In this document: one piece after another, positions 1 to 44,203 of the stretch
Layout of the letters: every line of letters starts with the position of its first letter
Numbering within the stretch: the first letter of the stretch is position 1
From: an uncultured Bacteroidota bacterium
GTDB taxonomy: Bacteria; Bacteroidota; Bacteroidia; 2-12-FULL-35-15
Length of the DNA stretch: 44,203 nt
Assembly: GCA_903911435.1 (NCBI GenBank)
Contig: CAIWDF010000024.1
Coordinates: 1-44,203 of the forward strand
Reading direction: 5' to 3'
The notes under the pieces: model-generated
What the model was told of the DNA's origin: nothing
Database searches by the model: none
The model's input: the letters and a program-made list of their open reading frames with translations, nothing else
Program-made: the position numbers and the translations under genes

Positions 1-268
1 CTAAAAAACAAATAGTAACCCTAAACAGAGTAATAGTAACTCATAACAAACAAATAGTAACCCTAAACAGAGTAATAGTAACTCATAACAAACAAATAGT
101 AACCCTAAACAGAGTAATAGTAACTCAAAACAGAGTAGGAGTAACTCAAAACAGACCAATAGTAACCCTAAACAGAGTAATAGTAACTCAAAACAGACCC
201 ATAGTAACTCAAAACACTCAAAAAGTAAAATTTCAAGGCAAAAAAGTAACATTAAAGAACAAAACTGT
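1..268 (-). repeat. 21-bp tandem array with conserved leader (copy 1, truncated by window edge)
   Basis: Read on the minus strand, a 54-base leader (268-215) runs into ten 21-bp units (214-5) and the first four bases of an eleventh, so the element continues beyond base 1. The unit core is GTTACTATTGGTCTGT, with a few positions changing between units. Two identical neighbouring pairs create a local 42-bp period in 5-110. The leader plus first unit matches the copy at 22830-22904 at 73 of 75 positions. The leader is itself in 21-bp phase, with TTACTTTTT starting every 21 bases. Because 21 is a multiple of three, several frames stay open by construction, and no gene is called here. Function unknown. 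Confidence 0.9.
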
Positions 269-335
269 ATTTCCACTCCTCCCAAGTCGTATATCCAAAT
301 CTCAATACTCATATCTCAATACTCAAATCTACATT

Positions 336-353
336 CCCTACAACTTTAAACTT
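336..353 (-). repeat. Short AGTTTAAAGTTG module flanking the array
   Basis: On the minus strand this stretch reads AGTTTAAAGTTGTAGGG, matching the end of the 15-bp repeat block at 22741-22800 that precedes the second 21-bp array. The two loci therefore share an outer flank as well as leader and array. The spacing between this module and the leader differs between them. The intervening DNA here (269-335) holds a short duplicated ATCTCAATACTCA motif and no gene. Confidence 0.55.
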
Positions 354-436
354 CAATTGCTAGAATATTTCAAAAATCGTATAGCTACTATTATTATATT
401 GTTTAATTTCACACTCTTTAAAAAACAGAAGAATAT

Positions 437-2860
437 ATGTGGGCAGCCATAGCAAGATTTATCTTACGTAACCGAATAGCCATCATTGTGGTGTTGACCG
501 TGATAACGGTTTTGTTTGGCTACTATGCCCGAATAGCGGAAATAAGTTACGAATCGCCAAAACTATTGCCCGACCACGATACCACTGCCATAGAGTACAA
601 AGCTTTTAAGAAACGTTTTGGGCAAGATGGAAGTGTGATGGTGCTGGGCATAAACGAGGATGGTTTGTACAAATTGGAACGATTTAACCAATGGTACGAC
701 CTAGGTGTGAGGCTGAAAGATGTGGTAGGTGTGAAAGCTGTGGTTTCCGTAGCTCGCTTGCGCACGGTGATAAAGAATGATAGTTTAGGGATATTTGAAG
801 ACAAGCCAATAGTAAGTCAACGGCCGAAAACGCAAGCGGAAGTGGATAGCTTGAAAACGGTGATTGCCAATTTGCCTTTTTACAAAGACATCATTTATAA
901 CGACTCGGCACATGCCACACTGATGGCCATTACCTTCGACAATAAAAAGCTGAATACCAAAAACCGATTGGACATAGTGGATGCCATAAAACTGGAGGTG
1001 GATAAGTTTGTGGGAGATTCGCATGTGGAGGTGCATTATTCGGGTATGCCTTATATACGCACTGCGGTAGCTAGGAAGATAAAGGACGAGATGTCGCTAT
1101 TTATGATCCTTGCCATTATTGTTACGGGTATTATTCTGTTTGTGTTTTTCCGTTCGATATTGCCCGTGGTGTTTTCGTTGGCAGTGGTGTTTGTGGGTGT
1201 TATTTGGTCGGTAGGGTTTTTGGTTTTATTTGGGTATCAGATTTCTGTTCTCACGGGCTTGATTCCTCCTTTGCTCATTGTTATTGGTGTGCCCAATTGC
1301 ATCATGTTGCTGAACAAGTATCATCAGGAATACAAGATACATGGCAACCAAATAAAATCGTTGGCACGCGCTATCGAGAAAGTGGGGGTATCACTGTTTT
1401 TGGCCAATGTAACTACCTCCATAGGGTTTGCAGTGTTTTGTTCAACGGATAGTACGTTGCTTTTCGAATTTGGTTTAATTTCGTCTATCAGTGTGATGTT
1501 TACTTACGTTATATCGATGATGTTGATACCTATCGTGTTTAGCTTTTTACCTCCGCCATCGGTGAAACATGTGAAACACTTACAATCGAAACTGATTACC
1601 AAACTGCTCGAAAAGATAAACTACATTGTGCATCATCATCGCCCTCGCATCTATGTGATAGTGGTTTGTATTCTTCTCGTGTCGGTGTTCGGTGTAACCA
1701 AAATATTGCCTTTGGGATATGTGGTAGACGATTTGCCAAAGAAAGACCCCGTGTTGCTGGACTTGAAATATTTCGAGAAAGATTATCACGGAGTGTTGCC
1801 TTTTGAAATAAGCATCGATTCGAAAAAGCCCAATGGTATATTTGCTGATGGAGGCCGAACGCTGTATAAAATAAATAAACTTCAAAAGCTGTTCTTACAA
1901 TATCCCGAATTTTCGAGAGCGGTGTCGGTGGTAGAGGGAATTAAGTTTTTCAATCAAGCCTATAACGATGGTAAGGTGAAAGCCTACCGATTGCCAGGCG
2001 CGATGGAATTACAGAAGCTTTCGGACTTTGCAGGAGCCAACATGAAAGGAAAAGGTAGTCAGTTTGTGGCATTTATAGACAGCACCAAACAGTATACCCG
2101 CATCAGCATACAGATGAAAGACATTGGTTCGATACGAATGACTAGCCTGATAGACACCTTGAAACCTCGAATAGACAGTGTTTTTAATTTTGATTATGAA
2201 ACCAACACGTGGGCAACAGCTGATAAAAACTACAAGGTGGTGGTTACAGGTAATAGCTTAATGTTTTTGAAAGGAAACGCCTTTTTGGTTGAAAACCTTT
2301 TAGAATCGGTATTGCTAGCTATTATCCTTATTGCTATTGTAATGTTCACCCTGTTCATGTCGCCTCGAATGGTGTTGATTTCGGTAATACCTAGTCTTGT
2401 TCCACTCATCATCACAGCAGGATTAATGGGCTTTTTCGATATTCATTTAAAACCTTCTACCATTTTAATCTTTAGTATTGCCTTCGGTATTTCGTCAGAT
2501 GGAACCATGTATTTCCTTACCAAATACCGACAAGAAATGAAAAACCACAACAGCAATATTTCGAAAACAGTGTCGTTAGCCATCCGCGAAACGGGAGTAA
2601 GCATGATTTATACGGCCATCATCCTTTTCTGTGGATTCGGCATATTCACTGCATCGAGCTTTGGTGGCACCGCAGCACTTGGAATTTTGATTTCGGTAAC
2701 GCTTCTGTTGGCCTATTGCTCCAATCTTGTATTGTTGCCTTGCTTTTTATTGACATTGGAAAAACGATTAACAACCAAAGCATTTTTAGCAGAACCATTA
2801 ATCCAAGTGTTCGATGAGGAAGAGGATATCGATTTGGATGAATTAGAAATAAAAGAATAA
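437..2860 (+). CDS. RND/MMPL-family membrane exporter
   Basis: This 807-residue integral membrane protein is built as two homologous halves, as in the RND superfamily. TM1 lies near residues 10-28, followed by a large extracytoplasmic domain and a five-helix block near 218-385. TM7 near 401-423 begins the second half, followed by another large domain and a block near 615-780. The second block contains the family-like stretch [18 protein letters not shown]. The C-terminus is strongly acidic. MMPL and patched-like RND proteins move lipids or other hydrophobic molecules across the inner membrane using ion gradients. The substrate cannot be read here, though the downstream lipid and glycan genes make an envelope component plausible. 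The ATG at 437 directly precedes TM1. rfbA follows 22 bp later, suggesting co-transcription. Confidence 0.85.
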
Positions 2861-2882
2861 TAGAATTAAACAAAGTAGTAGC

Positions 2883-3746
2883 ATGAAAGGAATTATATTA
2901 GCAGGAGGCTCGGGCACACGCTTGCATCCACTAACACTTGCAGTAAGTAAACAGTTGATGCCTGTGTACGACAAACCGATGATTTATTATCCGCTATCGG
3001 TATTGATGATGGCAGGGGTGTCGGAAGTATTAATTATTTCTACTCCTCATGATTTGCCCCATTTCGAAAGATTGTTGGGCGATGGAACCAGCTTAGGATG
3101 CAAATTTAGTTATGCGGTTCAAGAAGTTCCAAACGGACTGGCCCAAGCTTTTGTTATTGGCGAGAAATTTATTGGCAACGACAAAGTAGCTTTGGTATTG
3201 GGCGACAATATTTTTTATGGTGCAGGTTTAGGCCGCTTGCTTCAACAACATCAAAACCCTGATGGAGGTGTAGTGTTTGCCTATCACGTGTCGGACCCTG
3301 AACGCTACGGAGTGGTTGAATTCGATTCGCAAGGCAATGCTGTTTCGATTGAAGAAAAACCTATACATCCGAAATCGAACTACGCAGTACCTGGACTTTA
3401 TTTCTACGACAATACTGTGGTGGAAGTAGCAAAAACACTGAAACCAAGCCCAAGAGGAGAATACGAGATAACAGATGTAAACAAACATTACCTACAAAAA
3501 GGTAAACTGAAAGTGGGAATATTGGACAGAGGCACAGCTTGGTTAGATACGGGAACTTTTGCATCGCTTACACAAGCTGGTCAGTTTGTTCAAGTAATTG
3601 AGGAACGTCAAGGCTTGAGTATCGGTTGCATTGAGGAGATAGCATACCGAATGGGTTACATCAACAAAGAACAGCTTTTAAAACTTGCCGAACCATTGAT
3701 GAAAAGTGGATACGGAAAGTACTTAAAGAAAACAGCAGAAAATTAG
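2883..3746 (+). CDS. rfbA: Glucose-1-phosphate thymidylyltransferase
   Basis: The 287-residue product is full length for RmlA/RfbA, which makes dTDP-glucose from glucose-1-phosphate and dTTP, the first step of dTDP-L-rhamnose synthesis. The nucleotide-binding loop [13 protein letters not shown] is at residues 6-18, the metal-binding VLGDNIF near 105-111 (D108), EEKP at 157-160, EYEITDVN at 193-200 and WLDTGT at 220-225. All expected motifs are intact. The other rhamnose genes rfbB, rfbC and rfbD are not next to it; the following epimerase is of another type. It probably shares a transcript with the upstream exporter. Confidence 0.95.
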
Positions 3747-3808
3747 AAGTAACAAAGCATTGAATAAATAATTCATAAAACAATTTCAGTAATTCTGAAA
3801 CGTAAAAA

Positions 3809-4744
3809 ATGACTAAAATATTAATAACAGGAGGGGCAGGTTTTATTCCAAGCTGTTTGGCAGAACGACTAGCGGAGAAATCAGAGAATCAATTGGTGTT
3901 GGTTGACAATTTCTTAACTGGAAGAGTAGAAAAAATACCACAATCAAAACACAACAACATCAAATTTATAAAATGTGATGTGAATGATTTCAAGGACATT
4001 TCCGGAGTGTTTTATGCATACCAATTCGACTATGTGTTTCATTATGCTGCTATGGTTGGTGTAAAACGCACACAAGATAATCCGGTGAGTGTTTTGGAAG
4101 ATATAGGTGGAATAAAAAATGTTTTGAATCTTTCAAAAAACACAGGAGTAAAACGCATTTATTTTTCATCCTCATCCGAAGTGTATGGTGAGCCAGTTGA
4201 ATTTCCACAAAACGAGCACACCACTCCTTTGAATTCTCGATTGCCATATGCCATTGTGAAAAACGTTGGTGAATCCTATCTGAAATCGTATAAGCAAGAA
4301 TACAATTTGGATTATACCATCTTCCGATTTTTTAATACCTATGGACCTAAACAAAGTAAAGACTTTGTGGTATCGAAATTTATTTCTAGTGCGCTTACTA
4401 ATAAGGACATTACAATTTATGGTGATGGAAAACAAACGCGTACCTTCTGTTTTATCGATGACAATATTCAGGCAACCACCACTGCATTTTACGAGAACAA
4501 ATTTGTAAATGATGTGGTGAACATTGGAGGAGATAAGGAAATTACTATTTTAGAACTTGCAGAAACCATTATTAAGTTGACCAATTCAAGTTCTAAAATT
4601 ATTCATCTGCCAGCATTAAAAGATGGCGACATGACCAGAAGAAGACCTGACATTACTAAAATGAAACAACTGTTGAATAAAGAAAACATTTCTTTAGAAG
4701 CAGGATTAAAAATGGTTTTACAAAACACTAATTACATTTTATAA
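3809..4744 (+). CDS. NAD-dependent sugar-nucleotide epimerase/dehydratase (extended SDR)
   Basis: The 311-residue protein has the extended SDR fold used by UDP- and dTDP-sugar epimerases, dehydratases and decarboxylases. The N-terminal beta strand leads to GGAGFIPS (residues 8-15). The expected form is GxxGxxG, so the third glycine is replaced by Pro14. The catalytic YxxxK is intact (Y147, K151), with a serine run SSSSEVYG near 120-127. Other features are family-like: DNF after beta-2, FNTYGP, and RTFCFIDD. It resembles UDP-glucuronate decarboxylase or dTDP-glucose 4,6-dehydratase relatives, but the exact substrate is unresolved. A small hairpin (TTTCAG...CTGAAA, 3784-3800) lies just before the start codon. 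Confidence 0.85.
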   Translation: MTKILITGGAGFIPSCLAERLAEKSENQLVLVDNFLTGRVEKIPQSKHNNIKFIKCDVNDFKDISGVFYAYQFDYVFHYAAMVGVKRTQDNPVSVLEDIGGIKNVLNLSKNTGVKRIYFSSSSEVYGEPVEFPQNEHTTPLNSRLPYAIVKNVGESYLKSYKQEYNLDYTIFRFFNTYGPKQSKDFVVSKFISSALTNKDITIYGDGKQTRTFCFIDDNIQATTTAFYENKFVNDVVNIGGDKEITILELAETIIKLTNSSSKIIHLPALKDGDMTRRRPDITKMKQLLNKENISLEAGLKMVLQNTNYIL

Positions 4745-4749
4745 TTTTC

Positions 4750-5730
4750 TTGAAAACGATAAAAGAATACTCTCAACTAATAGATAATGCTTTAAAAGAT
4801 AAGCAATATGGTTCGTACCCTAAAGAATTGTACGATCCTATTTCTTATGTAATGTCCCTTGGAGGTAAGCGCTTGCGCCCTCTACTCGTACTCATGGGTA
4901 ACGATTTGTTTGGTGGTGATACAGAAAAGGCTATACATCCAGCTATTGCTATCGAGCTATTCCATAATTTCACGTTGGTACATGATGACATTATGGACAA
5001 AGCCCCACTGCGAAGAAATCAAAGCACTGTGCATAAAAAGTGGAACGAAAATGTTGCGATACTAAGTGCTGATGCAATGATGGTGAAAGCATACCAAGAA
5101 TTATGCAAAGCTGACTTCAACTTTCTTCCAACCCTTCTCGACATCTTTAGCGATACCGCGTTAAAAGTTTGCGAAGGACAACAATTGGACATGAACTATG
5201 AAACTCAAACAAAAGTTTCTATTTTGAATTACCTCAAGATGATTGAACTTAAAACAGCAGTTCTACTTGGTGGAAGTTTAAAGATTGGAGCGATCTTGGG
5301 TGGCGCTAGTCAAACCGATTCGCAAACGATGTATGATTTCGGTAAACATGTTGGTATTGCATTTCAGCTTCAAGACGATATTCTTGATGTTTTTGGAGAC
5401 TCTGAAAAATTTGGAAAACAAAAAGGCGGTGACATTATATCGAACAAGAAAACCTATTTATTGCTCAAAGCTCTAGAAATGGTGGAAGGTAATAAGTATA
5501 TGAAAGAAGAGCTACACCTTTGGATAAATGCACCTGTATTTGAATCATCCGAAAAAGTGGAAGCGGTGACTAATATTTACAATTTTCTTAATGTGAGAGA
5601 ACTGGCTAATAAGGAAATGGAAAAGCAATACGCTATTGGCATGAGTTTACTTAATTCATTACATGTAGCTGATGACAAAAAGAAGAACATTATTAATTTT
5701 ACCGATAGCTTAATGGTGAGAGAAGTATGA
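4750..5730 (+). CDS. Polyprenyl diphosphate synthase (trans-isoprenyl type)
   Basis: A 326-residue trans-prenyltransferase that extends farnesyl or geranyl diphosphate with isopentenyl diphosphate, giving precursors for quinone side chains. It shows GGKRLRP (38-44), the first aspartate-rich motif DDIMD (79-83) followed by LRR, and the second motif DDILD (209-213) after FQLQ. GDIISNKKTYLL near 228-238 is also typical. The start is TTG at 4750, five bases after the previous stop; no better ATG exists upstream of the conserved N-terminus. Chain length (C30-C40 is usual for Bacteroidota menaquinone) cannot be decided from the sequence alone. Confidence 0.92.
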   Translation: MKTIKEYSQLIDNALKDKQYGSYPKELYDPISYVMSLGGKRLRPLLVLMGNDLFGGDTEKAIHPAIAIELFHNFTLVHDDIMDKAPLRRNQSTVHKKWNENVAILSADAMMVKAYQELCKADFNFLPTLLDIFSDTALKVCEGQQLDMNYETQTKVSILNYLKMIELKTAVLLGGSLKIGAILGGASQTDSQTMYDFGKHVGIAFQLQDDILDVFGDSEKFGKQKGGDIISNKKTYLLLKALEMVEGNKYMKEELHLWINAPVFESSEKVEAVTNIYNFLNVRELANKEMEKQYAIGMSLLNSLHVADDKKKNIINFTDSLMVREV

Positions 5731-5784
5731 TGCACTCAAAATCATCACCCTATTGCTTGAACAAATACGATTAACATAAATCCT

Positions 5785-6522
5785 TTGAACTACTTTTTGA
5801 TATTACCACGTACGCTTTGGAAATTGTTTTTTATACTCAATTTCGGAATTGGCTTGCTTATACTTTATCCTGCATTTTATGTTCTATTATCAAGAAAAGT
5901 ATGGTTTTCAAAAGCATTTCTTTTAATGCGTTTTTGGGCAAAATGGATATTCACTATTCCGGGACTCATCACAAAGACCAATTGGAAGACTCCAAAAAAC
6001 GACTTGCCTCAACCTGTTGTTTATTGTGCCAATCATGCTTCCTATTTAGACATCGTCACAAGCTATTTAGTCATTCCAAACTACTTTGTGTTCATGGGGA
6101 AACAAGAGTTGAGCAAAGCTCCTTTATTTCGGGTTTTTTTTAAAGAGATGAATATCTTAGTGAATAGAGAAAACAATAAATCGTCACACAGAGCCTTTTT
6201 AAGAGCAGCTGAAGATATTGATAAAGGGGCAAGTGTATTCATCTTCCCCGAAGGTGGTATTTCTAGTTCTGGTAGATTAAGAGGTTTCAAAAATGGGGCA
6301 TTTAAATTAGCGATTGAAAAACAAATTCCAATTGTACCCATTACTTATTTGAATAATTGGAAACTTTTACAAAATGGTGGTTTTTTTAAAGCGCATGGCA
6401 GACCTGGTATTTCAAGAATTGTTGTCCACCCTCCTATCAGCACCGTTGGACTCACTGCAGATGATGCTATTGAGCTAAAAACAAAAGTACATCACATAAT
6501 TTTGAACGAACTAACACATTAG
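5785..6522 (+). CDS. plsC: 1-acyl-sn-glycerol-3-phosphate acyltransferase (PlsC family)
   Basis: This 245-residue inner-membrane enzyme acylates lysophosphatidic acid to phosphatidic acid in phospholipid synthesis. The N-terminus has a membrane segment (about 10-35). The catalytic HX4D block is N83-H84-ASYL-D89. FPEGG at 154-158 is the acyl-acceptor binding motif, and VPITYLNNW follows near 200. The start is taken as TTG at 5785, giving MNYFLILPRT directly before the membrane helix. It lies 54 bp after the prenyl synthase and 3 bp before gatC, consistent with one transcript. Family assignment is firm; specificity for lysophosphatidate over another acyl acceptor is by analogy. Confidence 0.9.
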   Translation: MNYFLILPRTLWKLFFILNFGIGLLILYPAFYVLLSRKVWFSKAFLLMRFWAKWIFTIPGLITKTNWKTPKNDLPQPVVYCANHASYLDIVTSYLVIPNYFVFMGKQELSKAPLFRVFFKEMNILVNRENNKSSHRAFLRAAEDIDKGASVFIFPEGGISSSGRLRGFKNGAFKLAIEKQIPIVPITYLNNWKLLQNGGFFKAHGRPGISRIVVHPPISTVGLTADDAIELKTKVHHIILNELTH

Positions 6523-6525
6523 AAT

Positions 6526-6816
6526 ATGAAAATTGATAAAGAAACAGTAGATAAAATTTCACATTTAGCTCGTCTTGAATTTGACGACACAGCAAAGGCG
6601 GAAATAATAAACGACATGAACAATATGCTTTCGTTTGTAGAGAAATTAAACGAACTAGATACCGCTAATATTGAGCCACTCATTTACATGAGTGAAGAAG
6701 TTACCGTGTTACGTGAAGACGAAATTATTCACAAAATAACGCAGAGTGAAGCTTTGAAAAATGCCCCACAACACGACTCTGATTATTTCAAAGTTCCTAA
6801 AGTAATCAATAAGTAA
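6526..6816 (+). CDS. gatC: Aspartyl/glutamyl-tRNA amidotransferase subunit C
   Basis: The 96-residue product matches the usual length of GatC, the small subunit that stabilises GatA/GatB in converting misacylated Glu-tRNA(Gln) or Asp-tRNA(Asn) to the amidated form. Family marks are the N-terminal ID..TVDKISHLARLEF, a central MLSFVEKLNELDTANIEP, and the C-terminal LREDE...AP..D.FKVPKVI. gatA and gatB are not in the window. The start ATG lies three bases after the plsC stop. The gene converges with fbp, with stops only 13 bp apart. Confidence 0.95.
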   Translation: MKIDKETVDKISHLARLEFDDTAKAEIINDMNNMLSFVEKLNELDTANIEPLIYMSEEVTVLREDEIIHKITQSEALKNAPQHDSDYFKVPKVINK

Positions 6817-6829
6817 TTGAAAATTTTAC

Positions 6830-7840
6830 CTACGCCTTAGCGCTTTTTTTCATGTAATCGCAAGCCAAATCGACCATATCGGCAGAACCAAGGAATAAGG
6901 GAGTGCGCTGATGGAGTTCGCGGATATCTAATTCGAGAATGCGTTTGCTTCCATCGGTGGCTTTACCGCCTGCCTGCTCCACAATAAAAGCTAAAGGATT
7001 GCACTCGTACAATAGGCGAAGCTTACCGTTTGGCGATTTGGAAGTGGTGGGGTAAATGTAGATGCCACCTGTAATAAGATTGCGGTGAATATCGGCCACA
7101 CCGCTACCGATATAGCGGGAAGAGTAAGGACGGTTGGTAGAATCGTCTTCTTCCTGGCAATATTTAATGTATTTTTTTACTCCGTCAGGAAAGTGAACAT
7201 AGTTACCTTCGTTGATAGAATAGGTTTTGGCTGTTTTGGGTGTTTGCATGTTGGGGTGAGATAAACAGAACTCGCCAATGGATGGGTCGAGTGTAAATCC
7301 GTTTACTCCTTTGCCTGTGGTGTAAACAAGCATACATGAAGAGCCGTAAATGATATATCCGGCAGCTACCTGCTCGGTGCCGCGTTGAAAAAAGTCTTCT
7401 TTGGTACCCGGCCCGTGAAGGGAGGTTCTGCGATAGATAGAGAAAATGGTTCCTACAGAAACGTTGACATCAATATTAGAAGAGCCGTCAAGAGGGTCGA
7501 TAGCTACAACATATTTTGCATTTTTAGACATATCGTTTTCGACAAGAATAATGTCTTCGTTTTCTTCGGAAGCAATGGCGCAACACTCGCCACCTATACT
7601 TAAGGCTGCGATGAATTGCTCGTTGGCAAACACATCGAGTTTCTTAACGTTTTCGCCTTGAATATTAATTTCGCCTGCATCGCCCAATATGTCGGCCAGG
7701 CCGGCTTTGGTAACTTCGCGGTTTACTATTTTGGATGCAATACCGATATCTCTTAAAAGCCTGGATAATTCGCCTTTTGAGAAAGGGAAATCGGCTTGTT
7801 TTTCAATTATAAATTGTCCTAAAGTTTTTACTCTGCTCAT
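6830..7840 (-). CDS. fbp: Class I fructose-1,6-bisphosphatase
   Basis: This cytoplasmic gluconeogenic enzyme hydrolyses fructose-1,6-bisphosphate to fructose-6-phosphate. The reading frame is open from 7867, but the start chosen is the ATG at 7840 ([11 protein letters not shown]), where conserved family sequence begins; this gives 336 residues, normal for class I. The metal-binding signature [12 protein letters not shown] is intact, as are the upstream glutamates in [11 protein letters not shown] and the C-terminal substrate-binding region [20 protein letters not shown]. It is transcribed alone and diverges from the GNAT gene with about 115 bp between starts. Confidence 0.95.
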
Positions 7841-7930
7841 TTTTGTTTTTCTATTTTTGAGGTGCAAATATCGTAAATATCTTTCATGTGGAGCAGATTA
7901 AATTGAAGAGTAAGAATTGAAAGAAATAAA

Positions 7931-7938
7931 TACCTTTG
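7931..7938 (+). promoter_or_regulatory. Promoter -7 element (TACCTTTG) for the GNAT-aspartokinase pair
   Basis: TACCTTTG is an exact match to the Bacteroidota -7 consensus TAnnTTTG and lies 16 bp before the GNAT start codon. No convincing -33 TTG sits at the usual distance, so the call rests on the -7 box and its position. Confidence 0.55.
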
Positions 7939-7954
7939 CTTGATATTTTTGACT

Positions 7955-8452
7955 ATGAAATTAGAGATAAGAAAAGGAGTAAGAGAGGACATTCCTGAGG
8001 CATTGCAGCTGGTTAAGGAGCTTGCTATTTATGAAAAAGCACCGAACGAAGTTACTGTGACGGTGGAAGAAATGGAGCGTGACGGATTTGGAAAGGAGGC
8101 TGTGTTTACGTTTTATGTGGCAGAAACAGAAAAGGGAATTGTGGGAATGGCGCTGTATTACATTAAATATTCGACCTGGAAAGGGAAGTGTGTGTTTCTG
8201 GAAGATATTATAGTGACGGAAGAGTATCGCAAATTGGGTATTGGTAAAAAGTTGTTTGATGAAGTGTTGAGAGATGCAAAACAATTAAATGTGCGCAGAC
8301 TGGAATGGCAGGTACTGGAATGGAACGAACCGGCTATTAAGTTTTATGAAAAGATGAATGCTAAATTTGATAGTGAGTGGGTAAATTGCAAGATGACTGA
8401 TAAGGAAATTAGAGATTATAAATTACAGGATAATACAAATGAAAATATTTAA
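7955..8452 (+). CDS. GNAT-family N-acetyltransferase
   Basis: This 165-residue protein has the GNAT fold and transfers an acetyl group from acetyl-CoA to an amine. The acetyl-CoA pyrophosphate loop is visible as VTEEYRKLGIGKKLF (R/QxxGxG), preceded by the beta-4 strand CVFLEDI and followed by RRLEWQVLEWNEPAIKFYEKMNAK. The best matches by character are diamine or small-molecule acetyltransferases of the spermidine acetyltransferase-like group, but the substrate is not readable. The start is set at ATG 7955, because the four extra codons of the longer frame leave too little space after the promoter. Its end overlaps the aspartokinase start by 14 bp, implying translational coupling. Confidence 0.88.
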   Translation: MKLEIRKGVREDIPEALQLVKELAIYEKAPNEVTVTVEEMERDGFGKEAVFTFYVAETEKGIVGMALYYIKYSTWKGKCVFLEDIIVTEEYRKLGIGKKLFDEVLRDAKQLNVRRLEWQVLEWNEPAIKFYEKMNAKFDSEWVNCKMTDKEIRDYKLQDNTNENI

Positions 8453-9710
8453 GTTTGGAGGAGCATCGGTTAAAGATGCGGAAGGGGTAAAAAATGTAGC
8501 GGGTATTATTAATCGTTTTCCTAACGAAAACATTATTGTGGTGGTGTCGGCAATGGGAAAAGTTACCAATGCTCTGGAGAGACTGGTGAATGCATATTAT
8601 TTTAAAAAGGAAGATGCGAACTTGGTTTTGGATGAAATAAAAAAATATAATCTGGATATAATTCATCAATTGTTCACGGATTCAAATCATGAGGTGTATG
8701 ATGAAATCAATAATACTTTTGTAGAGCTTCATTGGGCAATAGAAGAAGAGCCTACCATAAATTTCAATTACGAGTACGATAAGATAGTGTGTATGGGAGA
8801 AATTATTTCAACCAAAATAGTAAATGCATACTTGGCAATGGCAGGCATACCTTCTGAATGGAGAGATGTTAGAGATTTTGTTCAGACAGATAATACTTAC
8901 AGAGAAGGAAAAGTAAACTGGGAATTAACCCAGCGACTGGTGGATAAAAGTCTTATTCCATGCTTTGCTGGCAGGAAACATCGTATTGTGGTAACACAAG
9001 GATTTATAGGAGGCACATCTGAAAATTATACCACCACACTGGGAAGAGAAGGCAGCGATTACACTGCAGCCATTCTTGCTTTTACAACCAATGCAGAAAG
9101 TGTAACCATTTGGAAAGATGTTCCCGGTGTGTTGAATGCCGACCCGAAATATTTTGAGAACACACAAAAGCTGGAACATATCTCTTATCAGGATGCTATT
9201 GAGCTGGCGTATTATGGTGTGTCGGTAATACATCCGAAAACTATTAAGCCAATACAAAATAAATCAATTCCACTTTATGTAAAATCGTTTATTCATCCCG
9301 AAGATGCAGGAACGGTAATTAGTTCGGCTCAATCGCCACTGCCTGTGCCTTGCTTTATTATTAAATTTAATCAGGTGTTGATTTCCATTTCACCAAAAGA
9401 TTTCTCGTTTATTGCAGAGGATAATTTCAGTGATATCTTTAATTTGTTTGCCAAGGAGCAGGTAAAAATTAATGTGATGCAGAATTCTGCAATAAGTTTT
9501 TCGGTAAGTGTGGATAATGACGAACGGAAAATTCCGGAACTAATTAAATTACTTCAGAAGGATTTTCGTGTGTTGTACAACGAGCAGCTGGAACTGATTA
9601 CCATCCGTTATTACGACCAGACAACCATAGATAAACTGACAGAGAATAAAAATATTTTACTGGAGGTAAGAAGCCGACATACGGTGCAACTGGTGGTGAA
9701 GAAGAAATAA
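8439..9710 (+). CDS. Monofunctional aspartokinase
   Basis: The 423-residue product phosphorylates aspartate, the first step toward lysine/diaminopimelate, threonine and methionine. The kinase domain begins with KFGGAS at residues 5-10 (KFGGTS is commoner) and contains the GREGSDYTAA motif and VPGVLNADPK. The C-terminal third is a regulatory ACT-type region, so feedback inhibition is likely. There is no fused homoserine dehydrogenase. It overlaps the upstream GNAT gene by 14 bp. Its stop abuts the stop of the convergent dehydrogenase gene with no spacer. Confidence 0.92.
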   Translation: MKIFKFGGASVKDAEGVKNVAGIINRFPNENIIVVVSAMGKVTNALERLVNAYYFKKEDANLVLDEIKKYNLDIIHQLFTDSNHEVYDEINNTFVELHWAIEEEPTINFNYEYDKIVCMGEIISTKIVNAYLAMAGIPSEWRDVRDFVQTDNTYREGKVNWELTQRLVDKSLIPCFAGRKHRIVVTQGFIGGTSENYTTTLGREGSDYTAAILAFTTNAESVTIWKDVPGVLNADPKYFENTQKLEHISYQDAIELAYYGVSVIHPKTIKPIQNKSIPLYVKSFIHPEDAGTVISSAQSPLPVPCFIIKFNQVLISISPKDFSFIAEDNFSDIFNLFAKEQVKINVMQNSAISFSVSVDNDERKIPELIKLLQKDFRVLYNEQLELITIRYYDQTTIDKLTENKNILLEVRSRHTVQLVVKKK

Positions 9711-10652
9711 TCAGACTAAGTTTAATTGCAAAATTTTTTCTGCTAACACCATCGCAATTTTCCTGTGGCTTTCTATTGTCCATCCGGCTATGTGGGGAGA
9801 CAGAATTACTTTATCGCTTTTGGTTAAGTATTGAAATGCTTCCGGAAGCATTGTTAAGTCTAAGGTTTCGAAGGAAGTCATTTCGTATTCCAATACATCC
9901 AGACAAGCGCCAAGCACTTTCCCTGATTTCAAGTTCATCACCAAATCGTCTGTGTTCAGACATTTTCCTCTTGCTGTATTGATGATATAAATATTGTTTC
10001 GAAAGCTATTTATAAAAGTATCGTACACCATTCGTTCGGTTTCGGCTGTTAACGGCACATGCAAACTCACTATGTCTGCTTCGTCAAATATTCTTTCGAG
10101 GGAAGACTCCTGAATACATTCGTTTCCGAAATTGGTTTTGTATTTATCATACACCAAAAGTTTAACACCAAAACCTTTTAACCGTTCGGCAAAAGCACTG
10201 CCCATATTGCCATAACCAATTATACCAACGGTTTTACCCATTAGTTCCACTCCCCTGTTTTCTTCGCGAAGCCATTTACCTTCTCTCACTTCTTTATCTG
10301 CTCTCAGCACATTATTAAACAAGGCGAGCAACATGGCCAGTGCATGTTCGCCCACAGCATCGCGATTTCCCTCCGGTGCATGAATGCATTTAATGCCTTT
10401 GCTTTCGGCATAAGCCACGTCTATGTTTTCCATTCCGGCTCCGGCACGAGCAATGAACTTAAGGTTGGTAGCCTTGTCGAGAAAGGCTTTGGTAATTTTT
10501 ATTTTGCTTCTGATTATTATTCCATCATACAGATGAATATTCTGAATAATCTCCTCTTTCGTCCAGTCATAATGAAGGTGACATACATGACCTGCTTTTT
10601 CGAGCGTTTGGTGTAATGAAGGATGATTAGAATCGATGAAAAGAATTTTCAT
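9711..10652 (-). CDS. D-isomer-specific 2-hydroxyacid dehydrogenase (phosphoglycerate dehydrogenase-like)
   Basis: A 313-residue NAD-dependent dehydrogenase. The substrate domain contains RSKIKITKAFLDKATNLKFIARAGAGMENID. The Rossmann motif is GIIGYGNMG, preceded by GKT. The catalytic Arg is in NTARGK, and the catalytic His in LSPHIAGWT. The length and absence of an ACT domain fit short PGDH-like enzymes, which in many Bacteroidota supply 3-phosphohydroxypyruvate for serine synthesis. Another 2-hydroxyacid substrate remains possible, as no serC neighbour is present to support serA. The gene is transcribed alone. Confidence 0.85.
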   Translation of the reverse strand: MKILFIDSNHPSLHQTLEKAGHVCHLHYDWTKEEIIQNIHLYDGIIIRSKIKITKAFLDKATNLKFIARAGAGMENIDVAYAESKGIKCIHAPEGNRDAVGEHALAMLLALFNNVLRADKEVREGKWLREENRGVELMGKTVGIIGYGNMGSAFAERLKGFGVKLLVYDKYKTNFGNECIQESSLERIFDEADIVSLHVPLTAETERMVYDTFINSFRNNIYIINTARGKCLNTDDLVMNLKSGKVLGACLDVLEYEMTSFETLDLTMLPEAFQYLTKSDKVILSPHIAGWTIESHRKIAMVLAEKILQLNLV

Positions 10653-10723
10653 TTATATTAATTCATTTTAAAGTTGACTTACTTCATTAAAAGTTATTAG
10701 TCATTTTTTATCTATGTAAATAA

Positions 10724-10760
10724 AACTAAAAAACCTCGTAGACTCCGAGGTTTTTTAGTT
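10724..10760 (-). terminator. Strong intrinsic terminator of the Ton operon
   Basis: A perfect 15-bp inverted repeat (arms 10724-10738 and 10746-10760, loop of 7) with core ACCTCG/CGAGGT and A6/T6 runs at the ends works on both strands. It follows the stop of the TPR gene by 18 bp, ending the long minus-strand Ton operon before the next minus-strand gene. Confidence 0.92.
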
Positions 10761-10777
10761 CTATTTCTACTTATCCA

Positions 10778-12349
10778 TTATTTCAATCCTGCTAGTATCT
10801 TCTTAGCCTGTGCATTATTTGGGTCTATTTCTAGTACCTTTTGCATATACAATTTTGTATTCGCACTATCTTTCTTTTCAGCATAATAAGCAGCTAGATA
10901 ATAGTACGCCTCTATTAGATTGTTCTTACTTTTATCAACCTCCTCAGGTTTAACTTTGGTAATAAAAGTTTCAAAAAAAGGCTTTGCTTGCCATTTTTCA
11001 TTTTTAGGATCAAGTTGAGCATTTGATTTAGCTCTCCAAAGATAGCCTATGTACAATTCTGGTTGTTGTTTTACAACTTGAGAGAAAGAAGAGTCAGCAT
11101 TAATAAAGTCTTTAGAATAGTAATAACATAGTCCGACACCATTGTAATCATTCGCGTTTGCCTTTCCTGTTTTTATTTTTTTATTATAATATTCAATTGC
11201 GTCTTTGTATTTTTTGGTTTTCTTGTAGGCATTTGCTATGTCTCCATTAAATTCAGTACGAGAACTGTCTTGCTCTATTATTCTTTTAAAATCAATAATA
11301 GCAAGCGAATCATTTCCCGTCTGAGCATTTAATTTAGCTCGATTTTCGTAGTCTTGAGGAATAATTTTTTCTGGGTTTACCTTCGCAAAAAACTTATTGC
11401 AACTTTTCAAACCATTCGCATAATCTTTTAATTGGTAATAATCATATGCGAGATAACGATACAAATATGCACTGTTTGAATCGCACTTCATTGCTTCATT
11501 TGCGGCATCTATTGATTCTTGATATTGCTTTGTCTGATTAAGTACCCCAGCAAATTTAGATCGTGCTCCACAATCATTATTTATTTGCAGATATCTTTTA
11601 TACTCTGTTGAAGCATTTTTAAATTGATTTGCTCTTAAATAAATTTCAGCTAATTCTCTATGAGCCGGAGCAAACAATGAATCAATTGCAATTGCTTTTT
11701 TATAAAACTCAACCGCCAATTGATAATTTCTACTTCTATTATATAACTGTCCTTGACGCAATATGGCTTCTACTGACTTTGCATTCAGATTTGCCGCCTT
11801 TTCATAATTTTCAATCGCTTTGGTTCCATCATTTTGTTCAAGAAAAGCATCTCCAGTCAACAGATAAACTTCTAGGTTTTTAGAATCCAATTTTGCCGCT
11901 TGCGTCAATAAAGTGAAAGCATCAGCAAGATTTTTATTATCCGCATTGATATATGCTTCTGCTATTTTCATTAAAACAATTGGATCTTTGCCAGCCGCAA
12001 GTGTGGTTGCTTTAAAAAAGTTAGCTTTCGCATCTGCCTGTTTTCCTTGATACCACTGAACTTTTCCTAAACCAACATAACACAAAGGGTGTGTAGCGTT
12101 AACATCCGCACCTTTTTGATAGGTTGATTTGGCCAAGTCGATATTATCATTTTTAAAGTAATTCTCTCCAAAGTAGAAGTAATACTCTCCATTATTGGGT
12201 GCAACTTGTACCAATTTCTTAAAAGCTTCATCAGCACTCTGAAATTGCTCGTTAGTTGTTAATTTTATGATGTCCTTCAGCGAAGACTGAGCAAATAGGC
12301 TTGTTGTAAACATCGCCATCGCACCAAAAACTATATTTATTTTTTTCAT
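10778..12349 (-). CDS. Periplasmic TPR-repeat protein
   Basis: A 523-residue exported protein with a signal peptide ending near AQS (about residue 22) followed almost entirely by tetratricopeptide repeats. Recognisable units include YYFYFGENYFKNDNIDLAKSTY, AILRQGQLYNRSRNYQLAVEFY and NGVGLCYYYSKDFINADSSF. The last unit ends with AQAKKILAGLK. TPR proteins are scaffolds for protein contacts, not enzymes. It is the last gene of the Ton operon, 17 bp after the PstS-like gene. TPR plus PstS-like genes behind exbBD-tonB are, from memory, a recurring Bacteroidota arrangement; the specific role is unknown. Confidence 0.85.
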   Translation of the reverse strand: MKKINIVFGAMAMFTTSLFAQSSLKDIIKLTTNEQFQSADEAFKKLVQVAPNNGEYYFYFGENYFKNDNIDLAKSTYQKGADVNATHPLCYVGLGKVQWYQGKQADAKANFFKATTLAAGKDPIVLMKIAEAYINADNKNLADAFTLLTQAAKLDSKNLEVYLLTGDAFLEQNDGTKAIENYEKAANLNAKSVEAILRQGQLYNRSRNYQLAVEFYKKAIAIDSLFAPAHRELAEIYLRANQFKNASTEYKRYLQINNDCGARSKFAGVLNQTKQYQESIDAANEAMKCDSNSAYLYRYLAYDYYQLKDYANGLKSCNKFFAKVNPEKIIPQDYENRAKLNAQTGNDSLAIIDFKRIIEQDSSRTEFNGDIANAYKKTKKYKDAIEYYNKKIKTGKANANDYNGVGLCYYYSKDFINADSSFSQVVKQQPELYIGYLWRAKSNAQLDPKNEKWQAKPFFETFITKVKPEEVDKSKNNLIEAYYYLAAYYAEKKDSANTKLYMQKVLEIDPNNAQAKKILAGLK

Positions 12350-12366
12350 ATATTCTATTTCTCTTT

Positions 12367-13299
12367 TTAATTCGTGTTAATATGTACCAATCTTACTGGA
12401 GCTATTGCAGGAATCAAGCCAGCTTTTAAAATCATCAGTTGTCCCTTGTCTCCTGCTACAAATGAAACAAATCCCATACCAAGACCCGCTCGTGTCTGTC
12501 TGTTGATCATAAAAACATCTCGTGTAAATGGATAATCCTTTGTTTTAATATAGGCTTGAAACGGTTTATAACCTTCTGAAAGGCTATCCTTTTTAATCTC
12601 CAACACTTTCACCTTCTTCAAAAAATTATGGGTTATGGAATCATCCAAATCGCTTATCCAATTAACACTTAATATACCAATTGCATTTTTATTGTGACTT
12701 ACATAATCGATAACTTCAGGGTTGGACTTCACAGCAAAAGCATTTTTAGAAAATGATTTCCCGAGTAATAAGGTGTCCTGCATATAACGAGCATTTGCAG
12801 AGCCATTGTTATCAAACACGATGGTAATTTTCCCTAATGTTGATTTTTTAACCACTTGACTCCAAACAGAATCTTTACCTAACAAAATTGATTTTACGTT
12901 TTCTACAGTAAGTGAACTATCTGTATTCTCAGGATGAACAACAATGGCGATAGCATCTTCAGCAATTTTTGTGGAAATTGGAAATAGGTTTGATACTTCA
13001 AAATTCTTACGTTCGATGGGAGTTAAATCTCGACACATCACAACAACCTTACATGAATCATTAATCAATCGTTGTAATGCATCTTTCTCGGACATATATT
13101 TAGCATGAACTTTGGCATTAGGGTAAAGTGATTGAAAAGTATAAATTTGAGTATCGAACAATTGTTGAAACGATTCATCAACCACAACATTTACTTCACC
13201 CGAAGTGGGCGTATCCGATGGTTCATTTGGCTGAGTAGCACAACCAGATAAAAGAACTAAAAAACAGAAAAAATAAATAAAATTACTTCGATTGAACAT
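12367..13299 (-). CDS. PstS-like substrate-binding lipoprotein
   Basis: A 310-residue lipoprotein with signal peptide and lipobox LSGC (Cys20), after which the mature chain resembles phosphate-binding PstS and related type II periplasmic binding proteins. Typical sections are VNVVVDESFQQLF, the segment with VVMCRDLTPIERKNFE, AIAIVVHPEN, the loop NNGSANARYMQD and IGILSVNWI near the hinge. No pstCAB transport genes are nearby. Its position inside a Ton operon suggests a sensing or ligand-capture role linked to TonB-dependent uptake, but that is inference. It overlaps the preceding small gene by 17 bp. Confidence 0.82.
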   Translation of the reverse strand: MFNRSNFIYFFCFLVLLSGCATQPNEPSDTPTSGEVNVVVDESFQQLFDTQIYTFQSLYPNAKVHAKYMSEKDALQRLINDSCKVVVMCRDLTPIERKNFEVSNLFPISTKIAEDAIAIVVHPENTDSSLTVENVKSILLGKDSVWSQVVKKSTLGKITIVFDNNGSANARYMQDTLLLGKSFSKNAFAVKSNPEVIDYVSHNKNAIGILSVNWISDLDDSITHNFLKKVKVLEIKKDSLSEGYKPFQAYIKTKDYPFTRDVFMINRQTRAGLGMGFVSFVAGDKGQLMILKAGLIPAIAPVRLVHINTN

Positions 13300-13552
13300 T
13301 CTTGTCTAGGTGTCGAATGGCCTCAATACGACTCTTTTTACTTTTATATCTTCGGTACGAAACATAGAATCGAAAAAGCCCAAATAATAGTAGAACGAGT
13401 CCAATAATACCTCTACCCCTTGGAATTAAATCAATCCACATGTCTGTGAACAAAAAAAGAATGGCGACTGTTAAATAAAAAGAAAACAACATGAAACTCA
13501 AATTGTATCGAATCATATTCCATGTATGTTTTAGTTTAATTTTGGAACTCAT
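13283..13552 (-). CDS. Small two-helix membrane protein
   Basis: An 89-residue protein of unknown function with two hydrophobic segments (about residues 17-34 and 42-62) separated by a short turn containing WIDLIPRGRG, and a basic tail rich in RRYKSKKSR. It resembles the preceding 69-residue protein in plan (both have TDxxID, then P.. GR or GY, then a glycine-rich second helix), so the two may be an ancient duplication. It overlaps both neighbours by 17 bp, which indicates translational coupling inside the Ton operon and supports it being a real gene. Confidence 0.75.
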   Translation of the reverse strand: MSSKIKLKHTWNMIRYNLSFMLFSFYLTVAILFLFTDMWIDLIPRGRGIIGLVLLLFGLFRFYVSYRRYKSKKSRIEAIRHLDKNVQSK

Positions 13553-13745
13553 CCTTTTCTCTTTTAATTTTATAATATTGCAAAATTAATCTTATTAGGG
13601 CATATAATAAGAGAATTCCGCCAATTTCTTTTCTATAACCTGGGAAAGTATCAATAGCAACGTCTGTAACTAAAAACAGCAATCCTAATGATATATAAAT
13701 CGCGACCATTACAAAGTTAGAATAGAAGCGCAATTTATTCACCAA
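13536..13745 (-). CDS. Small two-helix membrane protein (paralogue of the next gene)
   Basis: A 69-residue protein of unknown function with two predicted membrane helices (about 8-26 and 38-55), joined by TDVAIDTFPGYRKEIGG, a layout like that of the 89-residue protein downstream. The start is uncertain: TTG at 13745 or GTG at 13742. It begins 28 bp after the tonB stop and overlaps the next gene by 17 bp, so it belongs to the Ton operon. Confidence 0.7.
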   Translation of the reverse strand: MVNKLRFYSNFVMVAIYISLGLLFLVTDVAIDTFPGYRKEIGGILLLYALIRLILQYYKIKREKDEFQN

Positions 13746-13773
13746 AGATTACTGTTTAAAAAATTAAGAATCC

Positions 13774-14598
13774 CTATCGTAAGGTGAACTTAATTGGTAA
13801 GTTGAACTGAACTCGAACCTCACGTCCATTTTGCTTACCTGCTTTCCAAGAAGGCATAGATTTAATAACACGTATCGCTTCTTTGTCGCAACCTGGTCCG
13901 CCAGAAATCCCTCTAAGTAATTTTACATCGCTAATATTTCCATCTTTTTCGACCACAAAAGTTACATAACATGTCCCTGAAATACCAGCTTCTTTTTCAA
14001 CTTGTGGATATTGAACATTTTTCTGAATGTATTTCATTAATTCCAATTCTCCTCCTGGGAATGTTGGCATTTGTTCCACAATCGTTAAGGGAGCTTCGAT
14101 TACAGGTTCTACCACATTATTTCCATTGCCCGATTCAGGTATAACAATATCATTCTTATCACCATCACCTTCATGAGTCTCGGTACTAATTTGAGGTGTC
14201 TCTTCAGCCTGAACTGGAGGAGGTTCATCATCAACCTTTTCATCTTCCACAATAGGTGGTACGAATTTCACTGTTTCCATCACAGGTGGTGGTGGTGGTG
14301 GTGGTGGTGGTGGTTCATCCGGATTAACGGGAGGAGGAGCGGTTAAATCTTGCGAAGTAATATCCACTGCCACTATCTTTTCTTCTTGAATATTTTTTAT
14401 CCATGCAACAATAGCTGGAACACTAATCGCGAACAAAAATGATGCTGCCGAAATTGCCAAAGCCCAAAACACAGTACGATTATAGCCTCTTCGGATAGCA
14501 TACGCTCCATAGTCTTTGTGTTTGTTTTCAAACACTACATCGTTTCTGCTATCGGCAACAACGCTTGTCCATTGGTTAAATAAAGTCTCTTCTGCCAT
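13774..14598 (-). CDS. tonB: Energy transducer TonB
   Basis: The 274-residue protein carries inner-membrane energy to outer-membrane receptors. It has the Bacteroidota-type N-terminus VVFENKHKDYGAYAIRRGYNRT, a membrane helix near 43-66, a proline-rich periplasmic spacer with ten consecutive prolines encoded by a GGT/ACC trinucleotide tract, and a C-terminal TonB domain (YPQVEKEAGISGTCYVTFVVEKDG ... VIKSMPSWKAGKQNG ... VRVQFNLPIKFTLR). It starts one base after the second exbD stop, implying coupled translation. The N-terminal and C-terminal domains are similar to those of the TonB at 36154. Confidence 0.95.
   Translation of the reverse strand: MAEETLFNQWTSVVADSRNDVVFENKHKDYGAYAIRRGYNRTVFWALAISAASFLFAISVPAIVAWIKNIQEEKIVAVDITSQDLTAPPPVNPDEPPPPPPPPPPVMETVKFVPPIVEDEKVDDEPPPVQAEETPQISTETHEGDGDKNDIVIPESGNGNNVVEPVIEAPLTIVEQMPTFPGGELELMKYIQKNVQYPQVEKEAGISGTCYVTFVVEKDGNISDVKLLRGISGGPGCDKEAIRVIKSMPSWKAGKQNGREVRVQFNLPIKFTLR
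14285..14314. repeat. (GGT)10 trinucleotide microsatellite inside tonB
   Basis: Ten uninterrupted GGT copies on the plus strand encode the poly-proline stretch of TonB. Such a tract can change length in steps of one codon by slippage, altering spacer length without a frameshift. Confidence 0.95.
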
Positions 14599-14599
14599 C

Positions 14600-15259
14600 T
14601 TATTTCTTCTTTACAGCGTTTAAAATATCCAATTCTGCCTGCCCCATATCGACAATAGCGTATTTACCAACATTGCATATATTAAGTTCGTCAATCGCAT
14701 CTACAATATTCTTATAAACCGCCTTATCATCGGCTTTAATCAGAACAGTTAATGCATCCTTTTTACCTTTTTCGGCTAATGCTAGTCGCTTGTAGGTAGT
14801 ATCGGCAATTTCCTTTTTTTTGTATCTTTCTTCCAAAGCATTCAATGCATCAATTGTTAACTTGTTTCTATCCAACAATACTTTGTGCAACCCTTCTTTA
14901 GAGAAATCCGTTTTTGTAAAAGTAGTTGCTGGTTTTCCATCCTTATTATTAGGTCCATAAAATTCGCCATAATAATAATAAATGCCATTCTCTTTTGCTT
15001 CAGCCCCTTCTCGGGTGAGAAGAAAAGTAACTGCATTATTAATTCTTGGAGGTTTTGCTGTTGGCGGCAACTTGGCAGGAAAATTAATTTCCATTGTTTT
15101 CGCCTTGTTGAATGTTGATGTAAGTACAAAGAAAGTAAGAAGCAGGAACGCCAAATCCACCATTGGTGTCATGTCTATTCGAGTCGATGCTTTCTTAGCG
15201 CGTTTCTTGTCATGTTTGCCATGACCACCGCCACCATCACCGGTATTTACTTCTGCCAT
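14600..15259 (-). CDS. exbD: Biopolymer transport protein ExbD (second copy)
   Basis: A 219-residue ExbD/TolR-family subunit of the Ton motor. The cytoplasmic N-terminus is glycine and lysine rich, followed by the signature RIDMTPMVDLAFLLLTFFVLTSTF. Its membrane Asp (MVDLAFL) is the proton-path residue in the family. The periplasmic domain ends with TVLIKADDKAVYKNIVDAIDELNICNVGKYAIVDM. It is longer than typical ExbD (about 140 residues), with extra sequence between strands. Together with the neighbouring ExbD it may form a heteromeric stator, a common Bacteroidota feature. Confidence 0.93.
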   Translation of the reverse strand: MAEVNTGDGGGGHGKHDKKRAKKASTRIDMTPMVDLAFLLLTFFVLTSTFNKAKTMEINFPAKLPPTAKPPRINNAVTFLLTREGAEAKENGIYYYYGEFYGPNNKDGKPATTFTKTDFSKEGLHKVLLDRNKLTIDALNALEERYKKKEIADTTYKRLALAEKGKKDALTVLIKADDKAVYKNIVDAIDELNICNVGKYAIVDMGQAELDILNAVKKK

Positions 15260-15312
15260 TTTATTATTTTAATTATTAGTTCTTAGTTAATAGGAGAGTT
15301 GAAACTGGTCAA

Positions 15313-15972
15313 CTATTTTTTATCTCCTTGTTCCAGATTTGTGATTAGATTAAATCTGTAAATATCTTTGTCGGTAAACACCTTTATTACTTCTTTAACA
15401 GCAATGTAGTTTGCTTCTCCGTCAGCTTTTATTGCAAAACGCATCGGTTCGTATTTGAAAGTACGACCTGCTTTTTCGGCTTTATCCTTTTGTGCTTTAG
15501 CTTGTCGGGCGGCTTCTATTCGACCAAACTGTATCCAATCGCCTAATTCATTGTGAAGAGAATCTAAAGGCACACCAGGAGACTTGACTCTTAATCGTTC
15601 AGGATCTTCCATATTGATGTATTGTTTAAGCTGAGCAATTGGCACACCAAAACTGGTCATCCCTGCAAAGCGTTTTTTTTCTTTCTCTGTGAAATCGACT
15701 TTGTATTGTTTTCCCATTTGTTCAAGTGTTTTGATTCGCACTTCTCCATTATTGATATTATAGAATGCTCTTCCTTTATTATCAACTGTAACCAGAATTA
15801 CGTTATCCGGTAATAATTTTTCGGAAGTAGACGAAGGTGAATCAACCACAACAGGTTCGGAAACTCTAACAGAAGCTGTAAGCATAAAGAATGTTACCAA
15901 AAGGAACGCCAAATCAACCATTGGAGTCATATCCAGTGAAGGATTACTTTTAGGCATTTTTATTTTAGGCAT
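15313..15972 (-). CDS. exbD: Biopolymer transport protein ExbD (first copy)
   Basis: A 219-residue ExbD-family protein with N-terminal KSNPSLDMTPMVDLAFLLVTFFMLTASVR, where the membrane Asp is conserved, and a C-terminal periplasmic domain ending in RFAIKADGEANYIAVKEVIKVFTDKDIYRFNLITNLEQ. It has the same length and plan as the next gene but is clearly diverged from it. It lies 44 bp after exbB and 53 bp before the second exbD. Confidence 0.93.
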   Translation of the reverse strand: MPKIKMPKSNPSLDMTPMVDLAFLLVTFFMLTASVRVSEPVVVDSPSSTSEKLLPDNVILVTVDNKGRAFYNINNGEVRIKTLEQMGKQYKVDFTEKEKKRFAGMTSFGVPIAQLKQYINMEDPERLRVKSPGVPLDSLHNELGDWIQFGRIEAARQAKAQKDKAEKAGRTFKYEPMRFAIKADGEANYIAVKEVIKVFTDKDIYRFNLITNLEQGDKK

Positions 15973-16016
15973 ATCTTTATTATGTTATTTAGTTTATAAA
16001 CTATGATGTCTTTATC

Positions 16017-16811
16017 TTATTTAGCACTTACAGATTGTACAATACTGAATCCTGCTTCGTCCATACTATAAGTGATAGCATCAACACGTGTAGAGAAATA
16101 GTTGTACATAATGATTCCGATAACTGAAGAGATGATACCGATAGCAGTATTGATAAGCGCCTCAGAAATACCAGTTGCAAGTGCTGTAGTATCAGGAGCA
16201 CCAGCATTTGCAAGTGCAGCAAACGAACGAATCATACCAAACACTGTTCCAATCAAACCAAATAATGTTGCGATGGTAGCACAGGTAGAAATGATAACCA
16301 AATTCTTTGATAGCATTGGTAATTCTAATGAAGTTGCTTCTTCTATTTCTTTAGTGATTGCAACTTCTTTTGCATCTTTGTCCATTGAACTATCAGCATT
16401 GATGTGTTTAAGTTTTTCAACTCCTGCACGCACCACGTTAGCAAGTGAACCTTGTTGTTTATCGCAAGCTGCAATTGCCTCATCCAATTGGTTGTGTTCA
16501 ACCATTGATTGAATAGAGCGAACGAAAGTAGTGATGTTTCCTTTTCCTTTTGCTTTTCCAATTGTCATTAAACGCTCAATAGAAAAAGTAACTATAATAA
16601 TTAAAATAGCAATAAGTATTGGTACTATCACACCTCCTGCGTGCATCATTCCTAACAAGTCCCCAGCTTTTGGATGGTGCTCGGCATCAAAGTGCGATTC
16701 AGCACCCAGAATAAATACATAAATAAAGATACCTAAAGCTAAAGATATTGCAATAGCTACAAATGCAGTCATAAAACTGAAACCGACTGATGTTTTTTTT
16801 TGATTACTCAT
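16017..16811 (-). CDS. exbB: MotA/TolQ/ExbB proton channel family protein ExbB
   Basis: A 264-residue inner-membrane channel subunit with membrane helices near 10-33, 52-76 and two in the C-terminal half. The family core is TIATLFGLIGTVFGMIRSFAALANAG...TTALATGISEALINTAIGIISSVIGIIMYNYF. ExbB forms the pore that couples proton flow to ExbD and TonB. It is the first gene of the eight-gene minus-strand operon and follows an exact -7 promoter element about 75 bp upstream, after an A/T-rich leader. Confidence 0.95.
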   Translation of the reverse strand: MSNQKKTSVGFSFMTAFVAIAISLALGIFIYVFILGAESHFDAEHHPKAGDLLGMMHAGGVIVPILIAILIIIVTFSIERLMTIGKAKGKGNITTFVRSIQSMVEHNQLDEAIAACDKQQGSLANVVRAGVEKLKHINADSSMDKDAKEVAITKEIEEATSLELPMLSKNLVIISTCATIATLFGLIGTVFGMIRSFAALANAGAPDTTALATGISEALINTAIGIISSVIGIIMYNYFSTRVDAITYSMDEAGFSIVQSVSAK

Positions 16812-16885
16812 TTTTTTTATTGTTTATTAATTATTATTTATTGTTTTTGATTTACTTATTTATTCTATTCTTTTTTTTAGGGCAA

Positions 16886-16893
16886 CAAACGTA
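16886..16893 (-). promoter_or_regulatory. Promoter -7 element (TACGTTTG) of the Ton operon
   Basis: On the minus strand TACGTTTG matches TAnnTTTG exactly, 75 bp before the exbB start codon. The leader between them is almost purely A/T. No clear -33 TTG was seen at the standard distance. Confidence 0.6.
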
Positions 16894-17009
16894 CTAAATC
16901 TATTTTAATTGTGAAAATATAATATGTAACTTAATTATTTGATAACCCTTTTTGATTTCGACTGCAAAGAACAGAAAAAGTTTATTACAAAAATCGCAAA
17001 TTTAGTAAG

Positions 17010-17060
17010 CGGTCACTTTTTCCTTGTGAGCGGTCACTTTTGGCATTTAAACGGTAAAAT
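17010..17060 (+). repeat. Short 21-bp-phased GCGGTCAC repeat (copy 1)
   Basis: CGGTCACTTTT occurs at 17010 and again exactly 21 bp later at 17031, with a degenerate third unit CGGTAAAATG at 17052. A 12-bp dyad GTGAGCGGTCAC spans 17026-17037. The same three-unit arrangement occurs in opposite orientation at 27870-27932. It lies in the gap between the exbB promoter and the dedA stop, overlapping the end of the dedA gene slightly. Confidence 0.85.
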
Positions 17061-17063
17061 GAG

Positions 17064-17681
17064 TTAGGGGTTTTTCTGTTTTTTGTAGGTTATGATGATT
17101 GGGATAAGGGTAATTATTATTAAAAAAAGGACAATATATCCTATGTTTTTCTGTACCCAGTCATAAGTTCCGAGCTTAAAACCGATCCCTGCAAGCATAA
17201 TAATCCAGCAAAGTGCCCCTACTACATTAAAGAGCATGAATTTCTTGAACTCCACTTTTATTACCCCTGCGAGTATGGGTGCAAAGGTTCGGATGATGGG
17301 GATAAACCGCCCTATTATCAAAGTCTTTCCGCCATTTTTATCGTAAAAACTTTTTGTGAGTTCGAGGTATTTTTTTTTGAATATCAATGAGTCTTTACGT
17401 TTGAATAAAGGAGGACCAATTTTATAACCAAACCAATAACCGAAAATATTGCCAATGATAGCGGCTAATGATAATGCTATTATCAGATAAAAGATATTTA
17501 AACCCAGTATTTCCTCATGAGTAGCACATATCATCCCGGAAATAAAAATTAATGAATCACCAGGAAGAAAGAAACCGACCAACAAACCCGTTTCGGCAAA
17601 AACCACGAAGAGCAGCAATGCCAAACCACCATAATGAATGATGGATTGTGGGTCAGTGAGTTGTTTCAAAAATTCGAACAT
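17064..17681 (-). CDS. DedA family (VTT-domain) membrane protein
   Basis: A 205-residue integral membrane protein of the DedA/SNARE-associated family. Conserved family marks are FAETGLLVGFFLPGDSLIF near 25-43, the re-entrant segment around GNIFGYWFGYKIG, GRFIPIIRTFAPILAGV (R and P needed for family function) and a final membrane helix. Characterised DedA members act in undecaprenyl-phosphate or phospholipid flipping and membrane homeostasis; the exact substrate here is unknown. It starts 2 bp after the stop of the symporter gene, so the two are surely co-transcribed. Confidence 0.92.
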   Translation of the reverse strand: MFEFLKQLTDPQSIIHYGGLALLLFVVFAETGLLVGFFLPGDSLIFISGMICATHEEILGLNIFYLIIALSLAAIIGNIFGYWFGYKIGPPLFKRKDSLIFKKKYLELTKSFYDKNGGKTLIIGRFIPIIRTFAPILAGVIKVEFKKFMLFNVVGALCWIIMLAGIGFKLGTYDWVQKNIGYIVLFLIIITLIPIIITYKKQKNP

Positions 17682-17683
17682 GG

Positions 17684-18931
17684 CTAATCAAGTTTCATTT
17701 TATCTATGTTCATTTCGTGGTGATGGTAATTTAGTTCGCCTTCCCATTTTGATATAACGGCCGTAGCCACTGCATTGCCCACCACATTGGTGGCCGCACG
17801 ACCCATATCTAATATTTGATCGATGCCAAGAAGCAATAATAATCCTTCGACAGGAATTTTAAAATAAGTAAGCATTCCTGCTATTACCACCAAAGAAGCG
17901 CGTGGAATACCTGCCATACCTTTACTTGTGATAAGCAAAATAAGAAGCATGATGATTTGGTCGCTGAGACTCATGTGAATGCCGTAAGCCTGTGCAATGA
18001 ATACGGTGGCAAAGGTCATATACATCATGGAACCATCAAGATTGAATGAGTAGCCGAGTGGTAAAACAAAACTAACTATGCGGTTTCCACAACCAAATCG
18101 TTCTAGCGATTCGATGGTCTTGGGCATAGCTGCTTCGGAACTAGCAGTGCTGAATGCCAACAATACTGGTTCTTTGATATGGTTGAGCAACTGAAAGAAC
18201 TTTATTTTAGTTACAAAACAAATGAGAAAAAGAACTATGAAAACGAAAAATAACAGTCCTAGATAGAAAGTAGAAATTAGATAAATATATCCCGACAAAA
18301 CACCGATACCTTGTTTAGCAACCACTGCTGCCAAAGCGCCAAACACTCCTAATGGAGCAAATGCCATTACATAATTGGTAACCTTGAACATGATGTGTGA
18401 CACCGCATCGAAAAACTCAACAACCACTTTTCCTTTTTTACCAATGGAAGATGCTCCAACACCAAAAAACATAGCGAAGATAACTATAGGCAATATTTCG
18501 TTTTTGGCCATAGCGTCAGCTATACTTGCTGGAATAATATGTTCGATAAATGTTTTGGCATCGAATCCTTTGCTGGCTTCAACTCCTGTTTCGGTGCCTG
18601 CTGTGGGCAAGGTGAGCGCCATTGATTTACCCGGTTCGAAAAGATTGACCAACAATAAACCTAATAGTAAAGACACAATGGCTAAGGCTGTGAAATACAA
18701 AAGTGTTTTGATGCCAATGCGACCCACCGATTTGAAATCGCCAACTTTGGCAATGCCTACTACTAGAACAGAAAACACAAGTGGTGCGATGATCATCTTT
18801 ATCAATCGCATGAATATATCACTTAGGATATGAAAGTTAACGGCAGTATCTTTCCAGAAAAAGCCAACGGCAATTCCTAAGAACATTCCCAAAAATATTT
18901 GAACGATAAGACTCGGCTTTTTTATTTTCAT
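17684..18931 (-). CDS. Dicarboxylate/amino acid:cation symporter (DAACS family)
   Basis: A secondary transporter of about 415 residues related to GltP, GltT and DctA, importing C4-dicarboxylates or acidic amino acids with protons or sodium. Family marks are the serine-rich hairpin AFSTASSEAAMPKTIE, the SFNLDGSMMYMTFATVFIAQAY stretch (NMDG-like motif reading NLDG), and GIPRASLVVIAGML. The start chosen is ATG at 18931 (MKIKKPSLIVQIF) before the first helix, not the open frame from 18970. A near-match to the -7 element lies upstream. It overlaps nothing and leads directly into dedA. Confidence 0.92.
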   Translation of the reverse strand: MKIKKPSLIVQIFLGMFLGIAVGFFWKDTAVNFHILSDIFMRLIKMIIAPLVFSVLVVGIAKVGDFKSVGRIGIKTLLYFTALAIVSLLLGLLLVNLFEPGKSMALTLPTAGTETGVEASKGFDAKTFIEHIIPASIADAMAKNEILPIVIFAMFFGVGASSIGKKGKVVVEFFDAVSHIMFKVTNYVMAFAPLGVFGALAAVVAKQGIGVLSGYIYLISTFYLGLLFFVFIVLFLICFVTKIKFFQLLNHIKEPVLLAFSTASSEAAMPKTIESLERFGCGNRIVSFVLPLGYSFNLDGSMMYMTFATVFIAQAYGIHMSLSDQIIMLLILLITSKGMAGIPRASLVVIAGMLTYFKIPVEGLLLLLGIDQILDMGRAATNVVGNAVATAVISKWEGELNYHHHEMNIDKMKLD

Positions 18932-19019
18932 TCTTTGTTTATTTATGCAAAGTAATGAAAAGTTTTTCATTGGTTGGCGTTTTCTGTTTCAATAATTAAT
19001 TACCGAAAACACTTCATCG

Positions 19020-19700
19020 TTAGATTTGTAAACGATAACCAATACCTTTTATAGTCTTGATGAATTTGTCACCAAGCTTTTCGCGCAACTTGCGCACATG
19101 AACATCAATGGTGCGGTTAGAACGAGGAAGTTCGTATCCCCATATTTGTTTCGAAATTTCTTTGCGAGTGAATACTTTCAGTGGAGCCTTGTATAGCAAA
19201 TCAAGCAATTCGAATTCTTTTCGGGGTAGGATGAGTTTTTCACCATCAAGATGAATAAGGTAATGTTCGCGGTCGATGATAAGGCCATTGAGGTTTTCTT
19301 GTTCAGGCAACGGATGCAGCACATGACGCTTGAGCAAGGCTTTGAGTCTCGATATAAGTACTCGATTTTTGATGGGTTTCACAATATAATCATCGGCACC
19401 GGCAGCATATGCAGCCAATTGCGAATAATCTTCGTTGCGTAGGGTACAGAACACAAAGAAACATGAACTCAAGTCTTGGTGTTGACGCAATTGATGACAA
19501 AGTTCAATTCCATCTACCTCTGGCAAGTTCACTTCCATCATCACCAAATGAGGCACTTGTTCGATGGCAATTTGGAGGGCTTGCTTGGCATTAGTAGCAA
19601 CACTGATGTGGTAACCAACAGCTGACAATGCTTCGGCCATTGACGACAACAAGTCCTCATCGGTATCAACCAATAATATATGAAAGGGCGAAGAATCCAT
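19020..19700 (-). CDS. OmpR-type response regulator with Glu in place of phospho-acceptor Asp
   Basis: A 226-residue regulator with an N-terminal receiver domain (about 6-122) and a C-terminal winged-helix DNA-binding domain (about 135-226, with ELLDLLYKAPLKVFTRKEISKQIWG and RTIDVHVRKLREKLG, family-typical). The receiver keeps Thr (FCTLR) and Lys (VKPIK), but the phospho-acceptor position in LVMMEVNLPEVDG is Glu56 (codon at 19533-19535) and the first acidic pair is D12-T13. Glu can mimic the phosphorylated state, so it may be constitutively active or use another signal. No histidine kinase is adjacent. It is divergent from the metal-uptake genes at 19841, which makes them possible targets. 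Confidence 0.9.
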   Translation of the reverse strand: MDSSPFHILLVDTDEDLLSSMAEALSAVGYHISVATNAKQALQIAIEQVPHLVMMEVNLPEVDGIELCHQLRQHQDLSSCFFVFCTLRNEDYSQLAAYAAGADDYIVKPIKNRVLISRLKALLKRHVLHPLPEQENLNGLIIDREHYLIHLDGEKLILPRKEFELLDLLYKAPLKVFTRKEISKQIWGYELPRSNRTIDVHVRKLREKLGDKFIKTIKGIGYRLQI

Positions 19701-19728
19701 CTAATAATTGTGAACCGCTAAATAAACT

Positions 19729-19756
19729 TTATCGTACTACCTTTACATTACGATAA
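19729..19756. promoter_or_regulatory. Operator-like inverted repeat between divergent genes
   Basis: TTATCGTA at 19729-19736 and TACGATAA at 19749-19756 form a perfect 8-bp inverted repeat with half-site starts 20 bp apart, about two helical turns. It lies 28 bp upstream of the response-regulator start and before the promoter of the small exported protein. A dimeric regulator site, possibly autoregulation by the neighbouring regulator, is an inference. Confidence 0.45.
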
Positions 19757-19824
19757 GATTAAATTTACTTTACCTGCAAGCGCATCGAATTTTACTTTCT
19801 TAATCACAATTCATTTATAAACCT

Positions 19825-19832
19825 TACTTTTG
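19825..19832 (+). promoter_or_regulatory. Promoter -7 element (TACTTTTG)
   Basis: TACTTTTG is an exact TAnnTTTG match ending eight bases before the ATG at 19841. Transcription would begin within a few bases of the start codon, giving a very short or absent leader. Confidence 0.5.
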
Positions 19833-19840
19833 TGCTTGCA

Positions 19841-20155
19841 ATGAAAGAGCAACTCAAAAAAATAGGTTCCATCGCCTTGTTGTTTCTTTTTCTATTCCCA
19901 ATAATAGAAAAAGGATGGCACGATGCAGGTCACTTGGATGATACGCATTGCATTGCTACTGATAAACACTTCCACACGTTGGAGCACAGTTGTTCGGTTT
20001 GCGATTTTACATCTACTAATACATTATCGGGAGTAGCCACTAAGTTTCAGTTTTTGCTGAGCGTTCGAGGTGTTACTTATCACCGTTTTACTGAATCTTC
20101 TTTTTTTCATACCCCACAACATCAATTACCTTCGCGGGCACCACCAGTGGTTTAA
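19841..20155 (+). CDS. Small exported His/Cys-rich protein, probably metal-related
   Basis: A 104-residue protein with a signal peptide-like N-terminus (KKIGSIALLFLFLFPIIEKG) and a mature part dense in metal ligands: WHDAGHLDDTHC, DKHFHTLEHSCSVCDF and later HRF, FHTPQHQ. The CxxCDF with preceding His pattern recurs in small Bacteroidota proteins encoded beside TonB-dependent receptors; this is from memory and was not searched. The start is the ATG at 19841, not the TTG nine bases upstream that overlaps the promoter. It lies 109 bp before the receptor gene. A periplasmic metal-binding or metal-sensing role is inferred; no named family is assigned. Confidence 0.7.
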   Translation: MKEQLKKIGSIALLFLFLFPIIEKGWHDAGHLDDTHCIATDKHFHTLEHSCSVCDFTSTNTLSGVATKFQFLLSVRGVTYHRFTESSFFHTPQHQLPSRAPPVV

Positions 20156-20156
20156 G

Positions 20157-20236
20157 TCCCGAGCTTTCGGGAACTAAATAGCCATTTTATCGCTTACCGA
20201 TAGTGGCCGATTATCTAAAGATGCCATACGGCATCT
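20157..20236 (+). promoter_or_regulatory. Three consecutive hairpins in the receptor leader
   Basis: The gap between the small exported protein and the receptor holds three hairpins: TCCCGA/TCGGGA (20157-20172, loop GCTT), GCCA..TATCG/CGATA..TGGC (20181-20207) and AGATGCC/GGCATCT (20219-20236, loop ATAC), the last followed by a T-rich stretch. They could partly terminate transcription, control RNA stability, or form a regulatory leader. Confidence 0.5.
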
Positions 20237-20264
20237 CCTTATTTATTAAACCGAAGAAAGATTG

Positions 20265-22742
20265 ATGAAAAATAGTTTCGTAATACTTTATATTATAGTA
20301 TGCACTTTATGTGCAAGTAGTGGCTGGAGTATGCCAGCAGGAAAAACCACCTTAACAGGCAAGGTGACCGACAAAGCCAGTGGCGAGGCCCTACCAGGAG
20401 TTACCCTATATGTTCCCGACTTAAAAACTGGTGCTGTTACCAATTTGGATGGTGTATATAAAATAGAAAATTTGCCCAATTCGAAAATCTTAATTCAAAT
20501 TAGTTTTTTGGGTTATACGCCAATTTTAGAAACGGTAGACCTTGCCACCATCACGAACAAAGACTTTGCTTTGGAAGCCTCTGTAAAAGAGATGAGCGAA
20601 GTGGTGGTGACGGGAACTTCGAAAGCTACTGAGATAAAACGAAATCCGGTGCCTATGATGTCGGTGAACAAAGAGTTTCTTACACAAAATGCTTCCACCA
20701 ACATCATTGAAACATTGAATAAAGTTCCAGGAGTAAGCAGCCTTTCGACTGGCCCTAATGTATCGAAACCTTATATACGTGGGCTTGGCAGCAACCGTGT
20801 ACTTACTATGTATGATGGAGTGAGGCAAGAAGGCCAACAATGGGGCGAGGAGCATGGAGTGGAGATGGACCAGTTTTTAATCGACCATATTGAGGTGCTG
20901 AAAGGCCCTGCTAGCCTTATGTATGGCTCTGATGCATTGGCGGGTGTGGTGAACCTATTGCCTGCAAACCCAGTGCCCGAGGGCACCATCAAGGGAAATG
21001 TGCTTAGCAATTATCAGACGAACAACAAACAAATAGCTGGTTCGATAGCTTTGGATGGTAATAACAAAGGGTTTATTTGGGGATTTAGAGCATCGCGCAA
21101 GCAAGCGAGCAATTACCAAAACAAAGTGGATGGACCTGTGTACGGAACTAAATATCAAGAGAACGATTTGAATGCCTACATTGGCTTGCAACGTTCGTGG
21201 GGTTATACTCACCTCAACTTTAGTGTATACGACAACTTACAGGAAATACCAGATGGTAGTCGCGATTCGCTGACGCGAAAGTTTACGCAACAAATCAGTG
21301 AGCTGGATACCGTTCGGCCTATTGTTTCCAATCAACAACTTACCTCCTATTCTATTGCTGTGCTGCATCAGCATGTGCAACATTATCGTTTGTATTCGGC
21401 TAGCAATTTTATTTTCGGCAGAAGCAAACTCAACATGAACCTTGGGGTGCAGCAAAGTGTGCGCAGAGAATACAGTCACCCTACTGCTCCCGATTTGGCT
21501 GGTTTATCGCTTTTGCTCAATGTATATTCTTACGATTTCAAATTGCATTTGCCCGATGTGAATGGTCTCGAATCGACCATTGGAGTGAATGGAATGCTGC
21601 AACATAATGATGCTAGCAAGGGCAGCGAATTTGTGGTGCCCAACTATCGTTCGTTCGACCTAGGACCTTTTATTCATTTCAAAAAAACATTTGGCAAATT
21701 GGATGTGGCGGCTGGTATACGCTATGATGTAAGATGGTTTCAGAACGATTCGATGTATACTCATATCAACCCTTCTACCGGTTTCGAAGCTACCACCGCG
21801 TATACTGGCGACAGCACCTCCACCAAACAGTTTTCGTACTATAAACATATTTTTGCTGGACTAAGCGGCAGCATAGGTGCTACGTATAACTTGAACGATA
21901 AGTTGAGCATAAAGGCCAATGTGGCTCGTGGTTATCGTGCTCCTAATGTGTTCGAAATAGCTGCCAAAGGAGTGCACCCGGGCACTGGCATTCAACAGTT
22001 GGGTGACGACAATTTCAAGCCCGAATTCAGTTTGCAAGAAGACATCGGCCTTTTTCTCGAAAGCAAACATATTTCGGCAAGCATAGAAGTGTTCGAAAAC
22101 CATATCAGCAATTATATATACAACGAAAAACTACAAACTTCGCAAGGCAGCGATTCGCTTTTCCATCAAGCCGGAAACACATATCCGGTGTTCAAGTTTC
22201 GCCAAACAAGTGCTGCTTTGGTAGGTGGGGAATTGAGTTTCGAGATACATCCTCACCCACTCGATTGGTTGCATTTCGAAAACTCCATCTCCATTATATA
22301 TGCTACCAACCGAGGTGGCAATGGTGCACACATAACCGATAGTACCAAGTACCTGCCGTTTATTCCACCGCTGCATACCAATTCGGAACTACGAGCCAAC
22401 TTGAAAACCAAATTCGCACGCGTTGCCAACGCTTACCTCAAAATAGGGGTACAATATTATGCTGCGCAAAACAGGGCTTATCTTGCCTCGGGCACCGAAA
22501 CCAAAACCCCTGCTTACACCCTCGTGGAAGCAGGTATGGGCACCGATGTGCTCAACAAAAAAGGCAAAACGCTTATCAATGTGAGCATACTGGGCACCAA
22601 CCTGGCCGATGTGGCTTACCAATCGAACATGAGTAGGTTGAAGTATTTCGATAATTACCCCAACAATGGAAGTGGACGAAGTGGCATCTATAATATAGGT
22701 AGAAACATTAGTTTCAAGTTGGTGATTCCGGTGGGGTTTTAG
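20265..22742 (+). CDS. TonB-dependent outer-membrane receptor, probably metal uptake
   Basis: An 825-residue receptor. After a signal peptide (about 1-24) comes a carboxypeptidase-regulatory-like domain (TLTGKVTDKASGEALPGVTL ... VDL, about 27-105), then the plug domain with VPGVSSLSTGPNVSKPYIRGLGSNRV and IDHIEVLKGPASLMYGSDALAGVVNL, then a beta-barrel ending in the aromatic C-terminus VIPVGF. The plug segment DGVRQEGQQWGEEHGVE resembles zinc/copper-type receptors, from memory of the family. The neighbouring His/Cys-rich protein supports metal uptake. The true start is ATG 20265, just after an in-frame TTG. The gene ends directly in the 15-bp repeat block. Confidence 0.9.
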   Translation: MKNSFVILYIIVCTLCASSGWSMPAGKTTLTGKVTDKASGEALPGVTLYVPDLKTGAVTNLDGVYKIENLPNSKILIQISFLGYTPILETVDLATITNKDFALEASVKEMSEVVVTGTSKATEIKRNPVPMMSVNKEFLTQNASTNIIETLNKVPGVSSLSTGPNVSKPYIRGLGSNRVLTMYDGVRQEGQQWGEEHGVEMDQFLIDHIEVLKGPASLMYGSDALAGVVNLLPANPVPEGTIKGNVLSNYQTNNKQIAGSIALDGNNKGFIWGFRASRKQASNYQNKVDGPVYGTKYQENDLNAYIGLQRSWGYTHLNFSVYDNLQEIPDGSRDSLTRKFTQQISELDTVRPIVSNQQLTSYSIAVLHQHVQHYRLYSASNFIFGRSKLNMNLGVQQSVRREYSHPTAPDLAGLSLLLNVYSYDFKLHLPDVNGLESTIGVNGMLQHNDASKGSEFVVPNYRSFDLGPFIHFKKTFGKLDVAAGIRYDVRWFQNDSMYTHINPSTGFEATTAYTGDSTSTKQFSYYKHIFAGLSGSIGATYNLNDKLSIKANVARGYRAPNVFEIAAKGVHPGTGIQQLGDDNFKPEFSLQEDIGLFLESKHISASIEVFENHISNYIYNEKLQTSQGSDSLFHQAGNTYPVFKFRQTSAALVGGELSFEIHPHPLDWLHFENSISIIYATNRGGNGAHITDSTKYLPFIPPLHTNSELRANLKTKFARVANAYLKIGVQYYAAQNRAYLASGTETKTPAYTLVEAGMGTDVLNKKGKTLINVSILGTNLADVAYQSNMSRLKYFDNYPNNGSGRSGIYNIGRNISFKLVIPVGF

Positions 22743-22800
22743 TTTAAAGTTAGAAAGTTTAAAGTTGGAAAGTTTAAAGTTAGAAAGTTTAAAGTTGGAG
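22741..22800 (+). repeat. 15-bp tandem repeat (AGTTTAAAGTTAGAA), four copies
   Basis: Four adjacent 15-bp units alternate between AGTTTAAAGTTAGAA and AGTTTAAAGTTGGAA/GAG. They begin at the last base of the receptor stop codon. The final unit, AGTTTAAAGTTGGAGGG, is nearly the same as the module at 336-353, so it forms the outer edge of the repeat element. Confidence 0.9.
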
Positions 22801-22829
22801 GGTGAGTATAAGATATAGCGTGTGGGTTT

Positions 22830-23135
22830 ACAGTTTGGTTCTTTAATATTACTTTTTTGCCTTGAAATTTTACTTTTTGAGTGTTTTGAGTTACTATGGG
22901 TCTGTTATGCGTTACTCTAGCTCTGTTTAGGGTTACTATTGGTCTGTTTTGGGTTACTATTGGTCTGTTATGAGTTACTCTTACTCTGTTTTGAGTTACT
23001 CTTACTCTGTTATGGGTTACTATGGGTCTGTTATGAGTTACTCTTGCTCTGTTTAGGGTTACTATTGGTCTGTTTTGAGTTACTATTACTCTGTTTAGGG
23101 TTACTATTTGTTTTTTAGGGTTACTATTTTGATAA
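22830..23135 (+). repeat. 21-bp tandem array with conserved leader (copy 2, complete)
   Basis: A 54-base leader (22830-22883) is followed by eleven 21-bp units (22884-23114) and a twelfth degenerate unit to 23135. The leader plus first unit agrees with copy 1 at 73 of 75 positions. The last units, containing TTTAGGGTTACTATTTGTTT, also match copy 1. The interior units differ in order and kind: variable positions are the two bases after the second T of GTT, the base after TTG or TAG, A or C after TTACT, and the two or three bases before TCTG. Between the leader and the 15-bp block lie 29 unremarkable bases. Confidence 0.92.
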
Positions 23136-23140
23136 AAAAA

Positions 23141-23290
23141 GTAAAAAAGGGGTTTTTGAAAAGTAAAATGGGTGACAAAAAAAGTAAAAGTGAGTTTTGA
23201 AAAAGTAAAAAAGGGGTTTTTGAAAAGTAAAATGGGTGACAAAAAAAGTAAAAGTGAGTTTTGAAAAGGTAAAAATGGTTTTTTAGGATT
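23141..23290 (+). repeat. 64-bp tandem repeat made of three ~21-bp subunits
   Basis: Two nearly identical 64-bp copies start at 23141 and 23205, with a third partial copy from 23269. Inside each copy GTAAAA recurs at spacings of 22, 21 and 21 bp, so the 21-bp phase continues after the array. Reverse-complemented, the TTACTTTTT core matches the leader of the array. The rest of the gap to the peptidase start at 23452 holds A/T-rich sequence with a near-match promoter element TACCTTTA (23419-23426). Confidence 0.88.
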
Positions 23291-23451
23291 TAGGATTTGT
23301 GAGCCTCAACGATTTTTAAACTCTGGTTTCTTTGCGATAAATAAGAAATCTTAAATCAATTGTGAATCCTTCATCAATTAAACCCATTGAGATTTCGCTT
23401 CGTGTTAAAAATCTTATTACCTTTATTGTCTCAACAAATGGCATTGTATTT

Positions 23452-25881
23452 ATGAAATTCAAGATATTATTTCTCGCCTTGTGCATTTCGCTTGGCTTGC
23501 AAGCACAGCATCGACATCAAAAAACTAATTTACCTCATCCTAGTTTTCAAGCTTCTAACTTGCGCAGCGACACGGTGGATATCCTCAAGTATACCATCAA
23601 CCTCAACATCACTAGTTTTGTAGATAGCAGCATCAGCGGAAATACGGAAATAAAATTTACACCCAAGCTAAATGGAGTGAGCAGTGTTGCTTTAGATTTG
23701 TTGAAACTTACAGTAGATTCGGTGAAGTGGGCCACATCGAATTTGATGTATACCTATGACGACACTTTGTTGTTGGTAAGCCTTGCACAACCCATGAATA
23801 TAGGCGATACTAGTTCTATGGTGGTGTATTATCATGGTAAACCGCAAGGCGATGCATCGGGCTGGGGAGGTTTTTATTTTCAGAACGGATATGCTTATAA
23901 TTTAGGAGTCGGTTTTGCAGCACAGCCGCATTGTTATGGTAGAGTTTGGTTTCCGTGTTTCGACAATTTTGTGGAACGTTCGGTTTACGAATTCAACATC
24001 ACCACCAACAATGGCAAACTGGCGTATTGCAATGGTTATCTTGCCAACGACACGACCGACTTGAGCGGAAACCGAACTCGCAAATGGATTTTGGATAAAG
24101 AAATACCAACGTATTTGGCATCGGTGTCGGTGGCAGCTTATGCACAAATCAACCAAACCTTTAATAGCCTCACTGGACCAAAACCTATTGTAATAGCTGC
24201 ATTGGCCGGAGATACTACTAATGTAAAAAACTCATTCATTAACCTTCCGTCAGCTTTGTCGACTTACGAAAACCGCTTCGGGCCTTATCGTTGGAACAGA
24301 GTGGGCTATTGCATGGTGCCGTTTTCGTCAGGAGCTATGGAGCATGCTACTAATATCTCGTATCCGCAAGCAGCAGCCAACGGCTCGTTGCTCAATCAAA
24401 CGGTGATGGCACACGAGCTCTCGCATCATTGGTTTGGCGACTTGGTTACCTGCCGCACCCCGCAAGACATGTGGCTGAACGAAGGCTGGGCAAGGTATTG
24501 CGAGTTCATCTTCACCGAAGGACTGAGTGGATACACCAGTTATTTGAATGATGTAAGGCTGAATCACGAAAACTGTTTACAGTTTTTAGAACCCATTGAA
24601 GGCGGTTTTCAAACCCTATCGAACATGCCTCTGAGCATGACCTATGGAGTGATAGGTGCACCGGTAACTTCTACCTACGACCGTGGAGCCGACATTGCGC
24701 ACACTTTAAGAGGATACATGGGTGATAGTTTGTTTTTCTATTCGTTGAAAGATTATTTGGCACAACATCAATACCAAGATGTGTCGAGTGCTGATATGAG
24801 AGATGCACTCACCAATGCAAGTGGAATAAACCTTACCGATTTTTTCAACGATTGGGTATTCAATCCGGGATGGCCTCATTTCTCTATCGATTCGACACAT
24901 GCAGTAGCCAATGGAAGTAATTATTTGGTGACTGTTTATCTGAAACAAAAACTAACAGGAGCACCCAATTATTTCAATCAAGTGCCCTTGAACATTACCT
25001 TCAAAGCAGCTAACTGGGCCGAACAAATACGACAGGTATACATGTCGGGGCCTAATGCTTCGTTTCAGTTTACGTTGCCTTTCAACCCGGTGTTCACTGC
25101 TGTGAATATGGACGAAAAAATAAGTCATGCAGTGGCTCCTGCCTACCAAACCATAAAAACAACGGGAAGCAAAAGTTTTGCAAATGCAAAGATGACCATT
25201 GGTGTAACCAGTATTTCTGATTCGGCATTTGTGAGGGTAGAACATAATTTTGCTGCACCCGATGCGTTTCAACACTGCTGCATGCCTTACCGATTGTCGC
25301 CTAATCATTATTGGAAAGTGGATGGTATATTGCCCTCCAACTTTAAAGCCACCGCTACTATTTTTTACAATGGGCAAACTACTTCGTACAGTGGTTACAA
25401 TTGGCTCGACAATAATTTGATTACTACTTACGAGGATAGTTTGGTGCTGATGTACCGCAGAAATGCAGCTTCTGATTGGAGTATATATCCTTATTATCAC
25501 AAAAACATGCTTGGAAGCAATAATAATAAGTATGGCCAAATCATTATTGATACACTTCATTTGGGCGAATTTACTTTTGCCATGAAAGATTATTTATTGG
25601 GAGTACCTAACACGGATGCTTCGGCCAATGTGCAAGTGGTAAAACTATTTCCAAATCCAGCTAATGATTTGATAAGTGTTGAACTCTTGACCAAACCTAC
25701 CAATCCTTGCACTTTGATGGTGACCGATGTGGTTGGAAAACTGGTGTATCAAGAAACGATAACCAATTCGAAAAACACTACTACCATTAATACATCTGCT
25801 TTTAAGAACGGAATGTATTTCCTTACTTTAAAATCGACTGACCGAATAGTATCAAAAAATAAATTTATTGTTTCACATTAA
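23452..25881 (+). CDS. Secreted M1-family metallopeptidase with T9SS tail
   Basis: An aminopeptidase N-like zinc protease of 809 residues. The start is ATG 23452, giving the signal peptide MKFKILFLALCISLGLQAQ; the open frame to 23362 lacks a signal at its start. The zinc site HELSHHW is at 321-327 and the third ligand Glu344 lies in WLNEGW, a perfect HExxH-x18-E. The M1 exopeptidase motif appears as GAMEH. The C-terminal 75 residues (from VVKLFPNPANDLISVEL to NKFIVSH) are a type A T9SS sorting domain, so the protein is expected to be secreted or surface-attached. The next M1 gene begins 12 bp later. Confidence 0.93.
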   Translation: MKFKILFLALCISLGLQAQHRHQKTNLPHPSFQASNLRSDTVDILKYTINLNITSFVDSSISGNTEIKFTPKLNGVSSVALDLLKLTVDSVKWATSNLMYTYDDTLLLVSLAQPMNIGDTSSMVVYYHGKPQGDASGWGGFYFQNGYAYNLGVGFAAQPHCYGRVWFPCFDNFVERSVYEFNITTNNGKLAYCNGYLANDTTDLSGNRTRKWILDKEIPTYLASVSVAAYAQINQTFNSLTGPKPIVIAALAGDTTNVKNSFINLPSALSTYENRFGPYRWNRVGYCMVPFSSGAMEHATNISYPQAAANGSLLNQTVMAHELSHHWFGDLVTCRTPQDMWLNEGWARYCEFIFTEGLSGYTSYLNDVRLNHENCLQFLEPIEGGFQTLSNMPLSMTYGVIGAPVTSTYDRGADIAHTLRGYMGDSLFFYSLKDYLAQHQYQDVSSADMRDALTNASGINLTDFFNDWVFNPGWPHFSIDSTHAVANGSNYLVTVYLKQKLTGAPNYFNQVPLNITFKAANWAEQIRQVYMSGPNASFQFTLPFNPVFTAVNMDEKISHAVAPAYQTIKTTGSKSFANAKMTIGVTSISDSAFVRVEHNFAAPDAFQHCCMPYRLSPNHYWKVDGILPSNFKATATIFYNGQTTSYSGYNWLDNNLITTYEDSLVLMYRRNAASDWSIYPYYHKNMLGSNNNKYGQIIIDTLHLGEFTFAMKDYLLGVPNTDASANVQVVKLFPNPANDLISVELLTKPTNPCTLMVTDVVGKLVYQETITNSKNTTTINTSAFKNGMYFLTLKSTDRIVSKNKFIVSH

Positions 25882-25893
25882 TACCTTTAAAAA

Positions 25894-27831
25894 ATGAAAA
25901 ACAAATCAATACTTCTGTTTGCCCTTGTAGCCTCTTTCAACTTGATGGGACAGGATAAAACCAAAGAATGGAACTCCAACAACATCGCTGATATGGAAAA
26001 GAAAGCGGTGAAGCTCAATAGCAAATCGTTGCGTTCGTCCATTGTAAATAATTATGATTTGACTTACAACCGTTGCGAGTGGCAAATAGATCCGGCAGTG
26101 TATTATATCAGAGGAGCGGTCAGCTTTTTCTTTAAACCAACGGTTTTGGGGTTCAACCAAATTCAATTCGATTTGGCTTCTACACTCACAGTCGATTCGG
26201 TGAAGTATCATTCTTCCAATTTAACCTATACCCATCCAGCCGATTTATTGCAAATAGATTTTGCTTCCACCCTTCCAATGAATACGCTCGATTCGCTTAC
26301 CATTTATTACCAAGGCGCTCCGTCAGGAAGTGGATTTGGTTCGTTTGTTCAAGACAATCACAATGGCACACCTGTCATTTGGACCTTGTCGGAACCATTT
26401 GGTGCAAAAGATTGGTGGCCTTGCAAAAATGATTTGATTGACAAATCTGATTCGATGGATGTAATTGTTACTGTTCCGCAAGGCAACCGAGTTGCAAGCA
26501 ATGGAGTATTGCTTTCGGAAACACCGATGGGAAGTAATGTGCAATTTCATTGGAAAACAAAATACCCAATTGCGTCTTACTTGGTAGCAATAGGAGTTAC
26601 TAATTACGTGTATTATTCCAACTATGTACCCTTAAGTTCAGGCGATTCGTTGGAAGTGTTGAATTATGTTTACCCGGAAGATTTGGTTTCTGCACAATCG
26701 CAAACTCCCGATATTATTAATGTGATAAAATTATACGATAGCTTAACCATCCTTTATCCATTTTCGAATGAGAAGTATGGACATTGCGAGTTTGGTTGGG
26801 GAGGCGGAATGGAGCACCAAACCATGTCGTTTGTGGTTGGCTTCGGGCATTCGCTTATAGCTCACGAATGTGCTCATCAATGGTTTGGCGACCATGTTAC
26901 CTGTGGTAGCTGGCAAGATATTTGGCTGAATGAAAGTTTTGCAACATACATGGAAGGACTTTCGGAAGAATTCCTATTCCCAACTACTTGGATGACCTGG
27001 AAACAAAACGCAATTAACTATATCACAAGTGCTCCTGATGGTTCTGTTTTGTGTAGCGACACAAACGATGTGAATCGGATTTTTGATGGAAGATTGTCGT
27101 ATAACAAAGGTGCTTATGTATTACACATGCTCCGTTGGAAACTTGGCGATTCGTTATTCTTTGTAGCTGTAAGAAACTACTTAAACGACCCACTTTTGGC
27201 GGGAGCTTATGCTAAAACTCCTGATTTGAAAGCCCATTTAGAATCGGTAAGTGGTCAAAACCTAACCTCCTTTTTCAACGAATGGTATTATAACCAAGGT
27301 TACCCTTCTTATCAATTGGTTTGGAACCAAAACGGAAGTTCGGTGACACTAACAGTAAACCAATCGCAGTCGGACCCATCGGTATCGTTTTTCGAATTGC
27401 CCATACCTGTTGAGTTTATTGGAGCTGGACACGATACAACCATTGTGTTTGACCATACATATTCAGGGCAGGTATTTACCACCACTCTCAATTTCCCAAT
27501 CGATAATGTTATTTTCGACCCTGAATTGCATATCCTTTCCGCTAATAATATTGTGACAGGTATTCAAAACTATAGCCAAAATAATGGGGTAACGGTATAT
27601 CCTAATCCAGTAAAAAGCAACCTAACTATTTCGATGCAATTGAGAAATCCAGAACTACTCAGTTTCGACATTTTTGACCTTGAAGGGAAAAAGGTGATGA
27701 GCAAAATGGAGTCGGTAAGTTCAGGAATGGATACCAAATACATTGGCATTGAGAATTTAGCAAAAGGCAGCTATCTATTGCAAATAAAGGGCAAGGACGT
27801 TAATTTTAATCAAAAAATAGTGAAGGAATAA
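25894..27831 (+). CDS. Secreted M1-family metallopeptidase with T9SS tail (second)
   Basis: A 645-residue paralogue of the preceding peptidase. It has a signal peptide (MKNKSILLFALVASFNLMGQ), an N-terminal beta domain, the zinc site HECAHQW at 324-330 with Glu347 in WLNESF, and a GGGMEHQ exopeptidase motif. The C-terminal sorting domain begins at VTVYPNPVKSNLTIS and ends NQKIVKE. It is about 165 residues shorter than its neighbour because it lacks the extra domain between the catalytic part and the tail. Likely role: degradation of external peptides for nutrition. Tandem origin by duplication is plausible but ancient, as identity is modest. Confidence 0.93.
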   Translation: MKNKSILLFALVASFNLMGQDKTKEWNSNNIADMEKKAVKLNSKSLRSSIVNNYDLTYNRCEWQIDPAVYYIRGAVSFFFKPTVLGFNQIQFDLASTLTVDSVKYHSSNLTYTHPADLLQIDFASTLPMNTLDSLTIYYQGAPSGSGFGSFVQDNHNGTPVIWTLSEPFGAKDWWPCKNDLIDKSDSMDVIVTVPQGNRVASNGVLLSETPMGSNVQFHWKTKYPIASYLVAIGVTNYVYYSNYVPLSSGDSLEVLNYVYPEDLVSAQSQTPDIINVIKLYDSLTILYPFSNEKYGHCEFGWGGGMEHQTMSFVVGFGHSLIAHECAHQWFGDHVTCGSWQDIWLNESFATYMEGLSEEFLFPTTWMTWKQNAINYITSAPDGSVLCSDTNDVNRIFDGRLSYNKGAYVLHMLRWKLGDSLFFVAVRNYLNDPLLAGAYAKTPDLKAHLESVSGQNLTSFFNEWYYNQGYPSYQLVWNQNGSSVTLTVNQSQSDPSVSFFELPIPVEFIGAGHDTTIVFDHTYSGQVFTTTLNFPIDNVIFDPELHILSANNIVTGIQNYSQNNGVTVYPNPVKSNLTISMQLRNPELLSFDIFDLEGKKVMSKMESVSSGMDTKYIGIENLAKGSYLLQIKGKDVNFNQKIVKE

Positions 27832-27869
27832 GAGAAAAACAAGCATAAAAAACTGCTGTTATTTGTCCA

Positions 27870-27932
27870 TTTACCGCTTACTCAGAAAAGTGACCGCTCA
27901 CAGGCCAAAAGTGACCGCAAAACATGGAAAAT
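27870..27932 (-). repeat. Short 21-bp-phased GCGGTCAC repeat (copy 2, inverted)
   Basis: Three 21-bp units start at 27870, 27891 and 27912 with core TGACCGC, and carry the 12-bp dyad GTGACCGCTCAC (27890-27901). Reverse-complemented, it aligns with 17010-17060 unit for unit, with different bases in the linker parts. It sits between the second M1 gene and the M43 gene. The remaining DNA up to 28015 is A/T-rich with no clear promoter. Confidence 0.85.
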
Positions 27933-28014
27933 GTACAATTCGCAATATTTTATTTGCACAGTGTTTTTATTCTTTCTAATATTGCCATTCGAAAATAATT
28001 AAAAACTATATACC

Positions 28015-30777
28015 ATGAAAAGTAAATATTACAAATTTGTGATAATAAGTGCTCTTTTATTAGTAGCACAAATTTCAAAAGTGAACGCACAGGGTGGCCT
28101 AAAGTGTGGAACTGATGAAAAAATGAGGGAATTATATGCGAGTCACCCTGAAATGCTTCAACAGCAGATTGACTATAATAATTCGTTAACAGAACTTATT
28201 AAGAATATGAAGTTGGAAAAAACTGCTGAGGCAAAACACATTATCCCAGTTGTTTTTCACATCATCCATTGTAATGGACCAGAAAACCTTCCTGATGCAA
28301 ATATTTACGATGCGATTAACGTAATTAATACTGACTGGAACAAAAGAAATCTTGATACTAGCATGGTAATTGGACACGGAACGGCAAACAATCCTTTCGA
28401 TACCATCTTGGCCAAAATGAATTTCGAATTCCGCTTGGCTACTATCGACCCTAATGGAAACTGCACGAACGGTATCGACCGCATTTATTCTCACTTAACA
28501 TATAGTGCAGATGACAATTCCAAACTTAATCAGTGGCCAAGAGATAAATATTTGAACATTTGGGTAATTCACGATTTCAAAACAGCTACTTCAGGTGTTC
28601 AACCTGCAGCGTATGCTTTGTTACCAGCTGGAGCCAGTGGATGGATGGCACAATATGATGGTGTAATTTCACTTTACGACTATATTGGTAGTATAGCACC
28701 AAGTAATGGTACAAATTCTAGAACCTTGACTCACGAAATTGGGCATTATTTTAACCTAGAACATCCATGGTCTACAGCTGGAGACATTACCGACCCAGCG
28801 CGTCCTTGTGGTGATGATGGTGTGGATGATACTCCTTATACCAAAGGACATTTAACTTGCGACAAAACGCCTCATTGCGAAAGAGACACTATCAAATACA
28901 CCTACAATTTTAGTTCAATTACACCTAACTCAGGAACCACTGATACTGCAAATGCTCCTGTGAATACCTTTGCGACACTAGGACAGTTTAGTGCAAATGG
29001 AGTTTCTACTAGCCCTATCGATTCTTCTCGTTTTTCATATACTCAATGGCCTACAGGAGGAGTTAACGGAGATACTGCTTATGCAAATCAGACAGGAGCC
29101 ATCGATATTTCTAAAAACTATGCATTTACTGTAACTCCTAAATGGGGACATTCAATGACTCCTACGTCTTTGACTTTTGATATCAAGCGGAATTTGACAG
29201 GAGCAAAAAGCTTTGTGGTACGTTCAAGCATCAATGGCTTCGCGTCAAACCTTCCTGTTTCTTATGCAACAACTGCAGATGTTAATATTAATATTCTTAA
29301 TGGGAATGAAATTTTTTACAACAAGGATACCGACCTAACAAAAACAGGGTTTAAAGTAACTTTAAGTGGAACTGCTTATAAGGATTTACTTGTTCCTGTA
29401 ACATTTAAATTCTACGCATGGAATGCTGAAGATTCAACAGGTTCATTCAGCCTTGATAATGTAAAATTAACTGATACTGTTGGATTAATTGAGGATTATC
29501 AAAACTTTATGGATTATTCATACTGTGATAACCATTTTACCAAGGGACAAAAAGCAAGAGTGAGAGCTGCAGCTGCAAGCCCCGTATCTTATAGATCGAA
29601 CTTATGGATTAACTCGAACTTAACAGCTACTGGAACTCAAGATCCATATCCTACTGGCGTGGTTTGTGTTCCTTCACCAGATTTTTATTCGAATCGTATT
29701 CAAATCTGTGCAGGAAGTTCTGTAACGTTTACGGCCATCAATTCGAATGTTACTCAAGGAAGTGCAGTCACTCGTCTTTGGACTTTCCAAAACGGAACAG
29801 GAACTCCAACCACTTCTGCTTTAGCGAGCCCTACTGTTACGTATACTACTCCAGGTGACTATGATGTTACCTTGGCATTGTCGAGCACATCTGGAACCGG
29901 AACAACAACAAAGAGCTCGTATATTCACGTTTATCAGCCATGGGCACAGTACAATGGTAACTTAGTGGAGAATTTCGAAAGTCCTTCTTCTTCTTATTGG
30001 AATTGGGTATTGGATAACTACGATGGCAATCCACATGCATGGGGACTATACTCTGGTGCAGGATATAGCGGTAGCCATTCGATGGTTATGAATGGGTTTG
30101 ACAATTATTCAGACGATATTGATGATTTTATTACTCCTGGATTTAACTTATACATGATGTCAGGTTCTACACTTTCTTTCAGATGCGCAGCAGCTTCAAG
30201 TGCTTTAGTTGCTTCTGACCTAAATGATGTATTAAAAGTGTATGCTTCTAAAGATTGTGGCCAAACTTGGACAACCATGGCTGGCTCTACTTACCAAGGT
30301 ACAGCATTGTGTAACAATGGATATTATTTTAATTCATTTTTTCCAACTTCGCCAAGTCAATGGGCTTTGCACACTATTAATATCAGCTCAAGTTATAATG
30401 TACCAAACTTGAAGTTTAAGTTTGAATACAAAACTGGAAATGCTAGTAACAATATCTTCATTGATGATATTAATGTGAATGGAACTGTTGGAATTGCAGA
30501 AAACGCTCTTGCAGAAAACAATTTCTCACTTTATCCAAATCCTTCAAATGAAACAACAACTGTTTTCTATCATTTAAATTCAAAAGGCAATGTGAAAATA
30601 GAGGTGATGGATGTATTAGGCAAGAAAGTGATGGAAATTGCAAATACTAATCAAGGAGAAGGTGATTATTACTATAATGTATCAAAACTAGAACATAACC
30701 TGAACAATGGAATTTATTTCGTTAAATTTACGTTAGATGGTAATTCCACAACAAAGAAACTTATTTTCACGCAATAG
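28015..30777 (+). CDS. Secreted M43 (pappalysin-like) metalloprotease with PKD domain and T9SS tail
   Basis: A 920-residue secreted endopeptidase. Signal peptide residues are about 1-25 (ending NAQG). The catalytic metzincin motif HEIGHYFNLEH is at 240-250, followed by the downstream Met-turn-like region NFMDYSYCDNHFTKGQ near 495-510. A PKD-type domain (about 560-640) includes ITQGSAVTRLWTF-like sequence and TVTYTTPGDYDVTLAL. A jelly-roll-like section follows, and the C-terminal T9SS sorting domain begins FSLYPNPSNETTTVFY and ends LIFTQ. The protein therefore joins the two M1 enzymes as T9SS cargo. A strong terminator follows the stop. Confidence 0.92.
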   Translation: MKSKYYKFVIISALLLVAQISKVNAQGGLKCGTDEKMRELYASHPEMLQQQIDYNNSLTELIKNMKLEKTAEAKHIIPVVFHIIHCNGPENLPDANIYDAINVINTDWNKRNLDTSMVIGHGTANNPFDTILAKMNFEFRLATIDPNGNCTNGIDRIYSHLTYSADDNSKLNQWPRDKYLNIWVIHDFKTATSGVQPAAYALLPAGASGWMAQYDGVISLYDYIGSIAPSNGTNSRTLTHEIGHYFNLEHPWSTAGDITDPARPCGDDGVDDTPYTKGHLTCDKTPHCERDTIKYTYNFSSITPNSGTTDTANAPVNTFATLGQFSANGVSTSPIDSSRFSYTQWPTGGVNGDTAYANQTGAIDISKNYAFTVTPKWGHSMTPTSLTFDIKRNLTGAKSFVVRSSINGFASNLPVSYATTADVNINILNGNEIFYNKDTDLTKTGFKVTLSGTAYKDLLVPVTFKFYAWNAEDSTGSFSLDNVKLTDTVGLIEDYQNFMDYSYCDNHFTKGQKARVRAAAASPVSYRSNLWINSNLTATGTQDPYPTGVVCVPSPDFYSNRIQICAGSSVTFTAINSNVTQGSAVTRLWTFQNGTGTPTTSALASPTVTYTTPGDYDVTLALSSTSGTGTTTKSSYIHVYQPWAQYNGNLVENFESPSSSYWNWVLDNYDGNPHAWGLYSGAGYSGSHSMVMNGFDNYSDDIDDFITPGFNLYMMSGSTLSFRCAAASSALVASDLNDVLKVYASKDCGQTWTTMAGSTYQGTALCNNGYYFNSFFPTSPSQWALHTINISSSYNVPNLKFKFEYKTGNASNNIFIDDINVNGTVGIAENALAENNFSLYPNPSNETTTVFYHLNSKGNVKIEVMDVLGKKVMEIANTNQGEGDYYYNVSKLEHNLNNGIYFVKFTLDGNSTTKKLIFTQ

Positions 30778-30794
30778 TATTTAAGTTGATTAAC

Positions 30795-30827
30795 AAAAAA
30801 GTCCTGCAAATTATGCAGGACTTTTTT
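30795..30827 (+). terminator. Intrinsic terminator after the protease cluster
   Basis: A 14-bp perfect hairpin (arms 30795-30808 and 30814-30827, loop of 5) with core GTCCTGCA/TGCAGGAC and flanking A6/T8 runs lies 17 bp after the M43 stop codon. Confidence 0.92.
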
Positions 30828-30872
30828 TTGTATAAATTTACCAATAAATGTATTCTTTATTCTCTTTTTTAC

Positions 30873-30880
30873 TACTTTTG
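30873..30880 (+). promoter_or_regulatory. Promoter -7 element (TACTTTTG)
   Basis: Exact TAnnTTTG match 20 bp before the ATG at 30901 and after the upstream terminator, so this small gene has its own promoter. Confidence 0.55.
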
Positions 30881-30900
30881 AATTTATAAAACAGACACAA

Positions 30901-31194
30901 ATGAACAACTTTTTTAAAATTTCGATATTTGTTCTTTTATTAAATATTGCCGCAAAAGCTAATGCTGCAAATGATGGGACAAATAATAATGTTGCTTCCG
31001 AAAACAATTCAATCACCAACACTGATTCCACCACAGGAGTGAAGAGTAATATTATTATTTTTAAAATAATAGCCACTCCAAGTCCTTCTAGTAGTCCTTC
31101 GAATGGAAGCTTAAAGAAAGCAGGGAAAGTGGCTAGAACATCTTATTCTCACACTTCAATTGAGAGTATTTTGATGAAGGGCAGAAGCATATAA
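30901..31194 (+). CDS. Small secreted Ser/Asn-rich protein, unknown function
   Basis: A 97-residue protein with a clear signal peptide (NNFFKISIFVLLLNIAAKANA, cleavage likely after ANA at about 22). The mature part is low-complexity and rich in Asn, Ser and Thr, then basic near the C-terminus (LKKAGKVARTSYSH). No family is recognised. Its own promoter and a hairpin after its stop support it being a real gene. It could be an envelope or extracellular peptide. Confidence 0.6.
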   Translation: MNNFFKISIFVLLLNIAAKANAANDGTNNNVASENNSITNTDSTTGVKSNIIIFKIIATPSPSSSPSNGSLKKAGKVARTSYSHTSIESILMKGRSI

Positions 31195-31222
31195 GTCGAA
31201 GTTTATTCCCCGACCTATATGC
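31187..31222. terminator. Hairpin between convergent genes
   Basis: Arms GCATATAAGTCG (31187-31198) and CGACCTATATGC (31211-31222) pair with one mismatch around a 12-base loop. It spans the stop of the small secreted protein and faces the stop of the acyl-CoA dehydrogenase at 31247. There is no long T tract, so termination strength is uncertain. Confidence 0.5.
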
Positions 31223-31246
31223 CACTACTATAAAAGAATTGAATAA

Positions 31247-32386
31247 TTAAGCGAGTAGCGCTCGTGAGATTACAATTTTCTGCACCTCAGTTGTACCTTC
31301 GTATATTTGAGTAATTTTTGCATCGCGCATCAAACGCTCCACATGATATTCCTTAACGAAACCATATCCGCCATGAACTTGTACCGCTTCTACAGTGGTA
31401 TCCATTGCAACTTTTGAAGCAAAAACTTTTGCCATAGCACTAGCCATGTTATAATCAAGATGTTTATCTTTCAACCACGCGGCCTTCAAACATAATAATC
31501 TTGCTGCCTCTATCTGAGTAGCCATATCAGCTAACTTAAATTGAATAGCTTGATGTTGATTAATCGTTTTACCAAATGCTTTTCTTTCTTTTGAATAAGC
31601 AAGTGCCAATTCATACGCTCCAGAGGCTATACCTAGCGCCTGAGAGGCAATACCTATTCTTCCTCCAGTCAATGTTTGCATAGCGAATTTGAATCCAAAG
31701 CCATCTTCACCAATTCTATTTTCTTTTGGAACTTTCACATCGGTAAACATTAACGAATGTGTGTCAGAACCACGAATACCCAATTTATTTTCCTTTGGCC
31801 CAACCACAAAACCGGGAGCACCTTTCTCAACAATTAAGGCATTAATTCCTTTATGTCCTTTTTCTGGATGCGTTTGCGCGATTACTAAATAAACAGAAGC
31901 CGATCCGCCATTGGTTATCCAGTTTTTTGTTCCATTCAATAGGTAATGGTCGCCTTTATCAATAGCTGTGGTGCGTTGAGAAGTTGCATCAGAACCAGCC
32001 TCTGGTTCTGATAAGCAAAATGCCCCAATGATTTGCCCAGTTGCCAATCGAGGTAAATATTTTTGTTTTTGTTCTTCCGTTCCAAATGTTTCAAGACCCC
32101 AGCAAACCAATGAATTGTTAACCGACATCACCACTGAACAAGATGAATCCACTTTAGAAATTTCTTCCATGGCTAACACATAAGAAATGCAGTCCATTCC
32201 GCCTCCACCGTATTTAGGATCTACCATCATTCCAAGAAATCCTAGTTCTCCCATTTGTTTTATCTCTTCTGCTGGAAATTTTTGATGTTCGTCACGTTCA
32301 ATAACTCCAGGTTTTAGCACATCATTAGCAAAGTCGCGAGCGGCCTTTTGAATCATTAAATGTTCTTCTGTAAGATTAAATAACAT
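31247..32386 (-). CDS. Acyl-CoA dehydrogenase
   Basis: A 379-residue FAD enzyme catalysing alpha,beta-dehydrogenation of acyl-CoA in fatty-acid or branched-chain amino-acid breakdown. Family marks are AFCLSEPEAGSDA (flavin contact), YLLNGTKNWITNGGSA, and the C-terminal MRDAKITQIYEGTTEVQKIVISR, where the Glu of YEGT is at the catalytic-base position of short-chain and butyryl-CoA dehydrogenases. The length and motifs place it near short-chain enzymes; chain-length preference is not certain. It has its own promoter and diverges from anmK. Confidence 0.93.
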   Translation of the reverse strand: MLFNLTEEHLMIQKAARDFANDVLKPGVIERDEHQKFPAEEIKQMGELGFLGMMVDPKYGGGGMDCISYVLAMEEISKVDSSCSVVMSVNNSLVCWGLETFGTEEQKQKYLPRLATGQIIGAFCLSEPEAGSDATSQRTTAIDKGDHYLLNGTKNWITNGGSASVYLVIAQTHPEKGHKGINALIVEKGAPGFVVGPKENKLGIRGSDTHSLMFTDVKVPKENRIGEDGFGFKFAMQTLTGGRIGIASQALGIASGAYELALAYSKERKAFGKTINQHQAIQFKLADMATQIEAARLLCLKAAWLKDKHLDYNMASAMAKVFASKVAMDTTVEAVQVHGGYGFVKEYHVERLMRDAKITQIYEGTTEVQKIVISRALLA

Positions 32387-32431
32387 TGTATTTATTTTTT
32401 ATGTTTAATATTGTTTTATTTTTGAGAGGCA

Positions 32432-32439
32432 CAAAAGTA
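32432..32439 (-). promoter_or_regulatory. Promoter -7 element (TACTTTTG) of the acyl-CoA dehydrogenase
   Basis: On the minus strand TACTTTTG matches TAnnTTTG exactly, 45 bp before the start at 32386 and within the 81-bp divergent gap with anmK. Confidence 0.55.
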
Positions 32440-32467
32440 TATTTATTATTCAAATTTTGCTACTAAT

Positions 32468-33550
32468 ATGACAAATATCAATACAAAAGAATACAAGGTA
32501 ATAGGATTAATGTCGGGCACATCGTTGGATGGTTTGGATATAGCGTATTGCAGATTTGTAATTGATCAATCAACCTGGACTTACGATTTAATTCATGCCG
32601 AAACCATACCGTACTCAGAAGAGTGGAAAGAAAAATTAGTTCAACTTGAAAGCATTGATGCAATGAGCTTTCAACAGGCAAACATTGATTATGGGTTTTA
32701 TCTCGGACAACGAGTATCCGATTTCATCGTAAAGAATAATATTAAAGCTGATTTTGTATCTTCTCATGGACATACGATTTTTCATCAACCAGAAAAAAAA
32801 CTAACCGTTCAAATAGGTGCAGGAAGCGCCATTGCTTCAAAATGTAAACTCCCGGTAGTTTGTGATTTTCGTTCGCTTGATGTTGCGTTGAGTGGACAAG
32901 GAGCTCCATTGGTGCCAATTGGAGATAAATTGCTTTTTGGTGAATATGACATCTGTTTGAATCTTGGAGGCTTTGCCAACGTTTCTTACGAGTTCAACAA
33001 CCAACGTATTGCTTATGATATATGCCCTGTGAATATTGTACTCAATGAAATCTGTTCGCGAATTGGAAAGCCCTACGATGAGAATGGAGAACTTGCTAGA
33101 GCAGGATTACAAAGTTATTATCTGTTGAACGAACTAAATCAACTAGCACATTACAAGCAGATCTTAAATACCCCGAAATCACTGGGTAAAGAATGGGTTC
33201 TTAAAAACGTTTATCCACTTATTGACTTATATGAACTTTCGGAAAGCGATGTGTTATGTACGTATTGCGAGCATGTTGCTATTCAAGTAGCAAAACAATT
33301 AAACAATTTACCGAACGGTAAAATTCTTGTAACTGGAGGAGGAACTTACAATACCTATTTGATGGAGCGAATGAAAGCGCTTTGTAAACATCAATTTATT
33401 ATCCCAGAGAAAACAACCATTGAATTTAAGGAGGCGCTGATATTTGCTTTTTTAGGGGTACTCAGATTAAGAAATGAAGTAAACTGCCTTAAAAGTGTTA
33501 CTGGCTCTTTAATGGACAACTGTGGGGGTAGTGTGTATGCTTTTTTGTAA
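32468..33550 (+). CDS. anmK: Anhydro-N-acetylmuramic acid kinase
   Basis: A 360-residue ASKHA-fold kinase that converts recycled 1,6-anhydro-MurNAc to MurNAc-6-phosphate. The phosphate-binding loop GLMSGTSLDGLDI is at 13-25. DFVSSHGHTIFHQP, the central VVCDFRSLDVALSGQGAPLVPIGD and LNLGGFANVSY are all characteristic, and ILVTGGGTYNTYLMERM near the C-terminus is the second nucleotide motif. MurQ, the next recycling enzyme, is not in the window. The gene ends 87 bp before the convergent small charged protein. Confidence 0.95.
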   Translation: MTNINTKEYKVIGLMSGTSLDGLDIAYCRFVIDQSTWTYDLIHAETIPYSEEWKEKLVQLESIDAMSFQQANIDYGFYLGQRVSDFIVKNNIKADFVSSHGHTIFHQPEKKLTVQIGAGSAIASKCKLPVVCDFRSLDVALSGQGAPLVPIGDKLLFGEYDICLNLGGFANVSYEFNNQRIAYDICPVNIVLNEICSRIGKPYDENGELARAGLQSYYLLNELNQLAHYKQILNTPKSLGKEWVLKNVYPLIDLYELSESDVLCTYCEHVAIQVAKQLNNLPNGKILVTGGGTYNTYLMERMKALCKHQFIIPEKTTIEFKEALIFAFLGVLRLRNEVNCLKSVTGSLMDNCGGSVYAFL

Positions 33551-33637
33551 ATATTAGGAGAGAAATCGACAATTTGTCAAGAATTGTGGAGATGCGAATT
33601 GGAATATTGTACTTATTTTCTCTGTTTAATTTCTCTA

Positions 33638-33874
33638 CTAATAATCTTCGTTGTAGTAATCATCATCTTCTTCTTCATCAAAATGATTGTTGAATTTAAT
33701 ATCATCTTCCATCGAGAAATCATCTTCTTCATCATCCATTTTGTGCTTCCATCCTTTCTTCTCTTTTGGCTTCAAAGGCTTGAGTTTTGTGGGCTTTCGT
33801 AACTCATCTGAATCTTGATTTTTGGAACTACTTTTCTTAGCAGAATCCTTTTTTGACTTGTCTAACTTTTTCAT
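33638..33874 (-). CDS. Small highly charged protein, unknown function
   Basis: A 78-residue protein split in two by charge: the first half is Lys-rich (KKLDKSKKDSAKKSSSK, KPLKPKEKKGWKHK) and the second is strongly acidic (DDEEDDFSMEDD and FDEEEDDDYYNEDY). It has no signal peptide or membrane segment and would be intrinsically disordered. The opposite frame at 33584-33802 is a shadow of this sequence. Similar short charged proteins are common in Bacteroidota but I assign no function. Moderate confidence that it is a gene; the coherent charge pattern argues for it. Confidence 0.6.
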   Translation of the reverse strand: MKKLDKSKKDSAKKSSSKNQDSDELRKPTKLKPLKPKEKKGWKHKMDDEEDDFSMEDDIKFNNHFDEEEDDDYYNEDY

Positions 33875-34003
33875 TCGAAATGAAATTTTTGTGCGTACTA
33901 AATTGTGTTGTTAAATTTATTTAAAAAAATATCTACTACAAATTTCTGAAAAATTATTTCTCAAAACAAAATATTTTTAAAATAATTTTCGAAATTTTCA
34001 ACA

Positions 34004-34011
34004 TACCTTTG
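34004..34011 (+). promoter_or_regulatory. Promoter -7 element (TACCTTTG) of the MscS gene
   Basis: Exact TAnnTTTG match 38 bp before the ATG at 34050, within A/T-rich DNA. Confidence 0.6.
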
Positions 34012-34049
34012 TGGCTTCATAAATTTTCACACCGGTAATCACCACAATT

Positions 34050-35174
34050 ATGCTAATCAAGGAATTATTTCAACGCACATTTTTAGGTAATACACTCGAG
34101 TCGTATTGTTGGTTCGTTGGTATTATTCTGCTCGGGGTTTTGTTCAAGCGCTTGCTATCAAAGCTTCTGGCGTTATGTGTGTTTAAGTTTCTTCAAAAAT
34201 ATTCGAAAGGAATAGGCTACGAACGTCTATTACTTCTACTGAAGAAACCATTGGGACTACTCATCTTATTGACCACTTTTTATCTGGCCTTCGACCGAAT
34301 ACACTTTCCGGAAGAATGGAATTTGGTAACTATCGAACAGTTTGGTCTTCGTTTAATACTCATGAGATTGTTTCAAATCATGATTGTGATTAACATTACT
34401 TGGATTGTGCTTAGGGTAATCGATTTCTTAGCGTTGGTGCTTTCGCACAAAGCAGCGAGTACCGAAACAAAAACGGATGACCAAATTGTTCCTTTTATAA
34501 AAGACGCAGCAAAGGTGGTGGTGAGCATTTTCTCGTTATTCTTTATCCTTGGCGCTATTTTCCAATTAAATGTAGCTTCGCTAATAGCAGGTTTAGGTAT
34601 TGGTGGTTTGGCAGTAGCGTTAGCAGCTAAAGAATCGTTAGAAAATTTGTTGGGTTCGTTTACCATTTTTTTGGACAAGCCTTTTGTGATAGGCGATTTG
34701 ATAAAGGTTGGAAACATTGAAGGAACGGTTGAGAAAATTGGGTTCAGAAGTACACGCATTAGAACGGCTGAAAAAAGCTATGTAACCGTACCAAACAAAA
34801 AAATGGTAGACAGTGAACTCGATAACTTGTCGATGCGTATGCAACGGCTGGTTAAATTCAATTTGGGACTTGCCTATGGGACAAGCGCTAAAAAAGTAAC
34901 CAACATTATTAATGATATTCAAATAACTTTAGATTCGAACCCAATCATCATTGGTGACGAAACGTTGATAAAGCTCCATAATTTTAGTGAAACAGGCATT
35001 GTTATCTTGGTTATGTATACGGTAGATAGCTCAGAATATAAAGTATACTTAAGCGTACGTCAGGAAATGAACCTAAAGGTAATGGAGATAATAGAAAAAC
35101 ACGGCAGCGGTTTTGCTCATACTTCTTTGGATATGTTTTTGACTAATAAATTAGACAACAAAGCAGCTAACTAA
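34050..35174 (+). CDS. MscS-family mechanosensitive ion channel
   Basis: A 374-residue inner-membrane channel of the small-conductance mechanosensitive family that releases solutes under hypo-osmotic stress. There are membrane helices near 15-35, 65-85, 105-130 and 150-175, then the pore-lining helix with the Gly/Ala pattern LIAGLGIGGLAVALAAKESLENLLGS and the beta domain FVIGDLIKVGNIEGTVEKIGFRSTRIRT. The C-terminus has a cytoplasmic alpha/beta domain. Number of helices and length fit MscS relatives with one extra N-terminal helix pair. A weak hairpin (ACGTTTA/TAAACGT, 35187-35207) follows the stop without a T tract; the large repeat array then begins. Confidence 0.92.
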   Translation: MLIKELFQRTFLGNTLESYCWFVGIILLGVLFKRLLSKLLALCVFKFLQKYSKGIGYERLLLLLKKPLGLLILLTTFYLAFDRIHFPEEWNLVTIEQFGLRLILMRLFQIMIVINITWIVLRVIDFLALVLSHKAASTETKTDDQIVPFIKDAAKVVVSIFSLFFILGAIFQLNVASLIAGLGIGGLAVALAAKESLENLLGSFTIFLDKPFVIGDLIKVGNIEGTVEKIGFRSTRIRTAEKSYVTVPNKKMVDSELDNLSMRMQRLVKFNLGLAYGTSAKKVTNIINDIQITLDSNPIIIGDETLIKLHNFSETGIVILVMYTVDSSEYKVYLSVRQEMNLKVMEIIEKHGSGFAHTSLDMFLTNKLDNKAAN

Positions 35175-35272
35175 GAAAGAAAGCAAACGTTTATATTAAG
35201 TAAACGTGCTCTATATTAATTTGGGCGAAATAGCAACACAAGCCGATTGCGTTTATGCTCATGTTAGGAGTT

Positions 35273-35818
35273 TTTGAATAACGAAAACTCTTTTCTGATA
35301 AAAGACGACTTCTATCTATTAATCGAATGGCTCTTTTGGATAAAAGATTAAACCTTCCTGACATTCGAAAATTATTTTCGACTAGTCGATAATTGCTTCC
35401 GAACATTCAAACAACGCATCCGAATAAACGGAAGACCCTCCCGAATACTCGAATGACTCTTCCTGATACTCGAAAAGTATTTTCGACTAGTCGATGACCT
35501 CTCCCGAATATTCGGACAACTCATCCGAATAAGCGAAAGACCCTTCGGAATACTCGGACAACTCTTCCCGATATTCGAAAAATATTTTCGAATAGTCGAT
35601 GACACCTTCCGAACATTCGGACAACTCATCCGAATAAGCGAAAGACCCTTCGGAATACTCGAACGACTCTTCCTGATATTCGAAAAATATTTTCGAATAG
35701 TCGATGACCTCTTCCGAACATTCGGACGACTTATCCGAATAAGCGAAAGACCTTTCCGAATAGTCGAAAATATTTTTCGACTATTCGGATGATGTTTTCT
35801 GATAAGCGAAAGGATTTT
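35273..35818. repeat. 21-bp tandem array with 105-bp higher-order period (26 units)
   Basis: From 35273 to 35818 the sequence divides into 26 units of exactly 21 bp with no register break. Five unit types repeat in order, giving a 105-bp higher-order repeat: type 1 CCGAACATTCGG.., type 2 CCGAATAAGCGAAAGA.., type 3 CGGAATACTCGA.., type 4 CCTGATATTCGAAAAA.., type 5 TCGAATAGTCGATGA... Three complete five-unit copies begin at 35399, 35504 and 35609, with partial copies on both sides and more degenerate units at the left end (35273-35356). Many units hold 12-bp dyads such as CCGAATATTCGG (35504) and TCGACTAGTCGA (35378 and 35483). DNA between the mscS stop and 35273 is not clearly repetitive. Confidence 0.93.
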
Positions 35819-36153
35819 TATGCAGCGGTATGGGTTTAATATCGAAATTGAGAATTATTGGAATCCATTCCTTGGAATGCAAGTGTAAACTAATGATGAA
35901 AAACGAGTTTCTAAAAAATATTTTTTCAATATTTCACAATATTTTATCACTTCTTACGTATAAGAGGGTAATAAAGACAACATCCCCATGTTTTAGTTTT
36001 TGTTACAAATGGTTTTAGGTGAAGAAGCATACTGCTTATTATTTCTCTGCTTGACACTGTAGTTGCAAGGCCTCCAAAAAGATTTTTATGGAAAATTCGA
36101 AGTAGGTGCATCTAATAGTTAACAAGAGTAATTAATTCTAAAATTTAAAAGTC
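35819..36153. other. Intergenic DNA with no supported gene
   Basis: Between the array and the second TonB locus no convincing gene is seen. A 62-codon plus-strand frame (35830-36018) has no recognisable features. The last 40 bases are A/T-rich and probably hold the tonB leader, but no exact TAnnTTTG element was found. Confidence 0.6.
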
Positions 36154-36948
36154 ATGAAAAATCAAAATCAAACAATCGAAAACTTCAACGATTTGGTTTT
36201 CGAAAATCGTAACAAGGCTTATGGAGCTTATGTTATGCGTCAATCGTATCATCAAAATGTAAGTAAATCTTTACTAGTATCCATGTTGTTTTTTAGCCTG
36301 CTAGTGCTAGTAGGAGTGTTGTTGAGTGGAAATCAAATGCCAAAAATAAAGCTCGATAACATTCAAAAACTTGATTCGTTAGTGTCCACAGCAGTAGATG
36401 TAACCCCACCAGAAAAGCCAAAATTAATGGAACCAACAAAATTGAAAGAACTGGTAAAACCGAAAACAGATGTTCTGATTGTGGAAGTGAAAGATAAAAA
36501 AGAAGACGCTTCCATTAAAACAAATGAGAATGCGAAAATAGACCCTAAAGGTGAGTTAAATGGGAAAGACAGTATTCCAGTGAAAGAAGACTTCACGGTA
36601 AAGACTAACAATAAGGGTATCGACTTAAATGATAAAAACGAAGACCCTAAGTTGGTGGCTGATGTGATGCCTGAATTCAGAGGAGATCTATTCAGATACT
36701 TAAGCGAAAATATGCGGTATCCTCGCATGGCCGTTGAAGCCCTTACTCAAGGCACCGTTTACTTAACATTTGTGGTTGAAAAAAATGGTGACATAGGAGA
36801 TATAAAAGTACTAAAGGCGGTGTCGGAAGGTTGCACCGAAGAAGCTATAAGGGTGGTGAAGTCGATGCCTAAATGGAATCCCGGTAAAAACCATGGACAA
36901 CCAGTGAGGGTACAATACAATTTACCCGTGAAATTTAGACTTCGGTAA
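36154..36948 (+). CDS. tonB: Energy transducer TonB (second locus)
   Basis: A 264-residue TonB with the Bacteroidota-type N-terminus LVFENRNKAYGAYVMRQSYHQN, a membrane helix near 43-62, a Lys/Pro/Glu-rich spacer (about 80-160, without the poly-proline of the other copy) and a TonB C-terminal domain (YPRMAVEALTQGTVYLTFVVEKNG ... VVKSMPKWNPGKNHGQ ... VRVQYNLPVKFRLR). Plan and ends are very like the TonB at 13774. It is separated from exbB by 186 bp containing a long hairpin, so it may be expressed separately. Confidence 0.95.
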   Translation: MKNQNQTIENFNDLVFENRNKAYGAYVMRQSYHQNVSKSLLVSMLFFSLLVLVGVLLSGNQMPKIKLDNIQKLDSLVSTAVDVTPPEKPKLMEPTKLKELVKPKTDVLIVEVKDKKEDASIKTNENAKIDPKGELNGKDSIPVKEDFTVKTNNKGIDLNDKNEDPKLVADVMPEFRGDLFRYLSENMRYPRMAVEALTQGTVYLTFVVEKNGDIGDIKVLKAVSEGCTEEAIRVVKSMPKWNPGKNHGQPVRVQYNLPVKFRLR

Positions 36949-36960
36949 CTAAAGAGAAAG

Positions 36961-37005
36961 GTAGTGAATGATAGAGTCGTGCACCTATACTCTATCATCC
37001 ACTAC
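36961..37005 (+). terminator. Long hairpin between tonB and exbB
   Basis: Arms 36961-36977 and 36989-37005 (17 bp, one mismatch, core ATGATAGAGT/ACTCTATCAT) around an 11-base loop, followed by TTTTA. It lies 13 bp after the tonB stop and could terminate or attenuate transcription before exbB. Confidence 0.7.
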
Positions 37006-37134
37006 TTTTATGACTATAAACAATGATGTGTTTATAAGTAAAGTACTATCAAAAACATTTGCCTTGGGCTTACAAGTAATTTAGCTTCGTTATTTAGAAT
37101 CAAAAATTAGAAAAAGTAATTTAAATATAAAAAC

Positions 37135-37875
37135 ATGTTAAACTCAATTTTATTGCAAATAGTAAGTAATGGAGCCACTGTGGCCAATCAAGTAGTAGAT
37201 ACGGCTAAACACCTAGCTACAGCATTGCCAACACCTCCTGTAGCTCCAAAACAAGATTCTTTGACTTTGCTCGATTTGATTATGAAAGGAGGATACATTA
37301 TGTATCCAATGGGAATATTGTCGGTATTAACCATTTATTTTTTCTTCGAACGATTTATCACCATTCGCAAAGCAGGTAAACTCGAAAAGAATTTCATGAA
37401 CAACATAAAAGATTATGTTCATAACGGAAACATGGATGCTGCCAAGGCTCTTTGCAAAAACTCTATGGCACCTGCTGCACGTATGGTAGAGAAAGGAATC
37501 ACTAGAATTGGGAAACCAATAAAAGAAATAGAAGAAGCGATGGAGAGTGTTGGGAAATTGGAGATTAACCGACTTGAGAAAAACTTATCAGTGCTAAGCT
37601 TAATTGGAAGAATAGGCCCAATCTTTGGTTTCATTGGAACCATAGCAGGTGTTATAAAAATATTTTACGATATATCATTAACCGATAATATCAGTATTGG
37701 AGTTATATCAACGGGGTTATACCAAAAGATGATTACCTCAGCATCCGGTTTAGTTGTTGGGCTTTTAGCATTTATTGGATATTTTATTTTAAATGCAATG
37801 CTCGACAAAACAATTAATAAAATGGAAACTGCATCAGTCGAATTTATAGACTTGTTGCACGAACCTGGCAAATAA
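37135..37875 (+). CDS. exbB: MotA/TolQ/ExbB proton channel family protein ExbB (second locus)
   Basis: A 246-residue channel subunit. The N-terminus has an extra helix or leader (about 1-20) and a Pro-rich linker (TALPTPPVAPK), then the first family helix at GGYIMYPMGILSVLTIYFFFERF and the C-terminal pair in LSLIGRIGPIFGFIGTIAGVIKIFYDIS and TSASGLVVGLLAFIGYFILNAML. A near-match to the promoter element (AACATTTG at 37054-37061) lies upstream. It is followed by exbD 53 bp later. Confidence 0.94.
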   Translation: MLNSILLQIVSNGATVANQVVDTAKHLATALPTPPVAPKQDSLTLLDLIMKGGYIMYPMGILSVLTIYFFFERFITIRKAGKLEKNFMNNIKDYVHNGNMDAAKALCKNSMAPAARMVEKGITRIGKPIKEIEEAMESVGKLEINRLEKNLSVLSLIGRIGPIFGFIGTIAGVIKIFYDISLTDNISIGVISTGLYQKMITSASGLVVGLLAFIGYFILNAMLDKTINKMETASVEFIDLLHEPGK

Positions 37876-37928
37876 ATTTTCACTCAATTAAAGGTAAATT
37901 TTATTTCCAATAAATTAATTACACATCC

Positions 37929-38330
37929 ATGAAACTAAAAAGAAGACATAGAGAAGGGGCCGAAGTAAGTACAGAATCGTTGAACGATATCATGTTCTTT
38001 CTGTTGCTTTTCTTCTTAATTATTTCCACACTTGCTAATCCTTCGGTGTTGAAACTAACCTTACCAAGTTCTAAAACAGCCGAACAGCTAGCAAAACAAC
38101 AGGTAACAATAGAGGTAGATGCCAATCATCAATACATGGTGAATAAAACTCCAATTGCATTTACCGACTTAGAAAACGCATTAAAATTAGAATTAGCTCG
38201 AACACAATCTCCAACGGTGATTTTAAAATTGGATAACACCCTGTCGATACAAGACTTGGCAGATGTTATGCAAATTGGATATAGTTTAGGAGTAAAAATG
38301 GTATTGGCCACTAAAGCAACCAATAAGTAA
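37929..38330 (+). CDS. exbD: Biopolymer transport protein ExbD (second locus)
   Basis: A 133-residue ExbD, the normal family length, unlike the two 219-residue ExbDs of the other locus. Family marks are the N-terminal STESLNDIMFFLLLFFLIISTL, with the membrane Asp (LNDIMFF) at the proton-path position, and the C-terminal domain ending with LDNTLSIQDLADVMQIGYSLGVKMVLATK. Its stop lies two bases before the next tonB start, implying coupled translation. Confidence 0.93.
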   Translation: MKLKRRHREGAEVSTESLNDIMFFLLLFFLIISTLANPSVLKLTLPSSKTAEQLAKQQVTIEVDANHQYMVNKTPIAFTDLENALKLELARTQSPTVILKLDNTLSIQDLADVMQIGYSLGVKMVLATKATNK

Positions 38331-38332
38331 AA

Positions 38333-39142
38333 ATGAACGCGTCAACAGAAAATAAAAACAAATACATTGCTTTAGGACTAACCATCCTTTTTCATACGCT
38401 ATTGTTTTTATTATTTATTTTAATGGTTTTCGTTACACCAATTCCGCCTTTCGAAATCAAACCAGTTCCTGAAATAGAAATTGGGTTGGGCATGGAAGGA
38501 CTAGGAACTAAGGATGCAGGAGGAAGTGGTCAACGCGATAAAGATATTGCAACAACAGAAACAAAAGAAAAAGCGCCTACTAGTGAAAACACAGCTACCA
38601 ATATTGTTACTGATGAAACGGAAACTGCAGTAGTGGTGAAAAAGAATAAAAAAAATAAAAAGACAACGAAAACAGAAACACCTGTTCAGACCGAAGAAAA
38701 ACCTAGTTCAGATTTATTAAACGCTCTTGCAGCCCTCAAAAACAAAAAGAAACATAATGGAAAGGGAGAAGGGAATGGAAACACAGGTGGTTCAGAAAAT
38801 GGCACTAGCACAGGAGTTGGAGACGGAAGCGATACTGGACATGGTAACGGAACACCGGGTTACAATGGCAAAGGTGGTTATGATTTAAAAGGCAGGAAAT
38901 TATTAGTTAAGCCTGCACGAATGACCGATAATGAAGAGGAAGGAATTGTGGTAGTTGAAATAATAGTGAACGAAGAAGGCAAAGTAATAAAGGCCACACC
39001 TGGACAAAGAGGTTCAACAACAACAAGTTCGAAACTATATTCTAAAGCTCGACAAGCTGCATACGAAGCAAAATTCAATCCTAGTGTTGATGATGTAAAA
39101 GAACAAAGAGGAACCTATACCTTTGTCTTCACTTTAGAATAA
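38333..39142 (+). CDS. TonB-family energy transducer with Gly/Asn-rich spacer
   Basis: A 269-residue protein with one membrane helix near 11-32, then a long periplasmic spacer that is first Lys/Thr/Glu-rich (KKNKKNKKTTKT) and then Gly/Asn-rich (about 150-190, NGNTGGSENGTSTGVGDG), and a C-terminal TonB-like domain (MTDNEEEGIVVVEIIVNEEGKVIKAT ... KARQAAYEAKF ... QRGTYTFVFTLE). It resembles TonB/TolA-type transducers that partner with ExbB and ExbD just upstream. Whether it and the TonB at 36154 serve different receptors is unknown. Confidence 0.88.
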   Translation: MNASTENKNKYIALGLTILFHTLLFLLFILMVFVTPIPPFEIKPVPEIEIGLGMEGLGTKDAGGSGQRDKDIATTETKEKAPTSENTATNIVTDETETAVVVKKNKKNKKTTKTETPVQTEEKPSSDLLNALAALKNKKKHNGKGEGNGNTGGSENGTSTGVGDGSDTGHGNGTPGYNGKGGYDLKGRKLLVKPARMTDNEEEGIVVVEIIVNEEGKVIKATPGQRGSTTTSSKLYSKARQAAYEAKFNPSVDDVKEQRGTYTFVFTLE

Positions 39143-39187
39143 TTTCTTACTTTCACTCGCGCAAAAAACACTTTACCCGAGTTCCAG

Positions 39188-40489
39188 ATGAACTACCAAC
39201 AAACGCTTGACTATATGTATAGCCGCCTACCGATGTTTCAACGCATTGGAAGTGCTGCTTACAAAGCTAATCTCGATAATACCGTAGCACTTTGTAAACT
39301 ATTAGGAAATCCTGAACGTGAATTCAAAACGATACACGTTGCAGGAACCAATGGTAAAGGTTCTACTTCACATTTAATTGCGTCCATCTTGCAATGCTCG
39401 GGTTATAAGGTAGGCTTGTATACCTCTCCTCATTTGAAAGATTTCAGAGAGCGGATAAAAATAAATGGTGAAAAAATTCCTGAACAAGTAGTCACTCAAT
39501 TTATAGAAGACCACATCGTCCCTGCTGTGAACAATCAACTAGAGCTTTCTTTCTTCGAAATGACGGTTGGGTTGGCCTTTGATTATTTTGCTAAAGAAAA
39601 TGTTGATGTTGCAGTTATCGAAGTTGGATTAGGAGGTCGTCTCGATTCAACAAATGTTATTATTCCGGAACTCTCTATCATCACTAACATAAGTTTCGAC
39701 CATAAAGCTCTTTTAGGGAACTCTATTGAAGCAATTGCTAAAGAAAAAGCAGGAATAATGAAACCATCCATACCTGTAATTATTGGAGAAAAACAGGATG
39801 ACAGCAAACATGTTTTTATTGAGAAAAGCGCTGCAATAAATGCTCCATTAATTTTTGCTAGTGATGTTTATAAAGCAACGAACATCCGTCATTTAAAAAC
39901 GGAGAAACTAGTGTTGACAATGGACATCATGAGAAAAGGAAATCTCTTCTTGAGCAATATCGAAAGCGAACTTCTTGGGTTATATCAACAAAAAAACATA
40001 CCTGCTGTTATTTGTGCAATTGATGAGTTACGGAAAAAAGATTTTTACATTCCAGAATCGTGTTTGCGGAATGGAATTAAAAACGTAATAAATAAAACTG
40101 GATTACTTGGCCGTTGGCAAATACTAAACGAACATCCACTGACAATAGCCGACACTGGACATAATGAAGCTGGCATTAAAGAAGTACTTGCTCAAATTGC
40201 CTCTACTAAGTACAAACAACTACATTTTGTTTTAGGAATGGTGAACGACAAAGATATTTCAACCATACTCAGTTTACTACCTAAGGAAGCAATTTATTAT
40301 TTCGCTAAAGCATCAATCCCAAGAGCTTTGGATGCTGAAGAGTTGGCAAGTCAAGCAGCAATTCATCAACTAAAAGGAAATGTTTATTCAACAATATTGG
40401 AAGCATTTGAGTCAGCAAAAACAAATGCCGACAAAGACGATTTGGTGTTTATTGGTGGAAGTACGTTCACTGTGGCGGAGGTTATTTAA
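39188..40489 (+). CDS. folC: Bifunctional folylpolyglutamate/dihydrofolate synthase
   Basis: A 433-residue Mur-ligase-family enzyme that adds glutamate to dihydropteroate and to folates. The ATP loop HVAGTNGKGSTS is at 50-61, followed by TSPHLKDFRERIKING. VDVAVIEVGLGGRLDSTNVI and ISFDHKALLG are conserved Mur-type sections, and GRWQILNEHPLTIADTGHNEAG forms the C-terminal substrate part. It lies 45 bp after the last Ton gene and ends 40 bp before the convergent DUF5686 gene. Confidence 0.95.
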   Translation: MNYQQTLDYMYSRLPMFQRIGSAAYKANLDNTVALCKLLGNPEREFKTIHVAGTNGKGSTSHLIASILQCSGYKVGLYTSPHLKDFRERIKINGEKIPEQVVTQFIEDHIVPAVNNQLELSFFEMTVGLAFDYFAKENVDVAVIEVGLGGRLDSTNVIIPELSIITNISFDHKALLGNSIEAIAKEKAGIMKPSIPVIIGEKQDDSKHVFIEKSAAINAPLIFASDVYKATNIRHLKTEKLVLTMDIMRKGNLFLSNIESELLGLYQQKNIPAVICAIDELRKKDFYIPESCLRNGIKNVINKTGLLGRWQILNEHPLTIADTGHNEAGIKEVLAQIASTKYKQLHFVLGMVNDKDISTILSLLPKEAIYYFAKASIPRALDAEELASQAAIHQLKGNVYSTILEAFESAKTNADKDDLVFIGGSTFTVAEVI

Positions 40490-40529
40490 ACGTGCATTCA
40501 TTTTCAAGATTGAAATTCAACCTCGAAGT

Positions 40530-43046
40530 TTAAAATGCCAAATTCAAGGAGAATCGTATACTGAATGGAGTCACCCTTGGATTATCTAAATAAGAAAGTC
40601 GCCACACAGCGTCCAGTCTAAATATCTTAAATATATTCTCAACACCCGCATTCGTTTCTAAATACGGACCTCTGCTTAAATCATAAAGATGGTCAGGAAA
40701 ATTAAGCAAACTTCTGTTTTGATCATTTACACTTCCTATTAACGCATTCGCGCCAACGACTTCTCTCCATTTCAGCTTTCGTAGCAAAGGAACTTTATTG
40801 AAGAAAAAGCCATTGAAGTGATGTTCTCCTTTAATAAAGGCGTATTGGTCACTAACAAATTCATAATAATTCATTGCATTAAACGCGTATGGGTCATACG
40901 TATAAGTTTCATTTCCTCCATGTAATGCCAATAAAGGGTATGGAAGCGCATTCCAAGTTTTTCCGTACTCTATGATGTAATTAAAATAACCCAATGCTCT
41001 GGTACGAATAAAATGATCCCAATTAATTACTAATTTATGATAATCATAATTACCTCCAAAAAGATTTTTAACACCCAAGGTATACTGCGCACTAACTATT
41101 GGCCATTTTGTTCCTAGACTGACACGAGTAAAAACTCCGTCCACAAATTTTTCATGGTAGGCGAAACGAGTAAACAATCTTATTTCGGTGGTTGTAATAT
41201 TGTTGAGATAGGCAATTTGATCAGATGTCTTTTGATACTCATAATGAAAGTTCGCCAATGGAGTCATCTTTCGATTGTAAACACTAATAGAAGTGTTGAA
41301 TCCCGTAAACCACTCTCTGTCGATATATGCATTGGTTTGCTTTACGTTTGTTAGATTATTCAAAGGAGAAATGGCGAGTACTGATGAAAGTATATTATCA
41401 GTAGTGTATCCATTCTGACTTTGACCCAAAATTTCATTATCATTTTTATAGTACATCCCAACCATTAATCTTGGTTTTTTTGTGACAAAAGCTCTTATTC
41501 CTAAACCATATTTAAACTTCTCGTCTTTTGTGCCAAATGCGGTGTATCCACTCAATTCGTACCATTTACTAAATTTATTACTTGTACGTCCTCCAAAACG
41601 GAAGCGATTGCCTTCAATGGCATTGTAACTGTACATGTTGTAATACGGCCCGATTTCGAAATTCCCAGTAACCTTATACCCTGTAGCAAACATTTGAATT
41701 ATGTCTATCCAAGTTCGATAAGCTGGCAATGTCTGCAACGTATCGATCATGTGATAAATTTGTTTCTCATCCTTACTTAATGAATCTAAACGATGTTCTC
41801 TCCAATATGCATCAGTTTTATCAAAAGCGTCATCGGCAACTTTTAAATTTTCGGTAAGCGAATATGATTTACTATCTCGCGGCTTGTTAATCTTAAAACT
41901 GCTATAGGAAGCCGTTTTCCTACCATACACCCCCATCATCGATTTCTTTTTCTGATCAACTGGGAAAGGGTTAAAGTCAATAACTAGTCTCTCTTTTTTC
42001 ATCATCCAAGTACTATCCACATAAGTATATTCTTGAATTACGTTAGTAGTATTGATGAAATTTATATTTGCGTCTTCTGCCAAACTCATCTCTATACGTT
42101 TAATCCCAAAAGTGGTGTCGGCAGTCCAAAGGTTACCTGAAAAGGTAAGGTCTCCTTTTCGTTTTGGTTTGAATTGTAATTGATAGCATTTATGACCATC
42201 AATACTCATACTATCTATCAAGTAATATTTATAAAACAGAAGTGCATTATCAGCGATAGGAGAAATAAAGTTTTTACCGAACACCAAAATATTGTTTTCA
42301 TAAATATTCACATTCTGGTACATATCGCCCATGAACTGAGAAACAGAGGCATTTTGAACTCCTGCAACCTTACTAGCTTTAACCACTTCATTTTTTGTTT
42401 GAGGACTTTTTCGATAATATACATCCGAAAGCGCTTCGGTCATGAATACTGGTAAATAAGGCTTTTCTTTTGTATTACTACTGTCGATACCATTAAAAAC
42501 AAATGCAAAAGGTTTGAGTATTTTCTTGGTCGCACTATTAATATTGTTTAAATCGAACTCTACTTTATTATAAACTTCGTATTCATACGCATCGAGTTTT
42601 CTTCTGTCGTTTTTATCCTTGTTTGCAATTATCTTCCTTAATATTCGCCACGCTGGATTCTCACCAGCTTTCACAACAATTGTTTTCAGTTCAACTCCTT
42701 GTGCAAGTGGAACATTTAATTGTTGAGTTATTCCTCGTTTTATACCTTTCGTAACTTTGTTATAACCTATGTAGGAAAAAATCATTGAATCTACTTTCAA
42801 TGGAGTAGATATGCTATAATTCCCTTCAACATCAGTAGTTACTCCAACATTTGTTCCTTTGAATATTATATTTACAAACGGCAATGGTTCACGAGTTATC
42901 GCGTCCACCACTTTACCCGAAACTTTAGTGATTTGAGAAAATGTTTGAGTTGTGAGCGAGAGAAACAACACCAACGAGAGTATTCCTTTAGTTAAAGAAG
43001 GCAATACATGCCATAATGTAAATGCTCTATTTGTTTTAGAATTCAA
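40530..43046 (-). CDS. DUF5686 outer-membrane protein with carboxypeptidase-regulatory-like domain
   Basis: An 838-residue protein typical of Bacteroidota. The N-terminal signal segment (about 10-38) leads to a carboxypeptidase-regulatory-like (CarboxypepD_reg-like) domain ITKVSGKVVDAITREPLPFVNIIFKGTNVGVTT... (about 40-125). The remainder is the DUF5686 region, with AWRILRKIIANKDKNDRRKLDAYEYEVYNKVEFDL as its start and alternating beta-strand sequence ending with an aromatic C-terminus (RFSLNLAF), consistent with a beta-barrel. Function is unknown. It begins 6 bp after the AhpD-like stop, suggesting one transcript. Confidence 0.92.
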   Translation of the reverse strand: MNSKTNRAFTLWHVLPSLTKGILSLVLFLSLTTQTFSQITKVSGKVVDAITREPLPFVNIIFKGTNVGVTTDVEGNYSISTPLKVDSMIFSYIGYNKVTKGIKRGITQQLNVPLAQGVELKTIVVKAGENPAWRILRKIIANKDKNDRRKLDAYEYEVYNKVEFDLNNINSATKKILKPFAFVFNGIDSSNTKEKPYLPVFMTEALSDVYYRKSPQTKNEVVKASKVAGVQNASVSQFMGDMYQNVNIYENNILVFGKNFISPIADNALLFYKYYLIDSMSIDGHKCYQLQFKPKRKGDLTFSGNLWTADTTFGIKRIEMSLAEDANINFINTTNVIQEYTYVDSTWMMKKERLVIDFNPFPVDQKKKSMMGVYGRKTASYSSFKINKPRDSKSYSLTENLKVADDAFDKTDAYWREHRLDSLSKDEKQIYHMIDTLQTLPAYRTWIDIIQMFATGYKVTGNFEIGPYYNMYSYNAIEGNRFRFGGRTSNKFSKWYELSGYTAFGTKDEKFKYGLGIRAFVTKKPRLMVGMYYKNDNEILGQSQNGYTTDNILSSVLAISPLNNLTNVKQTNAYIDREWFTGFNTSISVYNRKMTPLANFHYEYQKTSDQIAYLNNITTTEIRLFTRFAYHEKFVDGVFTRVSLGTKWPIVSAQYTLGVKNLFGGNYDYHKLVINWDHFIRTRALGYFNYIIEYGKTWNALPYPLLALHGGNETYTYDPYAFNAMNYYEFVSDQYAFIKGEHHFNGFFFNKVPLLRKLKWREVVGANALIGSVNDQNRSLLNFPDHLYDLSRGPYLETNAGVENIFKIFRLDAVWRLSYLDNPRVTPFSIRFSLNLAF

Positions 43047-43052
43047 TGTGTA

Positions 43053-43394
43053 TTATTTTTGTAGTGCTTCCCAATATTCAACTGCTCTGCGTGTATGAGG
43101 TATCACAATGGTTCCTCCAACAATGTTAGCAACCGCAAATATCTCAAACATTTCGACAGTTGAGATGCCTTGTTCTTTGCATTTCTCAAGATGGTATTTA
43201 ACACAATCGTCACACCGAAGCACCATTGAAGCGACTAAGCCTAGCATCTCTTTGGTCTTTGTAGGCAAGGCTCCATCAGCATATGTATTGGTGTCAAGAT
43301 TGAATAGTCGTTTTAAGACTGTATTATCAGCCGTAAGAATTTTATCATTCATACGAGTTCGATACTCGTTAAATTCTTTGACAATATCATTCAT
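43053..43394 (-). CDS. Carboxymuconolactone decarboxylase/AhpD-like protein
   Basis: A 113-residue helical protein with the AhpD signature CxxCxxxH: Cys61-Asp-Asp-Cys64 and His68 in MVLRCDDCVKYHLEKC. This pair supports peroxidase or disulphide redox activity rather than decarboxylation. The C-terminal part (AVANIVGGTIVIPHTRRAVEYWE) is typical. It has its own -7 promoter element and lies in front of the DUF5686 gene, though the two are not obviously related in function. Confidence 0.9.
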   Translation of the reverse strand: MNDIVKEFNEYRTRMNDKILTADNTVLKRLFNLDTNTYADGALPTKTKEMLGLVASMVLRCDDCVKYHLEKCKEQGISTVEMFEIFAVANIVGGTIVIPHTRRAVEYWEALQK

Positions 43395-43415
43395 TGATTA
43401 CCTATTTATTTTTTA

Positions 43416-43423
43416 CAAATGTA
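43416..43423 (-). promoter_or_regulatory. Promoter -7 element (TACATTTG)
   Basis: On the minus strand TACATTTG matches TAnnTTTG exactly, 22 bp before the AhpD-like start at 43394. No -33 element at the usual distance was identified. Confidence 0.55.
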
Positions 43424-43499
43424 AGTTTTAAATTTAATTTGATAGGACATAAAAATAATGCAAAGGATTAATATTTTATCTATCACTTCGCACCACAAT

Positions 43500-44203
43500 T
43501 TAAACAATACTTTCATTAAATTGCTCAATACTCATTGCATCGTCTAGCTTATATTCACCAATACGAGTTCGACAAAGAGCAGTGAGATGCGCTCCACTAT
43601 TGAGAGCCAATCCAAAGTCGCGAGCGAGTGAACGAATATAGGTCCCTTTGCTGCATACAACTTTAAATTCTACAAAAGGCATTTCAATTTTTGTTATGGT
43701 AAACTCTTTAATGGTGATTTGTTTCGGCTTAATTTCTGCCGTTTGCCCAGCACGTGCTATATCGTAAGCTCTTTTGCCATTTATTTTGATAGCAGAAAAC
43801 AAAGGTGGAGTTTGATTGATACAACCAATAAACTGTTCGGTTGTTTTTATTATCAATTCATCAGTAATGTGATCAACTGGGAAATTTTGGTCAATAGGCT
43901 TTTCGAGATCGAAACAAGGAGTGGTGGCACCAATATAAAAGGTGCCTGTATATTCCTTTTCTTGTGCTTGGTAAGTTTCTATGTTTTTGGTTTGTTTGCC
44001 CGTACATACAATTAGTAAGCCTGTGGCAAGAGGATCGAGGGTACCCGCATGTCCTATCTTCAGTTTGTTAGTTGAACGTTGTGTATTATTTGCTTGAGAA
44101 GGGTCGGGAATTCGAATTTGCGATTTTGAATTTCGAATCAAATACTTCATCTTATTGACCACTTGAAACGATGTCCAAGTTAGCGGTTTATTGATGAGAA
44201 TGA
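43500..44203 (-). CDS. truB: tRNA pseudouridine synthase B, 5' end outside the window
   Basis: TruB makes pseudouridine-55 in the T-loop of tRNAs. The frame is open to the window edge and reads ILINKPLTWTSFQVVNK from 44201, the normal TruB start region, so the gene continues beyond the window; a start at the GTG of 44162 would lose it. The catalytic region KIGHAGTLDPLATGLLIVCTG, KEYTGTFYIGATTPCFDLE, KINGKRAYDIAR and CSKGTYIRSLARDFG are all present. Between VVNKMKYLIRN and KLKIGHAG about 15-18 extra residues (KSQIRIPDPSQANNTQRST) occupy a place where most homologues have a short basic linker. Confidence 0.9.
   Translation of the reverse strand, partial: ILINKPLTWTSFQVVNKMKYLIRNSKSQIRIPDPSQANNTQRSTNKLKIGHAGTLDPLATGLLIVCTGKQTKNIETYQAQEKEYTGTFYIGATTPCFDLEKPIDQNFPVDHITDELIIKTTEQFIGCINQTPPLFSAIKINGKRAYDIARAGQTAEIKPKQITIKEFTITKIEMPFVEFKVVCSKGTYIRSLARDFGLALNSGAHLTALCRTRIGEYKLDDAMSIEQFNESIV
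44110..44138. repeat. Palindromic insertion-like segment inside truB
   Basis: ATTCGAA at the left and TTCGAAT at the right flank a degenerate A/T centre, an imperfect inverted repeat of 29 bp. It coincides with the start of the extra residues in TruB and encodes RNSKSQIRI. The segment resembles common intergenic ATTCGAAATTC-type repeats in Bacteroidota, from memory. Confidence 0.55.

What the first reader, a model, noticed from the sequence alone, without database searches (positions are those of the whole stretch)
22830..23135. Two array loci have the same leader and ends but a different internal order of units
Leader plus first unit agree at 73 of 75 positions between 22830-22904 and the minus strand at 268-194, and the distal units also match. 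The ten and eleven inner units are drawn from the same small set of variant bases but occur in different order. Conserved ends with a shuffled interior point to a defined element that is copied as a whole and then rearranged, and not to an accidental minisatellite.
Basis: seen in the sequence. Interest (0 to 1): 0.75.

Follow-up and report, generated by a model that had tools for sequence, protein, structure and literature searches.

The report
Genome-wide 21-base intergenic repeat arrays
The two repeat arrays are real copies of one element, and they belong to a large, apparently undescribed set of non-coding arrays whose unit is almost always exactly 21 bases (two turns of DNA) although its sequence differs from place to place, which suggests that the spacing rather than the sequence is what matters.

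Summary
Leader plus first unit agree at 73/75 positions, the distal ends match and the interiors differ. The genome has three leader copies and four array places. The "leader" is mostly decayed edge units in the same 21-bp register, and a second 21-bp array follows in inverted orientation. The interior is not freely shuffled: it has turned over by gain and loss of units and by homogenisation within each locus (C229 units carry TCTATT, other loci TCTGTT).

The larger finding lies outside the coordinates. In several species of this Bacteroidia genus, and in one genome of another family, many intergenic gaps hold arrays of unrelated sequence with the same period. In about 1.4 Mb sampled, 54 of 66 intergenic arrays have period 21, 42, 63, 84 or 105, and 6 more are close to that. 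A whole-genome probe gives 399 hits at 21-bp spacing and 1 at 22 bp. The arrays are not coding, not RNA-structured, not heptamer-based, and share no motif. Close relatives lack them. Closest known: BrickBuilt of Porphyromonas. Best reading: helically phased minisatellite arrays, some copied as blocks. The cause of the 21-bp rule is inferred, not shown.

The parts
22830..22848 (+). non-repeat start of the element (ACAGTTTGGTTCTTTAATA), shared with locus 2 and C229
22891..23100 (+). main array, ten 21-bp units with TTACT at the start of each
23101..23135 (+). terminal unit and junction (TTACTATTTGTTTTTTAGGGTTACTATTTTGATAAAA), conserved in locus 1, C229 and C32
23136..23284 (-). tail array: AGTAAAA units (reverse complement TTTTACT), about 21-22 bp each, 64-bp higher-order unit; C32 has a longer version
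1..268 (-). second copy: leader 268-250, edge units 249-208, main array 207-19, terminal unit cut by the contig end at base 1
35354..35820 (.). a third intergenic array of unrelated sequence in the same 21-bp register (105-bp = 5 x 21 higher-order unit), between a mechanosensitive channel gene and a TonB gene
20262..22742 (+). TonB-dependent receptor gene upstream of locus 1 (context only)
23362..25881 (+). M1 peptidase gene with type IX secretion tail, downstream of locus 1 (context only)
437..2860 (+). MMPL-family transporter gene next to locus 2 (context only)

Best explanation
The element is one member of a lineage-specific population of intergenic, non-coding minisatellite arrays whose unit is held at two turns of the double helix (21 bp, rarely 20 or 22). 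Shown: the arrays share the period but not the sequence, lie between genes of any kind and orientation, carry no protein or RNA signal, and keep their register with few indels despite many substitutions. Shown: some arrays exist as small families copied as a block (edge units, array, tail) to new places. Inferred: after copying, interior units turn over by slippage or unequal exchange in steps of 21 or 42 bp, which homogenises each locus and leaves the edges old. Inferred and least certain: the unit length is fixed because something, most likely a DNA-binding or coating protein, needs successive units on the same face of the helix, so spacing is selected and sequence drifts.
For: Lag spectrum of 55 arrays: identity 0.70 at 21, 0.81 at 42, 0.69 at 63, and 0.25-0.31 at every other lag up to 62. 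54 of 66 intergenic arrays have period 21k and 6 more are 20, 41, 60, 64 or 82, whereas arrays inside genes have mostly other periods (18, 27, 45, 72, 87, 96, 120). Whole genomes: TTACT triples at 21-bp spacing 79, 19, 65, 12, 3, 31, 25, 19 and 146 hits in nine genomes; at 22 bp, 1 hit in the same nine plus two controls. Unit similarity between loci is at the shuffled level except for small families. 48 of 55 arrays have 0% indels; about 22 indel against 1057 mismatch columns, while flanks of one copied pair show 10 gaps against 41 mismatches. Block copying. Homogenisation: C229 units. The few 20, 41 and 22-bp arrays fit a helical rule better than a codon rule.
Against: No binding protein was identified. 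No shared motif. No 10.5-bp phasing of AA/TT, flexible or GC steps. Identity half a unit apart is slightly below chance (lag 10, z -3.0), which a simple one-turn phasing model does not predict. Periods of one, three or five turns (10-11, 31-32, 52-53 bp) are absent, so a two-turn quantum needs its own reason. The indel comparison rests on one copied pair, and homogenisation alone might purge indels.
Confidence: 0.42

Rival explanations
1. The arrays are neutral. An enzyme of these lineages (a polymerase, recombinase or repair system) makes tandem duplications in steps of 21 bp from arbitrary local sequence, so the period records the machine and not a function.
For: Unit sequences are unrelated between loci; array-rich species are scattered, with relatives in the same clade lacking arrays; no shared motif; neighbouring genes are of any kind, e.g. 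TonB receptor, rpoN, dnaB, atpD.
Against: Old, strongly diverged units still keep exact register, and some arrays have 20- or 22-bp units, which a fixed-step machine would not make.
Confidence: 0.3
2. The element is a BrickBuilt-like MITE: a non-autonomous transposable element that has captured a minisatellite and is moved by a transposase acting on its ends.
For: Leader, array and tail recur together at unlinked intergenic places in G000, in G027 and in G012/G014, as reported for BrickBuilt in P. gingivalis (PMC4596501). Short inverted repeats TTTTACTTTTT / AAAAAGTAAAA lie in leader and tail.
Against: No terminal inverted repeat at the outer ends; the inverted 10-11-mers are internal and recur several times in the tail. 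No target duplication was seen. Most arrays are single-copy, and a MITE does not explain a common 21-bp period in unrelated units.
Confidence: 0.15
3. The arrays act as RNA, as repeated binding sites for a regulator or as structured leader or terminator RNA.
For: All lie between genes, often 100-300 bp from a start or stop codon. Heptamer arrays in Beggiatoaceae have been proposed as translational signals (PMC4679880).
Against: Orientation to genes is mixed (19 divergent, 25 co-directional, 6 convergent). Folding of locus 1 is no better than shuffles (z +1.55), and across 48 arrays the mean z is only -0.5 to -0.6.
Confidence: 0.06
4. The arrays are coding: 21 bp is seven codons of a heptapeptide repeat.
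For: 21 is a multiple of three, and ORFs of 103 and 167 aa run through the two TTACT arrays.
Against: Open frames occur in 40 of 48 arrays against 40.1 expected after column permutation, and variability has no codon-position pattern. The 20, 41 and 22-bp arrays break the frame. The ORFs at loci 1 and 2 lie on opposite strands relative to the unit.
Confidence: 0.02

Closest known systems
BrickBuilt minisatellite/MITE of Porphyromonas gingivalis (PMC4596501)
   Same: Bacteroidota; intergenic; imperfect tandem units without spacers; conserved leader and tail with variable interior; multiple dispersed copies
   Different: BrickBuilt is one 23-nt family with IS5-like terminal inverted repeats; here many unrelated families share a 21-bp period, no terminal inverted repeats were found, and leader and tail are themselves 21-bp units
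TAACTGA heptamer repeats of Beggiatoaceae, Cyanobacteria and some Bacteroidetes (PMC4679880)
   Same: abundant intergenic direct repeats in a bacterial genome; 21 = 3 x 7
   Different: one fixed heptamer; the 21-bp units here show no 7-bp sub-repeat (lag 7, z -0.38)
Intergenic tandem repeats of lake Planctomycetota (PMC9426551)
   Same: intergenic tandem repeats that vary in copy number in freshwater bacteria
   Different: different phylum; in the passages found no unit length or common period is given
Plasmid iterons (from general knowledge, not tested)
   Same: directly repeated sites of about 20 bp set on one face of the helix
   Different: iterons share one sequence recognised by a Rep protein and lie at an origin; these arrays are dispersed and unrelated in sequence

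Membership tests
BrickBuilt-type MITE | tandem minisatellite with conserved leader and tail, several dispersed intergenic copies | tested here: met
   three leaders and three tails in G000; further families
BrickBuilt-type MITE | terminal inverted repeats matching an IS element | tested here: not met
   only internal 10-11-bp inverted motifs, repeated within the tail; IS matching was not attempted for lack of ends
BrickBuilt-type MITE | target-site duplication or empty site | tested here: inconclusive
   gene order around the sites is not conserved between species, so no empty site could be compared
BrickBuilt-type MITE | 23-nt BrickBuilt unit | tested here: not met
   unit is 21 bp
Heptamer (TAACTGA-type) arrays | 7-bp repeat unit | tested here: not met
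   no excess identity at lag 7 or 14
CRISPR array | repeats separated by unique spacers | tested here: not met
   head-to-tail units without spacers
Protein-coding repeat | one open frame kept beyond chance, codon-position bias | tested here: not met
Known RNA family | match to an Rfam model | tested here: not met
   no match in the window at gathering threshold
Helically phased protein-binding array | a protein that binds the units | not testable with these tools
   needs binding experiments; no shared motif found

The most novel reading that the evidence does not exclude
A bacterial lineage has filled many of its intergenic gaps with arrays in which only the spacing (two helical turns) is conserved and the sequence is free. 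This would be a spacing-coded chromosomal scaffold, comparable in kind to satellite DNA, read by an unknown protein.
Probability: 0.3. Interest if true: 0.88.

Novelty: new variant of a known kind. Interest (0 to 1): 0.7.

Why it matters
Bacterial minisatellites usually have assorted unit lengths. A genome in which unrelated arrays obey one length rule implies either a selected spacing or a copying machine with a fixed step, and neither has been described in the papers searched. It gives a direct comparative test, because close species with and without arrays are available. It also points to a practical problem: contigs of this genome often end inside such arrays, which short reads cannot cross.

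Tried and rejected
Coding origin: open frames and codon-position variability at chance. Heptamer origin: an AA/TT/AT signal at 7 bp looked promising, but direct lag-7 identity is at chance. Curved DNA by phased A-tracts: no 10.5-bp signal. Palindromic or operator-like units: only slightly above shuffles. Shared core motif or shared TTTTGAT junction: no shared motif beyond chance, and the junction word only slightly more frequent than in control gaps (14 against 8.9). RNA structure: locus 1 z +1.55. Phage or plasmid origin: no plasmid match, no viral contig match. Conserved position of arrays: upstream of atpD, G012, G014 and G004 have arrays of unrelated units while G000, G027 and G015 have none, and neighbouring genes differ, so the test is inconclusive. 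The TonB-receptor neighbourhood of locus 1 is not conserved in relatives.

Full report
WHAT WAS CHECKED. The window is a complete contig (C24) of a 4.19-Mb, 312-contig assembly. Written in 21-base lines, every unit begins TTACT, and so do the last two lines of the leader (TTACTTTTTTGCCTTGAAATT, TTACTTTTTGAGTGTTTTGAG), so most of the leader is decayed array edge. After the main array comes a conserved junction and a second array with the inverted motif AGTAAAA (23136-23284), longer in the C32 copy, where it too runs in 21-base units.

HOW MANY COPIES. The genome has leaders at three places (C24 twice, C229) and tails at three (C24, C229, C32). C229 and C32 copies lie at contig ends, as locus 2 does. 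C32 may be a fourth element or a misassembled relative of locus 2. Interior units differ, but not at random: loci 1 and 2 keep some collinearity (1.2% of shuffles reach the observed cost), and locus 2 and C32 share a run of units with one dimer more or less. The regular interior units at C229 carry TCTATT where the other copies have TCTGTT, the mark of homogenisation within a locus after copying.

THE LARGER PATTERN. A search for TTACT at 21-bp spacing in the genus found not just this unit but many different ones, and the reversed control pattern hit just as often in the same genomes. Sampling about 1.4 Mb of five array-rich genomes gave 66 intergenic arrays: 54 with period 21, 42, 63, 84 or 105; six with 20, 41, 60, 64 or 82; six others. 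Arrays inside genes had mostly other periods. Part of the G012 sample was chosen because its contigs carried TTACT hits, so densities are rough and that genome is enriched by design; G027, G028 and G015 were not sampled in that way (one G028 contig was picked because it held a hit) and show the same rule. Two array-poor relatives, G010 (218 kb) and G002 (108 kb), showed no repeated intergenic period at the same threshold. The averaged lag spectrum is flat at 0.25-0.31 except for 0.70 at 21, 0.81 at 42 and 0.69 at 63. Over whole genomes, the TTACT probe gives 399 hits at 21 bp in eleven genomes and one at 22 bp in the same eleven. G005 does hold a pair of 22-bp arrays and G028 a pair of 20- and 41-bp arrays, so the rule is about two turns rather than exactly 21.

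WHAT THE ARRAYS SHARE. Sequence: nothing beyond small families. Place: between genes, in gaps of all orientations, commonly 100-300 bp from the nearest gene, median length 232 bp. Neighbours include a TonB receptor, an M1 peptidase, rpoN, dnaB and atpD. Register: adjacent units differ at 24% of sites, yet 48 of 55 arrays have no indels. In the flanks of one copied pair there are 10 gaps for 41 mismatches.

OTHER COPIED FAMILIES. In G027 two arrays of the unit TAAATCCTCAGGTTTACGTAT lie in opposite orientation with about 200 bp of homologous flank and differ in unit number. In the sister species G012 and G014, three arrays at unrelated places share a leader of AAAAGAAGAATT units, present about two to eight times, before a main array of related 21-bp units. 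The TTACT unit itself recurs in G012 at 17-18 of 21 positions, upstream of dnaB and atpD among other places.

DISTRIBUTION. On a TonB-receptor tree the array-rich species fall in one half of the genus, but G008, G002 and G018 in that half have none or few by the probe (G008 and G018 are incomplete genomes). Among 396 class members only this genus and G266, of another family, stand out with many different arrays; a handful of others have one or a few. The only named record matching the unit that shows an array of this kind is an uncultured Bacteroidetes metagenome bin, MJ-time_bin-7887 (L083); its contig number and length match G012's C363.

MECHANISM. Shown: block copying, homogenisation within loci, a common period without common sequence, absence of coding and RNA signals. 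Inferred: turnover by slippage or unequal exchange. Open: why 21. Selection for helical phase explains the exact register, the 20-22 tolerance and the free sequence, but predicts a binding protein that was not found and does not explain why one- and three-turn units are missing. A copying machine with a 21-bp step explains the quantum but not the 20- and 22-bp arrays nor the scarcity of indels in diverged arrays.

RELATION TO KNOWN THINGS. BrickBuilt in P. gingivalis is the nearest in form (PMC4596501), but it is a single 23-nt family with IS-like terminal repeats. The literature searches on tandem repeats and periods gave no description of a genome-wide 21-bp rule; only open-licence papers could be searched.

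LIMITS. Most genomes here are draft or metagenome assemblies, arrays sit at many contig ends, and copy numbers inside arrays may be wrong. Gene calls were made with a simple codon model. The indel comparison uses one pair.

Noticed in passing
window 35354-35820: Third array in the window with unrelated TTCGAA-rich units in 21-bp register and a 105-bp higher-order unit.
   Followed up: partly
window 22741-22799: Short 15/30-bp array (AGTTTAAAGTTAGAA) directly after the TonB receptor stop codon; similar AGTTTAAAGTT fragments lie before the leader at locus 2 and C229.
   Followed up: no
L095:1-306, L096:3903-4184, L098:3770-3897, L105:1-197, C24, C32 and C229 ends: Many contigs of this genome end inside or next to 21-bp arrays, so the arrays probably cause much of the assembly's fragmentation.
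   Followed up: partly
G266 (another family, f70): 146 TTACT-21 hits and as many reversed-control hits, with several unit families repeated at different contigs: an apparently independent array-rich lineage.
   Followed up: partly
L050:1501-1531 (G049, another family): A single 31-base, 90% match to the array/tail junction (TTTGTTTTTTAGGGTTACTATTTTGAT) without any array.
   Followed up: no
unit consensus of 41 arrays: Identity half a unit apart (lag 10) is lower than in shuffled units (z -3.0); unexplained.
   Followed up: no
L235 and L233 upstream of atpD: G004 and G014 carry unrelated 42-bp arrays in the same gap upstream of atpD where G012 has a TTACT array.
   Followed up: partly

Follow-up and report, generated by a model that had tools for sequence, protein, structure and literature searches.

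A 21-bp constant-period tandem array in an uncultured Bacteroidota bacterium as a probable orphan of a satellite class linked to two small-gene families

The array and its locus

The window analyzed here, 44,203 nucleotides in length, is a whole contig (C24) of the 4.19-Mb draft genome (312 contigs) of an uncultured Bacteroidota bacterium. On its forward strand, a gene for an MscS-type mechanosensitive channel (34050–35174, 374 aa) is followed by a TonB-type gene (36154–36948, 264 aa) and then by ExbB/ExbD-type genes, all named by sequence reading. Between the MscS- and TonB-type genes, on the upstream side of the latter, lies a tandem array of 26 units of 21 bp (35273–35818) with a consensus of about CCGAATAtTCGaAngACtCTT.

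A sequence-only reading of this DNA described an unbroken 21-bp register with a 105-bp higher-order repeat, and this description is confirmed. Arranged in 21-bp rows from position 35273, the array keeps its phase across all 26 units. TRF places the five-unit higher-order repeat at 35354–35768 (period 105, 4.0 copies, 88% match, 0% indels). A phase-tracking model detects no register shift inside the array despite 161 departures from the consensus, the lone marginal shift falling in the first unit, at 35282. The autocorrelation peak of 0.63 at lag 21 is far above chance (background 0.27, sd 0.04), and divergence is greatest among the outer units. The weight of the missing indels as key evidence is reduced because other-period arrays of the same genome show a similar ratio of shifts to substitutions (23:751 against 66:2742). 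The special feature is the 21-bp period recurring genome-wide, rather than the absence of indels.

Many units had also been credited with 12-bp dyads. This tendency is real but was overstated, as perfect 12-bp palindromes, read in the 21-bp rows, are present in 3 of the 26 units: TCGACTAGTCGA at 35378–35389 and 35483–35494, and CCGAATATTCGG at 35504–35515. Across all units, 63.5% of dyad pairs are Watson-Crick, compared with 57.8% in shuffled sequence (p=0.0045), and the corresponding test among core units alone gives p=0.36. The dyads are thus imperfect and weakly conserved, with a modest excess over shuffled sequence. Self-reverse-complementarity of the whole array is approximately 60%, its dyad centres being separated by half a period; against the array's own reverse strand, some stretches reach a match of 72–75%.

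Folding of the array exceeds that of dinucleotide shuffles on both strands (z of -6.1 on the plus strand and -10.6 on the minus strand). Such folding, together with the promoter-like and boxA-like elements that precede the gene-linked arrays described below, would suit an RNA element, that is, a transcribed hairpin array serving as an attenuator, a sponge or a processed small RNA. However, the better-folding strand is antisense to both neighbour genes, a search of Rfam returned no match above the gathering score, and clear excess folding is absent in about half of the arrays. Moreover, the sense strand folds better in 25 of 52 gene-linked arrays (p=0.83), a result that gives no favor to a strand-specific RNA structure. 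An RNA element is accordingly regarded as unlikely.

When the locus is compared among relatives, the array is not conserved. The MscS–TonB order is found without it in seven relatives (L059, L060, L061, L065, L068, L070 and L076), and a DNA search of 58 relative genomes found no match to the array; this copy is lineage-specific. A second array of the same unit family is located elsewhere in this genome (C158:27769–28028). The flanks of the array contain no match to GTTC[AT]TT[GA] and no facing promoter was found in them, and neither of its neighbours belongs to the two array-linked gene families described below. The array is therefore an orphan, having no boxA, no facing promoter and no linked gene.

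Recurrence of the 21-bp period

A survey of 779 kb, or 19% of the genome, identified 68 non-coding arrays, 43 of which have their best lag at 21, 42 or 63. Arrays with these periods occur at about 55 per Mb, or by extrapolation ~230 in this genome. In small comparison samples of 330–390 kb each, their rate falls from 17.8 per Mb among same-genus genomes to 2.9 among those of the same class and to 0 in loci from other phyla. No survey array has a period near 31 or 52. Array lengths range from 95 to 553 bp, with 298 bp as the median. The 48 arrays compared fall into 39 unit families and share no common motif, with mainly A-rich words exceeding the null. Across 41 arrays there is no 10.5-bp A/T phasing, and an interpretation in terms of DNA curvature is ruled out by this lack of periodicity.

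The window itself contains two further 21-bp arrays. The first (7–332), at the contig end, has a unit, AATAGTAACTCAAAACAGAGT, that is unrelated to that of the 35273–35818 array and is without a dyad. Direct reading of its sequence reveals a boxA-like GTTCTTT at 255–261 that lies on the minus strand and points towards the repeat units of 7–230. The second (22836–23290) belongs to the same unit family in the opposite orientation and has a boxA-like GTTCTTT at its left edge (22838–22844, plus strand). These two arrays have about 60 bp of flank in common, each with the boxA-like motif at one end, and their unit family has four copies in the genome. Adjoining 21-bp repeats, a 64-bp repeat with a unit rich in AAAAAGTAAAA occupies 23136–23284 (2.2 copies, 98%). 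Short repeats of 15 bp and 14 bp lie at 22741–22799 and 296–330, respectively; arrays of 14 bp (heptamer) and 16 bp (octamer) form a second, smaller repeat class of this genome. In a relative, a 22-bp array (L263:1042–1329) precedes an ABC-F gene, and a 21-bp array of unrelated unit lies beside the same gene here.

Because 21 bp correspond to seven codons, a coding origin, in which the array encodes seven-residue repeats and codons keep the register, also has to be considered. Some other arrays are open in at least one frame (e.g., window positions 3–452 and L222), and open frames are in slight overall excess. Nevertheless, 13 of 38 arrays have no open frame, and periods of 22, 41, 43 and 44 also occur. 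For the 35273–35818 array, coding is refuted, since each of the six frames contains stop codons and the array has no open reading frame. As an account of the arrays, coding is highly improbable.

A neutral origin, in which functionless arrays arise from replication or recombination in steps of about 21 bp, deserves more weight. The array's decayed edges and its higher-order repeat are features that turnover of satellites typically leaves. In addition, arrays are intergenic in every orientation without preference for gene orientation, and their presence varies between species. However, this reading would lead one to expect short precursors, and 2–4-copy duplications of 21 or 42 bp outside long arrays number one in 779 kb, at a contig end. 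Tandem duplications of the other sizes tested are almost absent. Given how few 2–4-copy duplications there are, the arrays are unlike the tail of general slippage. The association of similar arrays with two gene families, which is nearly invariant (see the following section), also counts against a neutral minisatellite, which is plausible, although not the reading favored here.

Arrays linked to two gene families

Similar arrays are strongly linked to two gene families. Family 1 is a multi-copy family of ~220 aa present in 9 of 59 genomes. Among its copies with enough flank, 54 of 56 have an array of 20–22 or 41–44 bp upstream, compared with 1 of 98 control-gene flanks. The array-linked copies come from genomes of several families, two of them from other classes of the phylum. 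The starting gene was picked for adjoining an array (the L069/L076 locus); consequently, independent evidence comes from the remaining copies and not from this gene or its close orthologues. In family 2 (L214, L144, L232 and 12 further loci), an array lies upstream in 15 of 15 cases. The two families have no detectable sequence similarity, yet they are found in nearly the same genomes, and both comprise proteins of ~210–220 aa.

Family 1 has no credible match in Pfam, NCBIfam, PHROGs or PADLOC. AlphaFold models of two sequences, of low confidence (mean pLDDT 62), predict an initial helical part and, after it, a domain of seven strands (pLDDT about 64–85), the best PDB matches of which are fibronectin-III domains (E about 1e-4). 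Proteins of this family may therefore combine a helical start with a fibronectin-III-like C-terminus.

Orphan arrays might be relics of gene-linked ones; in the part of this genome that was sampled, the sole remnant of a family-1 gene seen is at L220, where a 229-aa relative (L220:18507–19193) has a 21-bp array upstream; the unit family of that array recurs at L228:3216 in an array that does not adjoin such a gene. A 311-aa hypothetical gene (L137:3204 onward; MASETRKKPESNV...) starts 233 bp after a 42-bp array and possibly represents a third array-linked family. In a 42-bp array at L144:14985–15212, the two arms of a hairpin match one another but change from one hairpin to the next (GAGGCATAG/CTATGCCTC), a pattern that either selection or template switching at hairpins would produce.

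Promoter-like and boxA-like elements precede many of the gene-linked arrays. The box GTTCTTTG or GTTCATTG is found ahead of 21 of 54, compared with 4 of 54 in the reverse-complement control, and the promoter-like TAnnTTTG is found ahead of 17, compared with 8 in the same type of control. In this genome (G000) and in G120, TACTTTTG and GTTCTTTGAAAATATTG stand ahead of the 16S rRNA gene, and with the same box occurring there it is most likely boxA. Judged from these elements, many gene-linked arrays look like transcribed leaders. Around generic arrays, the box occurs in 4 of 81 flanks facing the array and in 3 facing away; this absence of enrichment rules out boxA as a general array feature.

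Orthologous gene-linked arrays change in length by whole units. The arrays at L069 275–613 and L076 1616–1916, from two relatives, have flanks about 78% identical and the same end points, and differ by one 21-bp unit; core replacement has run in parallel in the direct and the inverted units. In sister genomes, two further pairs of gene-linked arrays show length differences of exactly 63 and 84 bp, and boxA and the gene start are unchanged. All three orthologous pairs thus differ by whole units (21, 63 and 84 bp), and out-of-register indels, which would have told against a fixed spacing, are absent from these three gene-linked pairs, none of which is the 35273–35818 locus itself. At the same time, the units change in sequence far more rapidly than the protein does, and they lose similarity while the linked proteins stay recognizably alike.

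The proposal that selection maintains unit spacing is borne out in part: whole-unit changes and the use of periods 21 and 42 by unrelated units indicate that spacing matters for the array class, and selection on spacing is possible. The binding lattice to which that proposal was tied gains no support. In such a lattice, a loosely specific protein would polymerize on sites two helical turns apart, the length of the 21-bp step, and organize the nucleoid or partition. Several observations fit this arrangement, including the constancy of the step across unrelated sequences, length change by whole units and the dyad symmetry that about half the arrays show. A similar idea has been put forward in passages by the authors of a published class of constant-size satellites (PMC8161180). 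By contrast, the lack of a common motif and of 10.5-bp phasing and the absence of this copy from seven relatives speak against a partition or nucleoid-organizing site, and conserved linkage of similar arrays is to genes, often with boxA. A protein-binding lattice is thus considered improbable, albeit slightly less so than an RNA element.

Interpretation and relation to known systems

Taken as a whole, the 35273–35818 array is probably best explained as an orphan among constant-period satellites of 21 bp. This explanation reads the orphan through the gene-linked arrays, by analogy. A gene-linked array would constitute a transcribed, untranslated leader through which boxA antitermination may carry RNA polymerase. 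The array would expand, contract and homogenize via in-register exchange or slippage between units, such that unit count, and not unit sequence, would be the heritable variable. The orphan, whether dispersed or independently born, would evolve through the same in-register process. The 21-bp length of the step may be set by a mutational step or by the footprint of a protein or RNA. A more elaborate version, offered tentatively and rated as less probable than a neutral origin, treats the Bacteroidota 21-bp satellites as a module of promoter, boxA, register-locked leader and helical/fibronectin-III-like protein. In this module, unit number might act as a heritable expression setting, and the orphans, numbering in the hundreds and including the present one, might be dispersed partners of the protein, either as binding sites or as competing RNA.

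Several known repeat systems differ from this array. CRISPR arrays combine identical repeats with unique spacers, whereas the units here are contiguous and without spacers. ParB/parS and other partition sites consist of a conserved motif near a partition gene; the arrays here have no motif in common, and inspection of the window ORFs by eye, rather than by profile search, revealed no ParA/ParB-like gene. Plasmid iterons are direct repeats beside an initiator gene, and the same inspection by eye, again without profiles, recognized no replication-initiator-like gene in the window. Eukaryotic alpha-satellite-type arrays are characterized by a higher-order repeat, diverged edges and a homogenized centre. 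The present array shares these three features; unlike eukaryotic satellites, however, the arrays here are bacterial and short (about 300 bp) and keep a fixed 21-bp quantum across unrelated sequences.

The gene-linked arrays resemble the boxA-led untranslated transcripts of rRNA operons and CRISPR arrays (PMC7862264) in that many of them follow TAnnTTTG and GTTCTTTG, as does rRNA within these same genomes. In another bacterium, a long untranslated array was transcribed more strongly owing to boxA (PMC7862264). In contrast to these transcripts, the arrays here lack spacers and have a protein gene downstream, and the orphan is without boxA.

The closest parallel is the constant-size satellites. 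Subirana and Messeguer describe tandem repeats of constant size (20–21 or 52 nt) and variable, species-specific sequence in Bacillus, and 20–23-nt repeats, of unknown function, are said to turn up in single species across many groups of bacteria (PMC8161180, which cites J Bacteriol 2020 e00229-20 for constant-size tandem repeats). As portrayed in the passages of PMC8161180 considered here, these satellites share several properties with the arrays of the present genome: unit size is constant and sequence variable, with several families per genome; they are mostly non-coding, as is the orphan, with some other arrays here being open; and families are species-specific, as reflected here in the lack of matches among relatives. 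The 35273–35818 array belongs to this published class. Differences from the satellites so described include the host, an uncultured Bacteroidota, the combination of 42-bp and 21-bp arrays, and frequent self-reverse-complementarity. In B. weihaiensis, a characteristic short motif, which the same passages do not state to be defining, occurs in most arrays, whereas none was found here.

Gene linkage, often with boxA, does not appear in the passages of PMC8161180 on the class. A literature search found no arrays beside fibronectin-III genes, which is weak evidence, as subscription papers lay mostly outside it. Constant-size satellites with unconserved sequence are reported across bacteria without a known function. 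The link of arrays to two small-protein families provides, at least in Bacteroidota, genes and transcripts to study, and the role of the present array, one of many orphans, can be asked against a gene-linked reference. The class itself is already published; what is new here is the near-invariant link of similar arrays to two small-gene families.
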